From: Pseudanabaena sp. PCC 7367 | GTDB lineage: Bacteria > Cyanobacteriota > Cyanobacteriia > Pseudanabaenales > Pseudanabaenaceae | Assembly (NCBI RefSeq): GCF_000317065.1 | Contig: NC_019701.1 | Span: 3,668,001 to 3,732,000 of the forward strand | Reading direction: 5' to 3' | DNA: 64,000 nt | Shown: positions 1 through 64,000 of the stretch, one piece after another | Layout: each line of letters starts with the position of its first letter | How positions within the stretch are numbered: position 1 is the stretch's first letter | Program-made: the position numbers and the translations under genes | The notes under the pieces: generated by a model | The model's database searches: none | Told to the model about the DNA's origin: nothing | The model's input: only the letters and a program-made list of their open reading frames with translations

Positions 1-259
1 GTTGAGCAGACATTCTTGCATTATTAAATTTTTGTTTTGTTTAATGCCTAAAAAAAATTTTTTGGCCAATATGGTTAGTAGGTAAATGTGCTTGTAAGCA
101 AGTCGTAGCAATAAAGACAAGTATGATGCATAAGCTGAGTGCGATCGGAAAAACTCTATTTTGCTAAAAAACACTTGCAAACTAGCTTTCCAGCCAATCC
201 GATCTATTGCTACGATATAGTTGTAGTGTTAACTAGTTGCTAAGGAAACGATACCCACC

Positions 260-562
260 ATGATCAATGCAGCACAACTCAATCAAGCCCATTCAGGTAA
301 TCCAATTAACCTATCCGAACGCGAACTTCAAGTGATTGAGCTAGTTGCCTCCGGATTGACTAACCAGGAAATTGCTGCTCGCCTGGAAATTAGTAAACGC
401 ACGGTTGACAACCATATCAGCAATATTTTGACTAAGACTCATACAGATAACCGTGTGGCGCTGTTGCGATGGGCATTGCAATGGGGCAAAGTATGTATTG
501 ATCAGGTCAATTGCTGCACCTTGAATATTCCTGCTGCACCAGAAGGATTACAGAGTGTTTAA
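260..562 (+). CDS. pedR: PedR-type LuxR-family small transcriptional regulator
   Basis: A 100-residue protein that is almost entirely a LuxR/NarL DNA-binding domain: LSERELQVIELVASGLTNQ near residues 18-36, then the recognition helix region ISKRTVDNHISNIL at about 44-57. It has no receiver domain. Three cysteines lie just after the HTH (C79, C85, C86). Cyanobacterial PedR proteins have this size and are known to change DNA-binding state in response to photosynthetic electron transport through a thioredoxin-sensitive cysteine, so the same role is inferred here. The ATG is preceded by a purine-rich stretch (AAGGAAACG). Its stop overlaps the start of the next gene by 8 bp, which suggests co-transcription. 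A generic small LuxR regulator is the alternative. Confidence 0.7.
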   Translation: MINAAQLNQAHSGNPINLSERELQVIELVASGLTNQEIAARLEISKRTVDNHISNILTKTHTDNRVALLRWALQWGKVCIDQVNCCTLNIPAAPEGLQSV

Positions 563-896
563 GCAGTTAGTTAGTAATACTCAGCAGAAATTTCGAGTGG
601 AGTATGCTCCCAAACAATTGCCATTGGCAGTTTATCGGGAGCTTGCTGCCCACTTGGATCAGGTTGAGTCGATCGCCACTGAGTTAATCTGGGCCGATCG
701 CCAGGAATTTGACTATGCTGATAGTCAGATCGCTGGGATCGAGATTAAGTTTATGCAGGTGGGAAGCGATCGCCAATATGCTTTGGTGGAGTCGATTTTG
801 AACTATTACGGTAGCTGGCATCTAGTTAATGCCAATGTCTCCTTAGAACAGGCTGAAGCCCATGCCGCATCACGAGTGGGCACCATAAACCCATAG
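555..896 (+). CDS. Hypothetical protein, translationally coupled to pedR
   Basis: A 113-residue soluble protein with no recognised domain, signal peptide or membrane segment. The GTG start at 555 lies inside the end of pedR, and no in-frame ATG is available before the conserved-looking N-terminus. This points to translational coupling. The sequence is rich in acidic and aromatic residues (for example ELIWADRQEFDYAD) and looks like a small alpha/beta protein. Function is unknown; the arrangement suggests it is expressed with the redox regulator. Confidence 0.65.
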   Translation: MFKQLVSNTQQKFRVEYAPKQLPLAVYRELAAHLDQVESIATELIWADRQEFDYADSQIAGIEIKFMQVGSDRQYALVESILNYYGSWHLVNANVSLEQAEAHAASRVGTINP

Positions 897-1098
897 GTAA
901 ACCCATAGTTATAGTTAGGTTATTGAGCTGTAGATGCTTAACTTAGAGCGTTTCGTTTATAGCTTTCTATTGATATTAATATTGACTTGCCAGGTGCCAA
1001 ATCGTTATGGTTAGTGCTGCCAAGTAATGATTTAGCAATCGAGTTAAGGATATATTTGCTGGCAGTGGCGACAGGCTGAGGCTGCAAAAGTAGTAAAA

Positions 1099-2403
1099 AT
1101 GAGTAAAAAATTTCAAGCTCCTAGGGGTACCCGTGATATTTGGGCACCGGAGGTTACCTATTGGCAAAAGTTTGAGACCACAGCGCGACAAATTCTGGGT
1201 CGAGCAGTTTATCGAGAAATTCGCACGCCAGCATTTGAGTTCACGGAGCTATTTGCCCGTGGGATTGGTGAGGCGACCGATATTGTCGGTAAGGAGATGT
1301 ATAGCTTTACTGACAAAAAAGGGCGATCGCTGACGCTGCGGCCAGAGGGTACGGCTGGAGTAGTGCGGGCATATATTGAAAATCGGTTGTTTGCCCAGGG
1401 TAATATCCAGCGGCTGTGGTATATCGGCTCTATGTTCCGGTATGAGAACCCCCAGGCGGGGCGGCAACGCCAATTTCACCAGCTAGGGGTTGAGGTGTTG
1501 GGGAGTGATGACCCGCGTGCTGATGTGGAAGTGATTGCGATCGCTGCTGACCTGTTGCGAGAACTGGGCTTAAGCGATCTAGTAGTGGACTTAAATTCCG
1601 TGGGTAACAGCGAAGATCGCCAGAATTACCGGGATGCCCTGGTGGAATATTTCACGCCCTTCATTAACGAGCTAGATCAAGATTCGCGCGATCGCCTCGA
1701 TCGTAATCCCTTACGGATTCTAGATAGTAAAGTACCGCGTACCCAGGAGATCGCCACCGAAGCGCCGAGCATTTTAGATTATCTTGGCGCTGCCTCCCAG
1801 AAACATTTTGACAGCGTCCAGACATTGCTGAATGATCTGGGCATTGCCTACAAAATCAACCCTCGTTTGGTGCGGGGGCTGGATTACTATACCCATACTG
1901 CCTTTGAGATTCAGTCGGCTGATCTGGGGGCACAATCGGCGGTTTGTGGTGGTGGTCGCTACGATCGCCTGGTGGCTGAATTGGGCGGCCCTGATACCCC
2001 GGCGGTTGGCTGGGCATTGGGGATTGAACGCCTGACGATTTTGTTGCAGCAGATCGCCACATCTGGAACCAATAACCTGAATGCGATCGATTTTTATCTG
2101 GTATCGCGGGGTGATCAGGCCGAACCGGAGGCGGTCAAAATTGCCCAGAAGTTGCGCCATGCTGGATTTAGCGTCGAGATTGATCTCAGTGGCTCCAAGT
2201 TTGATAAGCAAATGAAGCGGGCTAATAATAGCGGTGCGATCGCGGCTTTGCTCCTGGGCGATCGAGAGGTGAATGATAACCAAATTCAACTGAAGTGGTT
2301 GGCATCGGGTGAGCAAGAAGCAACTAGCTTGTCAAGTCTGTTGGCTGAGCCAGAACAACTGCGATCGCAATTGAAACGTGCTAAACAACAAGGCTCTGAT
2401 TAG
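1099..2403 (+). CDS. hisS: Histidyl-tRNA synthetase
   Basis: Class II aminoacyl-tRNA synthetase that charges tRNA-His in the cytoplasm. Its 434 residues fit the bacterial family. Visible signatures are the N-terminal APRGTRDIWAPE, motif 2 MFRYENPQAGRQRQFHQ, the HisRS-specific GLDYYTHTAFEI, motif 3 in VGWALGIERL, and a C-terminal anticodon-binding domain starting near residue 330. The ATG at 1099 gives the standard N-terminus. The gene stands alone on the plus strand, about 200 bp after the pedR pair and 59 bp before the exporter gene. Confidence 0.97.
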   Translation: MSKKFQAPRGTRDIWAPEVTYWQKFETTARQILGRAVYREIRTPAFEFTELFARGIGEATDIVGKEMYSFTDKKGRSLTLRPEGTAGVVRAYIENRLFAQGNIQRLWYIGSMFRYENPQAGRQRQFHQLGVEVLGSDDPRADVEVIAIAADLLRELGLSDLVVDLNSVGNSEDRQNYRDALVEYFTPFINELDQDSRDRLDRNPLRILDSKVPRTQEIATEAPSILDYLGAASQKHFDSVQTLLNDLGIAYKINPRLVRGLDYYTHTAFEIQSADLGAQSAVCGGGRYDRLVAELGGPDTPAVGWALGIERLTILLQQIATSGTNNLNAIDFYLVSRGDQAEPEAVKIAQKLRHAGFSVEIDLSGSKFDKQMKRANNSGAIAALLLGDREVNDNQIQLKWLASGEQEATSLSSLLAEPEQLRSQLKRAKQQGSD

Positions 2404-2462
2404 CAATGCTGGGCAAAGAAAAAACAAATTTAAATTATCCGTTTAACCCAAAAACTTAATTA

Positions 2463-3371
2463 ATGCTTGATTTAACCTACGCCTACATGTTTCCTGTGGC
2501 GATCGCCATCTCAACCGTAGCGATGGCCTCTGGGGTGGAGGGCGGTACTTTTTTTGCACCAATTTTTTTATTAGCGATCGGCTTGCCCCCCGACATTGCG
2601 ATCGGGGCGGCTTTGATTACGGAAACCTTTGGGTTTACCAGTGGCTTGGTTGCCTATGCCCGCCAGGGAGCGATCGATTATCGGCTGGGCGGCTCGCTGT
2701 TGTTATTTACAATTCCGGCAGCAATTTTTGGCTCCTGGCTGGTGCAATGGATCAACCCGATCGCCCTGAGTGTGATTTTTGGATTGGTATTGTTGGCGAT
2801 CGCAGTAAGTTTAATTGTTTCTAGTCAAGCCGATGCGAATGAAGGTGATTCATCGGTAGTTAATAGCTTTGGGGTGAACTCCTTGACCACAAATCAATCT
2901 GAAGCTCTGCTTGAAGATTCTTTAACTCAAGATGAATCTACTGCACCCAGTTCCAGGGCAAATTATCTGGGTGGGGCGATCGCGGTGGCGGGTGGTGCTT
3001 TGCTGGGCATGATCGCTACTGGTCTGGGCGAATTGAATGGATTTTATTTGCTTAAAATCAAGCGTGTTCCTGGGACTACGGCAGTAGCAACCAATGTGTT
3101 TGTGGTGGCGATCACGGCGATGACCGCTTCGATCGGCCAGTTTAGTTATTTCCTGCATCAGGGCGGCACTGCCCTGGAAACTCTGGTGAGTGTGGTTACC
3201 TTCACGGTGCCTGGGGTAATTATTGGTGGCCAGATTGGTGCGTTTGTGGCGAAGCAAATTTCTCAACATGCCCTGGAAAAATTCCTGGCGGTAGTGTTTG
3301 CATTGGTGGCAGCGATCTTGCTGCGGAATGCTTTGCCTTCGGTAACCGACAGCCTGGTCAGTATGCTTTGA
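2463..3371 (+). CDS. TauE/SafE-family membrane exporter
   Basis: A 302-residue integral membrane protein of the TauE/SafE (former DUF81) family, whose members are thought to move small organosulfur or sulfite anions. The N-terminal half shows hydrophobic segments with the family-like stretch MASGVEGGTFFAPIFLLAIG. The C-terminal half repeats the pattern with LGMIATGLGELNGFYLL and a run of helices. Between them (about residues 120-165) is a hydrophilic acidic linker rich in Ser, Asp and Glu, longer than in many relatives. It ends 7 bp before the convergent lipoprotein gene. The substrate cannot be told from sequence. Confidence 0.85.
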   Translation: MLDLTYAYMFPVAIAISTVAMASGVEGGTFFAPIFLLAIGLPPDIAIGAALITETFGFTSGLVAYARQGAIDYRLGGSLLLFTIPAAIFGSWLVQWINPIALSVIFGLVLLAIAVSLIVSSQADANEGDSSVVNSFGVNSLTTNQSEALLEDSLTQDESTAPSSRANYLGGAIAVAGGALLGMIATGLGELNGFYLLKIKRVPGTTAVATNVFVVAITAMTASIGQFSYFLHQGGTALETLVSVVTFTVPGVIIGGQIGAFVAKQISQHALEKFLAVVFALVAAILLRNALPSVTDSLVSML

Positions 3372-3378
3372 GAATCTT

Positions 3379-3858
3379 TTACTCTACGATTGGCCAGATA
3401 TCGCAAAATTCCCTGATCTCGCCAATCAATTCAGTTTCCTGGTGTGCCACTAGTCGCAAATCGGCCATGACTGGATCGGCTAATTTTGAATTGCTGATTA
3501 GGGCGATCCTCTCCTGTTCTAGGCCAGCAATCCATTGACTATTTAGTTTGATGTATCTGGCTTTAAATTCATTTAGCTTGCTGTGTCTCAGTTGAAGCTG
3601 GTAGGCTATCTCGATCTTTTCATTGTAGTTAGCCAGGCTTTGATCAACTAGTGCCAATTCGCGCTCTTTTCGAGTGGTGGCGATCGGTTGGTTGGGTTGC
3701 TTGTTTTCTCTGATGCTCTCAAGTTCCGGTTGATAGGTGGCTGCCCAAAAGCGATCGCATTCTTGCTCTAACATTGGTTCACAACTACTGAATAAGGTGG
3801 ATGTGGCAATAGCGATTAAACCTAAACGGGTGTTAAGCATATTTAAAATATTAACCAC
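3379..3858 (-). CDS. Putative lipoprotein, unknown function
   Basis: A 159-residue protein with a hydrophobic N-terminus ending in LFSSC, a lipobox-like site at Cys26, so it is probably a membrane-anchored lipoprotein. The mature part is charged and helical (ERELALVDQSLANYNEKIEIAYQLQLRHSKLNE), with possible coiled-coil character. A GTG start at 3858 abuts the stop of the upstream LOG-family gene. A start at the ATG at 3840 would give a more usual signal-peptide length. The tight spacing suggests translational coupling with the LOG gene. No function can be assigned. Confidence 0.6.
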   Translation of the reverse strand: MVNILNMLNTRLGLIAIATSTLFSSCEPMLEQECDRFWAATYQPELESIRENKQPNQPIATTRKERELALVDQSLANYNEKIEIAYQLQLRHSKLNEFKARYIKLNSQWIAGLEQERIALISNSKLADPVMADLRLVAHQETELIGEIREFCDIWPIVE

Positions 3859-4953
3859 TCAATCAACCTGATTGATCGCCTCGATTAGCTCATGCAGACG
3901 ACCATAGCTGTGGCGATCGAAGTAAAAAATCAAGCGCGGTAGGTTGGCGATTTCCGGTTCATCCTTTTCTGCCTTCAGCGCCCCGCAGCGGCTAATATCA
4001 CCTTTGCGCACAATATCTTTAAACGATCGATTCAGGCTTGCTAGATGAGTATCGCTAATTTCCTGATTGAGCCGAATTACAAATAGATCGCCCACCCAAC
4101 GGCTGGAATGATAGACCTGATAAAAATTGGTAATCAGCTCACAGGCGCGATCGATATTATCAGTAATTGTATATAAACTACGATCCTCCGGCGAGATTAA
4201 TTGGCGATCGAGAATATGCTCACGCATATATTCATCCCATTCTTGCCAGTAGTTACCGCCAGGTTTGTCGATCAACACAATTTGTTTAGGGGTGGATTTG
4301 CCTGTTTGGGTTAGGGTTAAACATTCAAATAGCTCATCTTGAGTACCAAAACCGCCAGGGAATAGGGCGATCGCATCGGCTTCGCTCACAAAAAACAACT
4401 TGCGCGTAAAGAAATATTTAAACTCCACCAGCTTAGAACTTTCTTGGACATAGGGGTTAGAGTCCTGCTCAAAGGGTAAATCGATATTTAAGCCAAAGGA
4501 GCCTTGCTCACCTGCCCCTTCATTCCCCGCCGCCATAATCCCACCACCGGCACCAGTGATCACCTCAAAACCCAACTGGGTCATTTTTTTTGCAAATTTC
4601 AGGGCTTGTTGATATTCCAGTTGCCCTGGTTTGGTACGCGATGATCCAAACATACTTACCTTGCGGCGGTGGCGATGGGGATGGAAAACTGCGATCGCCC
4701 TTTGAATGTCAGTAAGCGAGCCCACAATTAGCTTCCAATCCAGTCGATCGGCATCGGTGCTGCTGATTTGCGCCAGGGTTGATAGGGCTTGGCGAATTAA
4801 ACCGCCATTTTCTATCTCTGGTAGTTGATCGATGAGGTGATACAACTGCTGGCAAAGGGCAGCTTCTGACTCGGCGCAATTTATTTGTGAACTGGCGATC
4901 GACTGATCTATCGATTGGTCTAAAGAATCATTCAGCGGATTTGAGGCGGTCAT
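3859..4953 (-). CDS. LOG-family (TIGR00730-type) protein
   Basis: A Rossmann-fold protein of the LOG / lysine-decarboxylase-like group. Characterised members hydrolyse nucleoside monophosphates to the base and ribose 5-phosphate. Diagnostic motifs are GAGGGIMAAGNEGAGEQG and FPGGFGTQDELFE, the latter matching PGGxGTxxE with its catalytic Glu. I prefer the ATG at 4953 (364 residues, MTASNPLN). An open frame continues to an ATG at 5082, but those 43 extra residues are Lys/Arg/Thr-rich and not protein-like for this family. Even so the protein is longer than the common LOG enzymes of about 180-230 residues. Nucleosidase activity is inferred from the family. Confidence 0.85.
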   Translation of the reverse strand: MTASNPLNDSLDQSIDQSIASSQINCAESEAALCQQLYHLIDQLPEIENGGLIRQALSTLAQISSTDADRLDWKLIVGSLTDIQRAIAVFHPHRHRRKVSMFGSSRTKPGQLEYQQALKFAKKMTQLGFEVITGAGGGIMAAGNEGAGEQGSFGLNIDLPFEQDSNPYVQESSKLVEFKYFFTRKLFFVSEADAIALFPGGFGTQDELFECLTLTQTGKSTPKQIVLIDKPGGNYWQEWDEYMREHILDRQLISPEDRSLYTITDNIDRACELITNFYQVYHSSRWVGDLFVIRLNQEISDTHLASLNRSFKDIVRKGDISRCGALKAEKDEPEIANLPRLIFYFDRHSYGRLHELIEAINQVD

Positions 4954-5082
4954 GGTGTGAGTAATAAAAATATTAGTGAAGCTATTGGTTGTTTTACGGT
5001 AGCAGTTTTTAATTGGTGGTGAAGGTGTGCTAGTGCGTTTTTTTAGACTTCTTTGGCACACATAGCGATCGATTAGACGCAA

Positions 5083-5402
5083 TTACTTAACAGTTGTATT
5101 GATTTTGCCGGTAGTACCTCACTAAAAAACTAGGGAGCAAGCCACAACCAGCATGTGTGAGATCGTGCCAACCGAATCCATAACGCCACTGATTTAGGCA
5201 AGAGATCATTTTTAGATAAGGAAGCATTCCCAAAATCTCTAAATCAAATAAAGTTAAGCCTTGTTTTAGAGGCAGGGCGATCGCCAACGGGCTAGAATAT
5301 ATTTAGTAACAAAGCTTAATATTTAAATACTCAATCATACTCAGTTCTGCTTAACTCCCTGTTTGCTTAAATACTCTATCGATATTTGGTTAAAACTAAT
5401 TT
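5083..5402. other. Intergenic stretch with one copy of a dispersed degenerate repeat
   Basis: A gene-poor region between the LOG and UbiH genes. A 66-codon minus-strand frame (5087-5287) is present, but I do not call it a gene. Its 3' part (about 5110-5165) resembles sequences at about 12395-12435 and 48420-48450, described as a dispersed repeat in the findings. A HIP1 site lies near 5278. The stretch just before 5403 should hold the promoter of the hydroxylase gene, but no clear element was picked out. Confidence 0.4.
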
Positions 5403-6668
5403 ATGTTTGATGTCTTGATTGTTGGCGGTGGCATGGTGGGAGCAAGCCTGGCCTGTGCTTTGGGGAATAAACACAATAAATTCAATCAAAACCTGAAAGT
5501 TGGCCTGGTTGAAGCACGTTCTGGCCTGAAAGCGGGGCAGTTTGGTGCAGATGGTCGCGCCAGTGCGATCGCTTTGGGGTCTAGTTTGATCTGGCAAAAT
5601 ATTGGTGTCTGGGATGGCATGGTCGATCGCGGCGTTACGGCGATGCAATGTATCCAGATTTCCGATGGCGATTATCCCCACAAAGTGAAGCTATGGCAGC
5701 GGGATGTGGAGCGTGATGCGCTGGGCTATGTGGTGGAAAACAAAGTTACGCTGGCCTCGCTGTGGCAGTTCATGGCCGATTGCGACAACATTGAATTAAT
5801 TTGTCCGGCCAAAATTCTCGATCTCGACCAGCCGACTCCAGCCAAAGACAGCGATCGGATTCGGGTGAAGGTTTCCACTGATCAAGGTCAAGGTGAGCAA
5901 CATCTCAGCGCTAAGTTGCTGGTGGCTGCCGATGGCGGGCGATCGCTAATTCGCAGCCTGGCGCAGATCGATACTAGCCAGAAAACCTACGATCAAACCT
6001 GCATTGTGGTTACGCTCAAGGCAGAACATTCCCATCAAAATATTGCCTATGAGCGGTTTCAGCACAGTGGCCCCTTTGCGATCTTGCCCCTGGAGGGCGA
6101 TCGGCTCTGTATTGTCTGGACGGCGACGACGGCGGAAACGCCATATTTACTGAACCTGCCGGAGGCGGAGTTTATGGCGGAGCTAAAAAAAAGAATTGGC
6201 GATCGCTTAGTAAATCAATTAGGCGAATTGACCTTGGAATCCTGCGATCGGGCTGCCTATGTACCCCGTTGGATGCACGCTAAGACCTATATCCAACCGC
6301 GATTGGCGCTAGTTGGTGATGCAGCACATTCAACCCATCCGGTGGCGGGGCAGGGGATGAACCTGGGCATCCGCGATGTGGGCGCGTTGGCGGAAACCTT
6401 GATTAATGCCCAAAATCGAGGCGAAGACCTGGGTAGCATGACTGTTTTGAATCGCTATCAAAATCGCCGCCGTTGGGATAACCTGGGTGTAATTTTATTG
6501 ACGGATATCACCAATCGCCTGTTTTCTAATCAGTTTGCGCCGTTGCAGTGGTTGCGGCGGTTGGGTTTACTGATTCTGGCTAGCTTGAAACCGTTGCGTC
6601 AATTGGTGATGCTGGTGATGATGGGCTTGATCGTAAGGCAACCTCGGCTGGGCGATCGGGAAAGCTAA
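5403..6668 (+). CDS. UbiH/COQ6-family FAD-dependent monooxygenase
   Basis: A 421-residue aromatic-ring hydroxylase. It has the N-terminal FAD-binding fingerprint VLIVGGGMVGASLACALG at residues 4-21, a central DG-type motif (LVAADGGRSLIR), and the second FAD motif LVGDAAHSTHPVAGQGMNLG. This is the UbiH/UbiF/COQ6 pattern. Such enzymes hydroxylate quinone or other aromatic precursors using NAD(P)H and O2. Cyanobacteria make plastoquinone rather than ubiquinone, so the substrate is uncertain. The C-terminus carries a hydrophobic stretch (LGLLILASLKPLRQLVMLVMMGLI) that could associate with the membrane. Confidence 0.88.
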   Translation: MFDVLIVGGGMVGASLACALGNKHNKFNQNLKVGLVEARSGLKAGQFGADGRASAIALGSSLIWQNIGVWDGMVDRGVTAMQCIQISDGDYPHKVKLWQRDVERDALGYVVENKVTLASLWQFMADCDNIELICPAKILDLDQPTPAKDSDRIRVKVSTDQGQGEQHLSAKLLVAADGGRSLIRSLAQIDTSQKTYDQTCIVVTLKAEHSHQNIAYERFQHSGPFAILPLEGDRLCIVWTATTAETPYLLNLPEAEFMAELKKRIGDRLVNQLGELTLESCDRAAYVPRWMHAKTYIQPRLALVGDAAHSTHPVAGQGMNLGIRDVGALAETLINAQNRGEDLGSMTVLNRYQNRRRWDNLGVILLTDITNRLFSNQFAPLQWLRRLGLLILASLKPLRQLVMLVMMGLIVRQPRLGDRES

Positions 6669-6777
6669 TCATCCCTCTGGGTAAATTTTTAGATGTGCTT
6701 TTGCTGGAAATAGCCTAATGGTTTAAAATTCTCCTATTATCCTGGAAATTATCAATCTGGTGGTTAAGCTCTGAGCT

Positions 6778-7749
6778 ATGCCTGTAAACCCTAAAAAGTT
6801 GTTGACACGCCGGAATTTAATTTTGGGCTCGCTTGCTGGTGCTGGCCTAACCTCGGCCTTGGCGATCAAGCGAATTAAGTCATTATCAGGTGGAGCGATC
6901 GCTAGTGAATTAGACTTGCAGAGTTTTGATTTTGAGACTGTCAAAGTTAATGAATTTGGCAAAATTGTTGATCGCCAGACACTGCAAGGGCAGAAGTTTA
7001 TGGAGGATTTAGGCTCTGGTGTCCAGCTAGAGATGGTTTCAATACCTGGTGGTAGCTTCCTAATGGGAACTTATCCCAACGAAGAAGGTATTTATGAAGG
7101 CGATAAATCGGAGCCACAGCATCAAGTTAAGATCAAGCCATTTTATCTGGGGATGTACCTCATCACCCAGGAACAATGGTTAGCAGTGATGGGGAAATTT
7201 TTGAGAGAGCCAAAATATCCAGGGGATAATAAACCGTTAGAGCGAGTTGACTGGATTGGAGCACAAGATTTTTGTAAAGCGTTGAGCGATAAGACAGGTA
7301 AGAAATATCGTCTACCTAGTGAAGCAGAATGGGAATATGCCTGTAGGGCAGGAACAACTACCCCTTTCCATTTTGGTGAAACCATCACTACAGATATCGC
7401 TAATTATTCAGGAAATGATAAACCATATGGAAAAGGCTCACAAGGCAACTATAGAGGTGAAACAACAGAGGTAGGAGAATTTCCTGCAAACCCCTGGGGT
7501 CTCTATGATATGCATGGTAATTTGTACGAATGGTGTGAGGATGCTTGGCATGAGAGTTATCATGGAGCGCCAAGGAATGGAAGTGCACGAAAAAGTGCTT
7601 TGCAACTGATAGGTTATCCCTATAGAGTTGTACGAGGTGGTTCATGGATATCGAGCCCACATAGCTGCCGCTCAGCTTATCGCACAGAATACAGTGCAAC
7701 AGACACCCAAAGTCGGATTGGTTTTCGTGTTGTTTGCTCTGCCGCTTAA
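6778..7749 (+). CDS. Tat-exported SUMF1/FGE-fold protein
   Basis: A 323-residue protein with a formylglycine-generating-enzyme/SUMF1 fold. The N-terminus contains a twin-arginine pattern (LLTRRNLILGS, residues 8-18) and a hydrophobic stretch, indicating Tat export. The fold is shown by VSIPGGSFLMGT, the YRLPSEAEWEYACRAG block near residue 180, NPWGLYDMHGNLYEWCED, and the C-terminal RVVRGGSW...CRSAYR...IGFRVV block. These are the hallmarks of the C-type-lectin-like FGE fold. It may be a true enzyme or a binding protein. The C-terminal block is the part that diversity-generating retroelements vary in related proteins. The second half is more AT-rich, with AGA/AGG codons unlike its neighbours. 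Confidence 0.85.
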   Translation: MPVNPKKLLTRRNLILGSLAGAGLTSALAIKRIKSLSGGAIASELDLQSFDFETVKVNEFGKIVDRQTLQGQKFMEDLGSGVQLEMVSIPGGSFLMGTYPNEEGIYEGDKSEPQHQVKIKPFYLGMYLITQEQWLAVMGKFLREPKYPGDNKPLERVDWIGAQDFCKALSDKTGKKYRLPSEAEWEYACRAGTTTPFHFGETITTDIANYSGNDKPYGKGSQGNYRGETTEVGEFPANPWGLYDMHGNLYEWCEDAWHESYHGAPRNGSARKSALQLIGYPYRVVRGGSWISSPHSCRSAYRTEYSATDTQSRIGFRVVCSAA

Positions 7750-7772
7750 GCAATTTGTTGTTAAGCAACAAT

Positions 7773-9512
7773 CTACTGTCCTCGCCTCAATTTAAACCTT
7801 TCCCAACCAAAAATCCCCACCCCTACAACCACCAATAAGGGCGTAAGCCAATCGCCCAACCTGGTATACAGCGTTTTGGTTTGCCGTAAATAAACCACAT
7901 CAGCATGGGTTTCAAAGGTGTTGATCTGCGATCGCCAGATCGTGCGCCCATTTGGATCGACGATCCCTGAATAACCCGTATTCGTTGCCCGCACCGCCCA
8001 GCGATCGGTTTCAACTGCCCTGGCCACATCCTGGGCATGGTGTTGGGCTGGCATGGTTTCCGCATAGTGGGCATTATTAGACGCTGTAATAATCAACTCA
8101 CCGCCAGCGGCAGCCTGGGCGCGGAAATGAGTTGGGAAGGCCGACTCATAGCAAATGCCGATGATAATTTTGCCCCAGGGGGATTCTACTATTTGGCTCG
8201 ATTTTCCTGGCACAAACTCCCCTTCCAATGGCGAAAGGCGATTAATCAATCCCCCCAGAATGTTCTTGAATGGGATATATTCACCCACCGGCACTAGTTT
8301 TACCTTGTTGTAGCGGGACACTGCCGCCCCATTACGATCGATTAAAAACAAACTATTAGTGGCATCTAAGGGATGAGATCCAGGCTGATCAGCCCTGCCA
8401 TAGGCTCCCAGCCAGATTGGTACTTTTTTGGTTAAAACTGCCCGATCGAGTTTATTTAGAGTTGCATTCCCAAGATTCCCATCAATGCCGCGATCGTATG
8501 AAAAAGGCAATGCCCCTTCTGGTGTAACCACCATCTCCACACCGGATCGAGCGAGCTGCGTGTAACCCTGGGCATAGCGATCGAGGCTGATCTGGGTTCC
8601 CTGGGGGCTAAATTTAACTGGATTAGAGATATTCCCCTGTACGATTCCTACTTGCAAAGCCTGCCCATTGGTGGCGGTCAAGTGTGGACTATGCATTACC
8701 TGAGCACCATACAATGCCATAAACAAAAACAAAAACAACGCCAATCGCAAATAGTGCCATTTCAGCGTCGGCCTAAGACCAGATTCAAGCGATCGCACTC
8801 TCAGTAATAATGTTGGCAGTTTTGATTTATATTTAAATCTAACTTTGATCCCAGTTTGAAAGATCGGCAGAATTGCTTCAGCCAGTAAGCCATTAATCAC
8901 CACGATCGCTGCTGTTACCGCTTGTTGCCCCGACAGCCGCGACATTTGCAGAATCAATAGATTATGCGGACTCTGGGTATAGCCCAAGGCGCTCCAGAAT
9001 AAAGGCCCCTGCCCCCAGAGCCATTCCAACGCACAGAGCGTAGCAGCAGCAATGATGATTCGGCGCAATGGTGATAACTTTTGGGTTGCTCCCGCCATTA
9101 CGATCGCCCACAGGATCGGCATCGCCATGCCCCAAACCGTAATAAACAGCCATACCGCGATGGCGATCGCCAAGCTTGCCAGCCAGGTCACCCCCAACCA
9201 ATCCATGGGATGCACGCCAGTAATCCAAAATAGCGCCATGCCATGATAGGCGAATCCCCAAATTGCGCCCAGGATTGCGGCTGATTTGATGCCCACCTGT
9301 TGAGTCAGCAACCACAGTGGTATTAATGCGATCCAGGCCAACCACCACCAGCCAAAGGGATCGGGCGTTAGACCGATCAGAATGCCACCAACCAGGGCGA
9401 TCGCTAAATGTTGCCAGCTTAGTTTTTGTTGTTTGACTTGCTTAGTTTGACCTGGATATAGATCTGTTTTTTGCTTTGAATAAGACTTGGGTTCTGGCAA
9501 TGAGTCGGACAT
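7773..9512 (-). CDS. lnt: Apolipoprotein N-acyltransferase
   Basis: An inner-membrane enzyme that adds the third acyl chain to lipoproteins. Of its 579 residues, the N-terminal part holds several hydrophobic segments (about residues 30-270), followed by a periplasmic nitrilase domain. The catalytic triad can be seen: Glu in VVTPEGALPF, Lys in YNKVKLVPVGEYIPF, and Cys in IGICYESAFP. A final membrane segment near residue 560 closes the protein. The length is above the 510-530 typical of proteobacteria, through a longer N-terminus and an insertion before the nitrilase domain. It runs convergent with the SUMF1 gene. Confidence 0.95.
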   Translation of the reverse strand: MSDSLPEPKSYSKQKTDLYPGQTKQVKQQKLSWQHLAIALVGGILIGLTPDPFGWWWLAWIALIPLWLLTQQVGIKSAAILGAIWGFAYHGMALFWITGVHPMDWLGVTWLASLAIAIAVWLFITVWGMAMPILWAIVMAGATQKLSPLRRIIIAAATLCALEWLWGQGPLFWSALGYTQSPHNLLILQMSRLSGQQAVTAAIVVINGLLAEAILPIFQTGIKVRFKYKSKLPTLLLRVRSLESGLRPTLKWHYLRLALFLFLFMALYGAQVMHSPHLTATNGQALQVGIVQGNISNPVKFSPQGTQISLDRYAQGYTQLARSGVEMVVTPEGALPFSYDRGIDGNLGNATLNKLDRAVLTKKVPIWLGAYGRADQPGSHPLDATNSLFLIDRNGAAVSRYNKVKLVPVGEYIPFKNILGGLINRLSPLEGEFVPGKSSQIVESPWGKIIIGICYESAFPTHFRAQAAAGGELIITASNNAHYAETMPAQHHAQDVARAVETDRWAVRATNTGYSGIVDPNGRTIWRSQINTFETHADVVYLRQTKTLYTRLGDWLTPLLVVVGVGIFGWERFKLRRGQ

Positions 9513-9761
9513 CTTGAGCAGATTTTAGCGATTGTTGTAGCGAGGTTACCGCAAAATAGCGAAGCAATAGATTGAGCTAGTGGCACTATGCCTGGAAAAA
9601 ATTAAGCCTTTAGATCATTTCTGTAACTGGCATGAGTATAACAAAGGAATCAAACTAAAGTAAGCTAGTGCAACCTTTAGAGACTCTTGATCTAAAAAAT
9701 GTAAAAATAGCGATCGCTCTTACCCACATCTGCTCCAATTAAATTGGGGGATTTCAAGATT

Positions 9762-10706
9762 ATGCATGGCCTCTTTGTTGGTTTGACCACGCTAGATCTA
9801 ATTTATCTGGCTGCTGCCCCACCCGAACCAAATCAAAAAGTTGTTGCCCAGGATCACCTCATTTCTGGTGGTGGCCCTGCTACAAATGCCGCTGTAGCGT
9901 TTGCCCATTTGAGCAGCAAATCTAAAACATCAGAACAGGCCAGGGGAAATAGCAATTGCAAGCTAATTACGGCGCTGGGTAACCATGAGCTAGCTAGCCT
10001 GATTTCAGCAGACTTGGGAAAATATGGCGTAGAGATAATTGATCTAGCTGCCGATCGCCAAGACCCTCCACCCATGTCATCGATCGTGGTGAGCCAGGAC
10101 ACCGGAGAGCGATCGGTGATTTCAGTAAATGCGACTGGGCGGCAAATTCCGCTAACTCAATTAGCACGGTTAAATTTTGATCCGCTGGCGGGAGTTGAGG
10201 TGGTGTTGATCGATGGTCACCAGATGGATATCAGCGCCAAGATTGCGCAAATGGCAAAGACAAGGCAAATTCCGGTGGTGGTGGATGGGGGCAGTTGGAA
10301 GGAGGGCTTTGAGCAGGTTTTAAAGGATTGCGATTATGCAATTTGTTCTAGTAATTTTTTGCCGCCGGGATGTTTTAGTGAAGCGGATGTTTGTGAGTTT
10401 TTAAGTCAGCTAGGGGTAAGGAATATGGCGATCACTAAGGGCGCAGCACTGATTAATTATAAATCTGGCGATCGGCGTGGTGAAATTGCCGTGCCAACGG
10501 TTAAAGTGATTGACACTCTGGGTGCTGGTGATATTTTTCATGGTGCTTTTTGTTATTATCTTGCCCAGCAAAACTTGGCAGCACCGGAGCTTGACTTAGC
10601 AATAGACTCAGCCCAGAAGTTCACCATCGCATTGAAGCAGGCAAGTGCGATCGCGGCTAGGTCTTGTCAGTTTTTTGGTACTAGAAAATGGATGCAGGAT
10701 GATTGA
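9762..10706 (+). CDS. PfkB-family sugar kinase
   Basis: A ribokinase-like carbohydrate or nucleoside kinase of about 314 residues. The N-terminal MHGLFVGLTTLDLIYL and GGGPATNAAVAFAHL are the substrate-binding entry. The C-terminal IDTLGAGDIFHGAFCYYL is PfkB signature 2, with the catalytic Asp in GAGD. A frame upstream opens at a TTG at 9744, but I choose the ATG at 9762 because family N-termini begin at this point. The substrate is not predictable. The gene converges on pyrC with about 95 bp between stops. Confidence 0.88.
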   Translation: MHGLFVGLTTLDLIYLAAAPPEPNQKVVAQDHLISGGGPATNAAVAFAHLSSKSKTSEQARGNSNCKLITALGNHELASLISADLGKYGVEIIDLAADRQDPPPMSSIVVSQDTGERSVISVNATGRQIPLTQLARLNFDPLAGVEVVLIDGHQMDISAKIAQMAKTRQIPVVVDGGSWKEGFEQVLKDCDYAICSSNFLPPGCFSEADVCEFLSQLGVRNMAITKGAALINYKSGDRRGEIAVPTVKVIDTLGAGDIFHGAFCYYLAQQNLAAPELDLAIDSAQKFTIALKQASAIAARSCQFFGTRKWMQDD

Positions 10707-10754
10707 TTTCAATTTGCTGGCGGAAATATTCCCAATTAAGTCTCAAAATCAGGC

Positions 10755-10819
10755 ATCAAAGCTAGGTATCAAAGTTAAGCATCAAAGTTAAGCATCAAAG
10801 TTAAGCATTAAAACTCAAC
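10755..10819. repeat. 13-bp tandem repeat across the pyrC 3' end
   Basis: Five units of 13 bp based on ATCAAAGTTAAGC. Units 2-4 (10768-10806) are identical; units 1 and 5 are diverged. The array covers the last codons and the stop (10801-10803) of dihydroorotase on the minus strand and continues downstream. Replication slippage could have altered the end of the protein. Confidence 0.85.
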
Positions 10820-12129
10820 GCTTTACCCCGTACCTGAGCATTTACTTTGCCATCCGCAAACACCACTTCACCACCCACGATCGTCACCACTGGCCAACCA
10901 GTGAGCTGCCAGCCCTCAAATGGACTCCAGCCGCATTTTGTCAGTAATTCTTCGCGCCGGACAGGCTTGCGAGTCTGGCGATCGACCAGAACCAGATCCG
11001 CATCCCAACCAATTCTTAGCTCGCCCTTATTGGGGATTTTATAGGCTTTGGCCGCATTAATACTCATCCAACGACTAACCTGAGCCAGGGTACAGCGCCC
11101 ATCGGCGGCGGCAGTTAGCATCAGCGGCAGCGAAGTTTCTACCCCCGGCATTCCCGATGGACAGCCAGGATAGGGGCGGGCTTTCTCTTCCAGGGTATGG
11201 GGGGCATGGTCGGTGGCAATGAAATCTAAGATGCCATCGTGCAAACCTTGCCACAGCATTTGATTATGCTCAGGCGATCGCAGGGGCGGATTCATTTGTG
11301 CCAGTGAACCAAGTTTTTCATAGGCTGTGGTGTTCAGCATTAGATGTTGAGGGGTAACTTCGGCAGTGATCCAGGGCGCTTTATGCTCGCGTAAATATTC
11401 CACTTCCTCGCCAGTGGACAGGTGCAAAATATGTAAGCGGCGCTGGTAACGCGTTGAGAGTTTTACCGCTAGCTTGGTGGCCAGCAAAGCTGCTTGATTG
11501 TCTTGAATCTCGGAATGAACTGCATTGGGCACATCGGTGGGGGGATCGCCATACTGGCTTAAAATCTCTTGCCGCCGTTGCTTAATTCGTTCCTGGTCTT
11601 CGGCATGAACCGCAATCAGCCGCGATCCGTGGCCAAAAATTTTGTCGAGCACTTCTTCTTCGCTGACCAGTAAGTCCCCCTTCATCGATCCCATGAAAAT
11701 CTTGATTCCACAGGTGGGATTGACACTTAGCAACTCTTCGAGATTGTGGGAAGTTGCGCCAGTGAAAAAGCCATAATTAACTACGCATTTACTTGCCGCC
11801 AAGCCTAGCTTATGATCCATTGCCGCCTGGGTCACGGTCAGGGGCTTGGTATTGGGCATTTCTAAAAAGCTGGTCACGCCACCCTTGGCACAGGCATGAC
11901 TGGCAGTTCGCAAATCTTCTTTATATTCCAAGCCTGGTTCGCGGAAATGCACCTGGGGATCGATGACACCCGGAAGTAGGGTTAACCCCTCCGCTTCAAT
12001 TGTCTGGTCTGCGGTTTCATCAATATTCTCAGCGATCGCCGCGATCTTCCCCTGGCGCACTAAGAGATCGCCTGTCTGCAAGTTACCATCGGGCAACAGG
12101 ATCTGAGCCTGCTTAATTAAGATACTCAT
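10801..12129 (-). CDS. pyrC: Dihydroorotase (class I type)
   Basis: A zinc amidohydrolase that cyclises carbamoyl-aspartate to dihydroorotate in pyrimidine synthesis. The 442 residues fit the long class I family. Metal-binding motifs are PGVIDPQVHFREPG, the His residues in IAVHAED and LHILHLST, and FIATDHAPHTLEEK with its catalytic Asp. The carboxylated Lys position falls in CGIKIFMGS. The ATG at 12129 gives the usual MSILIKQAQIL start. Nothing else of the pyrimidine pathway is adjacent. Hydantoinase and allantoinase are the closest alternatives, but the motifs favour dihydroorotase. Confidence 0.93.
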   Translation of the reverse strand: MSILIKQAQILLPDGNLQTGDLLVRQGKIAAIAENIDETADQTIEAEGLTLLPGVIDPQVHFREPGLEYKEDLRTASHACAKGGVTSFLEMPNTKPLTVTQAAMDHKLGLAASKCVVNYGFFTGATSHNLEELLSVNPTCGIKIFMGSMKGDLLVSEEEVLDKIFGHGSRLIAVHAEDQERIKQRRQEILSQYGDPPTDVPNAVHSEIQDNQAALLATKLAVKLSTRYQRRLHILHLSTGEEVEYLREHKAPWITAEVTPQHLMLNTTAYEKLGSLAQMNPPLRSPEHNQMLWQGLHDGILDFIATDHAPHTLEEKARPYPGCPSGMPGVETSLPLMLTAAADGRCTLAQVSRWMSINAAKAYKIPNKGELRIGWDADLVLVDRQTRKPVRREELLTKCGWSPFEGWQLTGWPVVTIVGGEVVFADGKVNAQVRGKALSFNA

Positions 12130-12725
12130 GGCCAGATACTCCCTAAATCAATCTATTAGTAGCATTTTAATTATGTAACGCGATCGCCCTGCTCAGCTAA
12201 TATTCTTAGCCTTACTTATTAACTACTTATTAACTCAACATAAGTTTGACGGATTTTTGCGATCCCTGATTTATTGTCACTAGCGATCGCCGGAGCACCC
12301 GATTGCTTTGTTAGCGATTGTTTCTGATCGAGCTGATGCTAATTTAGGCAATTCCGGGCTACTTGATCTGATTTACTAATTTATGCTTAAGCAGAAAACC
12401 TGGTAGCCAAGCCAGAACCAGGCATGACAAGATTTGGTGTTTATATTGATGAGTTGATAGATTGACCGGAAGTATAAGCTGGATTTGAGTAATCGATTTG
12501 CTCTGGATCATGCCGAGTCGGTTTGAATTAGACCACAAAAGGTTCTCAACCATAGCGCTGACTCCAAAATCAGCTTGAAAACTCAAGGTTGAAGTGGTTG
12601 AAAATTTATTAGCAAATATTGTCTAAATAAGCAGGAAATCGCTGGTAATCTGGGTCTATCTGGCTTAATCTATAACAGTATTGACATCATAAAAATTAAC
12701 TTATATTCATTAGGCAGTAGGGTAA
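12130..12725. other. Gene-poor region with a repeat copy and an 11-bp tandem duplication
   Basis: About 600 bp without a convincing gene. It holds a tandem duplication of ACTTATTAACT at 12214-12224 and 12225-12235. A 75-codon minus-strand frame (12359-12586) has no recognisable product. Inside it, at about 12395-12435, is a sequence resembling those at 5110-5165 and 48420-48450. The last 100 bp is AT-rich and should carry the promoter of the gene starting at 12726. Confidence 0.4.
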
Positions 12726-13319
12726 GTGAGCGTTCACAGACCAGTTCACGATGTATATGCAAGGGCAGCAGGGGCGATCGCGGTTTCACTCTGCCCAGAA
12801 GAAGCGCTTTCGTATTTGGCAAGGATTTATAATACGCTGGTGGTGTTTGAGCCGCCGGAAATTTTATTTGGCTATGCAGATCGACTAATTATTCATTCGC
12901 TTGGATTCCCTGATCAGGCTCCGGTTAGATTGCTATGCGATCAACTACTTCAGGAATTTGGCTTTTGTCCAGATACTTTTCCGGCTCTGGCGATTCAGGG
13001 ATTAGCCACGATCGCCTCAATTTTTGAATATGATGCCGATCGGTTTGAGGATGATTGTGCTGCTCACGGCTATAAAGATCCGCTGCATGTTTGTCAACGG
13101 GAATGGGGCAGGGTAGGAATGCCAGCCTGGGGCATCAAACTGGCCGATACTTATTTTTTGAATACGCCCCTTTATGATATTCTGCCGCCGCCTAAGGTGG
13201 GTAATGGTGGCTTTTGGTTGCCTCAATCTCCGGCTCAATTGCGATCGTTTGATGTGGCGCTGAAGCGAGATATGGAAGAGGTGTTTTTGGGTGGTGAAAT
13301 TGGCAGTGAGGATGCTTAA
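12726..13319 (+). CDS. Hypothetical protein, 197 residues
   Basis: A soluble, mostly helical protein with no recognised domain. The frame opens with GTG at 12726. The protein has several aromatic and Cys residues (SLCPEEALSYLARIYNTL, DDCAAHGYKDPLHVCQREWGR) and a Pro-rich stretch (NTPLYDILPPPKVGNGGFWLP) near residue 150. It contains HIP1 sites and host-like codon use, which argues that it is an old resident. It is followed after 39 bp by a small frame in the same direction that might be co-transcribed. Function unknown. Confidence 0.65.
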   Translation: MSVHRPVHDVYARAAGAIAVSLCPEEALSYLARIYNTLVVFEPPEILFGYADRLIIHSLGFPDQAPVRLLCDQLLQEFGFCPDTFPALAIQGLATIASIFEYDADRFEDDCAAHGYKDPLHVCQREWGRVGMPAWGIKLADTYFLNTPLYDILPPPKVGNGGFWLPQSPAQLRSFDVALKRDMEEVFLGGEIGSEDA

Positions 13320-13358
13320 TTTGGAGTAAAGGAAGCAGTTTCCAATGCGATCGCTGGG

Positions 13359-13607
13359 GTGGTTTTGATCTATACCAGGGCTTTTCAGGTAGGCGATCGG
13401 GTTGAAGTTAGTAATAAGATCCCTGAATCCTATTTACCTAAAAGTTACAATGCGCCAGGATTTAGACTGTATCCGCTGAATTATATGGCTAAATCCGCAA
13501 ACGACTCATCCCCTGTAATATCCAAGGATTCAGAGGTTGCGCAAGAATACAAACATGAAATAGAGCCCCAATCCATAGAATCAGAAACATCAGAAAACTC
13601 AGAATAA
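13359..13607 (+). CDS. Small hypothetical protein
   Basis: An 82-codon frame starting at GTG 13359. The first half (FQVGDRVEVSNKIPESYLP, then FRLYPLNY) reads like a small beta-barrel or SH3-like domain. The second half is an acidic, Ser/Glu-rich disordered tail (SIESETSENSE). It overlaps the 3' end of convergent cobL by 9 bp. The FxVGDRVEV phrase also occurs in MscS channels, but there is no membrane segment here. The start is weak, so whether this is expressed is uncertain. Confidence 0.4.
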   Translation: MVLIYTRAFQVGDRVEVSNKIPESYLPKSYNAPGFRLYPLNYMAKSANDSSPVISKDSEVAQEYKHEIEPQSIESETSENSE

Positions 13608-14996
13608 AGCTTTCAAAATTGTGACTGGATTAAGCGGCGCAAATCGACTGACTGAACCGATCGGCACCGATCGCGCCAGGTTCACTTGCAACAGTTGCAC
13701 CGAATATTTACGCTGCTTGAGCCAACTCATAGCTAGATGGAGATGCTCAGGGCTGGCAAAGTTGGCTACTAAGATTTTCTTTCGCTCAGATTGTGGATTC
13801 ATGGCAAGGCGATCGCAACAAACCTGCAAAATAGCCGCCAACTCACCACTGCTGCCACCAATAAAGATACGATCGGGGTTGGGTAAATCTGCCAGTATTT
13901 TTGGGGCTTTGCCCTGGTGGATTTCAATATTATCAACCTGGAAGCGAGCCATGTTTTTAGCGATCAGAGTCGCTCCGGCAGCAGTTTTTTCGATCGCATA
14001 GATCCTGGCGGCAGGAACCAATCTGGCCATTTCGATCGAGAGTGATCCAGTTCCCGCGCCAATATCCCAGATCACTTGCCCTGGTTGCAGTTCCAGTTCA
14101 CCAAGGGCTAACAAACGAATCTCGCGCTTGGTAATTAAGCCTGGTTGATCGCTAAATGAATGGAAATATTGATCGGCAATACCAACGATCGGCAATTGGG
14201 CATGATCGAGGCAGGGTGATTCTGCTTGCTTTGAAAGCACTACCACATTCAAGGGGGCAAATTCTAGGTCTGGTAATTGTTCTGGTAATTGACTGGGTCG
14301 ATCGTCATTATTTTGAAAATTTACAATATCTGAAGCGGTTGACTCAGTTGGGTCAAGATGACCTGCCATATTGGCTGGAACCGAGCGATCGTTATGCGTA
14401 TCTATTAGCTGCGATCGATGGAGTTTAATTAATTCTGAAAGATTAACTACTCGTTCATTTTTGTCGCCCAGATTCTCGCAAACCCAGATTTGATAACTAA
14501 CAGGGAGCTGCAAGGCGGTGATGAAATTAGCGATCGCCAGGGGGTGGTTAATTGCATCGGTCAAGATGGCGATATGTGGCTTGCCTGGCCGCAATGCTTT
14601 TTCTAATTCGCGGAGCGATCGGCCATGACTACTAACCACGATCGCATCCTGCCAGGGAATTTTGAGGCGAGCAAAGGCCAATTGAATTGAACTGACACTG
14701 GGTGAGAATTGTAGATATGCGGGTGGGAAATGCTCCAATAGCAATCGGCCAATTCCAAACAAAAGTGGATCGCCGGAAGCCAGTACCACAATTTTTACTT
14801 TGGGGGTGGTGGCAATAATTTGCTTTATTTTGTCAATGGTTGCCAGTAGATTGCCCAGCTTGATCTTTTGGCCTAAATAATCGGGGAAACAACTAAGCAA
14901 CCGATCGCCACCGATCAGGTAATCCGCAGCGACTACGCGATCGAGCTGCGATTGCAGTAATTCCTGCCCCAGGCTAATACCAATAACTTCTATCAC
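13599..14996 (-). CDS. cobL: Precorrin-6Y C5,15-methyltransferase (decarboxylating), CbiE-CbiT fusion
   Basis: A bifunctional corrin-ring enzyme of cobalamin synthesis, 465 residues. The N-terminal half is a CbiE-type tetrapyrrole methylase (MIEVIGISLG, GGDRLLSCFP, VVLASGDPLLFGIGRLL). A variable linker covers about residues 195-255. The C-terminal half is a CbiT-type SAM methyltransferase (ALGELELQPGQVIWDIGAGTG with the SAM-binding GAGTG, then RIFIGGSSGEL). The ATG at 14996 is immediately before the conserved start. It lies 38 bp downstream of csaB on the same strand, so the two may share a transcript, though no functional link is evident. Confidence 0.92.
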   Translation of the reverse strand: MIEVIGISLGQELLQSQLDRVVAADYLIGGDRLLSCFPDYLGQKIKLGNLLATIDKIKQIIATTPKVKIVVLASGDPLLFGIGRLLLEHFPPAYLQFSPSVSSIQLAFARLKIPWQDAIVVSSHGRSLRELEKALRPGKPHIAILTDAINHPLAIANFITALQLPVSYQIWVCENLGDKNERVVNLSELIKLHRSQLIDTHNDRSVPANMAGHLDPTESTASDIVNFQNNDDRPSQLPEQLPDLEFAPLNVVVLSKQAESPCLDHAQLPIVGIADQYFHSFSDQPGLITKREIRLLALGELELQPGQVIWDIGAGTGSLSIEMARLVPAARIYAIEKTAAGATLIAKNMARFQVDNIEIHQGKAPKILADLPNPDRIFIGGSSGELAAILQVCCDRLAMNPQSERKKILVANFASPEHLHLAMSWLKQRKYSVQLLQVNLARSVPIGSVSRFAPLNPVTILKALF

Positions 14997-15034
14997 CTAA
15001 ACTTTATTCCCAAATCCTAAACCCAATCCCCTTG

Positions 15035-16069
15035 CTATAGATTTGCTAATAGCTGTTGATGAATCAAAGCCCGATCGCCCATCGATTGAATCTTTGCCGA
15101 TGAGAGCGGATCGCCATTTGCATAATGCTCTAGCCATTTTTGACAGATCACATTAGGCTGATCGGGTAAATTGGCCAAGTCCCAGCCAGGGATTTCTAAT
15201 TCCTGCATTAGGTTATTAACCTTGGGATCATAACTAATCCCCCAGCAACGCGATCCCTCTGCGGCGGCCATGATCAGGCCATGTAAGCGCATGGCGATCG
15301 TCATTTCCACCCCCTTAAATATGCCCTTGAGCGATCGTGGATCTTCTTGCACCATAATTGTGGCATTGGCTGGTGATAGATCGTAAATTTGTTGGGCGAT
15401 CTGCATGTCTTGCGCTGGCTGAAACGGCAAGATCAGCAAGTGGGCACCGGTTGCTTTTTGGAGGTTACACAAGGCAATGCCCAGATTTTGTAATCGCTTG
15501 CTGGTTAACAGGGGATGATCGCGTAATACTACCGCTACACGCGGCGCAGGCAACGAGGATAGGTTGAGGACAAGTTGCGATCGCAAAGCCCAAACCGGAT
15601 CGGGTGCTAATAAACAAGGGATTTGCCAATCGGCGAGGAGATGAGCGGAATTACTATCGCGCACACTCACCAAATCACAGGCTTGATAGGCTCGTTTGGC
15701 GATCTTCTGGCTGAATTTTTGGTGGAGCGGGCCAACCCCCTGAGCCCAGGCCACTGTAACCAGGTTCATTTGCTTGGCTAAACCCATCAAACCAGCATAA
15801 TAGATGGGGTTCCGCCAACTAGTGGCATCCTGGATCAAGCTGCCGCCCCCCCAGATAAAAATATCTGCCTGTTTGATTACGTCGATCAAATTCCAAACAT
15901 TTTTGCGATCGCAGGCTTGAACCTGGTGTAGTTCTTCGGTCATGGCAGGATCGCCAGAAAGCACGATCGGCACAATGTCCTTAGGTAAAAGCTGGAGCAA
16001 GGTTGCTAACAATGCCTCGTCGCCACCATTGCCCATGCCATAATAACCACACAAAATCGCTCGCCGCAT
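15035..16069 (-). CDS. csaB: Polysaccharide pyruvyl transferase family protein (CsaB-like)
   Basis: A 344-residue protein of the CsaB/WcaK pyruvyl transferase family. It begins AILCGYYGMGNGGDEALL and carries IFIWGGGSLIQDATS, VAWAQGVGPL, and a C-terminal AMRLHGLIMAAAEG block with the conserved Arg-His seen in the family. CsaB adds ketal pyruvate to cell-wall polysaccharide, which anchors SLH-domain proteins in Gram-positive bacteria and is widespread in cyanobacteria. The wall-anchoring role here is inferred. No signal peptide is present, consistent with a cytoplasmic enzyme. It is probably co-transcribed with cobL. Confidence 0.87.
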   Translation of the reverse strand: MRRAILCGYYGMGNGGDEALLATLLQLLPKDIVPIVLSGDPAMTEELHQVQACDRKNVWNLIDVIKQADIFIWGGGSLIQDATSWRNPIYYAGLMGLAKQMNLVTVAWAQGVGPLHQKFSQKIAKRAYQACDLVSVRDSNSAHLLADWQIPCLLAPDPVWALRSQLVLNLSSLPAPRVAVVLRDHPLLTSKRLQNLGIALCNLQKATGAHLLILPFQPAQDMQIAQQIYDLSPANATIMVQEDPRSLKGIFKGVEMTIAMRLHGLIMAAAEGSRCWGISYDPKVNNLMQELEIPGWDLANLPDQPNVICQKWLEHYANGDPLSSAKIQSMGDRALIHQQLLANL

Positions 16070-16552
16070 TGATTTAGGTTCTTGGTTCCTCAGTTCCTAT
16101 AATTTCTTGAATAATTCTTTAGTAATCATGTACAACCTAGCAATTAACAAACAACATTACGATCGGGTTGTAATCGGCATAAAACATCTGTAATTTTTCC
16201 TGTTGCATTGGCATAATCCATAGAACCCATATAATCCGTCAAAATCTGGTGGTGGATTAGTGGTGGATGATTAGACGCAGGAGCCATTTGCCGTGAATGT
16301 TTATTGTCGGTGTTTATAACTGGTTGAGCGCATTGCCATTATTCTCCTTGCAGTTAACTATCTCATAGTTAAAGCGATCGATTGCTTTAAACTGCTGTAA
16401 TCTTGATTAACTGTTGCAATATCGAAAGTTTTAGTGATTGAAGAAACTATTCACTAGGTTGGAGACGCTAATCTAGTGGTTTGCTTTCCACAGTTCATAT
16501 TGCCAACCTTTTGTTATCTTGGAATGACATTAAAGTTGTCTAAGAAATTAAG
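16070..16552. other. Intergenic region between divergent genes
   Basis: About 480 bp separating csaB (minus) from the DALR-domain gene (plus). It should hold both promoters. It is AT-rich with one CGATCG-type site near 16376. I saw no open frame, tRNA, strong hairpin or clear promoter element. Confidence 0.4.
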
Positions 16553-17761
16553 TTGATTGCTAAGTTTTTACCAGCCGAATTTTTGAGAGCGCAAGTTAGG
16601 ATTACGGCGATTCAATATCTAGAACAATATCTAGATCAATATCTTGCCCAATATCCTGTTTCGCTTGGTTTCCAGCAACATGACCGGGCAAAAATTGTGA
16701 CGCATTGGCAAACCCAAGAAATTCTGATCAAGCCCTGCTACCCCAACTACCAGGCTCATTACTCTTGCCCAGTGGCTTTTCAGCTTGCCCATGATCTAAA
16801 TCAATATTTAAATCGCTTCAACTCGCCAGCCATTGATCAATTGCCCTCAACAAAAGAGCAAAGCTCAAATCAATCCCAGCCAAACCGATCGCCCCATCTT
16901 GAAATAGCGCCGCTGAACCCAGAGCAGATCGCCCAGGCTCTCAGCGATCGATTACAGCATTTAAATCATCGATTAACAATTTCAACAATTTCAGCCCCAG
17001 AAATTGAGTTACTCGCCACATCTTCACAGTTTTACGCAGTAGCAGCGATCGGTGGGCATTTAAACTTCAGGCTGAGCGATCGCTACCTGGCCGATTGTCT
17101 GAGTGCCTATTTAAGCTATTTCAAAAATTTAAATGTAAATTGCGATGATGCTCCTAGCGATCAGATCGATCAACGAAACAAGCAAAACGATCTAAATGCC
17201 CCAGTTAATCGCTCTATTCATTCAATCGATCGCGCCAGATCTCTGAATAAGCCAAACTCAGCTTATCCAAGCCAACAGAGCAAATTCCCTGGCTATACCT
17301 ATGTGCAATATGCCTATGCTACATGTGAGGCCATGTTGCAGCTTGCCCAACAGGAGGGTTTAGCAAATGCCAGTGCGGCTGATTTTAATTGGTCATTCCT
17401 TTCACATCCTGAAAAATCCAATCAATTCAATCAATTCGATCGCGCCCTCCAATCCCCAGCCTCCCCTTCTAGATTGATATTCCAAACAGAGCCAGAATTG
17501 CAGTTGATCGTAGAAATTTTAAAAATTGGCGATTACTTTCTCTCCTCAAATATTCCTGATGGCCAACCCCCACCAAATGTCCGCCAATGGCAAAAAGCAG
17601 CTTATGGATTAGCTTTAAGTTGCCTGATTTTTTATGAGCATTGCCCTATGTTTGGGGTAAGCCCAGCGATCGCCATTGCCAGGGTGGGGCTATTTGCTCT
17701 AACCCAACAGCTAATTAAGCTTCTGGTGGGGAATTTGATTGATTTGCCAACCCAGCTATAA
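16553..17761 (+). CDS. Stand-alone DALR anticodon-binding-domain protein
   Basis: A 402-residue protein whose C-terminal about 110 residues look like the DALR anticodon-binding domain of arginyl-tRNA synthetase: helices around AAYGLALSCLIFYEHCPMF followed by AIARVGLFALTQQLIKLLVG. The N-terminal part has a Gln/Tyr-rich repeat (QYLEQYLDQYLAQYP) and no HIGH or KMSKS catalytic motifs. The middle (about 205-245) is low-complexity. It may bind tRNA-like RNA or be an ArgRS-derived protein with a new role. The TTG start at 16553 is the only plausible one, since an upstream ATG is closed off by stops. Confidence 0.6.
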   Translation: MIAKFLPAEFLRAQVRITAIQYLEQYLDQYLAQYPVSLGFQQHDRAKIVTHWQTQEILIKPCYPNYQAHYSCPVAFQLAHDLNQYLNRFNSPAIDQLPSTKEQSSNQSQPNRSPHLEIAPLNPEQIAQALSDRLQHLNHRLTISTISAPEIELLATSSQFYAVAAIGGHLNFRLSDRYLADCLSAYLSYFKNLNVNCDDAPSDQIDQRNKQNDLNAPVNRSIHSIDRARSLNKPNSAYPSQQSKFPGYTYVQYAYATCEAMLQLAQQEGLANASAADFNWSFLSHPEKSNQFNQFDRALQSPASPSRLIFQTEPELQLIVEILKIGDYFLSSNIPDGQPPPNVRQWQKAAYGLALSCLIFYEHCPMFGVSPAIAIARVGLFALTQQLIKLLVGNLIDLPTQL

Positions 17762-17960
17762 AGAAAAATAAAACAGTTATAAATCTTCACCATTGCCGCT
17801 CTTATTTCTGCAATTACCAATAGAGCGGTAGAAGCTATGCATAACAAGCCTTTCGATTAAGTCTAACTATGCCGATCGAACTATGCCAAACCAAAGAGCC
17901 CCGATCGCTCAGATCACCTCCAAAAGGGTGATTGATTATCTAGCCCGCAATCGCTATATT

Positions 17961-18165
17961 GGTTGCACTCCTCTATGGCGTACGTGACTACCAATAATGT
18001 TTGTTGATCGATAATTTTTTGATTAGGGAGCGTTCTCGTCTTAGCGACGGTATACCAGACCAGTATCTGGAAACCTCAATCGACTAAGTGTTCTGTTCCC
18101 ACCTGGTTTCCAGGATCAAAAACTGCGGTGAGACGGCGTTGTGGAGGAGCCTTTAACTAAAGTTT
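17961..18165 (+). ncRNA. ssaA: Probable 6S RNA
   Basis: No open frame explains this stretch, but it folds like 6S RNA, the RNA that binds RNA polymerase by mimicking an open promoter. A 14-bp closing stem (with G-U pairs) joins 17968-17981 to 18136-18149. The interior holds GGGA/TCCC and CTTAG/CTAAG pairs typical of the apical arm. The 3' side has a CCTGG-TTT-CCAGG hairpin at about 18102-18114, followed by CTGCGGTGAGACGG, resembling the conserved 3' region of 6S RNAs. Stem-to-stem length is about 182 nt, the usual size. A T-rich run follows at 18162-18167. Exact ends are approximate. Confidence 0.62.
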
Positions 18166-18221
18166 TTTGCAGGACTAGGCTTTTTAAGACTAATTTTTGC
18201 CCCTTTCGCAATTAATCGCAA

Positions 18222-18776
18222 TTAATGATTAGTTTCGCTGATCGAGAGACGATAATCAGTGGCAGAGCCATCGATCGAGGCGATCCAAATTTGATATTCG
18301 CCTAGCGCCCAGGCTCCAGAAATTTCCGGCGATCGACCGGTTTGGCAAAACACTCCATCTGGCCCTTTTACCAGCAACGAAATATTCTTAGATATCCCTT
18401 CCGCTTTGATACTAAGTTGCCCAAACGGATTTATCAATTGCAATACATGATTAGGCTTGGATTGAGTTAAGCCCTGGCAATCGCCCACAGCATTACTACC
18501 AGCGATCGCCTGCAATTGCATCGCTCCACTTGCCTTACCAGCATAGGTGATTGGATCAGGGCTGAACCGAGGCGCGATCGGGCTAAACATATTCTGGCTG
18601 GAGGCAATCCCTGGCCAACCAGAAAAGGCAGTTAAAACCGCTACCGCGATCGCTGCTTGAGTTATTTTTTTTAGCCCCAACTTAGCCCTCATCCCAATGC
18701 TGCGCTTAGCTTGGTTGGCAACGATCGGAGCTAGCGCGGTTTGGTTCATTGTTTGCAAAAATTTCTGGTCGATCAT
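18222..18776 (-). CDS. Secreted protein, paralogue of the upstream gene
   Basis: A 184-residue exported protein. A hydrophobic segment (AAIAVAVLTAFSGWPGIASS) follows a basic N-terminus, giving a signal peptide near residues 25-60. The mature part (FSPDPITYAGKASG, DCQGLTQSKPNHVLQL, SLLVKGPDGVFCQTG, GEYQIWIASIDGSATDYRLSIS) matches the neighbour segment by segment. The beta-rich layout recalls the bacterial pre-peptidase C-terminal (PPC) domain, here as the whole mature protein. It overlaps the upstream gene by the 4 bp ATGA, showing translational coupling. The internal Met at residue 10 is an alternative start. Function unknown. Confidence 0.72.
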   Translation of the reverse strand: MIDQKFLQTMNQTALAPIVANQAKRSIGMRAKLGLKKITQAAIAVAVLTAFSGWPGIASSQNMFSPIAPRFSPDPITYAGKASGAMQLQAIAGSNAVGDCQGLTQSKPNHVLQLINPFGQLSIKAEGISKNISLLVKGPDGVFCQTGRSPEISGAWALGEYQIWIASIDGSATDYRLSISETNH

Positions 18777-19297
18777 TTTTGAGCTATTTCACTAATCGAA
18801 AGCGTATAGTTGACCGATTGGTTAGCATTACCAGTGCCAACCCAGATTTGATAATTACCCTGGCTTAATCGCCTGGTGATCTGGGGATTGCGGCCACGAT
18901 ATTCATCATCGGCACAAATTACTAATCCATTATCGCCCTTCACCAGCAAAGTCAAATCCGCATTGATATTTGGGGTATGTACCAGCATATCAACCAGAGG
19001 GAAATCTTCGGTCAACTGGACTACGTGATTGGGGTTTTGATTACTAAAACCACGGCATCTGCCCTGCATCCCAGCCAGACTGGGAATACTCTTGCCCCCG
19101 CCAGCGCTGCCAGCCAGTTCGATCGGGTCGGGTCTAAAATTTCGCGCCAGAGATAATGATTTGGTTTGCGCCGTGACACTTCCTGCCAGAACCGCGATCG
19201 ATCCGCTAGCCACAACCAAAGCACCAATCAAACTTAAGCCTTTGCGTAAAGTTTTATCCATTTTCTCAATCCTCCCCGCCATAGTTACGTTGCCCAA
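18773..19297 (-). CDS. Secreted PPC-like protein, first gene of a tandem pair
   Basis: A 174-residue exported protein with a signal peptide (LSLIGALVVASGSIAVLAGSVTAQT, about residues 17-44, cleavage probably after VTA). The mature part is one beta-rich domain with FRPDPIELAGSAGG, CRGFSNQNPNHVVQL, LTLLVKGDNGLVICADDE and GNYQIWVGTGNANQSVNYTLSISE. Cys residues pair in position with those of the downstream copy. The layout resembles PPC domains, which often accompany secreted proteases. The frame could also start at the downstream Met (about residue 6 or 13). The pair probably arose by tandem duplication. Confidence 0.72.
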   Translation of the reverse strand: MGNVTMAGRIEKMDKTLRKGLSLIGALVVASGSIAVLAGSVTAQTKSLSLARNFRPDPIELAGSAGGGKSIPSLAGMQGRCRGFSNQNPNHVVQLTEDFPLVDMLVHTPNINADLTLLVKGDNGLVICADDEYRGRNPQITRRLSQGNYQIWVGTGNANQSVNYTLSISEIAQK

Positions 19298-19629
19298 CTA
19301 AACAATCTAAATCACATTTAAATATCGCATTAAATAACGATACATCTGGAACCAGAATCCCCTAGATTGCAATCCTAAACTCTTAGCCGCTGTGCTGGCT
19401 GGATTTGTAAGAATTGTCAACAATCAGGATTAAGCATTTATTTGTCCACAACTCAATGACGTAGCTCTTGGGATTAATGTTCCTTATAAGTATTAATTCT
19501 CATGGGGATTTAGCGATTGTAAAGCTATGTAAACATTTTAGCGTCATAACCGCACAACGTCTTGACAGGATTTTTGAATGACGGTTATATTATGCCCATA
19601 CCCGGGTAAACCAAATTAGCAAAAAGTAT
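19298..19629. other. Divergent intergenic region
   Basis: About 330 bp between the secreted pair and the ribbon-helix-helix gene. The right part holds the promoter and palindrome listed separately. The rest is AT-rich with no frame or hairpin that I could support. Confidence 0.4.
19562..19608 (+). promoter_or_regulatory. Sigma-70-type promoter with palindromic operator candidate
   Basis: A consensus -35 box TTGACA (19562-19567) is followed after 18 bp by TATATT (19586-19591). The expected transcription start is near 19598. Precisely there is the perfect 10-bp palindrome TACCCGGGTA (19599-19608), the only CCCGGG centre noted in this region. The coding start follows at 19630. A palindrome at the start site is a good position for a repressor, and the downstream gene encodes a ribbon-helix-helix protein, so autoregulation is a natural hypothesis. 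Confidence 0.6.
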
Positions 19630-19950
19630 ATGCACGACAAGCAAAAGGTAACCCTTTACCTATCAGCGGACTTACACCGCCAACTAAAGATTCGCTCGGC
19701 GATCGATCAGGAATCTATGTCGGAGTTGGCAGCAAAGGCAATTTCTTTTTATCTCTCCCATGCTGAGGTGGTAGAAAGAGCCGGAGTCGGATATACGCAC
19801 CAGGTTCATAACTGTCCTGCTTGCGAACAGACTCTTGTTATTAAAGAGGGTGAATTGTTGGCAGTCGGTGGCGATCGGAGCGATCGCAATGGCTCAGTCC
19901 AGACCCCTGCGCTGACCGGCCATGATGAAGAGTTAGTCACAGTTAGATAG
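19630..19950 (+). CDS. Ribbon-helix-helix protein with CxxC motif
   Basis: A 106-residue protein. Residues 5-45 form a ribbon-helix-helix domain: the strand KVTLYLSADLHRQLKIRS and helices QESMSELAAKAISFYLSHA. After it comes HNCPACEQTL with Cys62 and Cys65, which could bind metal or form a redox disulfide. The tail is acidic and disordered. It lies 361 bp before ycf46 in the same direction. A comparable small gene precedes the ycf46-like slr0374 in Synechocystis (slr0373-slr0374-slr0376 cluster), and this may be its counterpart; I state that from memory of the cluster. DNA binding is inferred from the fold. Confidence 0.75.
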   Translation: MHDKQKVTLYLSADLHRQLKIRSAIDQESMSELAAKAISFYLSHAEVVERAGVGYTHQVHNCPACEQTLVIKEGELLAVGGDRSDRNGSVQTPALTGHDEELVTVR

Positions 19951-20311
19951 ATCGCCTAAGGGTATTGATCCAGGATACTGGCATCTAAATATCCAATATA
20001 TCCAGATATGCCAGTAAGCTAGCCAAATTCTAATAGCATTGCCCCGGTCTGAAGTCATAGGTTAAGTAGTTACAAATCTAATAGATTATCAACTTTAATC
20101 TACTGCATCAGCAGATTTATCCAAGATTAATCAAGGATCAGCAGCTAATATTAAGAGCTCCAAGCCTAATTTTGATTTAGAACGATTTAGATCATTTTAG
20201 ATCAGAACGATTAAGTGCTAGAGCAGGTTCTAAGCTCCTTGGTTTACGATTCGGTTTATCCCTCCTCACCACAAGCTTTGATTAAGCTTTAAGAAATTAA
20301 GCTAATAGGCC
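19951..20311. other. Intergenic region upstream of ycf46
   Basis: About 360 bp, AT-rich. It contains near-direct repeats: GAACGATTTAGATCATTTTAG followed by a second AGATCAGAACGATTAAG (about 20180-20215), and AAGCTTTGATTAAGCTTTAAG just before the gene. No frame or terminator hairpin was seen, so ycf46 may have its own promoter here. Confidence 0.35.
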
Positions 20312-21820
20312 ATGCGAGAAGAACTTAGTATCCTTATCCAAGCTCAGTATCCCTTGATCTATCTCAACACCTCGGAAGAGGAAAGAGCAGAACAAGCGAT
20401 CGCTGCCATTGCCCAAATCAAGCCAGCTAGAGCATTATTCACCTGGACTGTAACCCGTGGCATGGTTGAGTATGGGCAGGTTAATGCTACTCAACACAAC
20501 ACAATCTCACCACAGGCCGCGATCGAATGGGCAATTCGCCACAAAGATCCAGCTATATTTGTATTCAAAGATATCCATCCCTTTGTAGAAAATCCTGAAG
20601 TTTGTCGTTGGCTCCGTGATGCTGTAGCCAGTTTTAAAGGCACGCTTAAAAGCATTATTATGATGTCATCGGTGCAATCGGTGCCGATCGAACTAGAAAA
20701 GGAAGTAGTAGTCCTCGACTTCCCCCTACCCGACATCCAGGAAATAGAAGCGGTGTTAGCGGAGCAACTAGGACAATCGCGCTATCACAAAATGCAGCCT
20801 GATACTAAGGAAAAATTGGTGAGGGCGGCTCAGGGATTAACCCGCGATGAAGCCGAGAAAGTCTACCGTAAAGCCCAGGTAACCACAGGCAAGCTCACTG
20901 AGAACGAAGTGCAGATTGTGCTGACCGAAAAGCAGCAACTGGTTAGACGCAATGGCATTCTTGAATATTTAGACTGCGAAGAGGGCATGGGTTCGGTTGG
21001 TGGCCTGGAAGAATTAAAACATTGGTTAACGGAGCGCACTACGGCGTTTAGTTCCAAGGCTAGGGAATATGGCCTTCCCCAACCAAAGGGGATGCTAATC
21101 ATTGGTGTACCCGGCTGTGGTAAGTCGTTGATTGCCAAAACTACTTCTAAGCTCTGGTCTTTGCCCCTGGTACGATTGGATATGGGTCGGGTATATGACG
21201 GTAGCACCGTGGGCCGATCGGAAGCGAATCTCCGTAATGCTCTCAAGGTGGCCGAATCGATCGCCCCGGTCATTCTCTTCATTGATGAACTAGATAAAGC
21301 TTTTGCCGGTGGTGCTGGCTCTGCCGACTCTGATGGTGGTACTTCTTCACGGATTTTTGGTTCTTTCCTGACCTGGATGCAAGAAAAAACTTCACCAGTA
21401 TTTGTAATGGCCACTGCCAATCGGGTCGATCGCCTACCCAGTGAATTCTTGCGCAAGGGTCGCTTTGATGAATTATTCTTTATTGATCTGCCGAACCAGG
21501 ATGAGCGTCGCGCTATCTTCCAAATTCACCTCAACAAGCGCCGTTCTGACCTGAGCAGATTTGACATTGACCAACTGGCGAAGGAAATTACCGAAGGATT
21601 TTCTGGCGCTGAGATCGAGCAAGCCTTGATCGCCGCCATGTACACAGCTTTTTCGCAGGGCAGGGAATTTACCCAACTTGATATCATCTCAGCAATCAAG
21701 TCAACCACCCCACTATCGCGCACCATGACCGAACAGGTCGCTGCACTCCGCGATTGGGCCAGGTTGAGGGCTCGCCCTGCGGCAACTACAGACGCTGAAT
21801 ACCAGCGAATGGAGTTCTAA
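20312..21820 (+). CDS. ycf46: Ycf46-family AAA ATPase
   Basis: A 502-residue AAA+ ATPase of the Ycf46 family found in cyanobacteria and red-lineage plastids. The N-terminal about 230 residues are the Ycf46-specific region (begins EELSILIQAQYPLIYLNTSEEERA). The AAA core follows with Walker A MLIIGVPGCGKSLIAK, Walker B ILFIDELDKAF, sensor 1 VFVMATANRVDRLP, and the Arg-finger region FLRKGRFDELFF. The family has been linked to photosynthesis and inorganic-carbon stress responses, but its biochemical target is not known. It is followed by ycf35 after 147 bp containing two hairpins, which may modulate expression between the two genes. Confidence 0.93.
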   Translation: MREELSILIQAQYPLIYLNTSEEERAEQAIAAIAQIKPARALFTWTVTRGMVEYGQVNATQHNTISPQAAIEWAIRHKDPAIFVFKDIHPFVENPEVCRWLRDAVASFKGTLKSIIMMSSVQSVPIELEKEVVVLDFPLPDIQEIEAVLAEQLGQSRYHKMQPDTKEKLVRAAQGLTRDEAEKVYRKAQVTTGKLTENEVQIVLTEKQQLVRRNGILEYLDCEEGMGSVGGLEELKHWLTERTTAFSSKAREYGLPQPKGMLIIGVPGCGKSLIAKTTSKLWSLPLVRLDMGRVYDGSTVGRSEANLRNALKVAESIAPVILFIDELDKAFAGGAGSADSDGGTSSRIFGSFLTWMQEKTSPVFVMATANRVDRLPSEFLRKGRFDELFFIDLPNQDERRAIFQIHLNKRRSDLSRFDIDQLAKEITEGFSGAEIEQALIAAMYTAFSQGREFTQLDIISAIKSTTPLSRTMTEQVAALRDWARLRARPAATTDAEYQRMEF

Positions 21821-21827
21821 ACAAGCT

Positions 21828-21873
21828 TTCCCGGTTGGCTGAGCCGGGTAAGGCTAGCACCACCAATGCTAGC
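21828..21873 (+). promoter_or_regulatory. Two hairpins between ycf46 and ycf35
   Basis: Two inverted repeats follow the ycf46 stop: CCCGG/CCGGG enclosing TTGGCTGAG, then GCTAGC/GCTAGC enclosing ACCACCAAT. Neither is followed by a T-run, so they look like processing or stability elements, or weak attenuators, more than terminators. Confidence 0.4.
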
Positions 21874-21967
21874 AACTGATACAGCCACACCCACACAACT
21901 ACTAACTTTGCTTAGTAATTAGCGGGTATCTCTCTCGGTTAACACTTTTTTCAGGAGTAGTATCATT

Positions 21968-22318
21968 ATGTCTCACTTTAGCACCCTTCGCACCAAAATC
22001 ACCGATGCGGAAATCCTAAAGTCTTCTTTGCGCGATCTTGGCATTAGCGTCAATGCCAATGCCGATGTGCGTGGTTACAATGGCCAGCGTGTGCGGGCTG
22101 AAATCGTAGCTACCCTCGAAGGTGACTATGATCTAGGTTGGTCTCGCAATGGCGATGGCTCTTTTGATCTGATCGCTGACCTCTGGGGTGTTGCCAAGAA
22201 GCATAACCAAACTGAGTTGATCAACTCGATCAATCAAAAGTATGCGGTTACCAAGACCCTCAGCGAAGTCAAGCGTCCTGGCCTGAGCAATGCCAATGTA
22301 AGATTGGTTGTACAGTAG
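21968..22318 (+). CDS. ycf35: Ycf35 (DUF1257) family protein
   Basis: A 116-residue soluble protein matching Ycf35/DUF1257, encoded in cyanobacteria and some plastids. It begins SHFSTLRTKITDAEILKSSL, includes LGWSRNGDGSFDLIADLWG, and ends with KYAVTKTLSEVKRPGLSNANV. A ribosome-binding site AGGAG lies 11 bp before the ATG. Its biochemical role is unknown. The ycf46-ycf35 order suggests a shared function, and a strong terminator follows. Confidence 0.92.
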   Translation: MSHFSTLRTKITDAEILKSSLRDLGISVNANADVRGYNGQRVRAEIVATLEGDYDLGWSRNGDGSFDLIADLWGVAKKHNQTELINSINQKYAVTKTLSEVKRPGLSNANVRLVVQ

Positions 22319-22374
22319 CCGAGCGCACAAATCGTACAAATTCTTCTTAAACTACCTAGGTTTCAAGTTCCTTG

Positions 22375-22399
22375 GGCTAGCCAAATGCTAGCCTTTTTG
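22375..22399 (+). terminator. Rho-independent terminator after ycf35
   Basis: A 7-bp perfect stem GGCTAGC / GCTAGCC with a 5-nt loop (CAAAT), followed by TTTTTG. It ends the ycf46-ycf35 unit just before the convergent MBOAT gene. Confidence 0.88.
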
Positions 22400-22413
22400 T
22401 TTGGCGTTACCTA

Positions 22414-23862
22414 TTAGAAATCAAAGTAAATAAACGGTAGATTGCTCTGCGGTCCAAACATTGCCACCAGATACAAACTAATTGGCACTAAAAATAACTT
22501 AGCCTGCCAGGTAAGTTGCCACTTGGCGCGATCGCACCTGTAGGCAAAAATCATCGCCATCACGATCGCCAGACACAGCAAACCAATCTGGGCTGGCGTA
22601 ACCTGCAAGGTTTCCACATAGATCTTCAGGCCAAACTGTGGATCGGCAGCCTGCCCCCACAATCGATTTAGCATCACCTGCATATCTGCCCACTTTGGCA
22701 ATCGAAATGGAATCCAGCTCACCAATACTGCTAGTTGAGTGATCAAAATGCCTAGGATTTTGCCCCATTGCGATCGCCAGAACTCCACAAAGCCATTGAA
22801 CCTGGTGCCCACCACCATAAACAAACGATGGGCGATCAAATAGAGGCCATGCAATCCACCCCAGAGAATGAAGCCCCACTGTGCTCCGTGCCAGATCCCG
22901 GCCACCAGCATCACGATCAACAAATTCAGGCAGGTAATAATCAAGCCACGCCGCGATCCCCCTAGGGGAATATAGACAAAATCGCGCAACCAATGACCCA
23001 GTGTAATATTCCAGCGTCGCCAGAACTCACTGATGCTGGCTGCCAGATAGGGAAAGTCAAAGTTTTGTGGTAATTCAATCCCTAATAGCAGGGCACTTCC
23101 CCTGGCGATGTCGATGTAGCCGCTAAAGTCAAAATAAATCTGTAAACCAAAGCCAACCAGTGCTAGCCATAGATCAACACTACCCGCTCGTTCAATGTTG
23201 GCCAGGGAAATATCCACAAATCGACCTAGATTATCAGCTACCAGACCTTTTTTAATCGCCCCAGCCGCAATCAACCACAGCCCCTCGGAAATGTCAGCAA
23301 GTTTGGGGTGAGTTGGTGAAACCAGTTGTTTAGCAAAGTCCTGATAACGTACGATCGGCCCGGAGAGAAGTTTTGGAAAGAAGGACTTATAGGTGAAAAA
23401 GCCCCAGAAATCCTGAGTGGGGGCAGTGCCGCGATAGACATCGATCAAAAAGGCGATCATCTCGAAGGAGAAAAAGCTAATTGCGATCGGCGCGATCACA
23501 TTCTGGTCTGCCCAATTAGCTAACTCAATTCCTCCCTGCCAACTGGCCAGAATGCCAATGTTGCCCATCAAAAAGGAAATATATTTAAACCCCAGCAGCA
23601 ATAACACATTAAAGCCAATCCCCAAGCTTAATAGGGCAATGCGATAGTTACGCTGGCGCGATCGCTTGATTGCAAAACCCAAGCCAAAGTTAACTAACGT
23701 ACTAGCAATCAACAGCGCTACTGCTTGGCGCTGTAACAACATATAAAAAAGTAAACTCGCCGTTAGCAAAATGCCAAGGCGAGCCTGCAAATGAGGAGTT
23801 AACCAGTAGATCACAGCAATGCAAATTAAAAAAGCACCGTACTCGACTGATAGAAAGTCCAT
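22414..23862 (-). CDS. MBOAT-family O-acyltransferase (AlgI-like)
   Basis: A 482-residue membrane-bound O-acyltransferase with about ten hydrophobic segments. It carries the family's YFDFSGYIDIARGSALLLG block, the NFDFPYLAASISEFWRRWNI block, and the catalytic-His region VAGIWHGAQWGFILWGGLHG. AlgI/PatA-type proteins acetylate exported polysaccharides or peptidoglycan together with a periplasmic partner. No AlgX/AlgJ-like or SGNH partner gene is in this window, so the acceptor is unknown. The start is at 23862, only 2 bp after the stop of the DUF1830 gene, so the two form an operon. Confidence 0.9.
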   Translation of the reverse strand: MDFLSVEYGAFLICIAVIYWLTPHLQARLGILLTASLLFYMLLQRQAVALLIASTLVNFGLGFAIKRSRQRNYRIALLSLGIGFNVLLLLGFKYISFLMGNIGILASWQGGIELANWADQNVIAPIAISFFSFEMIAFLIDVYRGTAPTQDFWGFFTYKSFFPKLLSGPIVRYQDFAKQLVSPTHPKLADISEGLWLIAAGAIKKGLVADNLGRFVDISLANIERAGSVDLWLALVGFGLQIYFDFSGYIDIARGSALLLGIELPQNFDFPYLAASISEFWRRWNITLGHWLRDFVYIPLGGSRRGLIITCLNLLIVMLVAGIWHGAQWGFILWGGLHGLYLIAHRLFMVVGTRFNGFVEFWRSQWGKILGILITQLAVLVSWIPFRLPKWADMQVMLNRLWGQAADPQFGLKIYVETLQVTPAQIGLLCLAIVMAMIFAYRCDRAKWQLTWQAKLFLVPISLYLVAMFGPQSNLPFIYFDF

Positions 23863-23864
23863 AC

Positions 23865-24227
23865 CTAATTAGCCACTTCTGTTTTGAACTGCTCAGTTTC
23901 CTGTGCAGCCCCAGTAGAGGTTTTCAGCGGCAACCATTCCGGTAAGGTGGTCGAATCATTCTCAACCTGCAACTGCACACAGGCAATAGTATCCGAAAGT
24001 ATTGAACTTGCCATCATTCCGGTGTGAATTTCTAGTTGCCCGGATGGCAGCGCTTCAAAAATTAGATGTTGACCAGGAAATGCAACCCGCTCAAAATACC
24101 AATCAGGCACGTTAGTAATGCGTACCACCTGAATCTTGCTGGTTGTGTTGGTGTAGCAACAAACTATTTTTTGATTGCCCGCAGGCACTGGATCAAGCAA
24201 TTGTGACATAACCATTTTTTTCGCCAA
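23865..24227 (-). CDS. DUF1830-family protein
   Basis: A 120-residue cyanobacterial protein. The core KIVCCYTNTTSKIQVVRITNVPDWYFERVAFPGQHLIFEALP, continuing LEIHTG, matches DUF1830, which is found almost only in cyanobacteria. The remaining C-terminus is short and acidic. It has no signal peptide or membrane segment. Coupling to the MBOAT gene suggests a shared transcript, but function is unknown. Confidence 0.85.
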   Translation of the reverse strand: MAKKMVMSQLLDPVPAGNQKIVCCYTNTTSKIQVVRITNVPDWYFERVAFPGQHLIFEALPSGQLEIHTGMMASSILSDTIACVQLQVENDSTTLPEWLPLKTSTGAAQETEQFKTEVAN

Positions 24228-24898
24228 GCAGACTGAACAGCCCAGGTTTATATTTCTTTGATAAGTTGTCGCTTACTATTTGAATTTATTTTTAGTTTGA
24301 GTCTAGCCAATTAATTAAAATTTATTAAATTAGCTGAATGGCAATAATTTAGATCGCCAAAAGACTAGAGCATTAATCTTGCAGGGCAGATTAGCATAAA
24401 CAATTTGTAAGATTTGTAAATCCTAGTAGTGGATTGTTTAGCGATCGCCCCCGATCCTTCCATGCCGATGTTTTTGCGGAGAAAGTATTAATCACTTTTT
24501 CTCAGACTTGGTCAGACTTAACTTGGTCATACTTAGTTAATAAGCATAGACAGTAACAACGTCAAAAAATGATTAAAAACTAGTTAAATCTATTTACAGC
24601 AAAAGTTAAGTACCACAAAAGTTTTAACCTTGCTTCCGACATTGCGATCGCCAGTAAATTTAAGCTAACCATAAACTCTGATAAGACAGTAGCATCGATC
24701 TAATTGGGCTAGTTGTAAAAGCTATTACCAATGAGCCGCTTTTATGCTAAAGGGAGAAACATTTATATCTTTAGGTAAGCCCAGGATCTAGATGGTACAG
24801 GTAAAATAAGATATGTGAACTTTTTTTGCGTTACGCTTCTTTTAGTAAATTAAATATAAATCAGGCTTCAGCCCAATATATTAATCCAAAATATAATT
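24228..24898. other. Gene-free region between divergent transcripts
   Basis: About 670 bp of AT-rich sequence between the DUF1830 gene (minus) and the radical SAM gene (plus). One HIP1 site lies at about 24440. I saw no frame above 60 codons, no tRNA and no strong hairpin. The promoter of the radical SAM gene is presumably within 24760-24890. Confidence 0.4.
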
Positions 24899-26482
24899 AT
24901 GTCTGCCGTCGATCGCATCCTCTATGTCCGCCTGCCATGTAACCCCATTTTCCCGATCGGGGTGGTGTATCTGGCCGATCACATCCACAAGATTGCGCCC
25001 CAGGTAGAACAGTCCATTTTTGACATGGGTACTGTGGCTCCGCTGGATTTCCATAAGGCACTAGACCAAAGTATCGATCGGTTCAAGCCAGATTTATTAG
25101 TTTTCTCCTGGCGGGATATTCAAATTTATGCGCCAGTGGGTGGGCGCGGCGGCAACCCGCTCCAGAATGCATTTGAGTTTTACTATGGCAAAAGTCCCTT
25201 AACACGGTTACGAGGGGCATTCAATGGCTTGCGGTTATTTGGAGCCTACTACAGTGAGTTATGGCGGAATTCTTTGCTAATCCGCCAGGGCGTGAAACGG
25301 GCTCAGCGCTATAGCCCCAGGGCCAGGGCGGTGATTGGTGGTGGTGCGGTTAGTGTTTTTTATGAGCAGCTTGCTGGAATGATGCCCCAGAATACGATCA
25401 TTTCCGTGGGTGAGGGTGAGACGCTGTTGCAAAAGCTGGTGTTTGACCAGAGTATTGCCAATGAACGTTGCTATACGGTGGGCGTAACTACACCCCGCGA
25501 TCGCCTGATCCACGAAGCCCCAGAGCCGATCGAAAAGAGCGCCTGTGATTATGACTACATCGAATCGATCTGGGATAAGTTTAACTACTATTTCCGCGAC
25601 AATGATTTTTACATTGGCGTGCAAACCAAGCGCGGTTGTCCCCATAATTGCTGCTATTGCATCTACACCACGATCGAAGGTAAACAGGTGCGGATCAATC
25701 CGGCTGATGAAGTGGTGGCGGAAATGCGCCAACTTTACGATCGCGGCATTCGCAATTTCTGGTTTACTGATGCCCAGTTTATTCCGGCGAAGCGGTTTAT
25801 CCCCGATGCGATCGAGCTATTGCAAAAAATCCTGGCTTCGGGCATGGATGATATTAGCTGGGCGGCCTATATTCGCGCTGATAACCTCACGCCGGAGTTG
25901 TGCGATCTGATGGTGGCGACGGGGATGAATTACTTTGAGATTGGTATCACCAGCGGCTCCCAGGAGTTAATTCGCAAGATGCGGATGGGCTATAACCTGC
26001 GATCGGTGTTGCAAAATTGCCGCGATCTCAAGGCGGCGGGGTTTAATGAACTGGTGTCGGTGAATTATTCGTTTAATGTGATCGATGAAAATTTTGATAC
26101 GATCCGCCAGACGATCGCATATCACCGAGAGCTGGAAGCAATCTTTGGCCGGGATAAGGTGGAGCCTGCGATCTTCTTTATTGGTTTGCAACCGCACACG
26201 CACCTGGAGGAATATGCGATCAAAAATGAGATCCTGAAGCCGGATTATGACCCGATGAGCATGATGCCCTGGAATGCGAAAAAACTGCTCTGGAACCCGG
26301 AACCGCTGGGATCGTATTTTGGTGAGGTGTGCCTGGAGGCATGGCAGCGGGATGAAACCGATTTTGGTCGCGCGGTGATGGACATCCTGGAGGAGCGATT
26401 GGGCAGAGCCCCGCTGGAGGAGGCTTTGACTGCGCCGATTAGTTTGTCTGCACCGGAAAAGAAGATGACCGCAGCGGTTTAG
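24899..26482 (+). CDS. B12-binding radical SAM protein (photosystem II high-light acclimation type)
   Basis: A 527-residue radical SAM enzyme. The N-terminal about 200 residues look like a cobalamin-binding Rossmann domain. The Fe-S motif is KRGCPHNCCYCIY (CxxxCxxC, near residue 247), followed by the TIM-barrel with WFTDAQFIP and YFEIGITSGSQELI. Size and layout match the cyanobacterial family described as acting in photosystem II high-light acclimation. The reaction is unknown; B12-dependent methylation or another radical transformation is possible. It is followed by a good terminator and then the CRISPR array. Confidence 0.82.
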   Translation: MSAVDRILYVRLPCNPIFPIGVVYLADHIHKIAPQVEQSIFDMGTVAPLDFHKALDQSIDRFKPDLLVFSWRDIQIYAPVGGRGGNPLQNAFEFYYGKSPLTRLRGAFNGLRLFGAYYSELWRNSLLIRQGVKRAQRYSPRARAVIGGGAVSVFYEQLAGMMPQNTIISVGEGETLLQKLVFDQSIANERCYTVGVTTPRDRLIHEAPEPIEKSACDYDYIESIWDKFNYYFRDNDFYIGVQTKRGCPHNCCYCIYTTIEGKQVRINPADEVVAEMRQLYDRGIRNFWFTDAQFIPAKRFIPDAIELLQKILASGMDDISWAAYIRADNLTPELCDLMVATGMNYFEIGITSGSQELIRKMRMGYNLRSVLQNCRDLKAAGFNELVSVNYSFNVIDENFDTIRQTIAYHRELEAIFGRDKVEPAIFFIGLQPHTHLEEYAIKNEILKPDYDPMSMMPWNAKKLLWNPEPLGSYFGEVCLEAWQRDETDFGRAVMDILEERLGRAPLEEALTAPISLSAPEKKMTAAV

Positions 26483-26510
26483 GTTTATTAATTACAGTTG
26501 AATATCTAGA

Positions 26511-26543
26511 AGGGCTTGGGTTTTCTCAAGCTCTTTTTTTTTT
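26511..26543 (+). terminator. Terminator after the radical SAM gene
   Basis: Stem AGGGCTTG / CAAGCTCT (8 pairs, one G-U) with an 8-nt loop, then a run of at least nine T. It isolates the gene from the CRISPR array, whose degenerate end starts 6 bp later. Confidence 0.88.
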
Positions 26544-26548
26544 GTTGA

Positions 26549-27104
26549 TGTGTAGTCCCCTTGCGGGGTAATGGGTTTGAAAGATTTACACCACTCCAGT
26601 AACACTAAGAACTACAAAAACTAGTTTCAGTCCCCTTGCGGGGTAATGGGTTTGAAAGTAATCTATGCATCGAGATTGTGTCATACCAAGACTGGGGTTT
26701 CAGTCCCCTTGCGGGGTAATGGGTTTGAAAGAGGCATGTATTTTTTTGTTTAACCCTAGGAGGGTGATGGAAAAGAGTTTCAGTCCCCTTGCGGGGTAAT
26801 GGGTTTGAAAGTTTCTCACAGGAGCCCCCCACCGATGGAGAGAATGTTCTTGTTTCAGTCCCCTTGCGGGGTAATGGGTTTGAAAGCAATCTGGCTGCGC
26901 GGGCAGGGGATGTAGAGATAAAGTTTCAGTCCCCTTGCGGGGTAATGGGTTTGAAAGTTCCATACAAGAACCTATGCTGCTTTCTGTGATGAAATGGTTT
27001 CAGTCCCCTTGCGGGGTAATGGGTTTGAAAGACGCACGACTTTATGGTTGCGATGGAGAAGGATGAAGTGTTTCAGTCCCCTTGCGGGGTAATGGGTTTG
27101 AAAG
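26549..27104 (-). CRISPR. CRISPR array, 8 repeats and 7 spacers, no adjacent cas genes
   Basis: 35-bp repeats lie at 26549, 26624, 26697, 26777, 26852, 26923, 26997 and 27070 (starts). On the plus strand they begin GTTTCAGTCCCC and end GGGTTTGAAAG; seven are identical, and the one at 26549 has a decayed first 5 bp. Spacers are 36-45 bp (40, 38, 45, 40, 36, 39, 38). The decayed end at the left and the minus-strand reading ending GGGGACTGAAAC, which supplies the usual crRNA 5' tag ending GAAAC, indicate transcription on the minus strand from a leader to the right of 27104. The CCCCGCAAGGGG hairpin core is typical of cyanobacterial type I-D or III-associated repeats. No cas gene occurs in this window, so the effector must be elsewhere. 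Confidence 0.97.
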
Positions 27105-27418
27105 AGCCCCTATTTTGAGCCCATACCCAGAGCGGCATCTGGAGGTCAAATCTCCATAGGTCATATTTACTGAGAAAAACATGCCATTATTGCCACTAAA
27201 AACAAACTTTGGAGAGCTGAAACCCTTGCTAGGCAAGGCATCTCCAGAGGTCAACGTAACTATGCGGTTTTCAAGGATCTGGCGACCTGTGGAGATCACA
27301 TAAACAACCTACTAAAAAATACCGTAAAAGTCCAGCGATCGAGCATTAACTTATGTAAAACCATTTCAATCCCAACGCCATCTAGTCCAAACCAGCGATC
27401 GCCATTAGACTAGAACCT
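27105..27418 (-). promoter_or_regulatory. Probable CRISPR leader with 13-bp inverted and direct repeats
   Basis: The region between the array and mutL sits where the leader should be. It contains ATCTCCATAGGTC (27150-27162), ATCTCCAGAGGTC (27240-27252) and the inverse GACCTGTGGAGAT (27284-27296). The three copies are identical except for the central base once orientation is corrected. A minus-strand frame of 85 codons crosses into the repeats and is not believed to be a gene. The motif could be a binding site for a regulator or for the adaptation machinery, or a relic. Leader identity is inferred from position only. The rightmost part also holds the mutL promoter. Confidence 0.5.
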
Positions 27419-29263
27419 ATGGCCTTAATCAAACCCTTACCCACCCAACTAGTCCACCTGATCGCCGCCGGGGAAGTGATCGACTCCCTCGCTGCCGTCG
27501 TGCGGGAATTGGTAGAAAACGCGATCGATGCCCAGGCCACCCGCATCAGCCTAGCGATCAAAACTGAAAACCTTGCCAATTTATCAGTGCAAATCACCGA
27601 CAACGGCATTGGCATCGACCTAGCCAACCTGCGACAGGCTGCCGCGCCCCACACCACCAGCAAGATCGCCAGAGCCGCAGACCTGCAAGCGATCGAGAGC
27701 TTAGGGTTCAGGGGTGAAGCATTGCACAGCTTGGCGCAACTCGCCGAATTGCAAATTTGTAGCCGCACCGAAACCGCCGACGCTGGCTGGCAGGTAACTT
27801 ACGATCGCAATGGCCAGGTAATCGACGCGCCCAAAACCGTAGCGATCGCCCCCGGTACGATCGTGCAAGCGCAGCAAATTTTTAAATTCTATCCCGCTCG
27901 CCTGGAAGCCTTGCCCAGCATCTCGCAACAACTGCGACAGGTGCAGCTAATCATTCAACTGGCAGCGATCGCCCATCCCTACATCACCTGGCAGGCCAGC
28001 CTAAATCAAAAGAACTGGTTCAATATCTGGTCAGGGAAATATACCCACGATATTTTGCCGCAAATTGTGCGATCGCTCCAGCCCCAGAATCTTGTTACTG
28101 GGATTATTTCTGGTGCGGCGGTGCTTAATGAGATCGCGCCTAATAATATAGATATAAAAGGCGATCGTGATGATCTGGCGGAACAGCAGCAAATAACAGA
28201 AAATCAAAAATTCACCTATGCCAAAGCAGAGCAACATCAAAAGCAGTCTGAATTAGAGCATTTAAAAAACAAACAAACCGATCGCCTAGAGCCGGAAATT
28301 GCGATCACCCTGGGACTGCCCGATCGCGCCTCCCGCCATCGCCTCGATTGGGTTAAGGTTGCCCTCAATGGTCGCATGATCGATTGTCCAGAAATTAGCC
28401 AGACCATCATCGCCGCCTTTGCTCGCACCCTGCCTCGCCATCGCTATCCGATCTGTGTGGTGCATTTGCAACTGCCGCCGGAGCAGATCGACTGGAATCG
28501 ATCGATCGCCAAAACCGAGGTCTATATCCGTCAGATTGAGCATTATCAAGCAAAGATTAGCGATCTGATCGGTGAAATCCTGCGCCAACCACAGCGATTT
28601 ATTTTGCCCCGACCGATCGAGGTCAATCCGCTCCAGGATGCGGCGGCGGGTTTGTTGCGCGAAAATTCGATCGGCTATAACCCCAAATCAGACAATCAGA
28701 CCAATCCTATTGCCGAAAATACGCCACTAGCACAGGGTGTAAAGGTAGTAGCACAAGTGCAAAACACCTATATTCTGGTGGAGCACGATCGCGGCCTGTG
28801 GCTGATTGAGCAGCATGTCGCCCATGAGCGGGTGTTGTTTGAGCAGTTGCAACAGCAATGGCAGGTGGTGGCGCTAGAGCAACCGATCGTGTTGGCGAAT
28901 TTGACCCGGTTGCAGATCGAAAGGTTACAGGAAATTCCATTACAAGTAGAAACGTTTGGCGATGGATTGATGGCGGTGCGATCGTTGCCCCAGATTTTGC
29001 TTGAGCAGAAAGATCGCAAGGAAATTTTGATCGAACTCAGCCACCAGAAAGATTTACCTCAGGCAATGGCAACCCTGGCCTGTCGCAGTGCAGTACGCAA
29101 CGGCACTAAGTTGGAGATGCGGCGATCGCAAGAAATTTTTCGCCAATGGCAACGCACCCGCAATCCCCACACCTGCCCCCACGGTCGGCCAATTTGTTTG
29201 TCGCTGGATGCTAATGACTTGGCCAGATATTTCAAACGCAATTGGATTGTGGGTAAAGGGTAG
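27419..29263 (+). CDS. mutL: DNA mismatch repair protein MutL
   Basis: A 614-residue GHKL ATPase that links MutS mismatch recognition to later repair steps. It begins with IKPLPTQLVHLIAAGEVIDSLAAVV, then the N box ELVENAIDAQA, the ITDNGIGI motif and GFRGEALHSLAQLAEL. The C-terminal dimerisation domain starts near residue 440 (VKVVAQVQNTYILVE). The end has RNGTKLEMRR and HTCPHGRPICLSL. An insertion rich in Gln/Lys/Glu lies at about 235-295. The mature start is the ATG at 27419. Confidence 0.93.
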   Translation: MALIKPLPTQLVHLIAAGEVIDSLAAVVRELVENAIDAQATRISLAIKTENLANLSVQITDNGIGIDLANLRQAAAPHTTSKIARAADLQAIESLGFRGEALHSLAQLAELQICSRTETADAGWQVTYDRNGQVIDAPKTVAIAPGTIVQAQQIFKFYPARLEALPSISQQLRQVQLIIQLAAIAHPYITWQASLNQKNWFNIWSGKYTHDILPQIVRSLQPQNLVTGIISGAAVLNEIAPNNIDIKGDRDDLAEQQQITENQKFTYAKAEQHQKQSELEHLKNKQTDRLEPEIAITLGLPDRASRHRLDWVKVALNGRMIDCPEISQTIIAAFARTLPRHRYPICVVHLQLPPEQIDWNRSIAKTEVYIRQIEHYQAKISDLIGEILRQPQRFILPRPIEVNPLQDAAAGLLRENSIGYNPKSDNQTNPIAENTPLAQGVKVVAQVQNTYILVEHDRGLWLIEQHVAHERVLFEQLQQQWQVVALEQPIVLANLTRLQIERLQEIPLQVETFGDGLMAVRSLPQILLEQKDRKEILIELSHQKDLPQAMATLACRSAVRNGTKLEMRRSQEIFRQWQRTRNPHTCPHGRPICLSLDANDLARYFKRNWIVGKG

Positions 29264-29391
29264 GGATCGATCGGCTAACTATCGCTAGCTTGAGTCTTAT
29301 TTTGTTGATATTCTATGGATGCAATCGATCGCTTCACCCAAACTCGCCTTAAGTCAAATCGCATAGCCATAAACATAGACATATAAGCACA

Positions 29392-31236
29392 ATGGGGACA
29401 TTGCCAGATCTACCGGATTTAACTAAACATGGTTACCAGGTCACCGACGAATTTGACCAGGATGATAAGGGCATGTGGCGCAGCTATCGGGCGAGCCGCC
29501 TCAAGACTAAGCGACCCGTGATTATCAAGCTAATCCCTTTGCAAAGGGATGATGATCTGGCTGCCTACAAACCCCAGATCCAGGCTTTGCTGAAGCTGAA
29601 GCATCCCGGCATTGCTCGTTACATTCATGCTTTTCGGATCGCTGAGGGTCTGTGCCTGGTACGTCAGTATATAGAAGGAGCGATCCTGGATGGGATGGAG
29701 TGGGATGATCCTAAGCAAATCAGGGCGATCGCCATTAACCTGATGGAAACCCTGGTGTTTTTGCAAGCGCAACAACCAACCATATTTCACCTCAATATCA
29801 AGCCCGCCAACATTATTGTGGGGATGGAACTGAAAACCTATCTGCTAGATTTTGCCCTGACAACGGGGAAAAGTTCTGGCACGAAGCCATCGGCATTTGC
29901 TGCCCCCGAAATCAAACGCCGCCGTCCACCCAAGCCCAATACCGATCTCTATGGGGTAGGTCTAGCATTAGTTTGTTTGATTACTGGCACCACTGGCGAT
30001 CGGGTCAGTGAATTATTCGATGCTACGGGCGGCCTCCGGTTCCGGCGCAGCATCAACGGCGAAATTAGCGATCATTTCCTCGATTGGCTCGACAAGATGA
30101 CCAATCGCCTGAATAGCGATCGATATGCTGACCCCAGCGTAGCCCTGGAAGCACTGCAAGAGATTGATTTTGAACGGAAACCAGAGCTAAAAATTGAACC
30201 AGAATTCATTCAGCTCAAGGCTAAAAACATCGGCGATCTGCTGCGCAGCAATATCATTGTGAGTAATACGGTTGCCGATACGCTCTTGGAAGGTAGATGG
30301 GAAGTGATGCCCCATCGCAGCGATCCCAATCAAGCCAGTGGCCATGCCTGGATCAGGTTCGAGCCACCTAGTTTTGCCGAAAATCGCACGGTTTGCCAGG
30401 TCTGTGTTGACACCAACAAAATTGTGGCCGGGAAAACCTATCGCCGCACGCTGATGCTGCATGCCAACTCCGCAGCGGAAACCCATACAGTTGAACTAGA
30501 AGTCAAGACAGCACCTTTGCCTAGCCTGACGATTCCCTATCAAAAGTTAGCGATCTTAATTGTGCTAGCAACTGTAGGTAGTTTCCTGGTAACCTCAGCG
30601 ATCCATGCCCTGACCCCACTGGTGCCCGTGCCTGAAAATTTTAATGAGGCGATCGCTTATTTTGGTAGTTTGGATAAGTTTCCACCGAATGTTGATCTGG
30701 CGATGCTGAAGGATATTATCCAGGAAGAGAATTCTACCCAGATCTATTCAGCCTGGGGTGGCCTGTTGATTGGTTTGGGTTCAGGTGTTGCCGCTGGTGC
30801 TTATGCCGAGTCTTCTGATATTTATGCGGTGCGGAATTCCTTTGGTGCGGCAGCGATCGCTTCTATTTCATTACGGCTCATCCGTATGTTTGTGCGCCTA
30901 TTTTGGGCGATCGCCATGGTGGGCATTATCGTCGGCCTAGTCCTGGGAATAGTTGTAGGCTATCTGAGTGCTAGTAGCCACAAAGAACATCTGAAATTAG
31001 GATTTCCAAAAGGTTTTGCCTTTGCTGTGCCGGCTCTGGCTGCTATATTTAGCCTCACCACTGGAATCGCATTTAAGTTAAGTTTTACTGAAGATTATAT
31101 TCAATTGCCTTGGCTGCCCTGGCTTGCCGCGATCAGTGCGATCGGCTTGGTTGGCACGGCGGGGATGCATATTCTACGGCAAAAAACTTTCCTAGAAAAT
31201 TACCAGCGGCGGAGCAGGCGCTTAATCAAACCATAG
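29392..31236 (+). CDS. Protein-kinase-like membrane protein with altered catalytic residues
   Basis: A 614-residue protein. Residues 15-265 form a Ser/Thr-kinase-like fold: Lys46 in VIIKLIPL fits the beta-3 Lys, and APE is kept. The catalytic loop is HLNIKPAN (His133-Leu134-Asn135), with Asn in place of the catalytic Asp, and the metal motif reads DFA (153-155) rather than DFG. There is no clear Gly-rich loop. This suggests a pseudokinase or very weak kinase. Residues about 280-375 look like an Ig-like beta domain. Residues 380-600 contain about five membrane segments (for example LAILIVLATVGSFLVTSAIH and WAIAMVGIIVGLVLGIVVGY). The cytoplasmic kinase fold is thus anchored by its C-terminus. 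Its role is unknown. Confidence 0.72.
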   Translation: MGTLPDLPDLTKHGYQVTDEFDQDDKGMWRSYRASRLKTKRPVIIKLIPLQRDDDLAAYKPQIQALLKLKHPGIARYIHAFRIAEGLCLVRQYIEGAILDGMEWDDPKQIRAIAINLMETLVFLQAQQPTIFHLNIKPANIIVGMELKTYLLDFALTTGKSSGTKPSAFAAPEIKRRRPPKPNTDLYGVGLALVCLITGTTGDRVSELFDATGGLRFRRSINGEISDHFLDWLDKMTNRLNSDRYADPSVALEALQEIDFERKPELKIEPEFIQLKAKNIGDLLRSNIIVSNTVADTLLEGRWEVMPHRSDPNQASGHAWIRFEPPSFAENRTVCQVCVDTNKIVAGKTYRRTLMLHANSAAETHTVELEVKTAPLPSLTIPYQKLAILIVLATVGSFLVTSAIHALTPLVPVPENFNEAIAYFGSLDKFPPNVDLAMLKDIIQEENSTQIYSAWGGLLIGLGSGVAAGAYAESSDIYAVRNSFGAAAIASISLRLIRMFVRLFWAIAMVGIIVGLVLGIVVGYLSASSHKEHLKLGFPKGFAFAVPALAAIFSLTTGIAFKLSFTEDYIQLPWLPWLAAISAIGLVGTAGMHILRQKTFLENYQRRSRRLIKP

Positions 31237-31411
31237 GTAGGCAGGGCTAAAGATATAGTGTGAGCCAATACTTATATGATTACTATAGGTAAAAGCTGGC
31301 TTACACATTTATTTTTGATTTCATCATATAGCCGTCATATAGCAAAATGCTTTCCTATTAAGGATCTTAGCGATGCTAGCTTTGTAGAAAGCAATATATA
31401 TCATATAAGGT

Positions 31412-32878
31412 TTATGCCCAGAATGGCACATACCTATAAAGCTTCTTGGATTTATTGGAAGGATCATAGCGTTTTATCAAATCTGCATTAAGGGTTTCAG
31501 CTATAATTCTTGATGCTATTGACTGGTTCTTGTCTTCAATAGAGAATCTTTCTCTTAAAGAAGAATTTGTCATAACATCCCTAGAAACATATCTTAAGCA
31601 AGCATGTTGATAACACGCTCTAATTTTGTCTTGATTATCCATTTCTGCTAAGTCTTTGTGAGCATAAAGAATTGCCCTAGTGTGATTATTTCCAGTAACC
31701 TCAAATTCGGGCGCTGGCAACTGAAAAATTTCAACTTCACGAATGACTTTATCAATTCCACTTCCCCTCTCTTCACATATTTTTATACGTCGCATAAAAG
31801 CGGCAAGGGATTCATTTCTCGACTGAGGTGGACAATCTATGAACCTTAGAGTGTCTATAAGAGGTATTCCAGGATTTGTAATTTCAATTCTGTCGGAGAA
31901 TATTTCGATCATTGGCCCTGTTCCAGACATATTAAAGTCTTGGTGAATAAGAGCATTTGCAACTAGTTCTCGAATCGCTATTTCGGGATACATTGGCACT
32001 TCTTTCCTAAGTGCTTGAGATATAACTTCATTTTGAGGTAGCTGGCTAGTAATATATGAGATTAAACCTTGAAATCCTATTGCATAACCACGACCACCTT
32101 GTATCTCCCTGATAGTTTCAATCTTATTACAGCCTTTATAGGTTATAACTCGTACACGCTTTCTGGATAATGTTTCAAATTTATCCAAGCGCCTCGCTAA
32201 TAAGATTGCTCCCAAGTTCGTAATGCTATAACTTCGTGGAAATTCTGCTTGGATGAATTTTTCAGCCACCATCCTAGAGATTATTTCTGTTGCCTCTTCT
32301 GGCTGTCTTTGATCGATCAACTCAAAATATCTTGAGAAATCAATTAATTCTAATAGTTCAGGAATTGGTAAATTTTGGTAGGTTAATCTACCTTCAAAAG
32401 TCAAGCGTGAAAGAAGCATCCAAATCTCCCGCTCTTTTTCTGGATGCTCTGATAACTTTTTCTTATAGCTTCCAATCCTAACAAATTCTTCAGATTTAAA
32501 TTTTACTGGTATATGGTCAGCGCACGGAATCTCGGCAATAACAATTTTTTTATTATTGAATAGAAATTCATGCATTTTAAAATTAATTCTTGGCTTTAGC
32601 TTTGTGGAGAGCCAGTTTTCAAGTTCCTGGCCTTTAATTCTTTTTTCTCTGGGGCAAAAATCAGTGCCAACAATTTCGTGATTACCATCTTTAACACCCC
32701 AAACTAGATATCCATATTGCCTGCCAACTATAAGCGCTGAATTAGAGAGAGCGGAAAAGTATTCGCCAATTTCTTGTGGATCTGAGTTGTTCTCTTTGAA
32801 TTCAACCCACTCCGTTTCCTGTGCTAGTGCGACAAGCTCTAGTAAAAGTGATTTCAACGTTTCATCATCTTTATTCAT
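31412..32878 (-). CDS. AlbA_2/Schlafen-type ATP-binding protein
   Basis: A 488-residue protein with an N-terminal Schlafen AlbA_2 domain (ETEWVEFKENNSDPQEIGEYFSALSNSALI, then YGYLVWGVKDGNHEIVGTDF). The middle resembles the RecG-like C-terminal ATP-binding region (IAIRELVANALIHQDFNMSGTG, EIFSDRIEITNPG, RNESLAAFMRRI). The last about 90 residues are a helical tail. Such proteins often sit in accessory regions and are variously annotated as regulators or defence-related. The gene is more AT-rich than its neighbours and I found no HIP1 octamer in 31.25-33.0 kb, which supports acquisition by transfer. DNA or RNA binding is inferred. Confidence 0.78.
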   Translation of the reverse strand: MNKDDETLKSLLLELVALAQETEWVEFKENNSDPQEIGEYFSALSNSALIVGRQYGYLVWGVKDGNHEIVGTDFCPREKRIKGQELENWLSTKLKPRINFKMHEFLFNNKKIVIAEIPCADHIPVKFKSEEFVRIGSYKKKLSEHPEKEREIWMLLSRLTFEGRLTYQNLPIPELLELIDFSRYFELIDQRQPEEATEIISRMVAEKFIQAEFPRSYSITNLGAILLARRLDKFETLSRKRVRVITYKGCNKIETIREIQGGRGYAIGFQGLISYITSQLPQNEVISQALRKEVPMYPEIAIRELVANALIHQDFNMSGTGPMIEIFSDRIEITNPGIPLIDTLRFIDCPPQSRNESLAAFMRRIKICEERGSGIDKVIREVEIFQLPAPEFEVTGNNHTRAILYAHKDLAEMDNQDKIRACYQHACLRYVSRDVMTNSSLRERFSIEDKNQSIASRIIAETLNADLIKRYDPSNKSKKLYRYVPFWA

Positions 32879-33131
32879 TGCAAAACAAAAAAAGAATGTT
32901 CAGCTAGAAAACCTAAAATAGTAACTGATTTTTCCTAGCTTAACCTGGATTTAGCAAATCTTTCTGATCCCTAATTCGTTGTTGATAGGAATTGCCTGAA
33001 AATTTTATTGCTTCATTGACGATCATTTATCATCAAATTGGAGTTGATTAATTACCCACATAAAACTACTCCAGTTCAGTCAGGCAATTGACGATCGGGC
33101 GATCGGAATTAACGAAATTGATTAGAAATAC

Positions 33132-33818
33132 TTAAGATTGCTCGGTTTTGCGAAGCTTGTACCCCAACCCATAAACGGTTTGAATTAAATCATCCGGTGC
33201 GCCATTGCTTTTTAACTTTTGACGCAAGCTGCGAATATGCATTTTCACTGCCTCTTCACTGGGTGCATCCGCATCCGCTGACCACAATAATTCCAGGATT
33301 TTAGTGCGACTGAGTACGCGGCTCCCAGCCCGTAAGAATATTTCCAAAAGGCCATATTCTTTGGGAGTAAGAGGTAAGGGCTTCATATCAAAGCTGGCAG
33401 TACAGCCATTGGGATCTAATTCCAGCTTTTCCCATCGCAGCACAAAGGAAAACTGAGCATCACGCCGCCGCATCAGCGCCCGAATCCGCGCTTCCAATTC
33501 AGCGAGTTCAAAGGGTTTGACCAAATAATCGTCCGCCCCAGAATCTAGACCCAGCACCTTATCATTCAGCTTACCCTTGGCAGTCATCATCAATACTGGA
33601 ATTTTCGAGCCTTTATTACGCAACTTTTGACACAGACCGACCCCATCAAGCTTGGGTAAAATCACGTCTAGCAGGACTAAATCATAGTCATAGGCTTCCA
33701 GCAGATCCCACCCGGCTTGGCCGTCGTAGGCCGTGTCTACAATATTGTTGCTACTAGTTAAAGCTAAAGAGATAGCCTCAGCGATCGGCTCATCGTCTTC
33801 AACTACCAAAATTCGCAT
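33132..33818 (-). CDS. OmpR-family response regulator
   Basis: A 228-residue two-component response regulator. The receiver (1-120) has the acidic pair Glu8-Asp9, the phospho-acceptor Asp51 in LVLLDVILPKLDG, the switch Thr in LMMTAKG and the Lys in YLVKPFE. A winged-helix DNA-binding domain follows (LPLTPKEYGLLEIFLRAG, VKMHIRSLRQKLK, IQTVYGLGYKLR). All phosphorylation residues are intact. No histidine kinase gene is adjacent, so this is an orphan whose partner and targets cannot be named. The start is the ATG at 33818. Confidence 0.9.
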   Translation of the reverse strand: MRILVVEDDEPIAEAISLALTSSNNIVDTAYDGQAGWDLLEAYDYDLVLLDVILPKLDGVGLCQKLRNKGSKIPVLMMTAKGKLNDKVLGLDSGADDYLVKPFELAELEARIRALMRRRDAQFSFVLRWEKLELDPNGCTASFDMKPLPLTPKEYGLLEIFLRAGSRVLSRTKILELLWSADADAPSEEAVKMHIRSLRQKLKSNGAPDDLIQTVYGLGYKLRKTEQS

Positions 33819-34823
33819 GCCGTCTGATTGGTATTAAGTAGTTATTAATGGTCATTGATATTCAAGAGTTTAGTAATGCCCAATAATGATCTAGATTGAT
33901 ACCAATTTCCTAGAGTGACTATGGTGTAAGCCTATTCTAAAAGATTGCAATCGATCATATTTAATCTGGTTTAGTGCTCATCAATCAGCTATTTGTTGAG
34001 TCATTGATTTAACTACATGCGAAAAAGCTGATTCCCCAAAAAATACCCTTTGGCAGGGCAAAACAAAAAACATGTAGCGCAGCAATCCAGACCAAATTGA
34101 GCTTTTTGACTGGTATGCAAATGGTTCAAGGCTACATTCAAAAATCTTAGAGCACTTATTTTGGCTGTCTAGTCTATCTAAGGGCTGTCATACTCAGATA
34201 GGGCATAAGAAAGGAAATATTCGATCGCTATAGCAGCTAGCTGAGTTAATTGCGTAACTCGATCGGGTTAGGTAATTATTCCTTCCTTTAAGTATAAGTA
34301 ATTTTTTTGCTAATGGGCAAATTCATTTTGCGATCGACAGATTTTGATTATATGGCTGATTATTTGCTGCGCATATTTGCTACTAAGAATCGATCGATTA
34401 GTTCATCGTTTGGGACTGAATATATTTGATACTGAATATATAGGGGTAAGGATTTGCAACTAAACATTCTTAATTAAGTCTTGAGCATATGTTCAAGATT
34501 TTGCCGATCATAGTAGGTTGAGTTGCTTCAATTTTGGCATCACCCCACTTCCCAAAAACTCCCTCCCACATGATTACTCAGAAAAGCTTAGAATAGCTAG
34601 AGCGGTTTTCCAAAATACTATGCTTGATGCTATTTCAAGTGAGATGTTGTGTAGGTAGAGACCTAAATGCTTTGATCTATAAGGTATTCATACAAAAGAA
34701 GTCTTTTGAAGATGCATTAATCAATTAAGTGAGTAATTGCAGGTTGTGCATAGGTCGCCAAACAATGTAGGGAATCGCTAAGAATAGAATAATCATTAGG
34801 CATCTTAAGTATAGAAAGGCAAA
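33819..34823. other. 1 kb gene-free region upstream of crtQ
   Basis: Long AT-rich spacer between the response regulator (minus) and crtQ (plus). No frame is credible; a minus-strand frame entering crtQ (34725-35273) is its shadow. There are several CGATCG half-sites but no HIP1 octamer, and no tRNA-like cloverleaf or strong terminator. The AT-rich run at 34650-34820 should carry the crtQ promoter. A regulatory RNA cannot be excluded. Confidence 0.4.
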
Positions 34824-36245
34824 ATGCGAGCAGCAATCATCGGTGCAGGTTTGGCAGGTTTGAGCACAGCAGTAGAACTGTGCGATCGTGGCTATGCAGT
34901 AGAAATTTTTGAGTCGCGCCCATTTGTTGGCGGTAAGGTGGGAAGCTGGATTGACCAAGACGGCAACCATATTGAGATGGGTTTGCATGTCTTTTTTGGC
35001 TGCTACTATAACCTGTTCAGCCTGATGCAGAAGGTGGGAGCGTTTGAGCATCTGCTCCGTAAAGAACATACCCACACCTTTATCAATCGTGGCGGCAGAA
35101 CTGGTGAGCTGGATTTTCGCAACTTTGGCGGCGCTCCTTTTCATGGCCTGAAGGCGTTTTTCACCACCTCGCAACTTTCGCTCAAGGACAAGCTCCAGAA
35201 TGCGATCGCCCTGGGCACCAGCCCGATCGTCCGGGCTCTGGTTGATCCCAAGGGGGCACTCGATGATATTCACAAACTAGATCATATTAGCTTTGCCGAT
35301 TGGTTCCGCTCCCACGGTGGCTCCCAGGCTAGCATTGAGCAAATGTGGAATGCGATCGCCTACGGCCTAGGATTCATCGATTGTGAAAATATTTCTGCTC
35401 GCTGTATGCTCACCATCTTTCAGTTTTTTGCTACCCGCACCGAGGCATCGGTATTACGGATGTTGGAGGGATCGCCGCAGGAATTTTTACACAATCCGAT
35501 CGTTAAATATATTGAGTCCAAGGGTGGCAAGATTCATTTGCGTCAGGGCATCCGTGAGATTCTATTTGAAGGCGAGGGGGATGCTACCAGCGTGACTGGC
35601 CTGGTGGTTGGCAAAGAAGACAGCGAGGAAATCATTACCGCCGATACCTATATTTGTGCCACCGATGTGCCTGGGGTGAAGCGATTGCTACCGGAAAAGT
35701 GGCGGCAGTGGGATCAATTTGCCAACATCTATAAATTAGCAGCGGTACCAGTTGTCACAGTACAACTGCGGTTTGATGGCTGGGTCAGCGATCTCGACAA
35801 TTTGCTCTATGCCGTGGGCGTAGATTTTTCCACCTTTGCCGATCTAGCCGTAACCAGCCCCACTGATTATTATAAAGAAGGTGAAGGCTCATTGTTGCAG
35901 TTGGTGCTCACCCCTGGCGATCCATTTATTAAAGAAAGTAATGAGGCGATCGTAGAACATGTTTTGGCGCAGGTGCATGAGGTACTGCCCAATTCCCGCG
36001 ACTTGAATGTACTCTGGTCTAGTGTGGTGAAGCTGGCAAAATCGCTCTATCGGGAAGCACCAGGTATGGATGTCTATCGCCCCGACCAAAAAACACCGAT
36101 CGCTAATTTCTTCTTGGCCGGTAGCTACACCATGCAGGATTACATTGATAGTATGGAGGGAGCCACGATCTCTGGACGGCGCTGTGCTGGCGCGGTTTTG
36201 GGTGAAAGCAAGGTAGTTCCCACCTGGCCACAGATTGGCATTTAA
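34824..36245 (+). CDS. crtQ: Zeta-carotene desaturase
   Basis: A 473-residue FAD-dependent desaturase converting zeta-carotene to lycopene in carotenoid synthesis. The N-terminus has the dinucleotide fold [18 protein letters not shown] and [22 protein letters not shown]. The C-terminal FAD signature is [20 protein letters not shown]. The family-specific [22 protein letters not shown] block separates it from phytoene desaturase CrtP. The size fits cyanobacterial CrtQ/Zds. It lies 23 bp before queD on the same strand, so co-transcription is possible. It acts at the thylakoid or cytoplasmic membrane surface. Confidence 0.94.
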
Positions 36246-36268
36246 AGACGAAGGACTTAATAAATCAA

Positions 36269-36667
36269 GTGCCTGAATGGATTGTGTATAAAGAGTTTCG
36301 GTTTGAAGCTGCCCATCTGCTGCCCGATCATGATGGCAAATGTCGGCGGTTGCATGGGCATAGCTGGGTTTGTCTGGTCTATGTCAAGGTTGGTCAGTTA
36401 ATTGCCGATGGTCCTAAGCAGGGCATGGCGATCGACTTTGCCGACATCAAAAAATATATGCAGCCAATCCTGGATAACTACTTGGATCACTACTACCTCA
36501 ATGAGACTCTGGGCTTAGAGAATCCTACCTGTGAGGCGATCGCCCGCTGGCTCTATGAACAGCTTGAGCAAGCTAAGCTACCGGGTCTCCATGCCGTGGA
36601 AATCAAAGAAACTTGCACCTCAGGGGTTTGGTATAGTGCCGATGGGAGCTTAATGTTGCCGAGCTGA
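36269..36667 (+). CDS. queD: 6-carboxytetrahydropterin synthase (QueD family)
   Basis: A 132-residue T-fold enzyme. Zinc-binding histidines are visible in RFEAAHLLPDHDGKCRRLHGHSW, with the catalytic Cys in GKCRRLHGH, and the GMAIDFADIK block follows. The family converts dihydroneopterin triphosphate to 6-carboxytetrahydropterin for queuosine and other deazapurines. Eukaryote-like 6-pyruvoyl-tetrahydropterin synthase activity is the main alternative. The GTG start at 36269 is the only one giving the family N-terminus. It sits directly after crtQ. Confidence 0.85.
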   Translation: MPEWIVYKEFRFEAAHLLPDHDGKCRRLHGHSWVCLVYVKVGQLIADGPKQGMAIDFADIKKYMQPILDNYLDHYYLNETLGLENPTCEAIARWLYEQLEQAKLPGLHAVEIKETCTSGVWYSADGSLMLPS

Positions 36668-36809
36668 GAATATGGGGATCTTTGCGATCGTCTTGACCTG
36701 GCCAAGATTTAGGGCATATTGCTTAAATTATTGTCCTTTACTCAAATACTCAATAATCATTTGCAAAAAGCAAACCTGTCTCTGTAATCCGATCGAGTTT
36801 TTAAGATTA

Positions 36810-37262
36810 ATGGATGCTCCACCCGATAGTTTCCTGCTCACCCATGAACCCTTGGATTTGGCGATCGCCTATGCCGCTGCCGATGCTGCCCAAAATGGCG
36901 CAGTGGTGCTGATGAGTGGCATGGTGCGTAACCAAACCGGCGACCGGCAGGTTAACTATTTAGATTATCAAGCCTATGCACCAATGGCATTGCGGGTATT
37001 TGCTCAGATTGCCACTGAAATTCGCAACCGTTATCCAGCGATCACCAGGGTAGTGATTCATCATCGTTTGGGCAAACTAACCGTAGGCGAAATTAGCGTG
37101 ATCATCGCGGTGGGATCACCACACCGAGCAGAAGCCTTTGATGCTTGCCAGAGTGCGATCGATACGCTCAAGGATCATGCGCCGATCTGGAAAAAAGAAC
37201 ATTGGCGCGATGGCGCTAGCACCTGGGTCAACATTGAAAAGATTGGTCAGTCAATGATGTAA
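36810..37262 (+). CDS. moaE: Molybdopterin synthase catalytic subunit
   Basis: The large subunit of molybdopterin synthase, which inserts dithiolene sulfur into precursor Z for molybdenum cofactor. I choose the ATG at 36810, giving 150 residues (MDAPPDSFLLT). The open frame extends back to 36672, but that part is Cys-rich and not family-like. Signatures are GAVVLMSGMVRNQTGDRQV, YLDYQAYAPMA, IHHRLGKLTVGE and the C-terminal APIWKKEHWRDG with catalytic lysines. The partner MoaD is not in this window. It follows queD after a 142-bp gap. Confidence 0.9.
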   Translation: MDAPPDSFLLTHEPLDLAIAYAAADAAQNGAVVLMSGMVRNQTGDRQVNYLDYQAYAPMALRVFAQIATEIRNRYPAITRVVIHHRLGKLTVGEISVIIAVGSPHRAEAFDACQSAIDTLKDHAPIWKKEHWRDGASTWVNIEKIGQSMM

Positions 37263-37444
37263 TCGGATTCAGCGATTTTTAGCAGCATATATGTTTGCGA
37301 AGGTCTTAAACCTGACCATATGACCATATGATTGCCAAAAAGCTCGCTCGAAGTTGCCCTGCTCGGTGTAGTTGCTCAATAATCTTTACTGTATACTACG
37401 CTGGCGAATCCTAAGCTATGATTTAGGCAGTCAGGCCATTGCCA

Positions 37445-38275
37445 ATGCAAAAACAGTCGATCGAGAAAGCCGGGTTCAATATCCGCAATTTACGCCCCAG
37501 TGATATTGCTAGCCTATCGAAAATATTGGCTAGTAGTTTTTATTTAGAACCAAATCGAGCCAATGGCTTTGCCCCTGTGGTGCGATGGCTTTATCCCTTT
37601 ATTTGTTGGGGCATTGCCGCCGATTTATTGAGCCGTTTATCTGATTATAAATTTCGCCATGTTTGCCTAGTTGCCACTTGCGCAGGTTATTCTGAACGCG
37701 ACGATCGCAGTCCAGTAGTAGATCATGAGCGATCTAAGCCCCAAGATTGCGCTAACTATGCGCCACCAAACTACAAGCCTCATCAACCATCCTACTATCC
37801 AAATCTCAACCAGAAACTTACCCACAACTTAAATACCAACTTTGCGCCTTCATCTCAACTCTGGCTAAGTAAATCATTCAATCAGGCTAGATCTGGTACG
37901 GATCGATCGCACCATGCCTCAACGCCAGCAAACGAGGCGATCGCCACCGTAGAATTAGGTTTACAAAAAATTTCCCTACCTGCCCACAAATTCAACCTGT
38001 TTAAGCACCAGAAGCAATATCCCTATATTTCCAACCTGGCCGTCCATCCAGGATGGCGGCGGCGGGGCATGGCTCAAGCACTACTGCGATCTACCGAACA
38101 ATTTGCAATTCGGTGGGGACACCGCCAGATTTTTTTGCATGTCTTAGAAAACAATTTACCAGCGCGATCGCTCTATCATCAATTGGGCTACGAGCTTTAC
38201 AAAGTTGAGACCGATCTCAGCGTGTGGTTATTGGGCTATCCACGCCGCCTACTATTACGCAAGCAACTTAAGTAA
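37445..38275 (+). CDS. GNAT-family N-acetyltransferase with a long internal insertion
   Basis: A 276-residue GNAT protein. The first strand and helix are at NIRNLRPSDIASLSKILASSF. The acetyl-CoA-binding motif is ISNLAVHPGWRRRGMAQALLRSTEQFA, with LHVLENNLPARSLYHQLGYE after it. Residues about 85-165 are a low-complexity, Ser/Asn/Pro/Tyr-rich insertion splitting the fold between these blocks, absent from ordinary RimI-like enzymes. The ATG at 37445 is preferred over a TTG at 37439. The substrate is unknown. No neighbour suggests one. Confidence 0.82.
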   Translation: MQKQSIEKAGFNIRNLRPSDIASLSKILASSFYLEPNRANGFAPVVRWLYPFICWGIAADLLSRLSDYKFRHVCLVATCAGYSERDDRSPVVDHERSKPQDCANYAPPNYKPHQPSYYPNLNQKLTHNLNTNFAPSSQLWLSKSFNQARSGTDRSHHASTPANEAIATVELGLQKISLPAHKFNLFKHQKQYPYISNLAVHPGWRRRGMAQALLRSTEQFAIRWGHRQIFLHVLENNLPARSLYHQLGYELYKVETDLSVWLLGYPRRLLLRKQLK

Positions 38276-38609
38276 GAGAAATCTAGGAACCAAACCAGGG
38301 TTATATCAGTCTGATGGGCTATATCTATAGATATATTTATGGTTAGGTTAAATCACTAATTTGGATCACAAAAGCGGTATATTGGCAGCATAATTAGCTT
38401 TGCGAGCCCTGCGTAAATCTACCTATAGCAAGTGTTACAGGATCTTGACAATTGTGATACCCAAGATCAAATAGGCGATCGGCCACTGGCAAACAAGATT
38501 TGTAGATCACTAAACTCAACCAGTTTTTTGATGTACAATTGTGCCCGGCAACTGAATTAGAGTTGCAACCCTCAAAAACTCAATTTACCTGATTAATATT
38601 TAAAATCGT
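38276..38609. other. Short gene-free region
   Basis: About 330 bp before the 59-residue gene. It has alternating A/T runs (TATATCTATAGATATATTTATGG around 38320-38342) and no frame. The stretch 38540-38605 probably holds the promoter of the next gene. Confidence 0.35.
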
Positions 38610-38789
38610 ATGAGTAAATCGATCGAAGCAGCTAGCAACACTCAGGGCAATAATTCTGCTAAGAGCAGTCTCTACACCGAGAATATTAGTGCCGAGCTTC
38701 TGCATCTTCAATCTGATATTGATGTATTGCTGCAAAAACTCCAAAGCCTTAGTTCCCGCAGACTCCAATCCACAGCTTCAGGCGATTAG
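38610..38789 (+). CDS. Small conserved-looking protein, 59 residues
   Basis: A 59-codon frame from ATG 38610 to TAG 38787-38789. It begins MSKSIEAASNTQGNNS and contains a helical core SAELLHLQSDIDVLLQKLQSL with regularly spaced Leu/Ile, suggesting a short coiled coil or a helix used in protein contact. The C-terminus is basic and Ser-rich. The core looks like small proteins found in other cyanobacteria, from memory only. A minus-strand frame over the same DNA (38580-38768) is less protein-like. It is too short for standard calls and has no paralogue in the window. Confidence 0.6.
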   Translation: MSKSIEAASNTQGNNSAKSSLYTENISAELLHLQSDIDVLLQKLQSLSSRRLQSTASGD

Positions 38790-39605
38790 TTGAAACTGCT
38801 TGCTTAGAATTTTTATATTTCATATTATAGGTGCTAGCCCGCTCAGCGCATTCAGCCCCTAGTTGTTGAGTCTTTTGCTTAGCTTAAACGCTCAGATCAC
38901 GGCTGAGTGAGATTTTTATCATTCGATCGGATCACAAATATAGTGAATAATATATATATGAGTATGGCAACTATATGGGTATGGCAACGCTAAGAAAAGC
39001 CATCAAAGCCCATATCAGTAGCATACAAACTGGAAGTAGCTAATAGTCGCAGTAATGCTTGCTCTACATTTATAGTTCTTTCTTCGCAAAACCATCATTA
39101 AATTTATTGCTATAATTCATATATCCTGTAATCGCTTATGTGTGGCAAGTTAGAGGACATATTCAGCGAATCAGCAAAAAACTGTATGCCGATCGCTCCT
39201 GAAGCCATGATTCTTCTCGTCCCAAAGTTGGTCTTTTGGCAAGGATGTGATTGTCTATAAAAATATCAATATATTGAGAATCATTAATATATGCTCTCAA
39301 AGATTGCAGAGCAAAGGTATCAGTATAAAGTCTTCCTTAACTATCAGGCTTTAGGGCGATCGATGCTGCTAAATATTAAGAGCAAACACAAGCATCAGTA
39401 AGGATTTTTGGCAAAGGACGCTTGAGCTAGTCTTGATCTTATGCCCAGATATCTTTATCTTATGCCCAGATATCTTTGCATGTGCAAGATTGCCAGAAAT
39501 CAGATGGTAAGCAAGGCACAAATGATCAAGTTCCCAAGAAATATTTTTAGTCAGCAGATTGACTAATATGCAGCATATCTCAGTTTTATTTACCAGGTTT
39601 ATAAA
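38790..39605. other. Gene-free region with a 21-bp tandem duplication
   Basis: About 815 bp between the small gene and the peroxidase. It has a perfect tandem duplication of a 21-bp unit at 39436-39456 and 39457-39477 (begins ATCTTATGCCC, ends AGATATCTTT, with a palindromic AGATATCT). There is also a GTATGGCAAC direct repeat near 38962-38989. No frame or RNA gene was recognised. The duplication lies about 130 bp before the peroxidase start and could affect its expression. Confidence 0.4.
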
Positions 39606-41294
39606 TTGATGGATACATTAATCCAAAGAGACCCCTTTGCTTCGGGATTTAGCTTCAATGATTTTCCCCGCCTTGATGGTACTGGTCATGATCCGAGCGA
39701 TCCCACATTAGGTGGTGTTGGCACTCGCTATCGACAACTCAATCCGATCGATTATGCGGATGGTTTATTCGCACCTGCTGGCGAGACTCGACCTGGTGCA
39801 CGTGAGATCAGCAATCGATTGATGTCGCAGACAACTTCGATCCCAGATCCAAGAGGCTTAACCGCGATGTCCTGGATTTTTGGTCAGTTCCTTAATCATG
39901 ATATTGATGATGCCAGACTGGGCACAATTCCCTTTCCGATCGAAGTACCGCCCGATGATCCCCAGATCAATAATCCTGCCTTTGTAGCTCAATTGGGGCG
40001 ATTTACCCGCAATGCGATCGACCCAGATACAGGCCCTCCCTTCAACGCCACTCCCGCTGCCCAGATTAACCAGGCTACCTCTTGGGTTGATGCATCGGTT
40101 GTTTACGGCACCAGCGAGGAACGCAGCAATGCAATTCGCAGTTTTACTGGTGGTCGTCTTGATACCAGCCCTGGTAATTTAGCACCGCTAGATGATACCA
40201 ATTTGCCGAATGCCACAGTGCCATTCATTCCTAAAGAAGAATTCTTCCTATTTGGCGATGTGCGCGGTAACCAACAGCTAGGCTTGATGGCCATGCAAAC
40301 GGTGTGGCTGCGTGAACATAACTACTGGGCTGATAAGTTGGCTGAAGCTCATCCCGATTGGACCGATGAACAGCTTTTCCAACGTGCCAGGGCGATCGTA
40401 ATTGCCGAATTCCAGGCCGTTTCCTATAACGAATATTTGCCTGCCATATTGGGAGTCGAGAATGTGGAAGCCTATGATGGCTTTGATTCCACTGCGGTGG
40501 CGCAAACCAGTTTAACCTTTGCTACCGGCGCATTTCGAGTCCCCCATAGTGCAGTCAATGAAACCTTTGCCCTGGTTACCGAAGATGGCACCGTCACTGG
40601 TGAAGTTTCTCTCTTTGATGGTAGTTTTGACCCGTTCTTCTTTCGCCAGGGACCCGATCTGGTGGAATCAGTGTTGCGGGGTGCTGCAACTACAGTTCGC
40701 GAAAAGAATGATCCTAAATATGTAAATGGACTCCGTAATAGTTTCTCAGACTTGGGCGCAGAGGATATCCAACGAGGCCGCGATCATGGCTTGCCCACCT
40801 ACAATGTGCTGCGCAATGTACTCGATCGCCTCCAACCAACTGGTCGCCCATTCCCTGAATTCACCAGCTTTAGTCAGCTTACGTCCGATCCCGAAGTGAT
40901 TGTGGCGTTGCAAGATCTCTATGGCGATATCAATAACATTGATATGATCACTGGGATGCTAGCGGAAGAATTACCCGTCGATCAATTTGGCCAAGCTACT
41001 TCCAGTGTGGGAGAAGTAACCGGGGAGATTCTGCGACTCACCTTCCAGCGCTTGCGTGATGGCGATCCATTCTATTACCAAAATCCGATCGAGACCGGTG
41101 GTATTTTTACAGATGCCGAGATTCAAGAGCTAAATGGCACCACCCTGGCTGATATCATTCGACGCACTTCTGGCATTAGCAACATAGCCGATAATGTGTT
41201 CGTAACTGACACCTTGCCACTACCTGATCCAAATCCAAGCGCGATCGGAGCCAATGATTTTATGGCGGGAGCCGATTCTATGCTTCTTGGCTAA
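39606..41294 (+). CDS. Animal-type haem peroxidase (cyanobacterial)
   Basis: A 562-residue peroxidase of the animal haem peroxidase superfamily. The distal His motif is FGQFLNHDIDD (His98-Asp99), the proximal region is FATGAFRVPHSAVNETF, and the characteristic QRGRDHGLPTYNVLR is present. The YNEYLPAILG block also fits. No signal peptide or additional domain is present, and the C-terminus ends in a short Asp/Pro-rich tail, which in related proteins may serve type I secretion. Some bacterial members generate hypohalous acids and have been proposed to act in defence. It is followed by a terminator and a convergent protease gene. Confidence 0.9.
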   Translation: MMDTLIQRDPFASGFSFNDFPRLDGTGHDPSDPTLGGVGTRYRQLNPIDYADGLFAPAGETRPGAREISNRLMSQTTSIPDPRGLTAMSWIFGQFLNHDIDDARLGTIPFPIEVPPDDPQINNPAFVAQLGRFTRNAIDPDTGPPFNATPAAQINQATSWVDASVVYGTSEERSNAIRSFTGGRLDTSPGNLAPLDDTNLPNATVPFIPKEEFFLFGDVRGNQQLGLMAMQTVWLREHNYWADKLAEAHPDWTDEQLFQRARAIVIAEFQAVSYNEYLPAILGVENVEAYDGFDSTAVAQTSLTFATGAFRVPHSAVNETFALVTEDGTVTGEVSLFDGSFDPFFFRQGPDLVESVLRGAATTVREKNDPKYVNGLRNSFSDLGAEDIQRGRDHGLPTYNVLRNVLDRLQPTGRPFPEFTSFSQLTSDPEVIVALQDLYGDINNIDMITGMLAEELPVDQFGQATSSVGEVTGEILRLTFQRLRDGDPFYYQNPIETGGIFTDAEIQELNGTTLADIIRRTSGISNIADNVFVTDTLPLPDPNPSAIGANDFMAGADSMLLG

Positions 41295-41384
41295 AACTAA
41301 TAGCATCTGAGGCTCTAACGATCGATTAGAAAATTAGAACCTGGCAATGTATTAAGTATTAAATTAAGTATTAATAAGTTTACT

Positions 41385-41413
41385 AGCAGCGGCTTATCGG
41401 TCGCTGTTTTTTA
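41385..41413 (+). terminator. Terminator after the peroxidase gene
   Basis: A 5-bp stem CAGCG / CGCTG around a 10-nt loop at 41387-41406, followed by TTTTTT. It sits directly before the end of the convergent protease gene. Confidence 0.75.
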
Positions 41414-41420
41414 TTAGGGA

Positions 41421-42761
41421 TTAGGGCTGCCAGGAACTTTGCTCACAGGACACAATCCGGTCTAAGTCTGCGATGCGGCGGGGATTCCGAGCAGCACGGG
41501 TGCGTTGCTCCATACTGATATTAATCAGTTCCATTTGCAATCGGGTTAAATAGGCCTGCTCCGCCGCTGAATCAATCGGATCGCCGCCAGAGGCATTGTC
41601 GATCGCAAAGTCTTCCACATTTTTGCTATAGGAATAATCAGGGTTGAAATTAAATCGCTTGACCAACTCATCTACCACATAACGCTGCTCTGGGCGGGCT
41701 GTTTTGAGGAGCTTGCTAATCGGTTGGCGGAAAATTTGATAGCGCAGCAATCGAGATGAACGCAGTTGTAACCAGGCTTCGGAGGTGGAAATCGGCAGAT
41801 CAGTAGTATATTCGTCTACCTTGGCAAAGGCATGGGCTTCCGCATAGGAAACCTGGCCATCTCGATCATAATCAGCGGATGGAACCGGCTTGCCAGTGCG
41901 ATCGCGGCCACTCAATCCCGCAAAGAAGCTGGAACTATAATCGCGGTAGTCCGATTCATCCACCGCTGGCGTACAGCCTACCGATGGTTGCGTTTTTACC
42001 GTAGCAAAGAAACCACAGCGATTTTGACTGGACAGAGACTTCTTGGGATTGCCATCTTTATAAATAAAATTGGCGAACGAACCGGAATAGCACTGCGCCA
42101 TCATTGCGGTCACAGTCTTATCGGCGGGTAATTGATCGAGCAGGTTGGCAAATTGCTGTACACTCACCGCTTCTTCGTACCACAACATCATCGCGTTGTT
42201 ATCGGCATTACGACGATTTAGTGTCCCATGTCCGGTGAAATAGAAAAACAAATCACGATTAGCCGCATTGGCTTGGCGATCGGTGGCTAGCCAGGCTTGC
42301 AAATTTTCGGGGGTTGCGGCACCGCGTAGGTGAGGGATTTCGGGCACTTTGTATTTTTCAGTGCCATCCACCTCGTCGATATACCGGATTGTGGCTTCAC
42401 CATCATTTCCATTGGCAAAAAACATCGCGGCTTGCTCTGGTTCGTAACCAAGCTTGGCCAGGGTGCGTTGAAAATATAGCAAGTTTTTCTCTAGGGCAAT
42501 TTCGTTGTAATCGGGGGCACCACCACCACCAAAAACTAAAAAACTAGTGGTGAGATTGGCTTTGGTTTTATCGCTGGATAAAAAGGAGACAGAGCAATTA
42601 GTTGAGACTGCATCAATACATGCATAATCCACTGGTTTAGTAACTAGATCAGAATCAGGGCGATCGCCCACCTTATCTACTCTCCCCGAACCAGGCACAC
42701 CGCAAAATTGCAAGGTGGCAAAGGTGGCACCTACCAAAACCAGCAAAATCTTGTGCATCAT
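41421..42761 (-). CDS. Secreted clan CD (caspase/legumain-like) cysteine protease with EF-hand
   Basis: A 446-residue protein with a signal peptide at its N-terminus (ILLVLVGATFATLQFC). The catalytic dyad of clan CD is visible: His178 in FYFTGHGTLNRR and Cys224 in MMAQCYSGSFA. The QCYSG pattern resembles C13/legumain-like and caspase-family proteins. Residues 297-308 (DYDRDGQVSYAE) form a canonical EF-hand loop, so Ca2+ regulation is possible. The acidic N-terminal mature segment (about 30-75) is variable. A Cys20 after a hydrophobic stretch could be a weak lipobox. Substrate and role are unknown. It lies convergent with the peroxidase. Confidence 0.75.
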   Translation of the reverse strand: MMHKILLVLVGATFATLQFCGVPGSGRVDKVGDRPDSDLVTKPVDYACIDAVSTNCSVSFLSSDKTKANLTTSFLVFGGGGAPDYNEIALEKNLLYFQRTLAKLGYEPEQAAMFFANGNDGEATIRYIDEVDGTEKYKVPEIPHLRGAATPENLQAWLATDRQANAANRDLFFYFTGHGTLNRRNADNNAMMLWYEEAVSVQQFANLLDQLPADKTVTAMMAQCYSGSFANFIYKDGNPKKSLSSQNRCGFFATVKTQPSVGCTPAVDESDYRDYSSSFFAGLSGRDRTGKPVPSADYDRDGQVSYAEAHAFAKVDEYTTDLPISTSEAWLQLRSSRLLRYQIFRQPISKLLKTARPEQRYVVDELVKRFNFNPDYSYSKNVEDFAIDNASGGDPIDSAAEQAYLTRLQMELINISMEQRTRAARNPRRIADLDRIVSCEQSSWQP

Positions 42762-43194
42762 ATGCTATTTCCCTGCGCCAATTTCAACTTATCTGCCGTT
42801 TATCTGCAGTGCTACTAACTTTTAGTCTAATCATACCTATTTAGTTTAGCTAATTGCTTAGTCACCCTTAGTCACTTAATTGATGGGGGAATTAGAACCA
42901 TTGACAGAATAATTTTGGGTTCCACCTTGATACCCTAGTAACAGTAGCTTTTCTCTATGATCGATCAGCAATGGATGGGTAGCTGAGCCAAGCCAATAAA
43001 TATCAAGCAACAAAATGATCCCCTCGGCTTACTAATTGATCAGGTTGATCAGGATTGATCAGGGGGAATGCATTGGAGCATATTTTACCAAGTTCGATCG
43101 TCAAGTACGAGGAGGATTTTTTAACCTATTTAACAATAAACATAAAAACTTTAAAAAATTAGAAATTTAGAAATTGACAGCGGGAACTGAACTA
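42762..43194. other. Intergenic region with a 9-bp repeat
   Basis: About 430 bp between the protease (minus) and the flavoprotein (plus). It holds three copies of TTGATCAGG at 43036, 43045 and 43055, the third after one extra base. The AT-rich 43130-43190 region should carry the flavoprotein promoter. No frame or structured RNA was seen. Confidence 0.4.
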
Positions 43195-44193
43195 ATGAAA
43201 CTATCCAAGGCAAACCTAGACCAGAAACTAGACCATACCTATGATGCAATTATCGTCGGTGGTGGGGCTGGTGGCCTCTCTACCGCCATTTATTTAGCTC
43301 GCTATCGCCTGTCCTGCCTGGTGATCGAAAAGGGCTTGGGGCGATCGTTCTGGATGCAACATTTAACTAATTATCTGGGGCTATCGCCCGACACCCCCGG
43401 ACGCGATCTCCTCAAACAGGGACAGGAACATGCCCTGGATCTGGGAGTAGATTTTTTGAATGGGTTTGTGGAACATGCCGAGGATAAGGACGATATATTT
43501 TCAGTCCGGGTCAAAGTTGGTAAAAAAGATAGTATTTACCCTACTTTCAAATCTAAATATATTGTGGCAGCCAGCGGGCTGATCGATAATCTGCCGCAGC
43601 TTGAAGACATGCAAAATGTCTATGACTATGCTGGCTATAACCTGCATGTTTGTATGATCTGCGATGGCTATGAAATGGCAGATAAAAAATGCGGTTTGTT
43701 TGTGAGTCGGGAAGGGGCAATCAACACCGCCTTTGTCCTGAACTGGTTCACGCCCTACATCAGTGTGTTTACCAATGGTGAATTTGAAGTGGGCGATCAA
43801 ATGCGGACTAAGTTAGCAGAGCATGGCTATCCGCTCTATGAAAGTCCGATCGCTAAGTTCCTGGGTGAGAATAACGAGATGGATGGGGTGGAACTAGTAG
43901 ATGGCACCAAGGTGGAGCTAGAAACTGGCCTGGTGGCGATGGGATCGCATTATTACAATGACTACCTCAAGGATATTGACCTGGAGCGCAATGGCGAGAA
44001 TATTATCACCGATGAGATGTGCCGCTCCAGTCATCCCCGCATTTTTGCCCTCGGCGATCTCAAGCAGGGACTAAATCAGGTTTCGATCGCGGTGGCGGAT
44101 GGCACCCTGGCCGCAACTGGCATCTGGCGAGATATTCGGCGTAGCTCACCACCCAGGTTATGGTCTGAGAATGTGGCAGTAGCGTCTAAATAG
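43195..44193 (+). CDS. Thioredoxin-reductase-like FAD/NAD(P) oxidoreductase
   Basis: A 332-residue flavoprotein. The first FAD fingerprint is YDAIIVGGGAGGLSTAIYLARY, and a C-terminal FAD site reads SSHPRIFALGDLKQGLNQVSIAVADG. The central domain carries HVCMICDGYEM (Cys153, Cys156), the position of the redox CxxC in thioredoxin reductases, here CMIC instead of CATC. The usual NADPH-binding GGGxxA fingerprint is not evident in the central domain, which recalls the deeply rooted thioredoxin reductase/DDOR-type cyanobacterial enzymes. The ATG at 43195 is preferred over a TTG at 43174. Substrate and electron donor are open. Confidence 0.78.
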   Translation: MKLSKANLDQKLDHTYDAIIVGGGAGGLSTAIYLARYRLSCLVIEKGLGRSFWMQHLTNYLGLSPDTPGRDLLKQGQEHALDLGVDFLNGFVEHAEDKDDIFSVRVKVGKKDSIYPTFKSKYIVAASGLIDNLPQLEDMQNVYDYAGYNLHVCMICDGYEMADKKCGLFVSREGAINTAFVLNWFTPYISVFTNGEFEVGDQMRTKLAEHGYPLYESPIAKFLGENNEMDGVELVDGTKVELETGLVAMGSHYYNDYLKDIDLERNGENIITDEMCRSSHPRIFALGDLKQGLNQVSIAVADGTLAATGIWRDIRRSSPPRLWSENVAVASK

Positions 44194-44489
44194 CTAGAGC
44201 TAGCTTCCATCCAGGAGGACATTGCGCAATGCTGGGCCAAGAATGCGATTATTGCAAATATTAAGCACATATCAATTTGCCCGATCGCTTAATGGCAACA
44301 CCATCTCACCAATAGGCAACACCATTACTGTTAAGTAACTACCTACTTATCAAAACAGGCAAACTAAAATTCCCGCCATGTATTGCCACATGGTGTATAC
44401 TTCGATATCGCATTTTGGTGGTTTGAGTTAGACCAGAATCTTACTCAAATCCTTAAAATTGCGTCTTTGTTGATCGCCAGGTAGCAAAC

Positions 44490-45008
44490 ATGATTAATTC
44501 CACCGATCGCTTGCCCCAATCAGACCTTACCCACCTCCAGCAGGAACTCCAGCAAAAGGATCTACTCGTCCAGCAACTCTCAGAAGAGTTGTTCCGATTG
44601 GTGAAGGGCAACGTAGCCTTTACACCAAGTAAGGAAGTTGCCGAACAACACCAAACTGAATTGCTAGAGCTACGCAAAAAGGTAGCCAGTTTAGAGCAAC
44701 AATTAGCCAACACCCATACCAAATTGCATGACCGCGATCTAGAAATTGTTAACCTCCGCCAGAAGGTGGAAGAATTCAGCGATCGCAACAAAGCACTTGA
44801 CAAGGCGGTGGATGAGTTGCCGATCATGTATCGCAACAAGTTTGCCGAGCGGATGGTGCCAATCAAAGCCAAGGTAGAAATGCTGCAAAAGGAAAATCGC
44901 CAATTGCACATGGAGCTACAAAGCCTCAGCTATCGTTTGGCCAGCCGGGTCCGCCCCCAGAAGCTGCAATTACCCAAGGTAGCAGAACCAATGCTGCCCA
45001 CTTTTTAA
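44490..45008 (+). CDS. Coiled-coil protein of unknown function
   Basis: A 172-residue protein that is almost entirely heptad-patterned: HLQQELQQKDLLVQQLSEELFRL, LRKKVASLEQQLANTHTKLHD, and VEMLQKENRQLHMELQSLSY. The last 25 residues are basic and Pro-rich. There is no membrane segment. It is followed after 59 bp by another unknown gene, then by the dUTPase/thyX pair, all on the plus strand. A structural or scaffolding role is inferred from the coiled coil only. Confidence 0.75.
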   Translation: MINSTDRLPQSDLTHLQQELQQKDLLVQQLSEELFRLVKGNVAFTPSKEVAEQHQTELLELRKKVASLEQQLANTHTKLHDRDLEIVNLRQKVEEFSDRNKALDKAVDELPIMYRNKFAERMVPIKAKVEMLQKENRQLHMELQSLSYRLASRVRPQKLQLPKVAEPMLPTF

Positions 45009-45067
45009 ATAATGACCAGTTGAATGACCAACAATAGCCAAACCTCAATTTACAACTGAATGACTGA

Positions 45068-45559
45068 ATGTTAGATATTGTTGCGGCTTGCGCAGATCTA
45101 GAACGGCGGCGAGCCTGGGTAGAAGCACTCGATCGCCCCAGGGTAGTTATTTCAGCGGCAGGGGAGCTGTGGCTACCGATCGTCTGGACGGCCAGGGGGC
45201 CACTCTATGGCGAGGTAATCAGCCGTGATCAGCAGGGCAAATACCAACAGCCATTTCATCTGAAGGATTACGATCGCCAACCCCTCTATCGCTTGGCGCA
45301 GAACATGCTCAGCGATCTCCATGCACCACCAGCAGTTTATCTGCTCCAGTTTGACCTGGTTTCTTCAGTTGTTGACTCAACTTTAGAGTTCACGCCTAAT
45401 CAAGTGGGCAAAGATCACCACAAAATCGGTTTCGATCGCCTGATTCCATTCCCGGCTGAGCCTGCCATTGCTTCGATCGATGTGCAGCAGCCGAACCTAT
45501 TTGAATGTCACTGGCGATGTTTAACCAATCAACCAATCTATGACCTGATCATAAAATGA
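45068..45559 (+). CDS. Hypothetical protein (Npun_F0813-like)
   Basis: A 163-residue soluble alpha/beta protein. It begins DIVAACADLERRRAWVEALDRPRVVISAAGELWLPIVW and contains YRLAQNMLSDLHAPPAVYLLQFDLV. Its size and style resemble a cyanobacterial family of unknown function that I associate with Npun_F0813; this is memory, not a search. It may be co-transcribed with the coiled-coil gene upstream. Confidence 0.6.
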   Translation: MLDIVAACADLERRRAWVEALDRPRVVISAAGELWLPIVWTARGPLYGEVISRDQQGKYQQPFHLKDYDRQPLYRLAQNMLSDLHAPPAVYLLQFDLVSSVVDSTLEFTPNQVGKDHHKIGFDRLIPFPAEPAIASIDVQQPNLFECHWRCLTNQPIYDLIIK

Positions 45560-45651
45560 GCCTTTAATTGCAGCCGATCTGGCTGTTTTTCGATCAACAA
45601 TGGGAAACTCATCTTATGCGCATAATCCTAGCGATCGGAAATTAAGCCACC

Positions 45652-46248
45652 TTGATCAACCTATATATCAAGCCAGCCAACGCAGCGGTTAAACAGCTAT
45701 ATGAAAACCATGATTTCAACCACCTTGGTGATGCAGGGTTTGATCTGCTCATGCCGGAAAAAGTTGAATTTGGCCAGCATTCCGGCTCGGACTTGATTAA
45801 GTTAATTGGGTTTCAGATTAGTATCTATGCTGAAGATGCCCAGGGCGATCCAATCGGTTTATTTCTCACCCCCCGCAGCAGTATTTATAAAACACCATTC
45901 CGCCAGGTGAATAGCCCCGGTGTAATTGATGCGGGCTATCGGGGTGAAATCAAAGTGCCGATCGAAGTTACGCCAAATTATTTAAATAAGGTAGCTTCTT
46001 TACTGCGGCCTAGTCTTGATTTATCAAAATCGGAACGAGAGCAATCGGATGTAGCGAAGAAACAAGCGGCACTACCAGAACCTTTCAGCAGTCCATATAT
46101 TTCCGAGGATTCAACCCCCATTATCCCCAAATTGGCGCGGCTTTTTCAATTAGTCGATCCGCACCTAAAAGGGTTTAAAGTAGAAATCGTCGATCGCTTA
46201 CCGGATTCAGCACGTAGCAGCGATGGGTTCGGCAGTACAGGTATTTAG
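45652..46248 (+). CDS. dUTPase-fold protein
   Basis: A 198-residue protein with the trimeric dUTPase layout: an N-terminal DAGFDLLMP motif, LTPRSSIYKTPFRQ, GVIDAGYRGEIKVPIEV, and a C-terminal glycine-rich end DGFGSTG. dUTPase removes dUTP and yields dUMP for thymidylate synthesis, which fits the thyX gene 21 bp downstream. Residues about 120-165 are an insertion (SKSEREQSDVAKKQAALPEP) that splits the C-terminal part, and the usual fourth motif is not clear. It may be an active but lengthened dUTPase, or a relative with altered substrate. The start is TTG at 45652, with no better upstream codon. Confidence 0.78.
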   Translation: MINLYIKPANAAVKQLYENHDFNHLGDAGFDLLMPEKVEFGQHSGSDLIKLIGFQISIYAEDAQGDPIGLFLTPRSSIYKTPFRQVNSPGVIDAGYRGEIKVPIEVTPNYLNKVASLLRPSLDLSKSEREQSDVAKKQAALPEPFSSPYISEDSTPIIPKLARLFQLVDPHLKGFKVEIVDRLPDSARSSDGFGSTGI

Positions 46249-46269
46249 CTGGGATTAACTGGGATTAAA

Positions 46270-46926
46270 ATGAAAGTCACGCTTGTTTCCAAAACTTTAC
46301 CGCTCGTTGCAGAATCGCTTACCCCAGAAGAGTTTGTCGTTTATACGGCCAGGGTTTCCAATCCGACCAATCAAATGAACACGGAAACAGCACCGAAACT
46401 AATTAAATTCCTGATTAAGTATAAGCATTGGTCACCGTTTGAGATGGTGGACTTTTGCTTTGAAATCCAAACCTCCAGGGCGATCGCCGCCCAAATCCTG
46501 CGCCATCGCAGCGCCAATTTCCAAGAATTTAGCCAGCGATATGCCCAATCAACCGCAGTAGAGGAATTTGAACCAAGGCTACAGGACAACAAAAATCGCC
46601 AGAATAGTTTTGAAATCGATCCTGCTTCTGGTGAATATGGGTTGACAAAAAAATTGGTAGACCAGCATTTCCAGGCTACCTTTGCTCTCTATGAAAAATT
46701 ACTCGAACAGGGGATCGCCAAGGAGTCAGCCAGAATGGTGCTGCCCATGGCAACACAAACCACCTTATATATGAAAAATAATTTGCGTAACTGGATTCAT
46801 TATGTCGATCTCAGAAGTGAGCAGGGCACCCAGAAAGAACATCGCATGATCGCTCTGGAGATCAAACGGATCTTGACCGAAGAATGTCCAAATGTGGCAT
46901 TAGCATGTGGTTGGCGAGAGGAGTAA
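46270..46926 (+). CDS. thyX: FAD-dependent thymidylate synthase
   Basis: A 218-residue ThyX, which makes dTMP from dUMP using FAD and methylenetetrahydrofolate. The signature ILRHRSANFQEFSQRY matches RHRxxSxNExSxRY, with Phe-Gln where Asn is more common. ALYEKLLEQGIAKESARMVLP and NNLRNWIHYVDLRSEQGTQKEH are also family blocks. It is 21 bp downstream of the dUTPase-like gene, so the two form a pyrimidine unit, and it converges on a response-regulator gene 17 bp away. No terminator was seen between. Confidence 0.93.
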   Translation: MKVTLVSKTLPLVAESLTPEEFVVYTARVSNPTNQMNTETAPKLIKFLIKYKHWSPFEMVDFCFEIQTSRAIAAQILRHRSANFQEFSQRYAQSTAVEEFEPRLQDNKNRQNSFEIDPASGEYGLTKKLVDQHFQATFALYEKLLEQGIAKESARMVLPMATQTTLYMKNNLRNWIHYVDLRSEQGTQKEHRMIALEIKRILTEECPNVALACGWREE

Positions 46927-46943
46927 GCCTAGATTCTAGATTC

Positions 46944-47762
46944 CTAGCTTCTGGCAAACTGTCTAGCTGGAAAATCCCGCTTCACACTCTGCAAAATATG
47001 GTTCTCACTGGAGCGATTGGCTGCACTTGCACCATGACTATGCTCGTTATGATCCTGGTTAGGAACATTAGCCAACCCCAGAGCTTCCAAATTAAAGCGA
47101 TAGCCTACATTCCGAATCGTTTGGATTAAGTCTGGCTGTTGTGGATGCATTTTCATCTTTTTGCGCAAAGACAACACATGGGTATCCACAGTGCGAGGAT
47201 TATTGATTTCATCTGGCCAGGCTCGTTGCAATAGCTCAGCCCGGGTGATCGCAGTGCCATCTGCCTGCACCAGCACATACAACAGACTAAATTCCTGTGG
47301 CGTAAGATCAATAATATTCCCCTTAAACCGAACCTGGCGCTGAATTAAGTCCACTTTCAATGCACCATAGTCAAGATAGGCCGGTGCTGGTGTCGATCGA
47401 ATCCGGCGGGTTAGAGCTTCGACGCGAGCCAAAAATTCTTCGATTCCAAATGGCTTAGTTAAATAATCATCAGCACCAGTGCGTAGCCCAGCGACAATAT
47501 CCAGCTCATTGGTGCGAGAAGAGATTAAAAAGATGAGCGCCTTTTTCTGGCGATGAATCCAGCTACATAGCTCTAGCCCATCTCCATCAGGCAATTCGGT
47601 ATTAAGTATGACCAGGCTAGGTTGTTGCTTTGCAAAAGCGATTTTGGCCTTTTGATAGCTGGAAGTCTGGACTACTGAATAGCCAAGCTGCTGCAAGCGC
47701 CAGCCCAGCAAAGAACTAAGATTAGGATTACCTTCAACTATCAATATGCTTACTGGGGTCAA
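46944..47762 (-). CDS. OmpR-family regulator with degenerate receiver (NblR-like candidate)
   Basis: A 272-residue response regulator. In the receiver (1-125), the phospho-acceptor Asp is Asn54 (LVILNTELPDGDG), and the acidic pocket reads Glu10-Gly11-Asn12 rather than a double-acid pair. The Lys in YLTKPFG remains. The winged helix is intact (IIDLTPQEFSLLYVLVQADG, VDTHVLSLRKKMK, IQTIRNVGYRF). A C-terminal extension of about 40 residues is polar. Phosphorylation-independent regulation is therefore likely. Atypical NblR, which controls phycobilisome degradation, is a known cyanobacterial example, but identity with NblR is only a suggestion. No kinase is adjacent. Confidence 0.85.
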   Translation of the reverse strand: MTPVSILIVEGNPNLSSLLGWRLQQLGYSVVQTSSYQKAKIAFAKQQPSLVILNTELPDGDGLELCSWIHRQKKALIFLISSRTNELDIVAGLRTGADDYLTKPFGIEEFLARVEALTRRIRSTPAPAYLDYGALKVDLIQRQVRFKGNIIDLTPQEFSLLYVLVQADGTAITRAELLQRAWPDEINNPRTVDTHVLSLRKKMKMHPQQPDLIQTIRNVGYRFNLEALGLANVPNQDHNEHSHGASAANRSSENHILQSVKRDFPARQFARS

Positions 47763-49309
47763 AATAACACACTCCTGTGAAGTTTGATGCGAGATTACGC
47801 AATACGGTTAAACCCAATGCTCCAGCCGAATATGACTGAATGGTGGTCAAGACTTAAATTCATGAGGGAAGGACAAAACTCTATTAGTTATGACAGCTAT
47901 GGGGGTAAATCCAAGTCAATTCACAGAAGCGATCCTGGCAAGAGCAATTAGTAAAATAACTAATTAAACTAGGCCGACTTAACAGAATCCATTTTCTAGC
48001 TGCCCGAAAACTCTTTAATACTGATGCAGTAATAATTGATTGAAGATCTAAGTAGGTTACCTAGATCCAACAAGATCTAATCTGCTAATCCAGCTAAACC
48101 ATACTGGTTGTTGTTAACAAATTTATAGCAACACAAATTTACAGCAGCAAGCCCCAATAGTAACCAATTCAAAGCAGATTTTTTGTAACTAGCAATACTT
48201 AGGCCAATAATAAAGGCGAAAAGCACAATGAATTGATTGCTGATTTAAGCTGATTTAACCAAACGTTAACCATCTTCCCCAAAAACTTTACTACTTAAAC
48301 TTTGTCGATCGAATTATTAAATCGAATTATCAAGCAGACCAGACCTAGAAATTTAGAATCGCAAATTTAATTAATTGATTTAGATTAGAAAATCCAGGCG
48401 CTGACGGCTAGTTGATGGCTAAAACGAGCTGCAAGGGGCTTATCACAACCAGCTTACCGAATAGCCAGGGGATCAAGGTTAGCGATCGAACTGGTTTAAA
48501 GCGTCTGCTTTTACACTTTAATATTTGAATTGGGATGCCTTTAGTCCTTGCCAATTCCCTAAAACTAACCAAAGCGATAACCTGACCAATCAATAGGATA
48601 GATCTAGTTTGATCATGCCTTAACTATGCAAATGGTAGCAATTCTCTGCAGCTTAAACAATTAAATGGAGCGACCTAATTTAATTGTGTTTTTGCTATTT
48701 CAAGTCATTTAATCAGCTAATTAGTTTATACCGAGATATTAGACAACTAACATTCTTTCAAACTCTCAAACCAGCTATGGCACAAGATCGGCATAGCTAA
48801 TTTAATCATTACAGCTAAGCGATCGCTATTTTACAAGAATTTTGCTTGAGCAGCATTTGATTATCTGGCGGTCTTGCAGAAGTAAGAATATGCGGTGATG
48901 AGAGGGCAAGAATGGCTCAAAACCTATTTACTAAAAGACCTTACTTCTATACCATTACCAAACTTATATATCATTACCAATTATTTTACCTGCCAAGTTG
49001 TGGGAGCATAGCAAATAGCAGGAAAGAATTAACAAACTGTGGTTAAACGAAACTGCGATCAAGGATTCATGGTCACATTATTTGCGATTGTAAGAAAACC
49101 TGATCAAGGTTAGTTTACGGGAAAAATCTCTGGGGAATTAATATGGTTTGCGGGTGTCATGCCTTCCAGCTCTGATGCTAAATCCATCACCAAGCCTTGA
49201 ATAAGTAATGCTATAGAATTGTACAAACCTAACCCAGTAATTGAACCCCAGTAATTGAACCCCAGTAATTGAACCAAGGAAAGTAACTTAAGGTGGGAGG
49301 ATACCCATA
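47763..49309. other. 1.5 kb gene-free region with repeats
   Basis: The longest stretch in the window without a gene. A 61-codon minus-strand frame (48408-48593) lies on the third copy of the dispersed repeat and is not believed to be coding. A GAATTGG/CCAATTC inverted repeat occurs at about 48530-48565. The right end has a three-unit 14-bp tandem repeat (listed separately). Apart from these, the sequence is AT-rich with few HIP1 sites (one at about 48820). No rRNA, tRNA or clear ncRNA was found. Confidence 0.4.
49233..49274. repeat. 14-bp tandem repeat upstream of the alpha-solenoid gene
   Basis: Three perfect units of CCCAGTAATTGAAC (49233-49246, 49247-49260, 49261-49274), ending 35 bp before the next start codon. 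They lie in the likely 5' untranslated or promoter region, so copy number could change expression. Confidence 0.9.
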
Positions 49310-51019
49310 GTGGCGCAGCCCATAGATCAGACCCTAGAGAAAATTCTGGCGATCGCCGATGCCTATCAAAGGGCAGAAGCGCTGGCTGAGCTGGCGATCG
49401 AGTCAGCAAAAGGGGGGCTGGCAGCACCGGCAGCGGAAATATTGCAGCGATCGATTCAGGCGGTGGCTACGATCGAAGATGCCTCGTTGCGCGAGTTGAC
49501 CAAGTGGGATATTGAAAATACCAAAGCGGCCACGATTGCAATTCAGCTAACCCAGTTTGACGAAGATGAGCAGGCAACAGCGATCGCGGCGGCGATTCCC
49601 AGAGCCGATCAACGGGAAGCAACCTTTGCCCAAATTGCTTTCCATCAAGCCCAGCGCGGCAAATTAGAACCCATGTTTGGATTAATTGCCAAAATTACCA
49701 ACCCTGGTAAGCGGGATGAGGCATTGGCAATGATTGTGGATGAGCTTGTGGCCAGCGATCGCTGTGATCAGGCAATGCAATGCTGTGAACGATTGATTGA
49801 TGGAATAATCAAGTCGGTGGCCCTGGAAAAGATTGCGATTAAGTTGGCAGAAACGAAGCAATACGATCGGGCGATCGCGGTGGCTCAGTCGATCGAGGCG
49901 GGATCGCGCCGTGCCTATGCCCTCGAAGAAATGGTGGTGAAACTGGCGGAGGCAAAGCAATATGCCCAAGCACAGACTGTGGCGCAAGCGGTGGAAGATC
50001 CAACGATCAAAGCCCGCATGCTTAGGTCATTGGCGGCAATTACGATCGATGCTGGTTTATATGATCAGGCGATCGATATTGCTAGCAGAATTGAAGAACG
50101 ATCGCGGCAGGCAGATGCATTGACCGATATTGTGATTGCGTTTCTGGCCGATCACAACTATGACATGGCGATCGAGGCTGCCAATGCAATCCTGGAGGTG
50201 GATCGCAAAATATCCACCCTTGAACAAATTGCCCTGAAGCTGGTTCAGTTAGATGAAGGCGATCGGGCAATTGCGGTAATTAAAACGATTACGGATGCCC
50301 AGGCTCGTAAAACTGCCCTGGCAAGACTCTCAGTCCAGGCAGCACAGTCGGGACAATTTGAAATGGCGCTGGCGATCGCTCAACTGCTGCGCCAAATCAA
50401 CCAGGCGGAAGCTGTTGCCAATATGCCAATGGTGGAAGAACAGGAAACAATTATCCAAACTACGCCATTTGTCAATGAAGATGCCTCGGTGTCCTATAGC
50501 TTGCAAGAAATTGCTACCCATTTAGCCGAATATCGCCAGTTTGATAAGGCGATCCGGGTGGCGCGAAGTATTGAATCGCCATTGAGCAAAACTAAGGCAT
50601 TGGCTGAAATTGCGGTGCGTAGTGCAGATGCGGGGCAATATGACCAGGCGATCGAATTGTTGCGGCGAGCGATCGCTAGCTTCCAAAAGGTCAAAAATGA
50701 ATTTCTATTGCTCTCAGCGCTCACAGAATTATCGATCGAAGCGACTAGTAATAACGATGGCGATCGGCAATATGACCAGAATTTGCAGCAGGTACAAGCC
50801 CTCGAAGATTCAATGGAAAAAGTGAAGGCGCTGGCGGCGTTGGTGCTGTCGCTGGCCGAAGCGGGACAGGTGCAGGAGGTGGCAGAATTATTGGTGCATA
50901 CGGTGGCCAAACTACAAGATGAGCATTTTCCGCATTTAATTAAAAAGCCTGAAGGAGAGGTGGGGGATGAGCCGATCGATGAGATCGAGGATATTAACAA
51001 TATTCTTGATCAACTTTAG
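49310..51019 (+). CDS. Alpha-solenoid repeat protein
   Basis: A 569-residue all-helical protein made of about thirteen imperfect repeats of 35-45 residues, with recurring phrases such as LAETKQYDRAIAVAQSI, LAEAKQYAQAQTVAQAV and AEYRQFDKAIRVARSIE. Each repeat is a helix pair resembling TPR/HEAT-like solenoids used for protein binding. An acidic tail (EIEDINNILDQL) ends the protein. The GTG at 49310 follows a good ribosome-binding site (AGGTGGGAGG). No enzymatic motif or signal peptide is seen; role unknown, probably scaffolding. Confidence 0.78.
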   Translation: MAQPIDQTLEKILAIADAYQRAEALAELAIESAKGGLAAPAAEILQRSIQAVATIEDASLRELTKWDIENTKAATIAIQLTQFDEDEQATAIAAAIPRADQREATFAQIAFHQAQRGKLEPMFGLIAKITNPGKRDEALAMIVDELVASDRCDQAMQCCERLIDGIIKSVALEKIAIKLAETKQYDRAIAVAQSIEAGSRRAYALEEMVVKLAEAKQYAQAQTVAQAVEDPTIKARMLRSLAAITIDAGLYDQAIDIASRIEERSRQADALTDIVIAFLADHNYDMAIEAANAILEVDRKISTLEQIALKLVQLDEGDRAIAVIKTITDAQARKTALARLSVQAAQSGQFEMALAIAQLLRQINQAEAVANMPMVEEQETIIQTTPFVNEDASVSYSLQEIATHLAEYRQFDKAIRVARSIESPLSKTKALAEIAVRSADAGQYDQAIELLRRAIASFQKVKNEFLLLSALTELSIEATSNNDGDRQYDQNLQQVQALEDSMEKVKALAALVLSLAEAGQVQEVAELLVHTVAKLQDEHFPHLIKKPEGEVGDEPIDEIEDINNILDQL

Positions 51020-51048
51020 TTTTAACTATTATTCAATCATCTATTCAA

Positions 51049-51687
51049 TCATCTTCCCAGGTCATGCATGGCATTAATCACCGCCGCACATTTTGCCGTA
51101 GTGGCTTCCAGATCAGCCCGACTGCTTGATGCTGGTGCTGGCAATACCTCACCAATCCTGACCGTAATCGGATAGGGACGGGGGAAACTGCTGCCACTAG
51201 TTAAAACTTTTTCACTGCCCCACAAACTCACTGGCAAAATTGGTGCATTGGCCTTCGCCGCGATCAGCGCTGCCCCCAACTTGGGATCATTGATCCGGCC
51301 ATCCTTGGTGCGGGTGCCCTGCAAAAACACTCCCGTCGCCCAACCATCTGCCAGGGAAGCCAAGGCAGATTTAATTGCACTGCGATCGCTAGCGCCACGT
51401 TTGACTGGATATGCACCATAGAGCCGGATCGCACTGCTCAAAACTGGCACCTTAAACAATTCTTCCTTCGCCATAAACGACACCGGGCGGCCAACACAAT
51501 TGGAGACGATCGGCGGGTCGAAATGGCTGGCATGATTACTAACTACCACCAGAGCCCCCGTTTGTGGCACATTTTCCACACCATAGATACGCCCCCGAAA
51601 ATAAGCATGGAGCATGGGGCTAACCACCGACCATTTAAACAGGTGGTAGAGCAAAAGGCTGGCAAAGGGTTCACGCGCTTGGGACAT
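51049..51687 (-). CDS. plsC: 1-acyl-sn-glycerol-3-phosphate acyltransferase
   Basis: A 212-residue PlsC-type acyltransferase of phospholipid synthesis. The catalytic NHASHFDPP is the HxxxxD motif. A second block, FLQGTRTKDG, corresponds to the substrate-binding EGTR motif with Gln for Glu. LPVSLWGSEKVL follows. A hydrophobic N-terminus (FASLLLYHLFKWSVVSPML) indicates membrane association. It acylates lysophosphatidic acid at position 2. It stands between the solenoid gene (convergent, 29 bp) and aguB (divergent). Confidence 0.88.
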   Translation of the reverse strand: MSQAREPFASLLLYHLFKWSVVSPMLHAYFRGRIYGVENVPQTGALVVVSNHASHFDPPIVSNCVGRPVSFMAKEELFKVPVLSSAIRLYGAYPVKRGASDRSAIKSALASLADGWATGVFLQGTRTKDGRINDPKLGAALIAAKANAPILPVSLWGSEKVLTSGSSFPRPYPITVRIGEVLPAPASSSRADLEATTAKCAAVINAMHDLGR

Positions 51688-51876
51688 TAATTCTTATGGC
51701 GGGGTTACTGGGACTGCTTTTGTATTTTAAAATAACGGGAGTCCAAGCAGGGGATTAGGATTCTAAATCATCGCTATTCGTCTAAAACTTGATGAATAAA
51801 TTTGGCATAGCCCCAGGCCAAATGGAACTTAAAGTAGCGCTGAGATTGTATTAATTAAAAATAACTAACCTATACT

Positions 51877-52746
51877 ATGCCCCAATCGCAGCCTGTCAAA
51901 GTTGCCGTCTTGCAAGCCAAATTAAATGGCGATCGCCACGACAATATTGCCAAAATCATCGACTTAGCGATCGAAGCCAGTGGCAATGGCGCAAACATTA
52001 TCTTAATCCCAGAACTATTTGAAGGTAAGTATTTTTGTAATCTAGAGCGGGATGAATTTTTTGCTTGGGCTAAGCCTGCCGCCGAACATCCTACAGTTAA
52101 GCATTTCCAGGCGATCGCCGATAAACTCAATGCCGTGATTCCAGTCCCTTTTTTTGAACAGGCAGGACAAGCCTACTACAACAGCGTCGCCACGATCGAT
52201 GCCACTGGCGAAATTCTGGGCATTTACCGCAAAAGCCATATTCCAGACGGGCCTGGCTATGAGGAAAAATTTTATTTTCGACCGGGCAATAGCGGTTTCA
52301 AGGTGTGGCCAACCGTGTTTGGTAAGGTGGGTGTGGGTATTTGCTGGGATCAATGGTTTCCGGAATGCGCTAGGGCAATGGTGATGCAGGGGGCGGATAT
52401 TTTGCTGTATCCTACGGCGATCGGCTCGGAGCCAGATGAGCCCGATCTAGACACCAGAGGCCCCTGGCAAAGGGCAATGGTGGGTCATGCGGTGAGTAAT
52501 ATTGTGCCGGTGGCAGCCGCAAACAGAATTGGTCGGGAAGCTGAAAATCAATTTTTTTATGGGCATTCTTTTATTGCCAACCATCGTGGCGACATTGTGG
52601 CGCAACTAGGAGCCCACAAGGAGGGGGTGGGATATGCCAGTTTTGACTTTGCCCAAATTAGGCGCGATCGTGCCTCGTTTGGGTTTTTCCGCGATCGCCG
52701 CCCTGAACTCTATTCAATTCTGGTGACGGCTGATGGAGAAACATAG
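51877..52746 (+). CDS. aguB: N-carbamoylputrescine amidase
   Basis: A 289-residue nitrilase-superfamily enzyme of polyamine synthesis from arginine, hydrolysing N-carbamoylputrescine to putrescine. The catalytic triad is visible: Glu in IILIPELFEG, Lys in YRKSHIPDGPGYEEKFYF, and Cys in VGICWDQWFPECARAM. The HIPDGPGYEEKFYFRPGN and DTRGPWQRAMVGHA blocks are characteristic of AguB rather than other nitrilases. The ATG at 51877 is clear. Agmatine deiminase (AguA), its partner enzyme, is not in the window. Confidence 0.92.
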   Translation: MPQSQPVKVAVLQAKLNGDRHDNIAKIIDLAIEASGNGANIILIPELFEGKYFCNLERDEFFAWAKPAAEHPTVKHFQAIADKLNAVIPVPFFEQAGQAYYNSVATIDATGEILGIYRKSHIPDGPGYEEKFYFRPGNSGFKVWPTVFGKVGVGICWDQWFPECARAMVMQGADILLYPTAIGSEPDEPDLDTRGPWQRAMVGHAVSNIVPVAAANRIGREAENQFFYGHSFIANHRGDIVAQLGAHKEGVGYASFDFAQIRRDRASFGFFRDRRPELYSILVTADGET

Positions 52747-52848
52747 CTATATTAGGTTTGAGCGATATATTGCGTGAGACCACACTAGGCTACCTGATAG
52801 CGATCGATATTTGTTTGATTAATTAAAGGAGCTGTATCTAGGTTAGAG

Positions 52849-53115
52849 TTACTCGGTTGAGATGATTGCCAATATTGACTGCGCAGGCTTTTCCAGAGTT
52901 GATAGCGGCTGCCGGCTGCCGATCGTGATGACCGCCGGCACATTCTGCTGATTTAGATTGTGCAAGATCCGGGAGGCAATATGGCGATCGCTCAGATCAA
53001 AACAATCCACCAGCCCATAGATTTCATTGTTGTAGGTAATGCCTTCACGCAATACACCATTGCGCCAAAACTTGAAGTGGGAAACACTATGAGATGGAAT
53101 TAAATGATTATTCAT
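52849..53115 (-). CDS. Small hypothetical protein, 88 residues
   Basis: An 88-residue soluble protein (MNNHLIPSHSVSHFKFWRNG, then YGLVDCFDLSDRHIASRILHNLNQQNVPAVITIG). It is alpha/beta, with a stretch (RHIASRILHNLNQQ) that may be amphipathic. No domain is recognised. It lies between aguB and the phosphatase gene, separated from the latter by 154 bp on the same strand. Function unknown. Confidence 0.6.
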   Translation of the reverse strand: MNNHLIPSHSVSHFKFWRNGVLREGITYNNEIYGLVDCFDLSDRHIASRILHNLNQQNVPAVITIGSRQPLSTLEKPAQSILAIISTE

Positions 53116-53268
53116 GAGCTTTTGCTCTCATCCAGTTAGCAACACATATAAATTGGTTCTTGCTAACATTTTAACTACGAAAGCATCGGCATGTTTGTGA
53201 ATAAATATATGGATTTTAGTGATCTCAATCACGGCAAATGCTTTATGCCTGGAATCAGTCAACTAGTC

Positions 53269-54006
53269 TTAGCGACGACTACTAGTTTTGCGCCTAAATG
53301 TTGGTAGTTTGATTGGCACCGTTAGGGTATCCAGGGGCAACGATCGCCCATTGCGATGGTAGACATTATATTGATGTACCACCTGGGTATCGAGGTTGAG
53401 GGCACTGAGCCAACCGCTCTTAGGATGATATGCACCAGTGTCGATGCCAAGCCAGCCAGGTCCCTGGGCAATCTGCCCCGGATGTACACCAGGGAACACA
53501 AAGGTAATTGTATGACCAGTAATAATGGTCTTATCACTAAAATATCGGTTGGGACTGCAATGGAAAGGCTCACGAATCCAACAAAATTCTAAGGAAGTTT
53601 GATCCTCGATCGTCAGGTTAGGATCAACCCCGGCATGGACTAACCAATAGGTGTCCAAGTCCATATATAGCGGCAACTGGCGCATCCATTGCAGGTGCTT
53701 GGTCAGCAGATCCGCATCGCCGTAACTTTCTAATGTCGCTGCACCGCCATTGGCTAACCATCCCTGCCACAACATCGAGGTCTCTGGAGCATCAAATGCC
53801 TCAATGCACATCTGCTCGTGATTACCCCTAATGCAGGCGTGGTTATTATTAATTACCCATTCAACTACCTCTGAGCTTTTTGAGCCACGATCGATTAGAT
53901 CGCCAAGGAAGTATAACGTATCGTCAGCATTCAGGTCGCACTCCTCTAGCAGTTGCATCAACCCATCGTACTGACCGTGAACATCCCCTATAACGTATCG
54001 GCTCAA
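53269..54006 (-). CDS. PPP-type metallophosphatase
   Basis: A 245-residue Ser/Thr protein phosphatase-like metallophosphoesterase. Metal-ligand motifs are in order: RYVIGDVHGQYDGL, FLGDLIDRGSKSSEV and CIRGNHEQM, followed by HAGVDPNL and TGHTITF. This is the PPP signature with two metal centres. The substrate (phosphoprotein or bis-nucleoside tetraphosphate) is uncertain; ApaH-like activity is an alternative. The C-terminus is basic (FRRKTSSRR). It starts at ATG 54006. Confidence 0.88.
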   Translation of the reverse strand: MSRYVIGDVHGQYDGLMQLLEECDLNADDTLYFLGDLIDRGSKSSEVVEWVINNNHACIRGNHEQMCIEAFDAPETSMLWQGWLANGGAATLESYGDADLLTKHLQWMRQLPLYMDLDTYWLVHAGVDPNLTIEDQTSLEFCWIREPFHCSPNRYFSDKTIITGHTITFVFPGVHPGQIAQGPGWLGIDTGAYHPKSGWLSALNLDTQVVHQYNVYHRNGRSLPLDTLTVPIKLPTFRRKTSSRR

Positions 54007-54451
54007 GATCTACTTCCCCAGACTCAAATGTCTACTATACCAGCAATGCTTTTATTCGTGTTATTAATGTGGCGTTAAGCCAATCAAATCAACGTATTAA
54101 ACGTATCAATTAGCTGGCATGTCAGTCTCACACATTAGCACATCAGTAAATCAGTAAATGACTAGGAAATTAGAGCTACTACTAACTACCATTGATGTTA
54201 ATTGACATTGCATTTACATTTTTGCTTCTGATGCTACCATCCCCAGGTTAGTAACCAAAGATTAGTAACCAATATCTTTATTGTAGTCGTAATATAACTA
54301 GCTGCCCTATCTAGACCGGACGAAAGCGCCTGTATTGTAAGCTAGATGCCATAAATATACATGAGCCTTTCGGCTTATTGTGCCATGTTGCTAAGCTACC
54401 CATAACCACCTTTTGGCTTGAATTGCTAGGTAGTCAGGTAGTCAATTTAAG
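54007..54451. promoter_or_regulatory. Gene-free region with palindrome and two hairpins
   Basis: About 445 bp between the phosphatase gene and sphS, both on the minus strand. Noted elements are a palindrome GGTTAGTAACC (54246-54256) with a near copy ATTAGTAACC 15 bp away (54261-54270); a hairpin ATCTAG/CTAGAT (54309-54314 with 54342-54347) enclosing a smaller GGACG-AAAG-CGCC hairpin; and a 7-bp stem-loop ATGAGCC-TTTC-GGCTTAT (54361-54378). None is followed by a clear T-run in either direction, so no terminator is called. They may be a structured RNA or operator sites. Confidence 0.35.
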
Positions 54452-55855
54452 TCAATTTAAACTGTTCTGAGTCAGGACATTACTGGCATGATGTAGCGGT
54501 AGCCTCACCTCAATACAAGCCCCCCCAGTGTCTGGATCGTTGCTAACGGTGATTTTACCGTGGTGGGTTTGGACAATCTGACGGGCGATCGCCAAGCCCA
54601 AACCACTCCCGCCTTTTTCATTCATGTGACGTGCGCGCGATTGATCGACTCGATAGAAGCGATCGAATACATGGGGCAGAGACTCGGCCGGAAACCCAGG
54701 CCCCGAATCAATCACTTGAATCAATACCTGTTGGTCTGTTTCCACTAGCTCTACCACCACCAAAATAATTTGCAGCGCCGGGCTATATTTAATCGCGTTG
54801 TCCAGCAGGTTGAGGAACAGGCGAAAAATCCGCGATTGATCCGCTTCAAGCTCTATTTGCTCTATGCCCTGATATTCCAATCGAACTCGTTGCTTTTGAG
54901 CCAGTGGCTCCAGACTACTCCAGGCTGATTTGATCAGTTGCACCAGATCGATGGTTTGAATATTTAATTTCAGCGGCATACCAATGTCAGTCTGACCCAG
55001 ATCTAGCAAATCTTGCACTAAATTACTTAAACGCAATATTTCATCGAGCAATCGATCGATCCAAATCCTCAAGTCTGGCTCGATTCTGGCCTGGAGTGTT
55101 TCTGCTACCAATCTGATTGAAGTGAGTGGCGTTTTTAGTTCATGTGCCACATCCGAAGCCCAGCGATCGCGCTGTTGAATTAGGGTAACTTTTTCGGTGC
55201 AATCTTGGATAAAAATGCCAATATGCCCGTCGGCCAAGGGAAAACTATAACCCTGGAGCGGAATATCCTGCCGCTGATGGGGGTTAAGTGGATCTGGCTC
55301 AACCCAATGAAACACCCACTCGGCATTATGATTCTGGCGATCGTCACGGGTTTTTTGAATTAGTTGATCCAACTCATAGGAGCGCACCAGTTGCAACAGG
55401 AAACGGCGATTGGTGGCAGATTCCAGACAATTAGGAATACCCAACAAACCACAGGCCGGATGATTGCAAAATACCAGGCGGTTCTCTTCATCAACCTGGA
55501 TATAGCCCAGCGGCACTTGGTTAATTATTTGCTGCCAGTTATTTTGCTGTGCCTGCAAATGGCTGGTTTTGCGATCGACAGGCGGTGCTACTTGCTCATT
55601 ATTATTAATTTGATCCAGTTGCCAGGCCAGGGTAAGAGTTGCCAAGGGGGAAAGGGGTTGTTCACTCAGGCCATTTAGATCGCCAAAATCGGCACTAGAA
55701 CTGTGGCGATCGCTAAACAACCTGGCAATCGATCGCCAACCCTTCCTACTATTTTTTAATCTATTATTACTATGAAGCCTTCTAGCCCAGACCCGCAGGG
55801 CAATTACCCATACCAGACATGAGCCAAAGCCCAATCCAAACCATACCAGTGCCAC
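54452..55855 (-). CDS. sphS: Sensor histidine kinase, SphS/PhoR-like
   Basis: A 467-residue membrane histidine kinase. One N-terminal membrane segment (LVWFGLGFGSCLVWVIALRV) is followed by a linker and a PAS-like domain (QVPLGYIQVDEENRLVFCNHPACGLLG). The dimerisation box is SDVAHELKTPLTSIRLVAETL with the phosphorylated His. The ATPase domain has NAIKYSPALQ, DSGPGFP, FDRFYRVD and GSGLGLAIARQIV. The architecture and the neighbouring SphR-like regulator suggest the phosphate-sensing kinase SphS. It is separated from the regulator by the insertion sequence at 56012-57004, which also lies between it and any upstream promoter of the operon. Confidence 0.82.
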   Translation of the reverse strand: MALVWFGLGFGSCLVWVIALRVWARRLHSNNRLKNSRKGWRSIARLFSDRHSSSADFGDLNGLSEQPLSPLATLTLAWQLDQINNNEQVAPPVDRKTSHLQAQQNNWQQIINQVPLGYIQVDEENRLVFCNHPACGLLGIPNCLESATNRRFLLQLVRSYELDQLIQKTRDDRQNHNAEWVFHWVEPDPLNPHQRQDIPLQGYSFPLADGHIGIFIQDCTEKVTLIQQRDRWASDVAHELKTPLTSIRLVAETLQARIEPDLRIWIDRLLDEILRLSNLVQDLLDLGQTDIGMPLKLNIQTIDLVQLIKSAWSSLEPLAQKQRVRLEYQGIEQIELEADQSRIFRLFLNLLDNAIKYSPALQIILVVVELVETDQQVLIQVIDSGPGFPAESLPHVFDRFYRVDQSRARHMNEKGGSGLGLAIARQIVQTHHGKITVSNDPDTGGACIEVRLPLHHASNVLTQNSLN

Positions 55856-56007
55856 GGCTTAGTCCCCTGTAGATTTCTGGTTGATTCTCGCGCTCTAAAG
55901 CTCTAAACTGCTACAGCCTCTGATCTAGCGCTTAAAAGCTAAGTGGTGATGATTATGGCCAAACCTGTTGAATTCATTATGCCAGGGCGATCACACCAAC
56001 GTAACCA

Positions 56008-56011
56008 ACGT
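56008..56011. repeat. Target-site duplication, left copy
   Basis: ACGT flanks the left end of the insertion sequence; the right copy is at 57005-57008. Removing the element and one copy restores a run of CCAACGT-type repeats (CCAACGTAACCAACGT then GTAACCAACGTAAC), which supports this boundary. Confidence 0.6.
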
Positions 56012-57004
56012 CAGTTCGACGAGTTTAAAACATAGCAGGAGGTAGAGCAGGCAAGCCTTTATGCTGCAAATCTATAGAAGGCTTTTTAGGTAAATAAGTA
56101 TAAGCCGTCAAGCCAGCAAAGAGATTAACCAAGAAATTCCAGACGCTGCGGTGCCTGGAATGCTCGATTTGAGAAATATTTTTTAACTGGTCATTGACAG
56201 TTTCAATTAAGGAGCGCTTGCGCAAGAGAATTTTGTCGATTAATTTGACCAATTTCTGTTTCATGTTTTTCTTGTAGCGAGTAATTAGTTGCAGACCTTG
56301 CTCAAAGAGCTTTTCAAACAAGGGTTGAGAGATATAGCCTCGGTCACCAAATAACTTGCCAATTAGGTCTTTGGCCAAGTCTGGCACTGGTTTACGGTCA
56401 TCAACATTACCCGCAGTAAGCTTAAAGGCAAGTAGTTCACCTCTCTCGTTGATAATTAAATGCAATTTAAAGCCATAGTGCCAACTCATAGAATTCTTGC
56501 CCCAGCCCACTAATCCCTCAAACACACGATGGCTCTTGGAACGGCAGGGATGACATACCTCAATAGGTGTTGAATCAATGAAGCTAATCCCGGTTATTTC
56601 ACCTTGGCGAGTGTGTAAAAAACAGCACAGCAACATCAATGTCCAGGGCATCAATTCAACGAAACGGTTATAGCTAACTAAGTTGGGAAACGCTTTGTGC
56701 CAGTGAGGGACAACACACAGTGTGTAGAAATCCTTAAAGGTACGAAATCCTGAACCGTGGAAGGCAATAACTATGGTCATTACTTCACTCAAACTCATAC
56801 GTGAGCGACTGCGTTTCTCGCGTAGGATTGACGGTAGTTGAGGATATTGCTGACAATGACGTTCAAATTGCTGGCAAAAGTCGTCTACATCACAAAAAAT
56901 CTGCGTTACATCTAGGTGAGATACAATTTTAGCCATAGCTGAGATTTGAGTTCTTCAATAACAGTCTCAGCCTTTCTTGTCTCTTTTTCTACTCCGTCGA
57001 ACTC
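56012..57004 (-). mobile_element. IS982-family insertion sequence, 993 bp
   Basis: A complete element of 993 bp, with one transposase gene. The ends are imperfect inverted repeats: CAGTTCGACG at the left (56012-56021) and its near complement CGTCGAACTC at the right (56995-57004), 9 of 10 positions matching. It is flanked by ACGT on both sides. The family is called from the transposase. It is more AT-rich than the surroundings and I saw no HIP1 octamer within it, which fits a recent arrival. It lies exactly between the sphR and sphS genes. Confidence 0.85.
56025..56936 (-). CDS. IS982-family transposase
   Basis: A 303-residue DDE transposase. The Asp/Asp/Glu residues appear in FIDSTPIEV, FGDRGYISQPLFEKL and RSLIETVNDQLK. 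The N-terminal DVDDFCQQFERHCQQYPQLP and MSLSEVMTIVIAFHGSGFRTFKDFY blocks and the C-terminal SVWNFLVNLFAGLTAYTYLP are of IS982 type. It shows no frameshift or stop, so the element may be active. It is read in the same direction as sphR and sphS. Confidence 0.93.
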   Translation of the reverse strand: MAKIVSHLDVTQIFCDVDDFCQQFERHCQQYPQLPSILREKRSRSRMSLSEVMTIVIAFHGSGFRTFKDFYTLCVVPHWHKAFPNLVSYNRFVELMPWTLMLLCCFLHTRQGEITGISFIDSTPIEVCHPCRSKSHRVFEGLVGWGKNSMSWHYGFKLHLIINERGELLAFKLTAGNVDDRKPVPDLAKDLIGKLFGDRGYISQPLFEKLFEQGLQLITRYKKNMKQKLVKLIDKILLRKRSLIETVNDQLKNISQIEHSRHRSVWNFLVNLFAGLTAYTYLPKKPSIDLQHKGLPALPPAMF

Positions 57005-57184
57005 ACGTGTAACCAACGTAACTACTATGCATAGACTCGATCGGGCTCACACCTATCTAAAACTTCTAAAACTCAAGTCATTTTAATTTTAATTAATGGC
57101 TGAGCCGCAGTATATTATGCAAACCTGAGCCCCAGCTTAACTTGAAACTAACTAAATTAAGATAAGATTAGCTAAATCTAAGCC

Positions 57185-57913
57185 TTAACCCAAACGATAG
57201 CCAAAACCACGCACCGTCACCAAATATTTGGGCTCACTTGGTTCTGCTTCTAGCTTCTCACGCAACCAGCGAATATGTACATCCACGGTTTTGCTATCAC
57301 CCACAAAATCCGCACCCCACACTTTTTCCAATAACTGCTCCCGCGACCACACCCGTCGGGGATGGCTCATGAACAATTCTAGAATCCGAAACTCCTTGGG
57401 CGAGAGATTCACCTCTCCACCACGCACCATCACCCGACATTCCTGGGGATACATGGTAATATCACCAACCCTGAGCACGCTCGGTTCCTGGGCTTGATAA
57501 TTCAATCGCCGCCGCCGCATCAGTGCATTGCAACGTGCTACTAACTCGCGGATACCAAATGGCTTGCTTAAGTAATCATCGGCACCGACTTCCAGGCCAA
57601 CAATCCGATCGCCTTCTGTACCCTTGGCGCTAACCATCAGCACTGGAAGATTGCTACCATCTTTGCGAATAATCCGGCATAGATCCAAGCCACTGACATA
57701 GGGCAGCATCACATCCAGCACAATTAGATCGATATGCTCATTTCGCTGGGTCATTCCCAGGGCACTGTAGCCATCTTCGGCGATCAAAACTTCGTAGCCT
57801 TCGTCTTTGAGCGCTAGGGCGATCGTTTCGCGGATGATCGCTTCGTCTTCAACTACTAGGACAGCACCTAATGATGTTCCAGGCTGTGTTTTACTTAATT
57901 CAGGAGACAACAT
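57185..57913 (-). CDS. sphR: Phosphate response regulator, SphR-like
   Basis: A 242-residue OmpR/PhoB-type response regulator. The receiver has Glu-Asp in VLVVEDEAIIRETI, phospho-acceptor Asp in LIVLDVMLPYVSGLDLC, Ser/Ala in MVSAKG and Lys in YLSKPFGIREL. The winged helix carries VNLSPKEFRILELFMSHPRRVWSREQL, TVDVHIRWLREKLE and YLVTVRGFGYRLG, close to cyanobacterial SphR. It would activate the Pho regulon under phosphate limitation. The start is the ATG at 57913. The kinase gene follows on the same strand beyond the insertion sequence. Confidence 0.85.
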   Translation of the reverse strand: MLSPELSKTQPGTSLGAVLVVEDEAIIRETIALALKDEGYEVLIAEDGYSALGMTQRNEHIDLIVLDVMLPYVSGLDLCRIIRKDGSNLPVLMVSAKGTEGDRIVGLEVGADDYLSKPFGIRELVARCNALMRRRRLNYQAQEPSVLRVGDITMYPQECRVMVRGGEVNLSPKEFRILELFMSHPRRVWSREQLLEKVWGADFVGDSKTVDVHIRWLREKLEAEPSEPKYLVTVRGFGYRLG

Positions 57914-58282
57914 ATTTGTTGTAAAAATATGGCGGGTGGATTTAATTTATTTACGTTTGCTGAGCCACGCTAATTTTAACACTGTAGGTTGCTGAGTAAA
58001 GTTGTATTTAGGTTTAAAGGTATAGGTTTATACAGAAATCATGAGATTTGGTGATCTTGCATCTGTCGAGACAGGTTTTGGCAAATATTCATCATCAAAA
58101 TGCTTAAAACCACTGCTCATATTATTGTGCTCTGACGATCTGACGATCGTTGTTCTTGGTTCTTAAGGAGCTGATTGAAAATTGAAAGGATCTCAGGCAA
58201 TTAACCATGAGATCCCCAAATTAATAATTAATATTGAGTAATCGCCCTATCAATGGCGATCGCACTGTCGAAAGCGATCAAT
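57914..58282. other. Intergenic region between acnB and sphR
   Basis: About 370 bp. Its right part holds the acnB terminator candidate. The remaining part (57920-58180) is the upstream region of sphR, AT-rich, with TCTGACGATCTGACGATCG as a small direct repeat near 58131-58149. I saw no Pho-box-like repeats that I would call, and no gene. Confidence 0.4.
58188..58215 (-). terminator. Terminator candidate for acnB
   Basis: A perfect 8-bp stem GGATCTCA / TGAGATCC with a 12-nt loop. On the minus strand it is followed by TTTCAATTTTC, a weak T-run. It lies 68 bp beyond the acnB stop. Confidence 0.6.
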
Positions 58283-60898
58283 CTACTTACCAGCAGCCGT
58301 GGGCATACCCAACAGATCCTCGATCTTGGGCATATCCTCCAGCGGGATTACTCGCCCTTCATCCTCAAACCCAGCGATCTGGTCGAAGTTCAAATAGCGG
58401 TAGAGATCGCCCGCAAACGGGTTGATCTTGTTGGCCACGATCTCCATATATTCAGCCACGGTGGGAATGCGTCCCAACAGCGCACAGACCGCCGACAACT
58501 CCGCCGATCCCAGATAGACTCTGGCTCCCTTGCCCATGCGATTGTTGAAGTTGCGGGTCGAGGTGGACATCACCGTTGCCCCATCGGCCACCCGCGCCTG
58601 ATTACCCATACACAAGCTGCAACCAGGCACCTCAGTTCTGGCTCCAGCCGCCGCAAACGCACTATAAACCCCCTCTTCCTTAAGTTGATATTCATCCATC
58701 CTGGTCGGTGGGCAAATCCACAATCGCACCTCAGCCGGGGGCTCATTCTCCATCACCTTAGCCGCGGCGCGATAATGGCCAATATTGGTCATACAGGAAC
58801 CAATAAACACCTCATCAATGCGATCGTTCTCGACCTCCGAGAGCAACTTCACATTGTCGGGATCATTGGGAGCAGCCACGATCGGTTCTTTGATTTCATT
58901 CAAATCAATCTCAATCACTTCTGCATATTCGGCATCAGCATCAGCCTCCATCAAGACAGGATTGGCTAACCATTCCTCCATTTTGGCCACCCGCCGCATG
59001 ATCGTTTTGGCATCCTGATAGCCCCGCGCCACCATATTTTTCAGCAGTGCTACATTGGATTGCAAATACTCCGCGATCGTTTCTTGGCTCAGCTTGATCG
59101 TGCAGCCGGCACAGGATCGCTCTGCCGTGGCATCGGTTAGCTCAAAGGCTTGTTCCACCTTGAGATCGGGCAATCCTTCGATCTCCATAATCCGGCCGGA
59201 AAACACATTCTTTTTATTTTGCTTCTCGACCGTGAGCAAACCTTTCTGGATCGCCACATAGGGGATCGCATTGACAATATCCCGCAGCGTGACACCGGGT
59301 TGCAATTCACCCTTGAACTTAACCAGAACTGACTCTGGCATATTCAATGGCATCACCCCCAGGGCGGCGGCAAACGCCACCAGGCCGGAACCTGCCGGGA
59401 ACGAAATCCCCAACGGGAAACGGGTATGGGAATCGCCACCGGTACCCACTGTATCCGGCAATAACATCCGATTCAGCCAGGAATGGATAATTCCATCACC
59501 AGGGCGTAAGGCCACCCCAGCACGGGTCGAAAAGAAGTCAGGCAGATCGCGGTGGGTTTTTACATCGGTTGGCTTGGGATAGGCGGCAGTATGGCAAAAA
59601 CTTTGCATCACCAGATCGGCACTGAAGCCCAAACAGGCTAATTCCTGGAGTTCATCGCGGGTCATCGGGCCAGTGGTATCCTGCGATCCCACCGTGGTCA
59701 TGATTGGCTCACAGGCAGTACCAGGACGCACCCCGGCCACCCCACAGGCCTGTCCCACCATTTTTTGTGCCAACGTGTAACCCTTGCCCGTATCCGTTGG
59801 GGCGATCGGGCGAGTGAAGACATCACTAACCGGTAGATCGAGCGCGAGCCTGGTTTTGTCGGTGAGGCTACGGCCAATAATCAAAGGAATCCGGCCACCA
59901 GCACGCACCTCATCGGCGATCGTCTCTGGGGTGAGGGTGAAGCTGGCCAACTCTGCACCGGATTCGGCATCGGTGATTTTGCCAGCATGGGGATGAATTT
60001 TGATCATCATGCCCGTTTCCAGCTTGCTAACATCGCACTGGATCGGCAAAGCACCAGCATCTTCGGCAGTGTTAAAGAAAATTGGCGCGATCGCACCGCC
60101 AATAATTACGCCACCAGCGCGCTTATTGGGAATAAAGGGAATATCGTGGCCAATGTGCCAGAGAAGCGAATTGATCGCCGATTTACGGGATGAACCAGTA
60201 CCGACCACATCACCCACAAACGCCACAGTGTGGCCAGCGGCGCGCAGTTCAGCAATTTTGTCGATCGCACCAGGATCAAGGCTCTCCAGCATACTCAAGG
60301 CATGAAGCGGAATATCTGGCCGGGAGAAGGCCTGTGCGGCAGGAGAAAGATCGTCGGTGTTAATCTCGCCATCCACCTTGTAAACCGCAACGGTAATTTC
60401 CTCCGCCAGGGCTGGTTTGTTGGTAAACCATTCCGCCGCTGCCCAAGAGTCAATTACCTGCTTGGCATATTGATTGTCAGCAGCTAATTCTTGCACCTGA
60501 TTAAAGGCATCAAATACCAGCAAGGTTTTACTCAACGCCTTAGCAGCCTCAACACCCAGAGCAGGATGGGAAAGTAAATCTACCAGAGTCTGCACATTAT
60601 ATCCACCTACCATCGTGCCCAATAGCTCTACGGCCAGAACGGGACTGATTAAGGGTGAGCTAATTTCCCCCTTGGCGATCGCGGTTAAAAAGCCAGCTTT
60701 GACATAGGCCGCCTGATCAACTCCCGGCGGAATGCGATCGCGCAACAAATGCATTAAAAAATCTGCTTCCGACTCAGGTGGATTTTTCAACAACTCACAG
60801 ATTGCCCCAGCCTGAGCAGCAGTGACAGGAAGCGCCGGGATCCCAAGTTTTGCCCGTTGGGCAGCCTCCTCGCGGTAGGCGGATAACACGTCAGACAT
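58283..60898 (-). CDS. acnB: Bifunctional aconitate hydratase 2 / 2-methylisocitrate dehydratase
   Basis: An 871-residue AcnB-type aconitase, which interconverts citrate and isocitrate through a 4Fe-4S cluster. The N-terminal HEAT-like domain ([18 protein letters not shown]) is specific to AcnB. The cluster Cys residues appear in SCAGCTIKL-type context, [15 protein letters not shown] and [14 protein letters not shown]. Other blocks are [15 protein letters not shown] and [21 protein letters not shown]. The length matches other AcnB proteins. It supplies 2-oxoglutarate, the ammonium acceptor whose level PII senses, and the glnB gene lies 338 bp away, transcribed divergently. Confidence 0.96.
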
Positions 60899-61575
<677 letters not shown>

Positions 61576-62062
61576 ATAGCCTTTTGCGGGATAAAAACAC
61601 TCTGAATACTTGATTTTGTCGGTATTTAGAGCTTGATTCTCACATGTGCATAAACAGGTTATTGATATCGCATTGTCCAAAGAAACCAAATATTTAATTG
61701 CTCTTCGGTTCTTGTAACTAGAAGAGTTTTTTATGCTGAATATGATGGAGTGTTGACTTAGCTAAGCGTCTTTTGTGCATTTAGAAGGCGATCGCCTACA
61801 AAGCAGTAATAGTCAACGTCGATCGCCAGCAAAAGTTGAGGCTTGGCCATATCTACAAAAAACAAGTGGCCTAAAAGTCACAACAACTAGCTAAATTTTA
61901 TGCCTGAGATAAATACAAGGATTTCAAAACAAGTTCACATTTATACTCTACTGTTAAAGTAACTATTAAATATGATGGATGCCTGTCCTAATCAAGGCTA
62001 GGCGGATTTAGCCGTGTCATGAATGCTTTAAAAATCATCACTTAAGCACAGGAGCATATAGA
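61576..62062. other. Intergenic region between glnB and the repeat protein
   Basis: About 490 bp. The terminator at 61701-61733 ends glnB. The rest is AT-rich with one HIP1-like site near 61790. It presumably contains the promoter of the gene at 62063, with AAGCACAGGAGC as a likely ribosome-binding region. No gene was seen. Confidence 0.4.
61701..61733 (+). terminator. Terminator after glnB
   Basis: A 6-bp stem CTCTTC / GAAGAG with a 14-nt loop, followed by TTTTTT. It lies 126 bp beyond the glnB stop, so the transcript has a long 3' tail. Confidence 0.8.
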
Positions 62063-63070
62063 GTGAATAAGTTTTTTGATGTAGTCAAACCATTAAATTT
62101 GGTGGCTACAACTCTGATCGCCTCATCATTAAGTATAAGTATGGGAAGCATTGGCGCAATTCAAGCCCAGGAAACCCAGGATTCGCTCTCCACTGAGCCA
62201 GCACCTCAACCGCAAGTGACTCAACCTGAGCCAGATCCAGTAGTTCCACCTGACGATCGCCCCGTCATTCGGGTAGAAAGTTCGCGCGGGACTTGGCCAA
62301 CTAATGAGGCTCCCTACGATCGCTACATGCGTTTGGGCTATGCGGCGGTTCAGCGCGAAGATCACGATACGGCGGTGCTCTATTTTCGGGCAGCATTATA
62401 TGAGCGGGCACAAGACAAAGCCGCCACGATCGCCTATTGGAATTCAAAAGACATTATCAATAACGACAATTCATCGCCCCGCACGATCGAACAGGAGTCA
62501 ACCTACGATCGCTACATGCGGATTGGATATGATGCCACCGAGGATGAGAACTATCAAACTGCACTGATTAATTTCAGAAAGGCACTGGATCAAAAACCCG
62601 ATGATTACTATGCCACCCAGGCAATTCGTAATATTACTACCTATATTCAGCGCGGTGAGCAAAGAGCAGTTCCGGCTGCCGAAGAACCACTGGATTTTTA
62701 TGCATTAGAACCACCCTACAATCGCTATATGCGTTTGGGTTATGCTGCTGCGCAACGGAGCGAGAATCGCCAAGCAACCAGATATTTTCGCCTGGCACTG
62801 GCGGAACGGCCAAATGATCGCTATGCCACGATCGCCTATTGGAATTCCAAGAATGCAATTCTGGATACCGAAGAAATCACTAGCAGCGATCCGAATACCT
62901 CTCGCTACGATCGCTACATGGAAGCTGGTTACGATGCCACGGCCAACGGTAGATATAACGTTGCTTTGGAAAATTTCCAGCAGGCATTGCAGCAAAAGCC
63001 CAATGATTTTTATGCGACCCAGGCAGTACGTAATGTCAGTACCTATATCCAGCTAGGTAGCAGCCGCTAA
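62063..63070 (+). CDS. Secreted TPR-like protein with four YDRYM repeats
   Basis: A 335-residue exported protein. The GTG start gives a signal peptide (LVATTLIASSLSISMGSIGAIQAQE). A Pro/Glu-rich linker (about 40-75) follows. The rest is four repeats of about 50-60 residues, each starting (Y/N)-x-RYM and forming TPR-like helix pairs. Repeats 1 and 3 share RYMRLGYAAxQR and AYWNSK; repeats 2 and 4 share GYDAT, NF, AL, QKP and the YATQAxRNxxTYIQ end. The alternation A-B-A-B means a two-repeat block was duplicated. It probably mediates protein contacts in the periplasm or outside. Confidence 0.8.
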   Translation: MNKFFDVVKPLNLVATTLIASSLSISMGSIGAIQAQETQDSLSTEPAPQPQVTQPEPDPVVPPDDRPVIRVESSRGTWPTNEAPYDRYMRLGYAAVQREDHDTAVLYFRAALYERAQDKAATIAYWNSKDIINNDNSSPRTIEQESTYDRYMRIGYDATEDENYQTALINFRKALDQKPDDYYATQAIRNITTYIQRGEQRAVPAAEEPLDFYALEPPYNRYMRLGYAAAQRSENRQATRYFRLALAERPNDRYATIAYWNSKNAILDTEEITSSDPNTSRYDRYMEAGYDATANGRYNVALENFQQALQQKPNDFYATQAVRNVSTYIQLGSSR

Positions 63071-63284
63071 GAATAACTAATTCGATTGAAGTTTGATAGA
63101 TACTTGTGTTCCTCTCTCTCTCGCCCCAGCAATTGACTTTAAAAGCGAAATTTAAACCCACCTACGACTAAGCCTTAACAAAAATATGTCCATGCAATGC
63201 CTATCTTCCCGTTAATTCGTTAGGGGAGGCATTATGATTATGATCTAACAATTTTTTCTTAGTTCTGCTCTATTTGTAACGGCA

Positions 63285-64000
63285 GTGAATGAATTATCAG
63301 AATTTCTGAAAGTTAATGAAATTACGCGTCGCTTTGGTGGCCTGGTGGCGATCGATCGGGTTTCCTTTGCGGTGCAGCAGGGTGAGATTTTTGGCTTAAT
63401 TGGCCCCAATGGTGCTGGCAAGACCACCTTGTTTAATATTATTACTGGCCTGCTGGAGCCATCGAGCGGCAGCCTTAGCCACGATCGCCAGGATATTACC
63501 AAGCTGCGCCCCCACCAGATTGCTGCCAGTGGGATTGCGCGCACGTTCCAAAATATTCGTTTATTTTGTAATCTTTCAGCCCTGGAAAATGTGGCGATCG
63601 CCCGCCATGTGCATACCCAGGCTGGGGTATTTTCTGGTGTATTCGGTATAGCCAGGGGCGAAGAAGTAGACACCTACGATCGGGCGATGGAGTTGTTGGA
63701 GCTGGTCGGTTTAGCAGATAAGGCCGACCACCAGGCCAACAGTTTTGCCTATGGCGATCAGCGTCGTTTGGAAATTGCCCGTGCCCTAGCCCTAAAGCCT
63801 AAGTTATTGCTGCTGGATGAACCGGCGGCAGGTATGAACCCCAACGAAAAGGCCGAGCTAAGCGAATTTATTCGTCAGATCCGCGATCGCCTCAATTTAA
63901 CTATTTTGCTGATTGAGCATCATGTACCGCTGGTGATGGGTCTGTGCGATCGGATTGCGGTGCTAAATTTTGGTCAGTTAATTGCGCTGGATGCACCGGA
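63285..64000 (+). CDS. ABC transporter ATP-binding protein, LivG-like (partial)
   Basis: The frame opens with GTG at 63285 and runs past the window end, so about 238 residues are visible. It has Walker A LIGPNGAGKTTLFN, the Q-loop FQNIRLF, the signature-like NSFAYGDQRRLEIARALA (SYGxQ variant), Walker B LLLLDEPAAGMNP, and the switch His in IEHHVPLVMG. The GVFSGVFGIARGEE insert and the AAGMNPNEKAEL block are typical of LivG-type ATPases for branched-chain or neutral amino acids. Urea (UrtD) is an alternative. No permease gene is visible. The 214 bp before it hold no gene; a minus-strand frame (63245-63673) is a shadow. Confidence 0.9.
   Translation, partial: MNELSEFLKVNEITRRFGGLVAIDRVSFAVQQGEIFGLIGPNGAGKTTLFNIITGLLEPSSGSLSHDRQDITKLRPHQIAASGIARTFQNIRLFCNLSALENVAIARHVHTQAGVFSGVFGIARGEEVDTYDRAMELLELVGLADKADHQANSFAYGDQRRLEIARALALKPKLLLLDEPAAGMNPNEKAELSEFIRQIRDRLNLTILLIEHHVPLVMGLCDRIAVLNFGQLIALDAP

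Follow-up and report, generated by a model that had tools for sequence, protein, structure and literature searches.

Among the closest described systems is the slr0373-slr0374-slr0376 operon of Synechocystis PCC 6803, whose members are the top three blue-light-induced genes in the available portion of PMC7496141. Citing work by others, the same portion reports that the operon responds to lack of iron, sulfur or nitrogen, to salt, to high light and to oxidative stress, and it terms the function of the operon unknown. slr0373 also appears among the genes with high fitness upon CRISPRi repression at 30% CO2 in the accessible part of PMC11782454. For the kind of regulation considered here, the excerpted text of PMC10272220 describes TrcR (All0854) of Anabaena PCC 7120, a ribbon-helix-helix (RHH) protein and proven autorepressor whose site is conserved in cyanobacteria and overlaps the -10 box and transcription start. 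A search of the literature, as far as its text is openly searchable, yielded no published description of an operator TACCCGGGTA or of RHH-type DNA binding by Slr0373.

We analyzed a stretch of 64,000 nt of the genome of Pseudanabaena sp. PCC 7367 (hereafter, the window), which carries an slr0373-family gene followed by genes for an AAA ATPase and a DUF1257 protein (Table 1). An initial annotation of this DNA had described the first product as an RHH protein with a CxxC pair that could sense redox or metal, had pointed out a near-consensus promoter with a palindrome at the expected transcription start, and had suggested that autoregulation reaching the neighboring ycf46-ycf35 unit could form a compact stress circuit. 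On the evidence below we consider it probable that the RHH protein represses its own operon through the palindrome TACCCGGGTA at the start, that stress relieves this repression, and that an upstream HLR1-type box couples the promoter to RpaB.

Table 1 Features of the slr0373-type locus, in window coordinates.
Feature	Position	Strand	Basis or remark
HLR1-type direct repeat (KTTACAWW-N2-KTTACAWW), candidate RpaB site	19516..19533	-	0 mismatches in window
Inverted repeat, family consensus TTGCCGTCATRACGGCA	19539..19555	.	columns -23..-7 relative to TTGACA, conserved across 135 promoters
-35 box TTGACA	19562..19567	+	sequence; alignment selected for this box
-10 box TATATT, spacer 18 nt	19586..19591	+	sequence
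Predicted transcription start, A of conserved CA	19598	+	inferred from spacing and alignment
Palindrome TACCCGGGTA	19599..19608	.	predicted operator, +2..+11
slr0373-family ribbon-helix-helix protein with CPxC hairpin, 106 aa	19630..19950	+	profile, fold, conservation
AAA ATPase, slr0374/Ycf46 type, 502 aa	20312..21820	+	Pfam; synteny
DUF1257 (Ycf35-like) protein, 116 aa	21968..22318	+	PF06868, E 9.9e-23

The 106-aa product matches the NCBIfam model NF052617, "slr0373 family blue light stress response protein", with 131.3 bits (E 1.5e-38), above the curated cut-off of 100. With the Pfam RHH models the window protein scores under the cut-offs, yet the RHH assignment of the initial annotation is backed by the family profile and by the fold. 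PF20605 is matched at E ≤0.01 by 21 of 100 family members (best 1.2e-5), these being E values and not comparisons with a cut-off, and the best solved matches by sequence profile, all three of them small proteins, are 4aai (ORF E73), 2kel (56B) and the RHH protein 9kkd, with E values of 0.005-0.024. In a monomer model with a mean pLDDT of 74, two helices span residues 13-26 and 30-43, and the CPxC motif sits in a small hairpin; the N-terminal strand segment is extended but unpaired, because the monomer model has no second subunit. When the model was compared with known structures using a second aligner, the top rows were all RHH proteins (PutA, NikR, CopG, Arc and StnY), with Z scores of 5-6.3 over residues ~3-50, and a Foldseek search gave no match of E below 0.001. 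The reliance on a monomer model of this pLDDT and the outcome of the Foldseek search are counted against autorepression. A ribbon-helix-helix domain, as judged from the modeled fold, together with a CPxC pair is nevertheless a supported description of the slr0373-family protein.

The CxxC pair is indeed present, as C62-P-A-C65, and CPxC occurs in 169 of 169 complete orthologues. An additional cysteine at the extreme C-terminus, absent from the window protein, is found in 116 of these 169. K6, T8, C62, P63 and C65 do not vary among 100 diverse orthologues, and further positions, including V7, L9, Y10, H16, K20, M30 and S31, are nearly invariant. Some slr0373-family proteins give weak Pfam matches to half-ribbons. 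A two-knuckle zinc ribbon of the Top1/ligase type was considered and rejected, as each member has one CPxC and 17 of 100 members hold just two cysteines. Because one CPxC amounts to half a zinc ribbon, the motif could form a dimer-shared zinc site or act as a redox switch. Homologues of the protein on plasmids or phages were sought at E 1e-3, and none were found.

The near-consensus promoter, TTGACA-18-TATATT at 19562-19591, matches the consensus at 11 of 12 positions and is the top scorer within 18500-20500. For comparison with relatives we aligned 135 orthologous promoters on TTGACA, selecting only those with at most two mismatches to the palindrome and at most one to the -35 box. Four blocks emerged from this alignment: (i) the HLR1-type repeat, (ii) the inverted repeat TTGCCGTCATRACGGCA, (iii) CTTGACAG and (iv) CATACCCGGGTA, the last of which contains the ten palindrome columns. 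The -35 box is preceded by C in 97% of the aligned promoters and followed by G in 82%. Directly 5' of the palindrome stands A in 94% and, one column before it, C in 86%. From this conserved CA and its spacing to the -10 box, transcription is predicted to start most likely at A19598, which places the palindrome at +2 to +11. The perfect palindrome TACCCGGGTA thus begins one base after the predicted start and 7 nt past the -10 box, in agreement with the position assigned to it initially.

A 10-mer such as this one is expected by chance, with up to one mismatch, 0.78 times in the window alone; a single window is therefore insufficient as proof, and relatives are required. Within its own 4.89-Mb genome, TACCCGGGTA has one exact copy, at its own promoter, and the 8-bp core ACCCGGGT has four, the remaining three of which lie within ORFs. 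Of 291 genomes of the class, 126 contain the composite pattern TTGACA-N26..36-TACCCGGGTA, each as a single copy, compared with 1 of 291 for a reversed control. All 30 composite loci that were opened have an slr0373 orthologue directly behind the pattern and then the AAA gene. Across 58 relatives there are 64 exact TACCCGGGTA sites, 29 of them at an slr0373-family promoter. With a site so largely confined to a single promoter, we favor a local autoregulator over a global one. A wider regulon for the palindrome was considered and rejected, exact sites elsewhere being few and mostly intragenic: 15 of the 16 non-promoter sites examined, in four genomes, lie within ORFs (16 of ~35 such sites were covered). 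The one intergenic exception, in the genome G048, is located upstream of an ORF that we take to be RlpA-like.

To assess conservation, 177 loci were gathered and four duplicates removed, leaving 173 distinct orthologous promoters. Of the 177, 30 loci were chosen for having the palindrome, and 57 and the others by protein match; genomes with weaker protein matches are under-represented, except for 30 that were deliberately added. Taking the best match per 130 nt, 96 promoters have the palindrome exactly, 28 with one mismatch, 12 with two and 37 with more. It is therefore present with at most one mismatch in 124 of 173 promoters, compared with 0 of 168, 0 of 168 and 0 of 173 control windows. Among the 57 orthologues picked by protein alone, 29 have an exact match and 40 a match within one mismatch. 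The expectation that the palindrome should recur upstream of orthologues is thus borne out for most of the family, while some lineages lack it. The full set of three genes, behind a promoter of the same form, was also seen in four named records: two Nostoc, Okeania hirsuta and a Leptolyngbyaceae MAG. These records come from a loose-pattern scan of named genomes, whose matches were mostly due to chance: among the 80 loci listed, 4 carry the gene, and all four are cyanobacterial.

The position of the palindrome is nearly fixed, with 36-38 nt between TTGACA and the palindrome in 120 of the 135 aligned promoters. Conservation of its ten columns is 87-100% among these promoters, which were selected for at most two mismatches, whereas the adjoining 3' bases and some of the spacer come close to random. 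At three loci of one genus a symmetric double change, to TACCTAGGTA, retains the dyad. An ordinary strong promoter, conserved by descent and containing a palindrome without a dedicated binder, might account for a pattern in which the -35 box, the HLR1-type box and the inverted repeat are likewise conserved. We regard this explanation as very improbable in view of the contrast between the palindrome columns and their near-random surroundings, and because control windows of the same loci contain no such match.

Upstream of the core promoter, the HLR1-type box lies at approximately -82 to -65 relative to the predicted start. With at most two mismatches it is present in 118 of 173 orthologous promoters, compared with none in two control sets of 168 and 173 windows. 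The HLR1 consensus was taken from PMC13421787, which, in its available part, gives an activating range of -66 to -45 and a repressing range of -38 to +23. The box in the window resembles members of the RpaB/HLR1 light regulon in fitting this consensus without a mismatch, and differs from them in its position, which, measured from the predicted start, is outside both of these ranges, just past the activating one. Between the HLR1-type box and the -35 box, at approximately -59 to -43, is the inverted repeat TTGCCGTCATRACGGCA, the window copy of which is degenerate. This repeat is conserved about as a regulator site would be and fits no motif known to us; an assignment as an Rre1 site was rejected, as the motif GTNCGGK given in the available text of PMC13421787 was mismatched on inspection by eye. 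When the inverted repeat was searched for, 45 of 116 genomes contained matches; by coordinates, most of these lie elsewhere than the slr0373 promoter, and no clear regulon emerged. The predicted operator, the HLR1 (RpaB-type) box with its constant upstream position and, third, the inverted repeat are new observations at the slr0373-operon promoter. Because of the two upstream elements, which the initial annotation had overlooked, the circuit would comprise more than autoregulation.

These upstream elements also suggest the involvement of outside regulators, and one may ask whether the palindrome is a real operator of a different dedicated regulator encoded elsewhere, with the RHH protein acting otherwise, for example on its AAA partner. 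The orthologues lacking the palindrome bear on this question. In 37 of 173 orthologues there is no match within two mismatches, and all but one of these proteins (KAT) retain the pattern KVT[LYC][YH] in the DNA-contacting strand. Operator and protein accordingly do not visibly co-vary: covariation between the operator and the RHH strand was looked for and none was seen, the strand hardly varying at all. An unchanged strand in orthologues without a clear site agrees with a separate regulator and is counted against autorepression, although some of the site-lacking cases may reflect wrong gene starts (e.g., L052 and L054). Against a separate regulator, the site is nearly private to the slr0373 promoter, and the RHH protein is the sole regulator always encoded beside it (57 of 57 with the AAA neighbor). 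On balance we consider a separate regulator unlikely and retain repression by the RHH protein itself as the preferred reading.

A further departure from the canonical site is seen in two genera (6 genomes), in which the half-sites are set apart, as TACCC-N3-GGGTA or TACCC-N4-GGGTA with a variable center. Half-sites 3 or 4 bp apart are counted against autorepression, since a rigid dimer should not tolerate them. They would, on the other hand, fold as 5-pair hairpins, in leaders of -4.8 to -7.2 kcal/mol, and the palindrome is by prediction located in the first transcribed bases. Both points are compatible with a role in RNA or in start-site selection, i.e., in promoter escape or as an mRNA-stabilizing 5' hairpin. 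For the canonical form we reject an RNA hairpin on the folding of 96 exact leaders: the palindrome self-pairs in the predicted fold of 1 of the 96, and the leaders show no gain in stability over shuffled sequences (mean z +0.5). Because the spaced variants could fold, the RNA hairpin is retained as a rival, and we judge a role in RNA or start-site selection to be quite improbable.

The gene order around the promoter is strongly conserved. In 57 of 57 relatives the next gene 3', in the same orientation, is the AAA gene, and the DUF1257 gene is downstream in 9 of 9 relatives as well as in all four named records, so that the proposed reach to the ycf46-ycf35 unit is supported by synteny. The proposal of a stress circuit is consistent with the stress response of the slr0373 operon as related in the accessible literature. 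The gap between the RHH and AAA genes (19951-20311) is ~361 nt; in most relatives it is shorter, roughly 25-200 nt. Divergent from the operon are two short ORFs on the minus strand (18222-18776 and 18773-19297), which resemble tandem copies of a secreted protein and gave no significant match in Pfam.

The slr0373 family is present in 74 of 194 genomes of the phylum, all within the window's class of cyanobacteria. In 15 genomes without slr0373, thirteen of which are from one family, the best Ycf46-like protein is just 40-45% identical, compared with ~67-100% for the partner gene, indicating that the slr0374-type partner is missing as well. In the tested lineages, slr0373 and its AAA partner have been jointly lost. 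The genome of Pseudanabaena sp. PCC 7367 itself encodes four Ycf46-type AAA proteins, of which the window's alone is beside an slr0373 gene, and the bare name ycf46 is therefore ambiguous. A second slr0374-type gene (69% identical) occurs in another genome, G047, where no slr0373 gene adjoins it. Some Ycf46-like paralogues (~41% identical) have a DUF1257-like neighbor of their own (37-41%), and pairing of AAA and DUF1257 genes may thus be a more general arrangement.

In the mechanism that we propose, an RHH dimer would place its two-stranded sheet (K-V-T-L-Y-L from each subunit) in the major groove of TACCCGGGTA. Bound at +2 to +11, the dimer would prevent RNA polymerase from initiating, and the repressed targets would be its own gene, the AAA ATPase gene and the DUF1257 gene. 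Stress would lift the repression, most simply via a change at the CPxC motif (zinc loss or disulfide formation), and RpaB, the light/redox regulator, would act on the promoter through the upstream HLR1 box. A more far-reaching version, which we offer tentatively and hold to be somewhat doubtful, is that this promoter has been retained since an early stage of oxygenic cyanobacteria, with four fixed boxes: an RpaB site, the inverted repeat, a core close to consensus, and an operator private to the CPxC-bearing RHH protein. The RHH protein would then serve as a redox/zinc thermostat for its own AAA-DUF1257 operon, its sole target, and the AAA ATPase could in turn act on the repressor by stripping or remodeling it, which would close the loop.

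Compared with the slr0373-slr0374-slr0376 operon of Synechocystis PCC 6803, the locus described here has a first gene of the same family (NF052617) and an AAA neighbor of the same type. The third gene encodes a DUF1257 protein here and is slr0376 in Synechocystis; the operator, the RHH assignment and autoregulation are absent from the accessible part of the published description of the Synechocystis operon. With TrcR the locus shares a conserved dyad over the start of its own promoter, the start being a predicted one here, and it differs in that one target is seen, whereas the regulon of TrcR, in the available part of its description, lies on translation genes. An identification with TrcR itself was rejected, the two being set apart by site: the TrcR site ATACTACACTTGTATTAC has at least 8 mismatches on either strand within 19401-19700. 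NikR consists of an RHH domain followed by a second, metal-sensing domain, an arrangement that the slr0373-family protein may resemble, and the RHH part aligns with it at Z 6.0 (2wvf). The second domain of NikR is a large nickel-binding ACT-like domain, in contrast to the short CPxC hairpin predicted here. The CopG, Arc and omega repressors also have the RHH fold and bind small operator dyads, and to our knowledge they have no CPxC hairpin. The system would be an additional instance of RHH autorepression, a known class, in this case on a stress operon, an assignment that is strengthened but unproven. The conserved predicted operator, the HLR1 box and a putative regulator with one target together provide a direct bench handle on how the slr0373 operon is switched.
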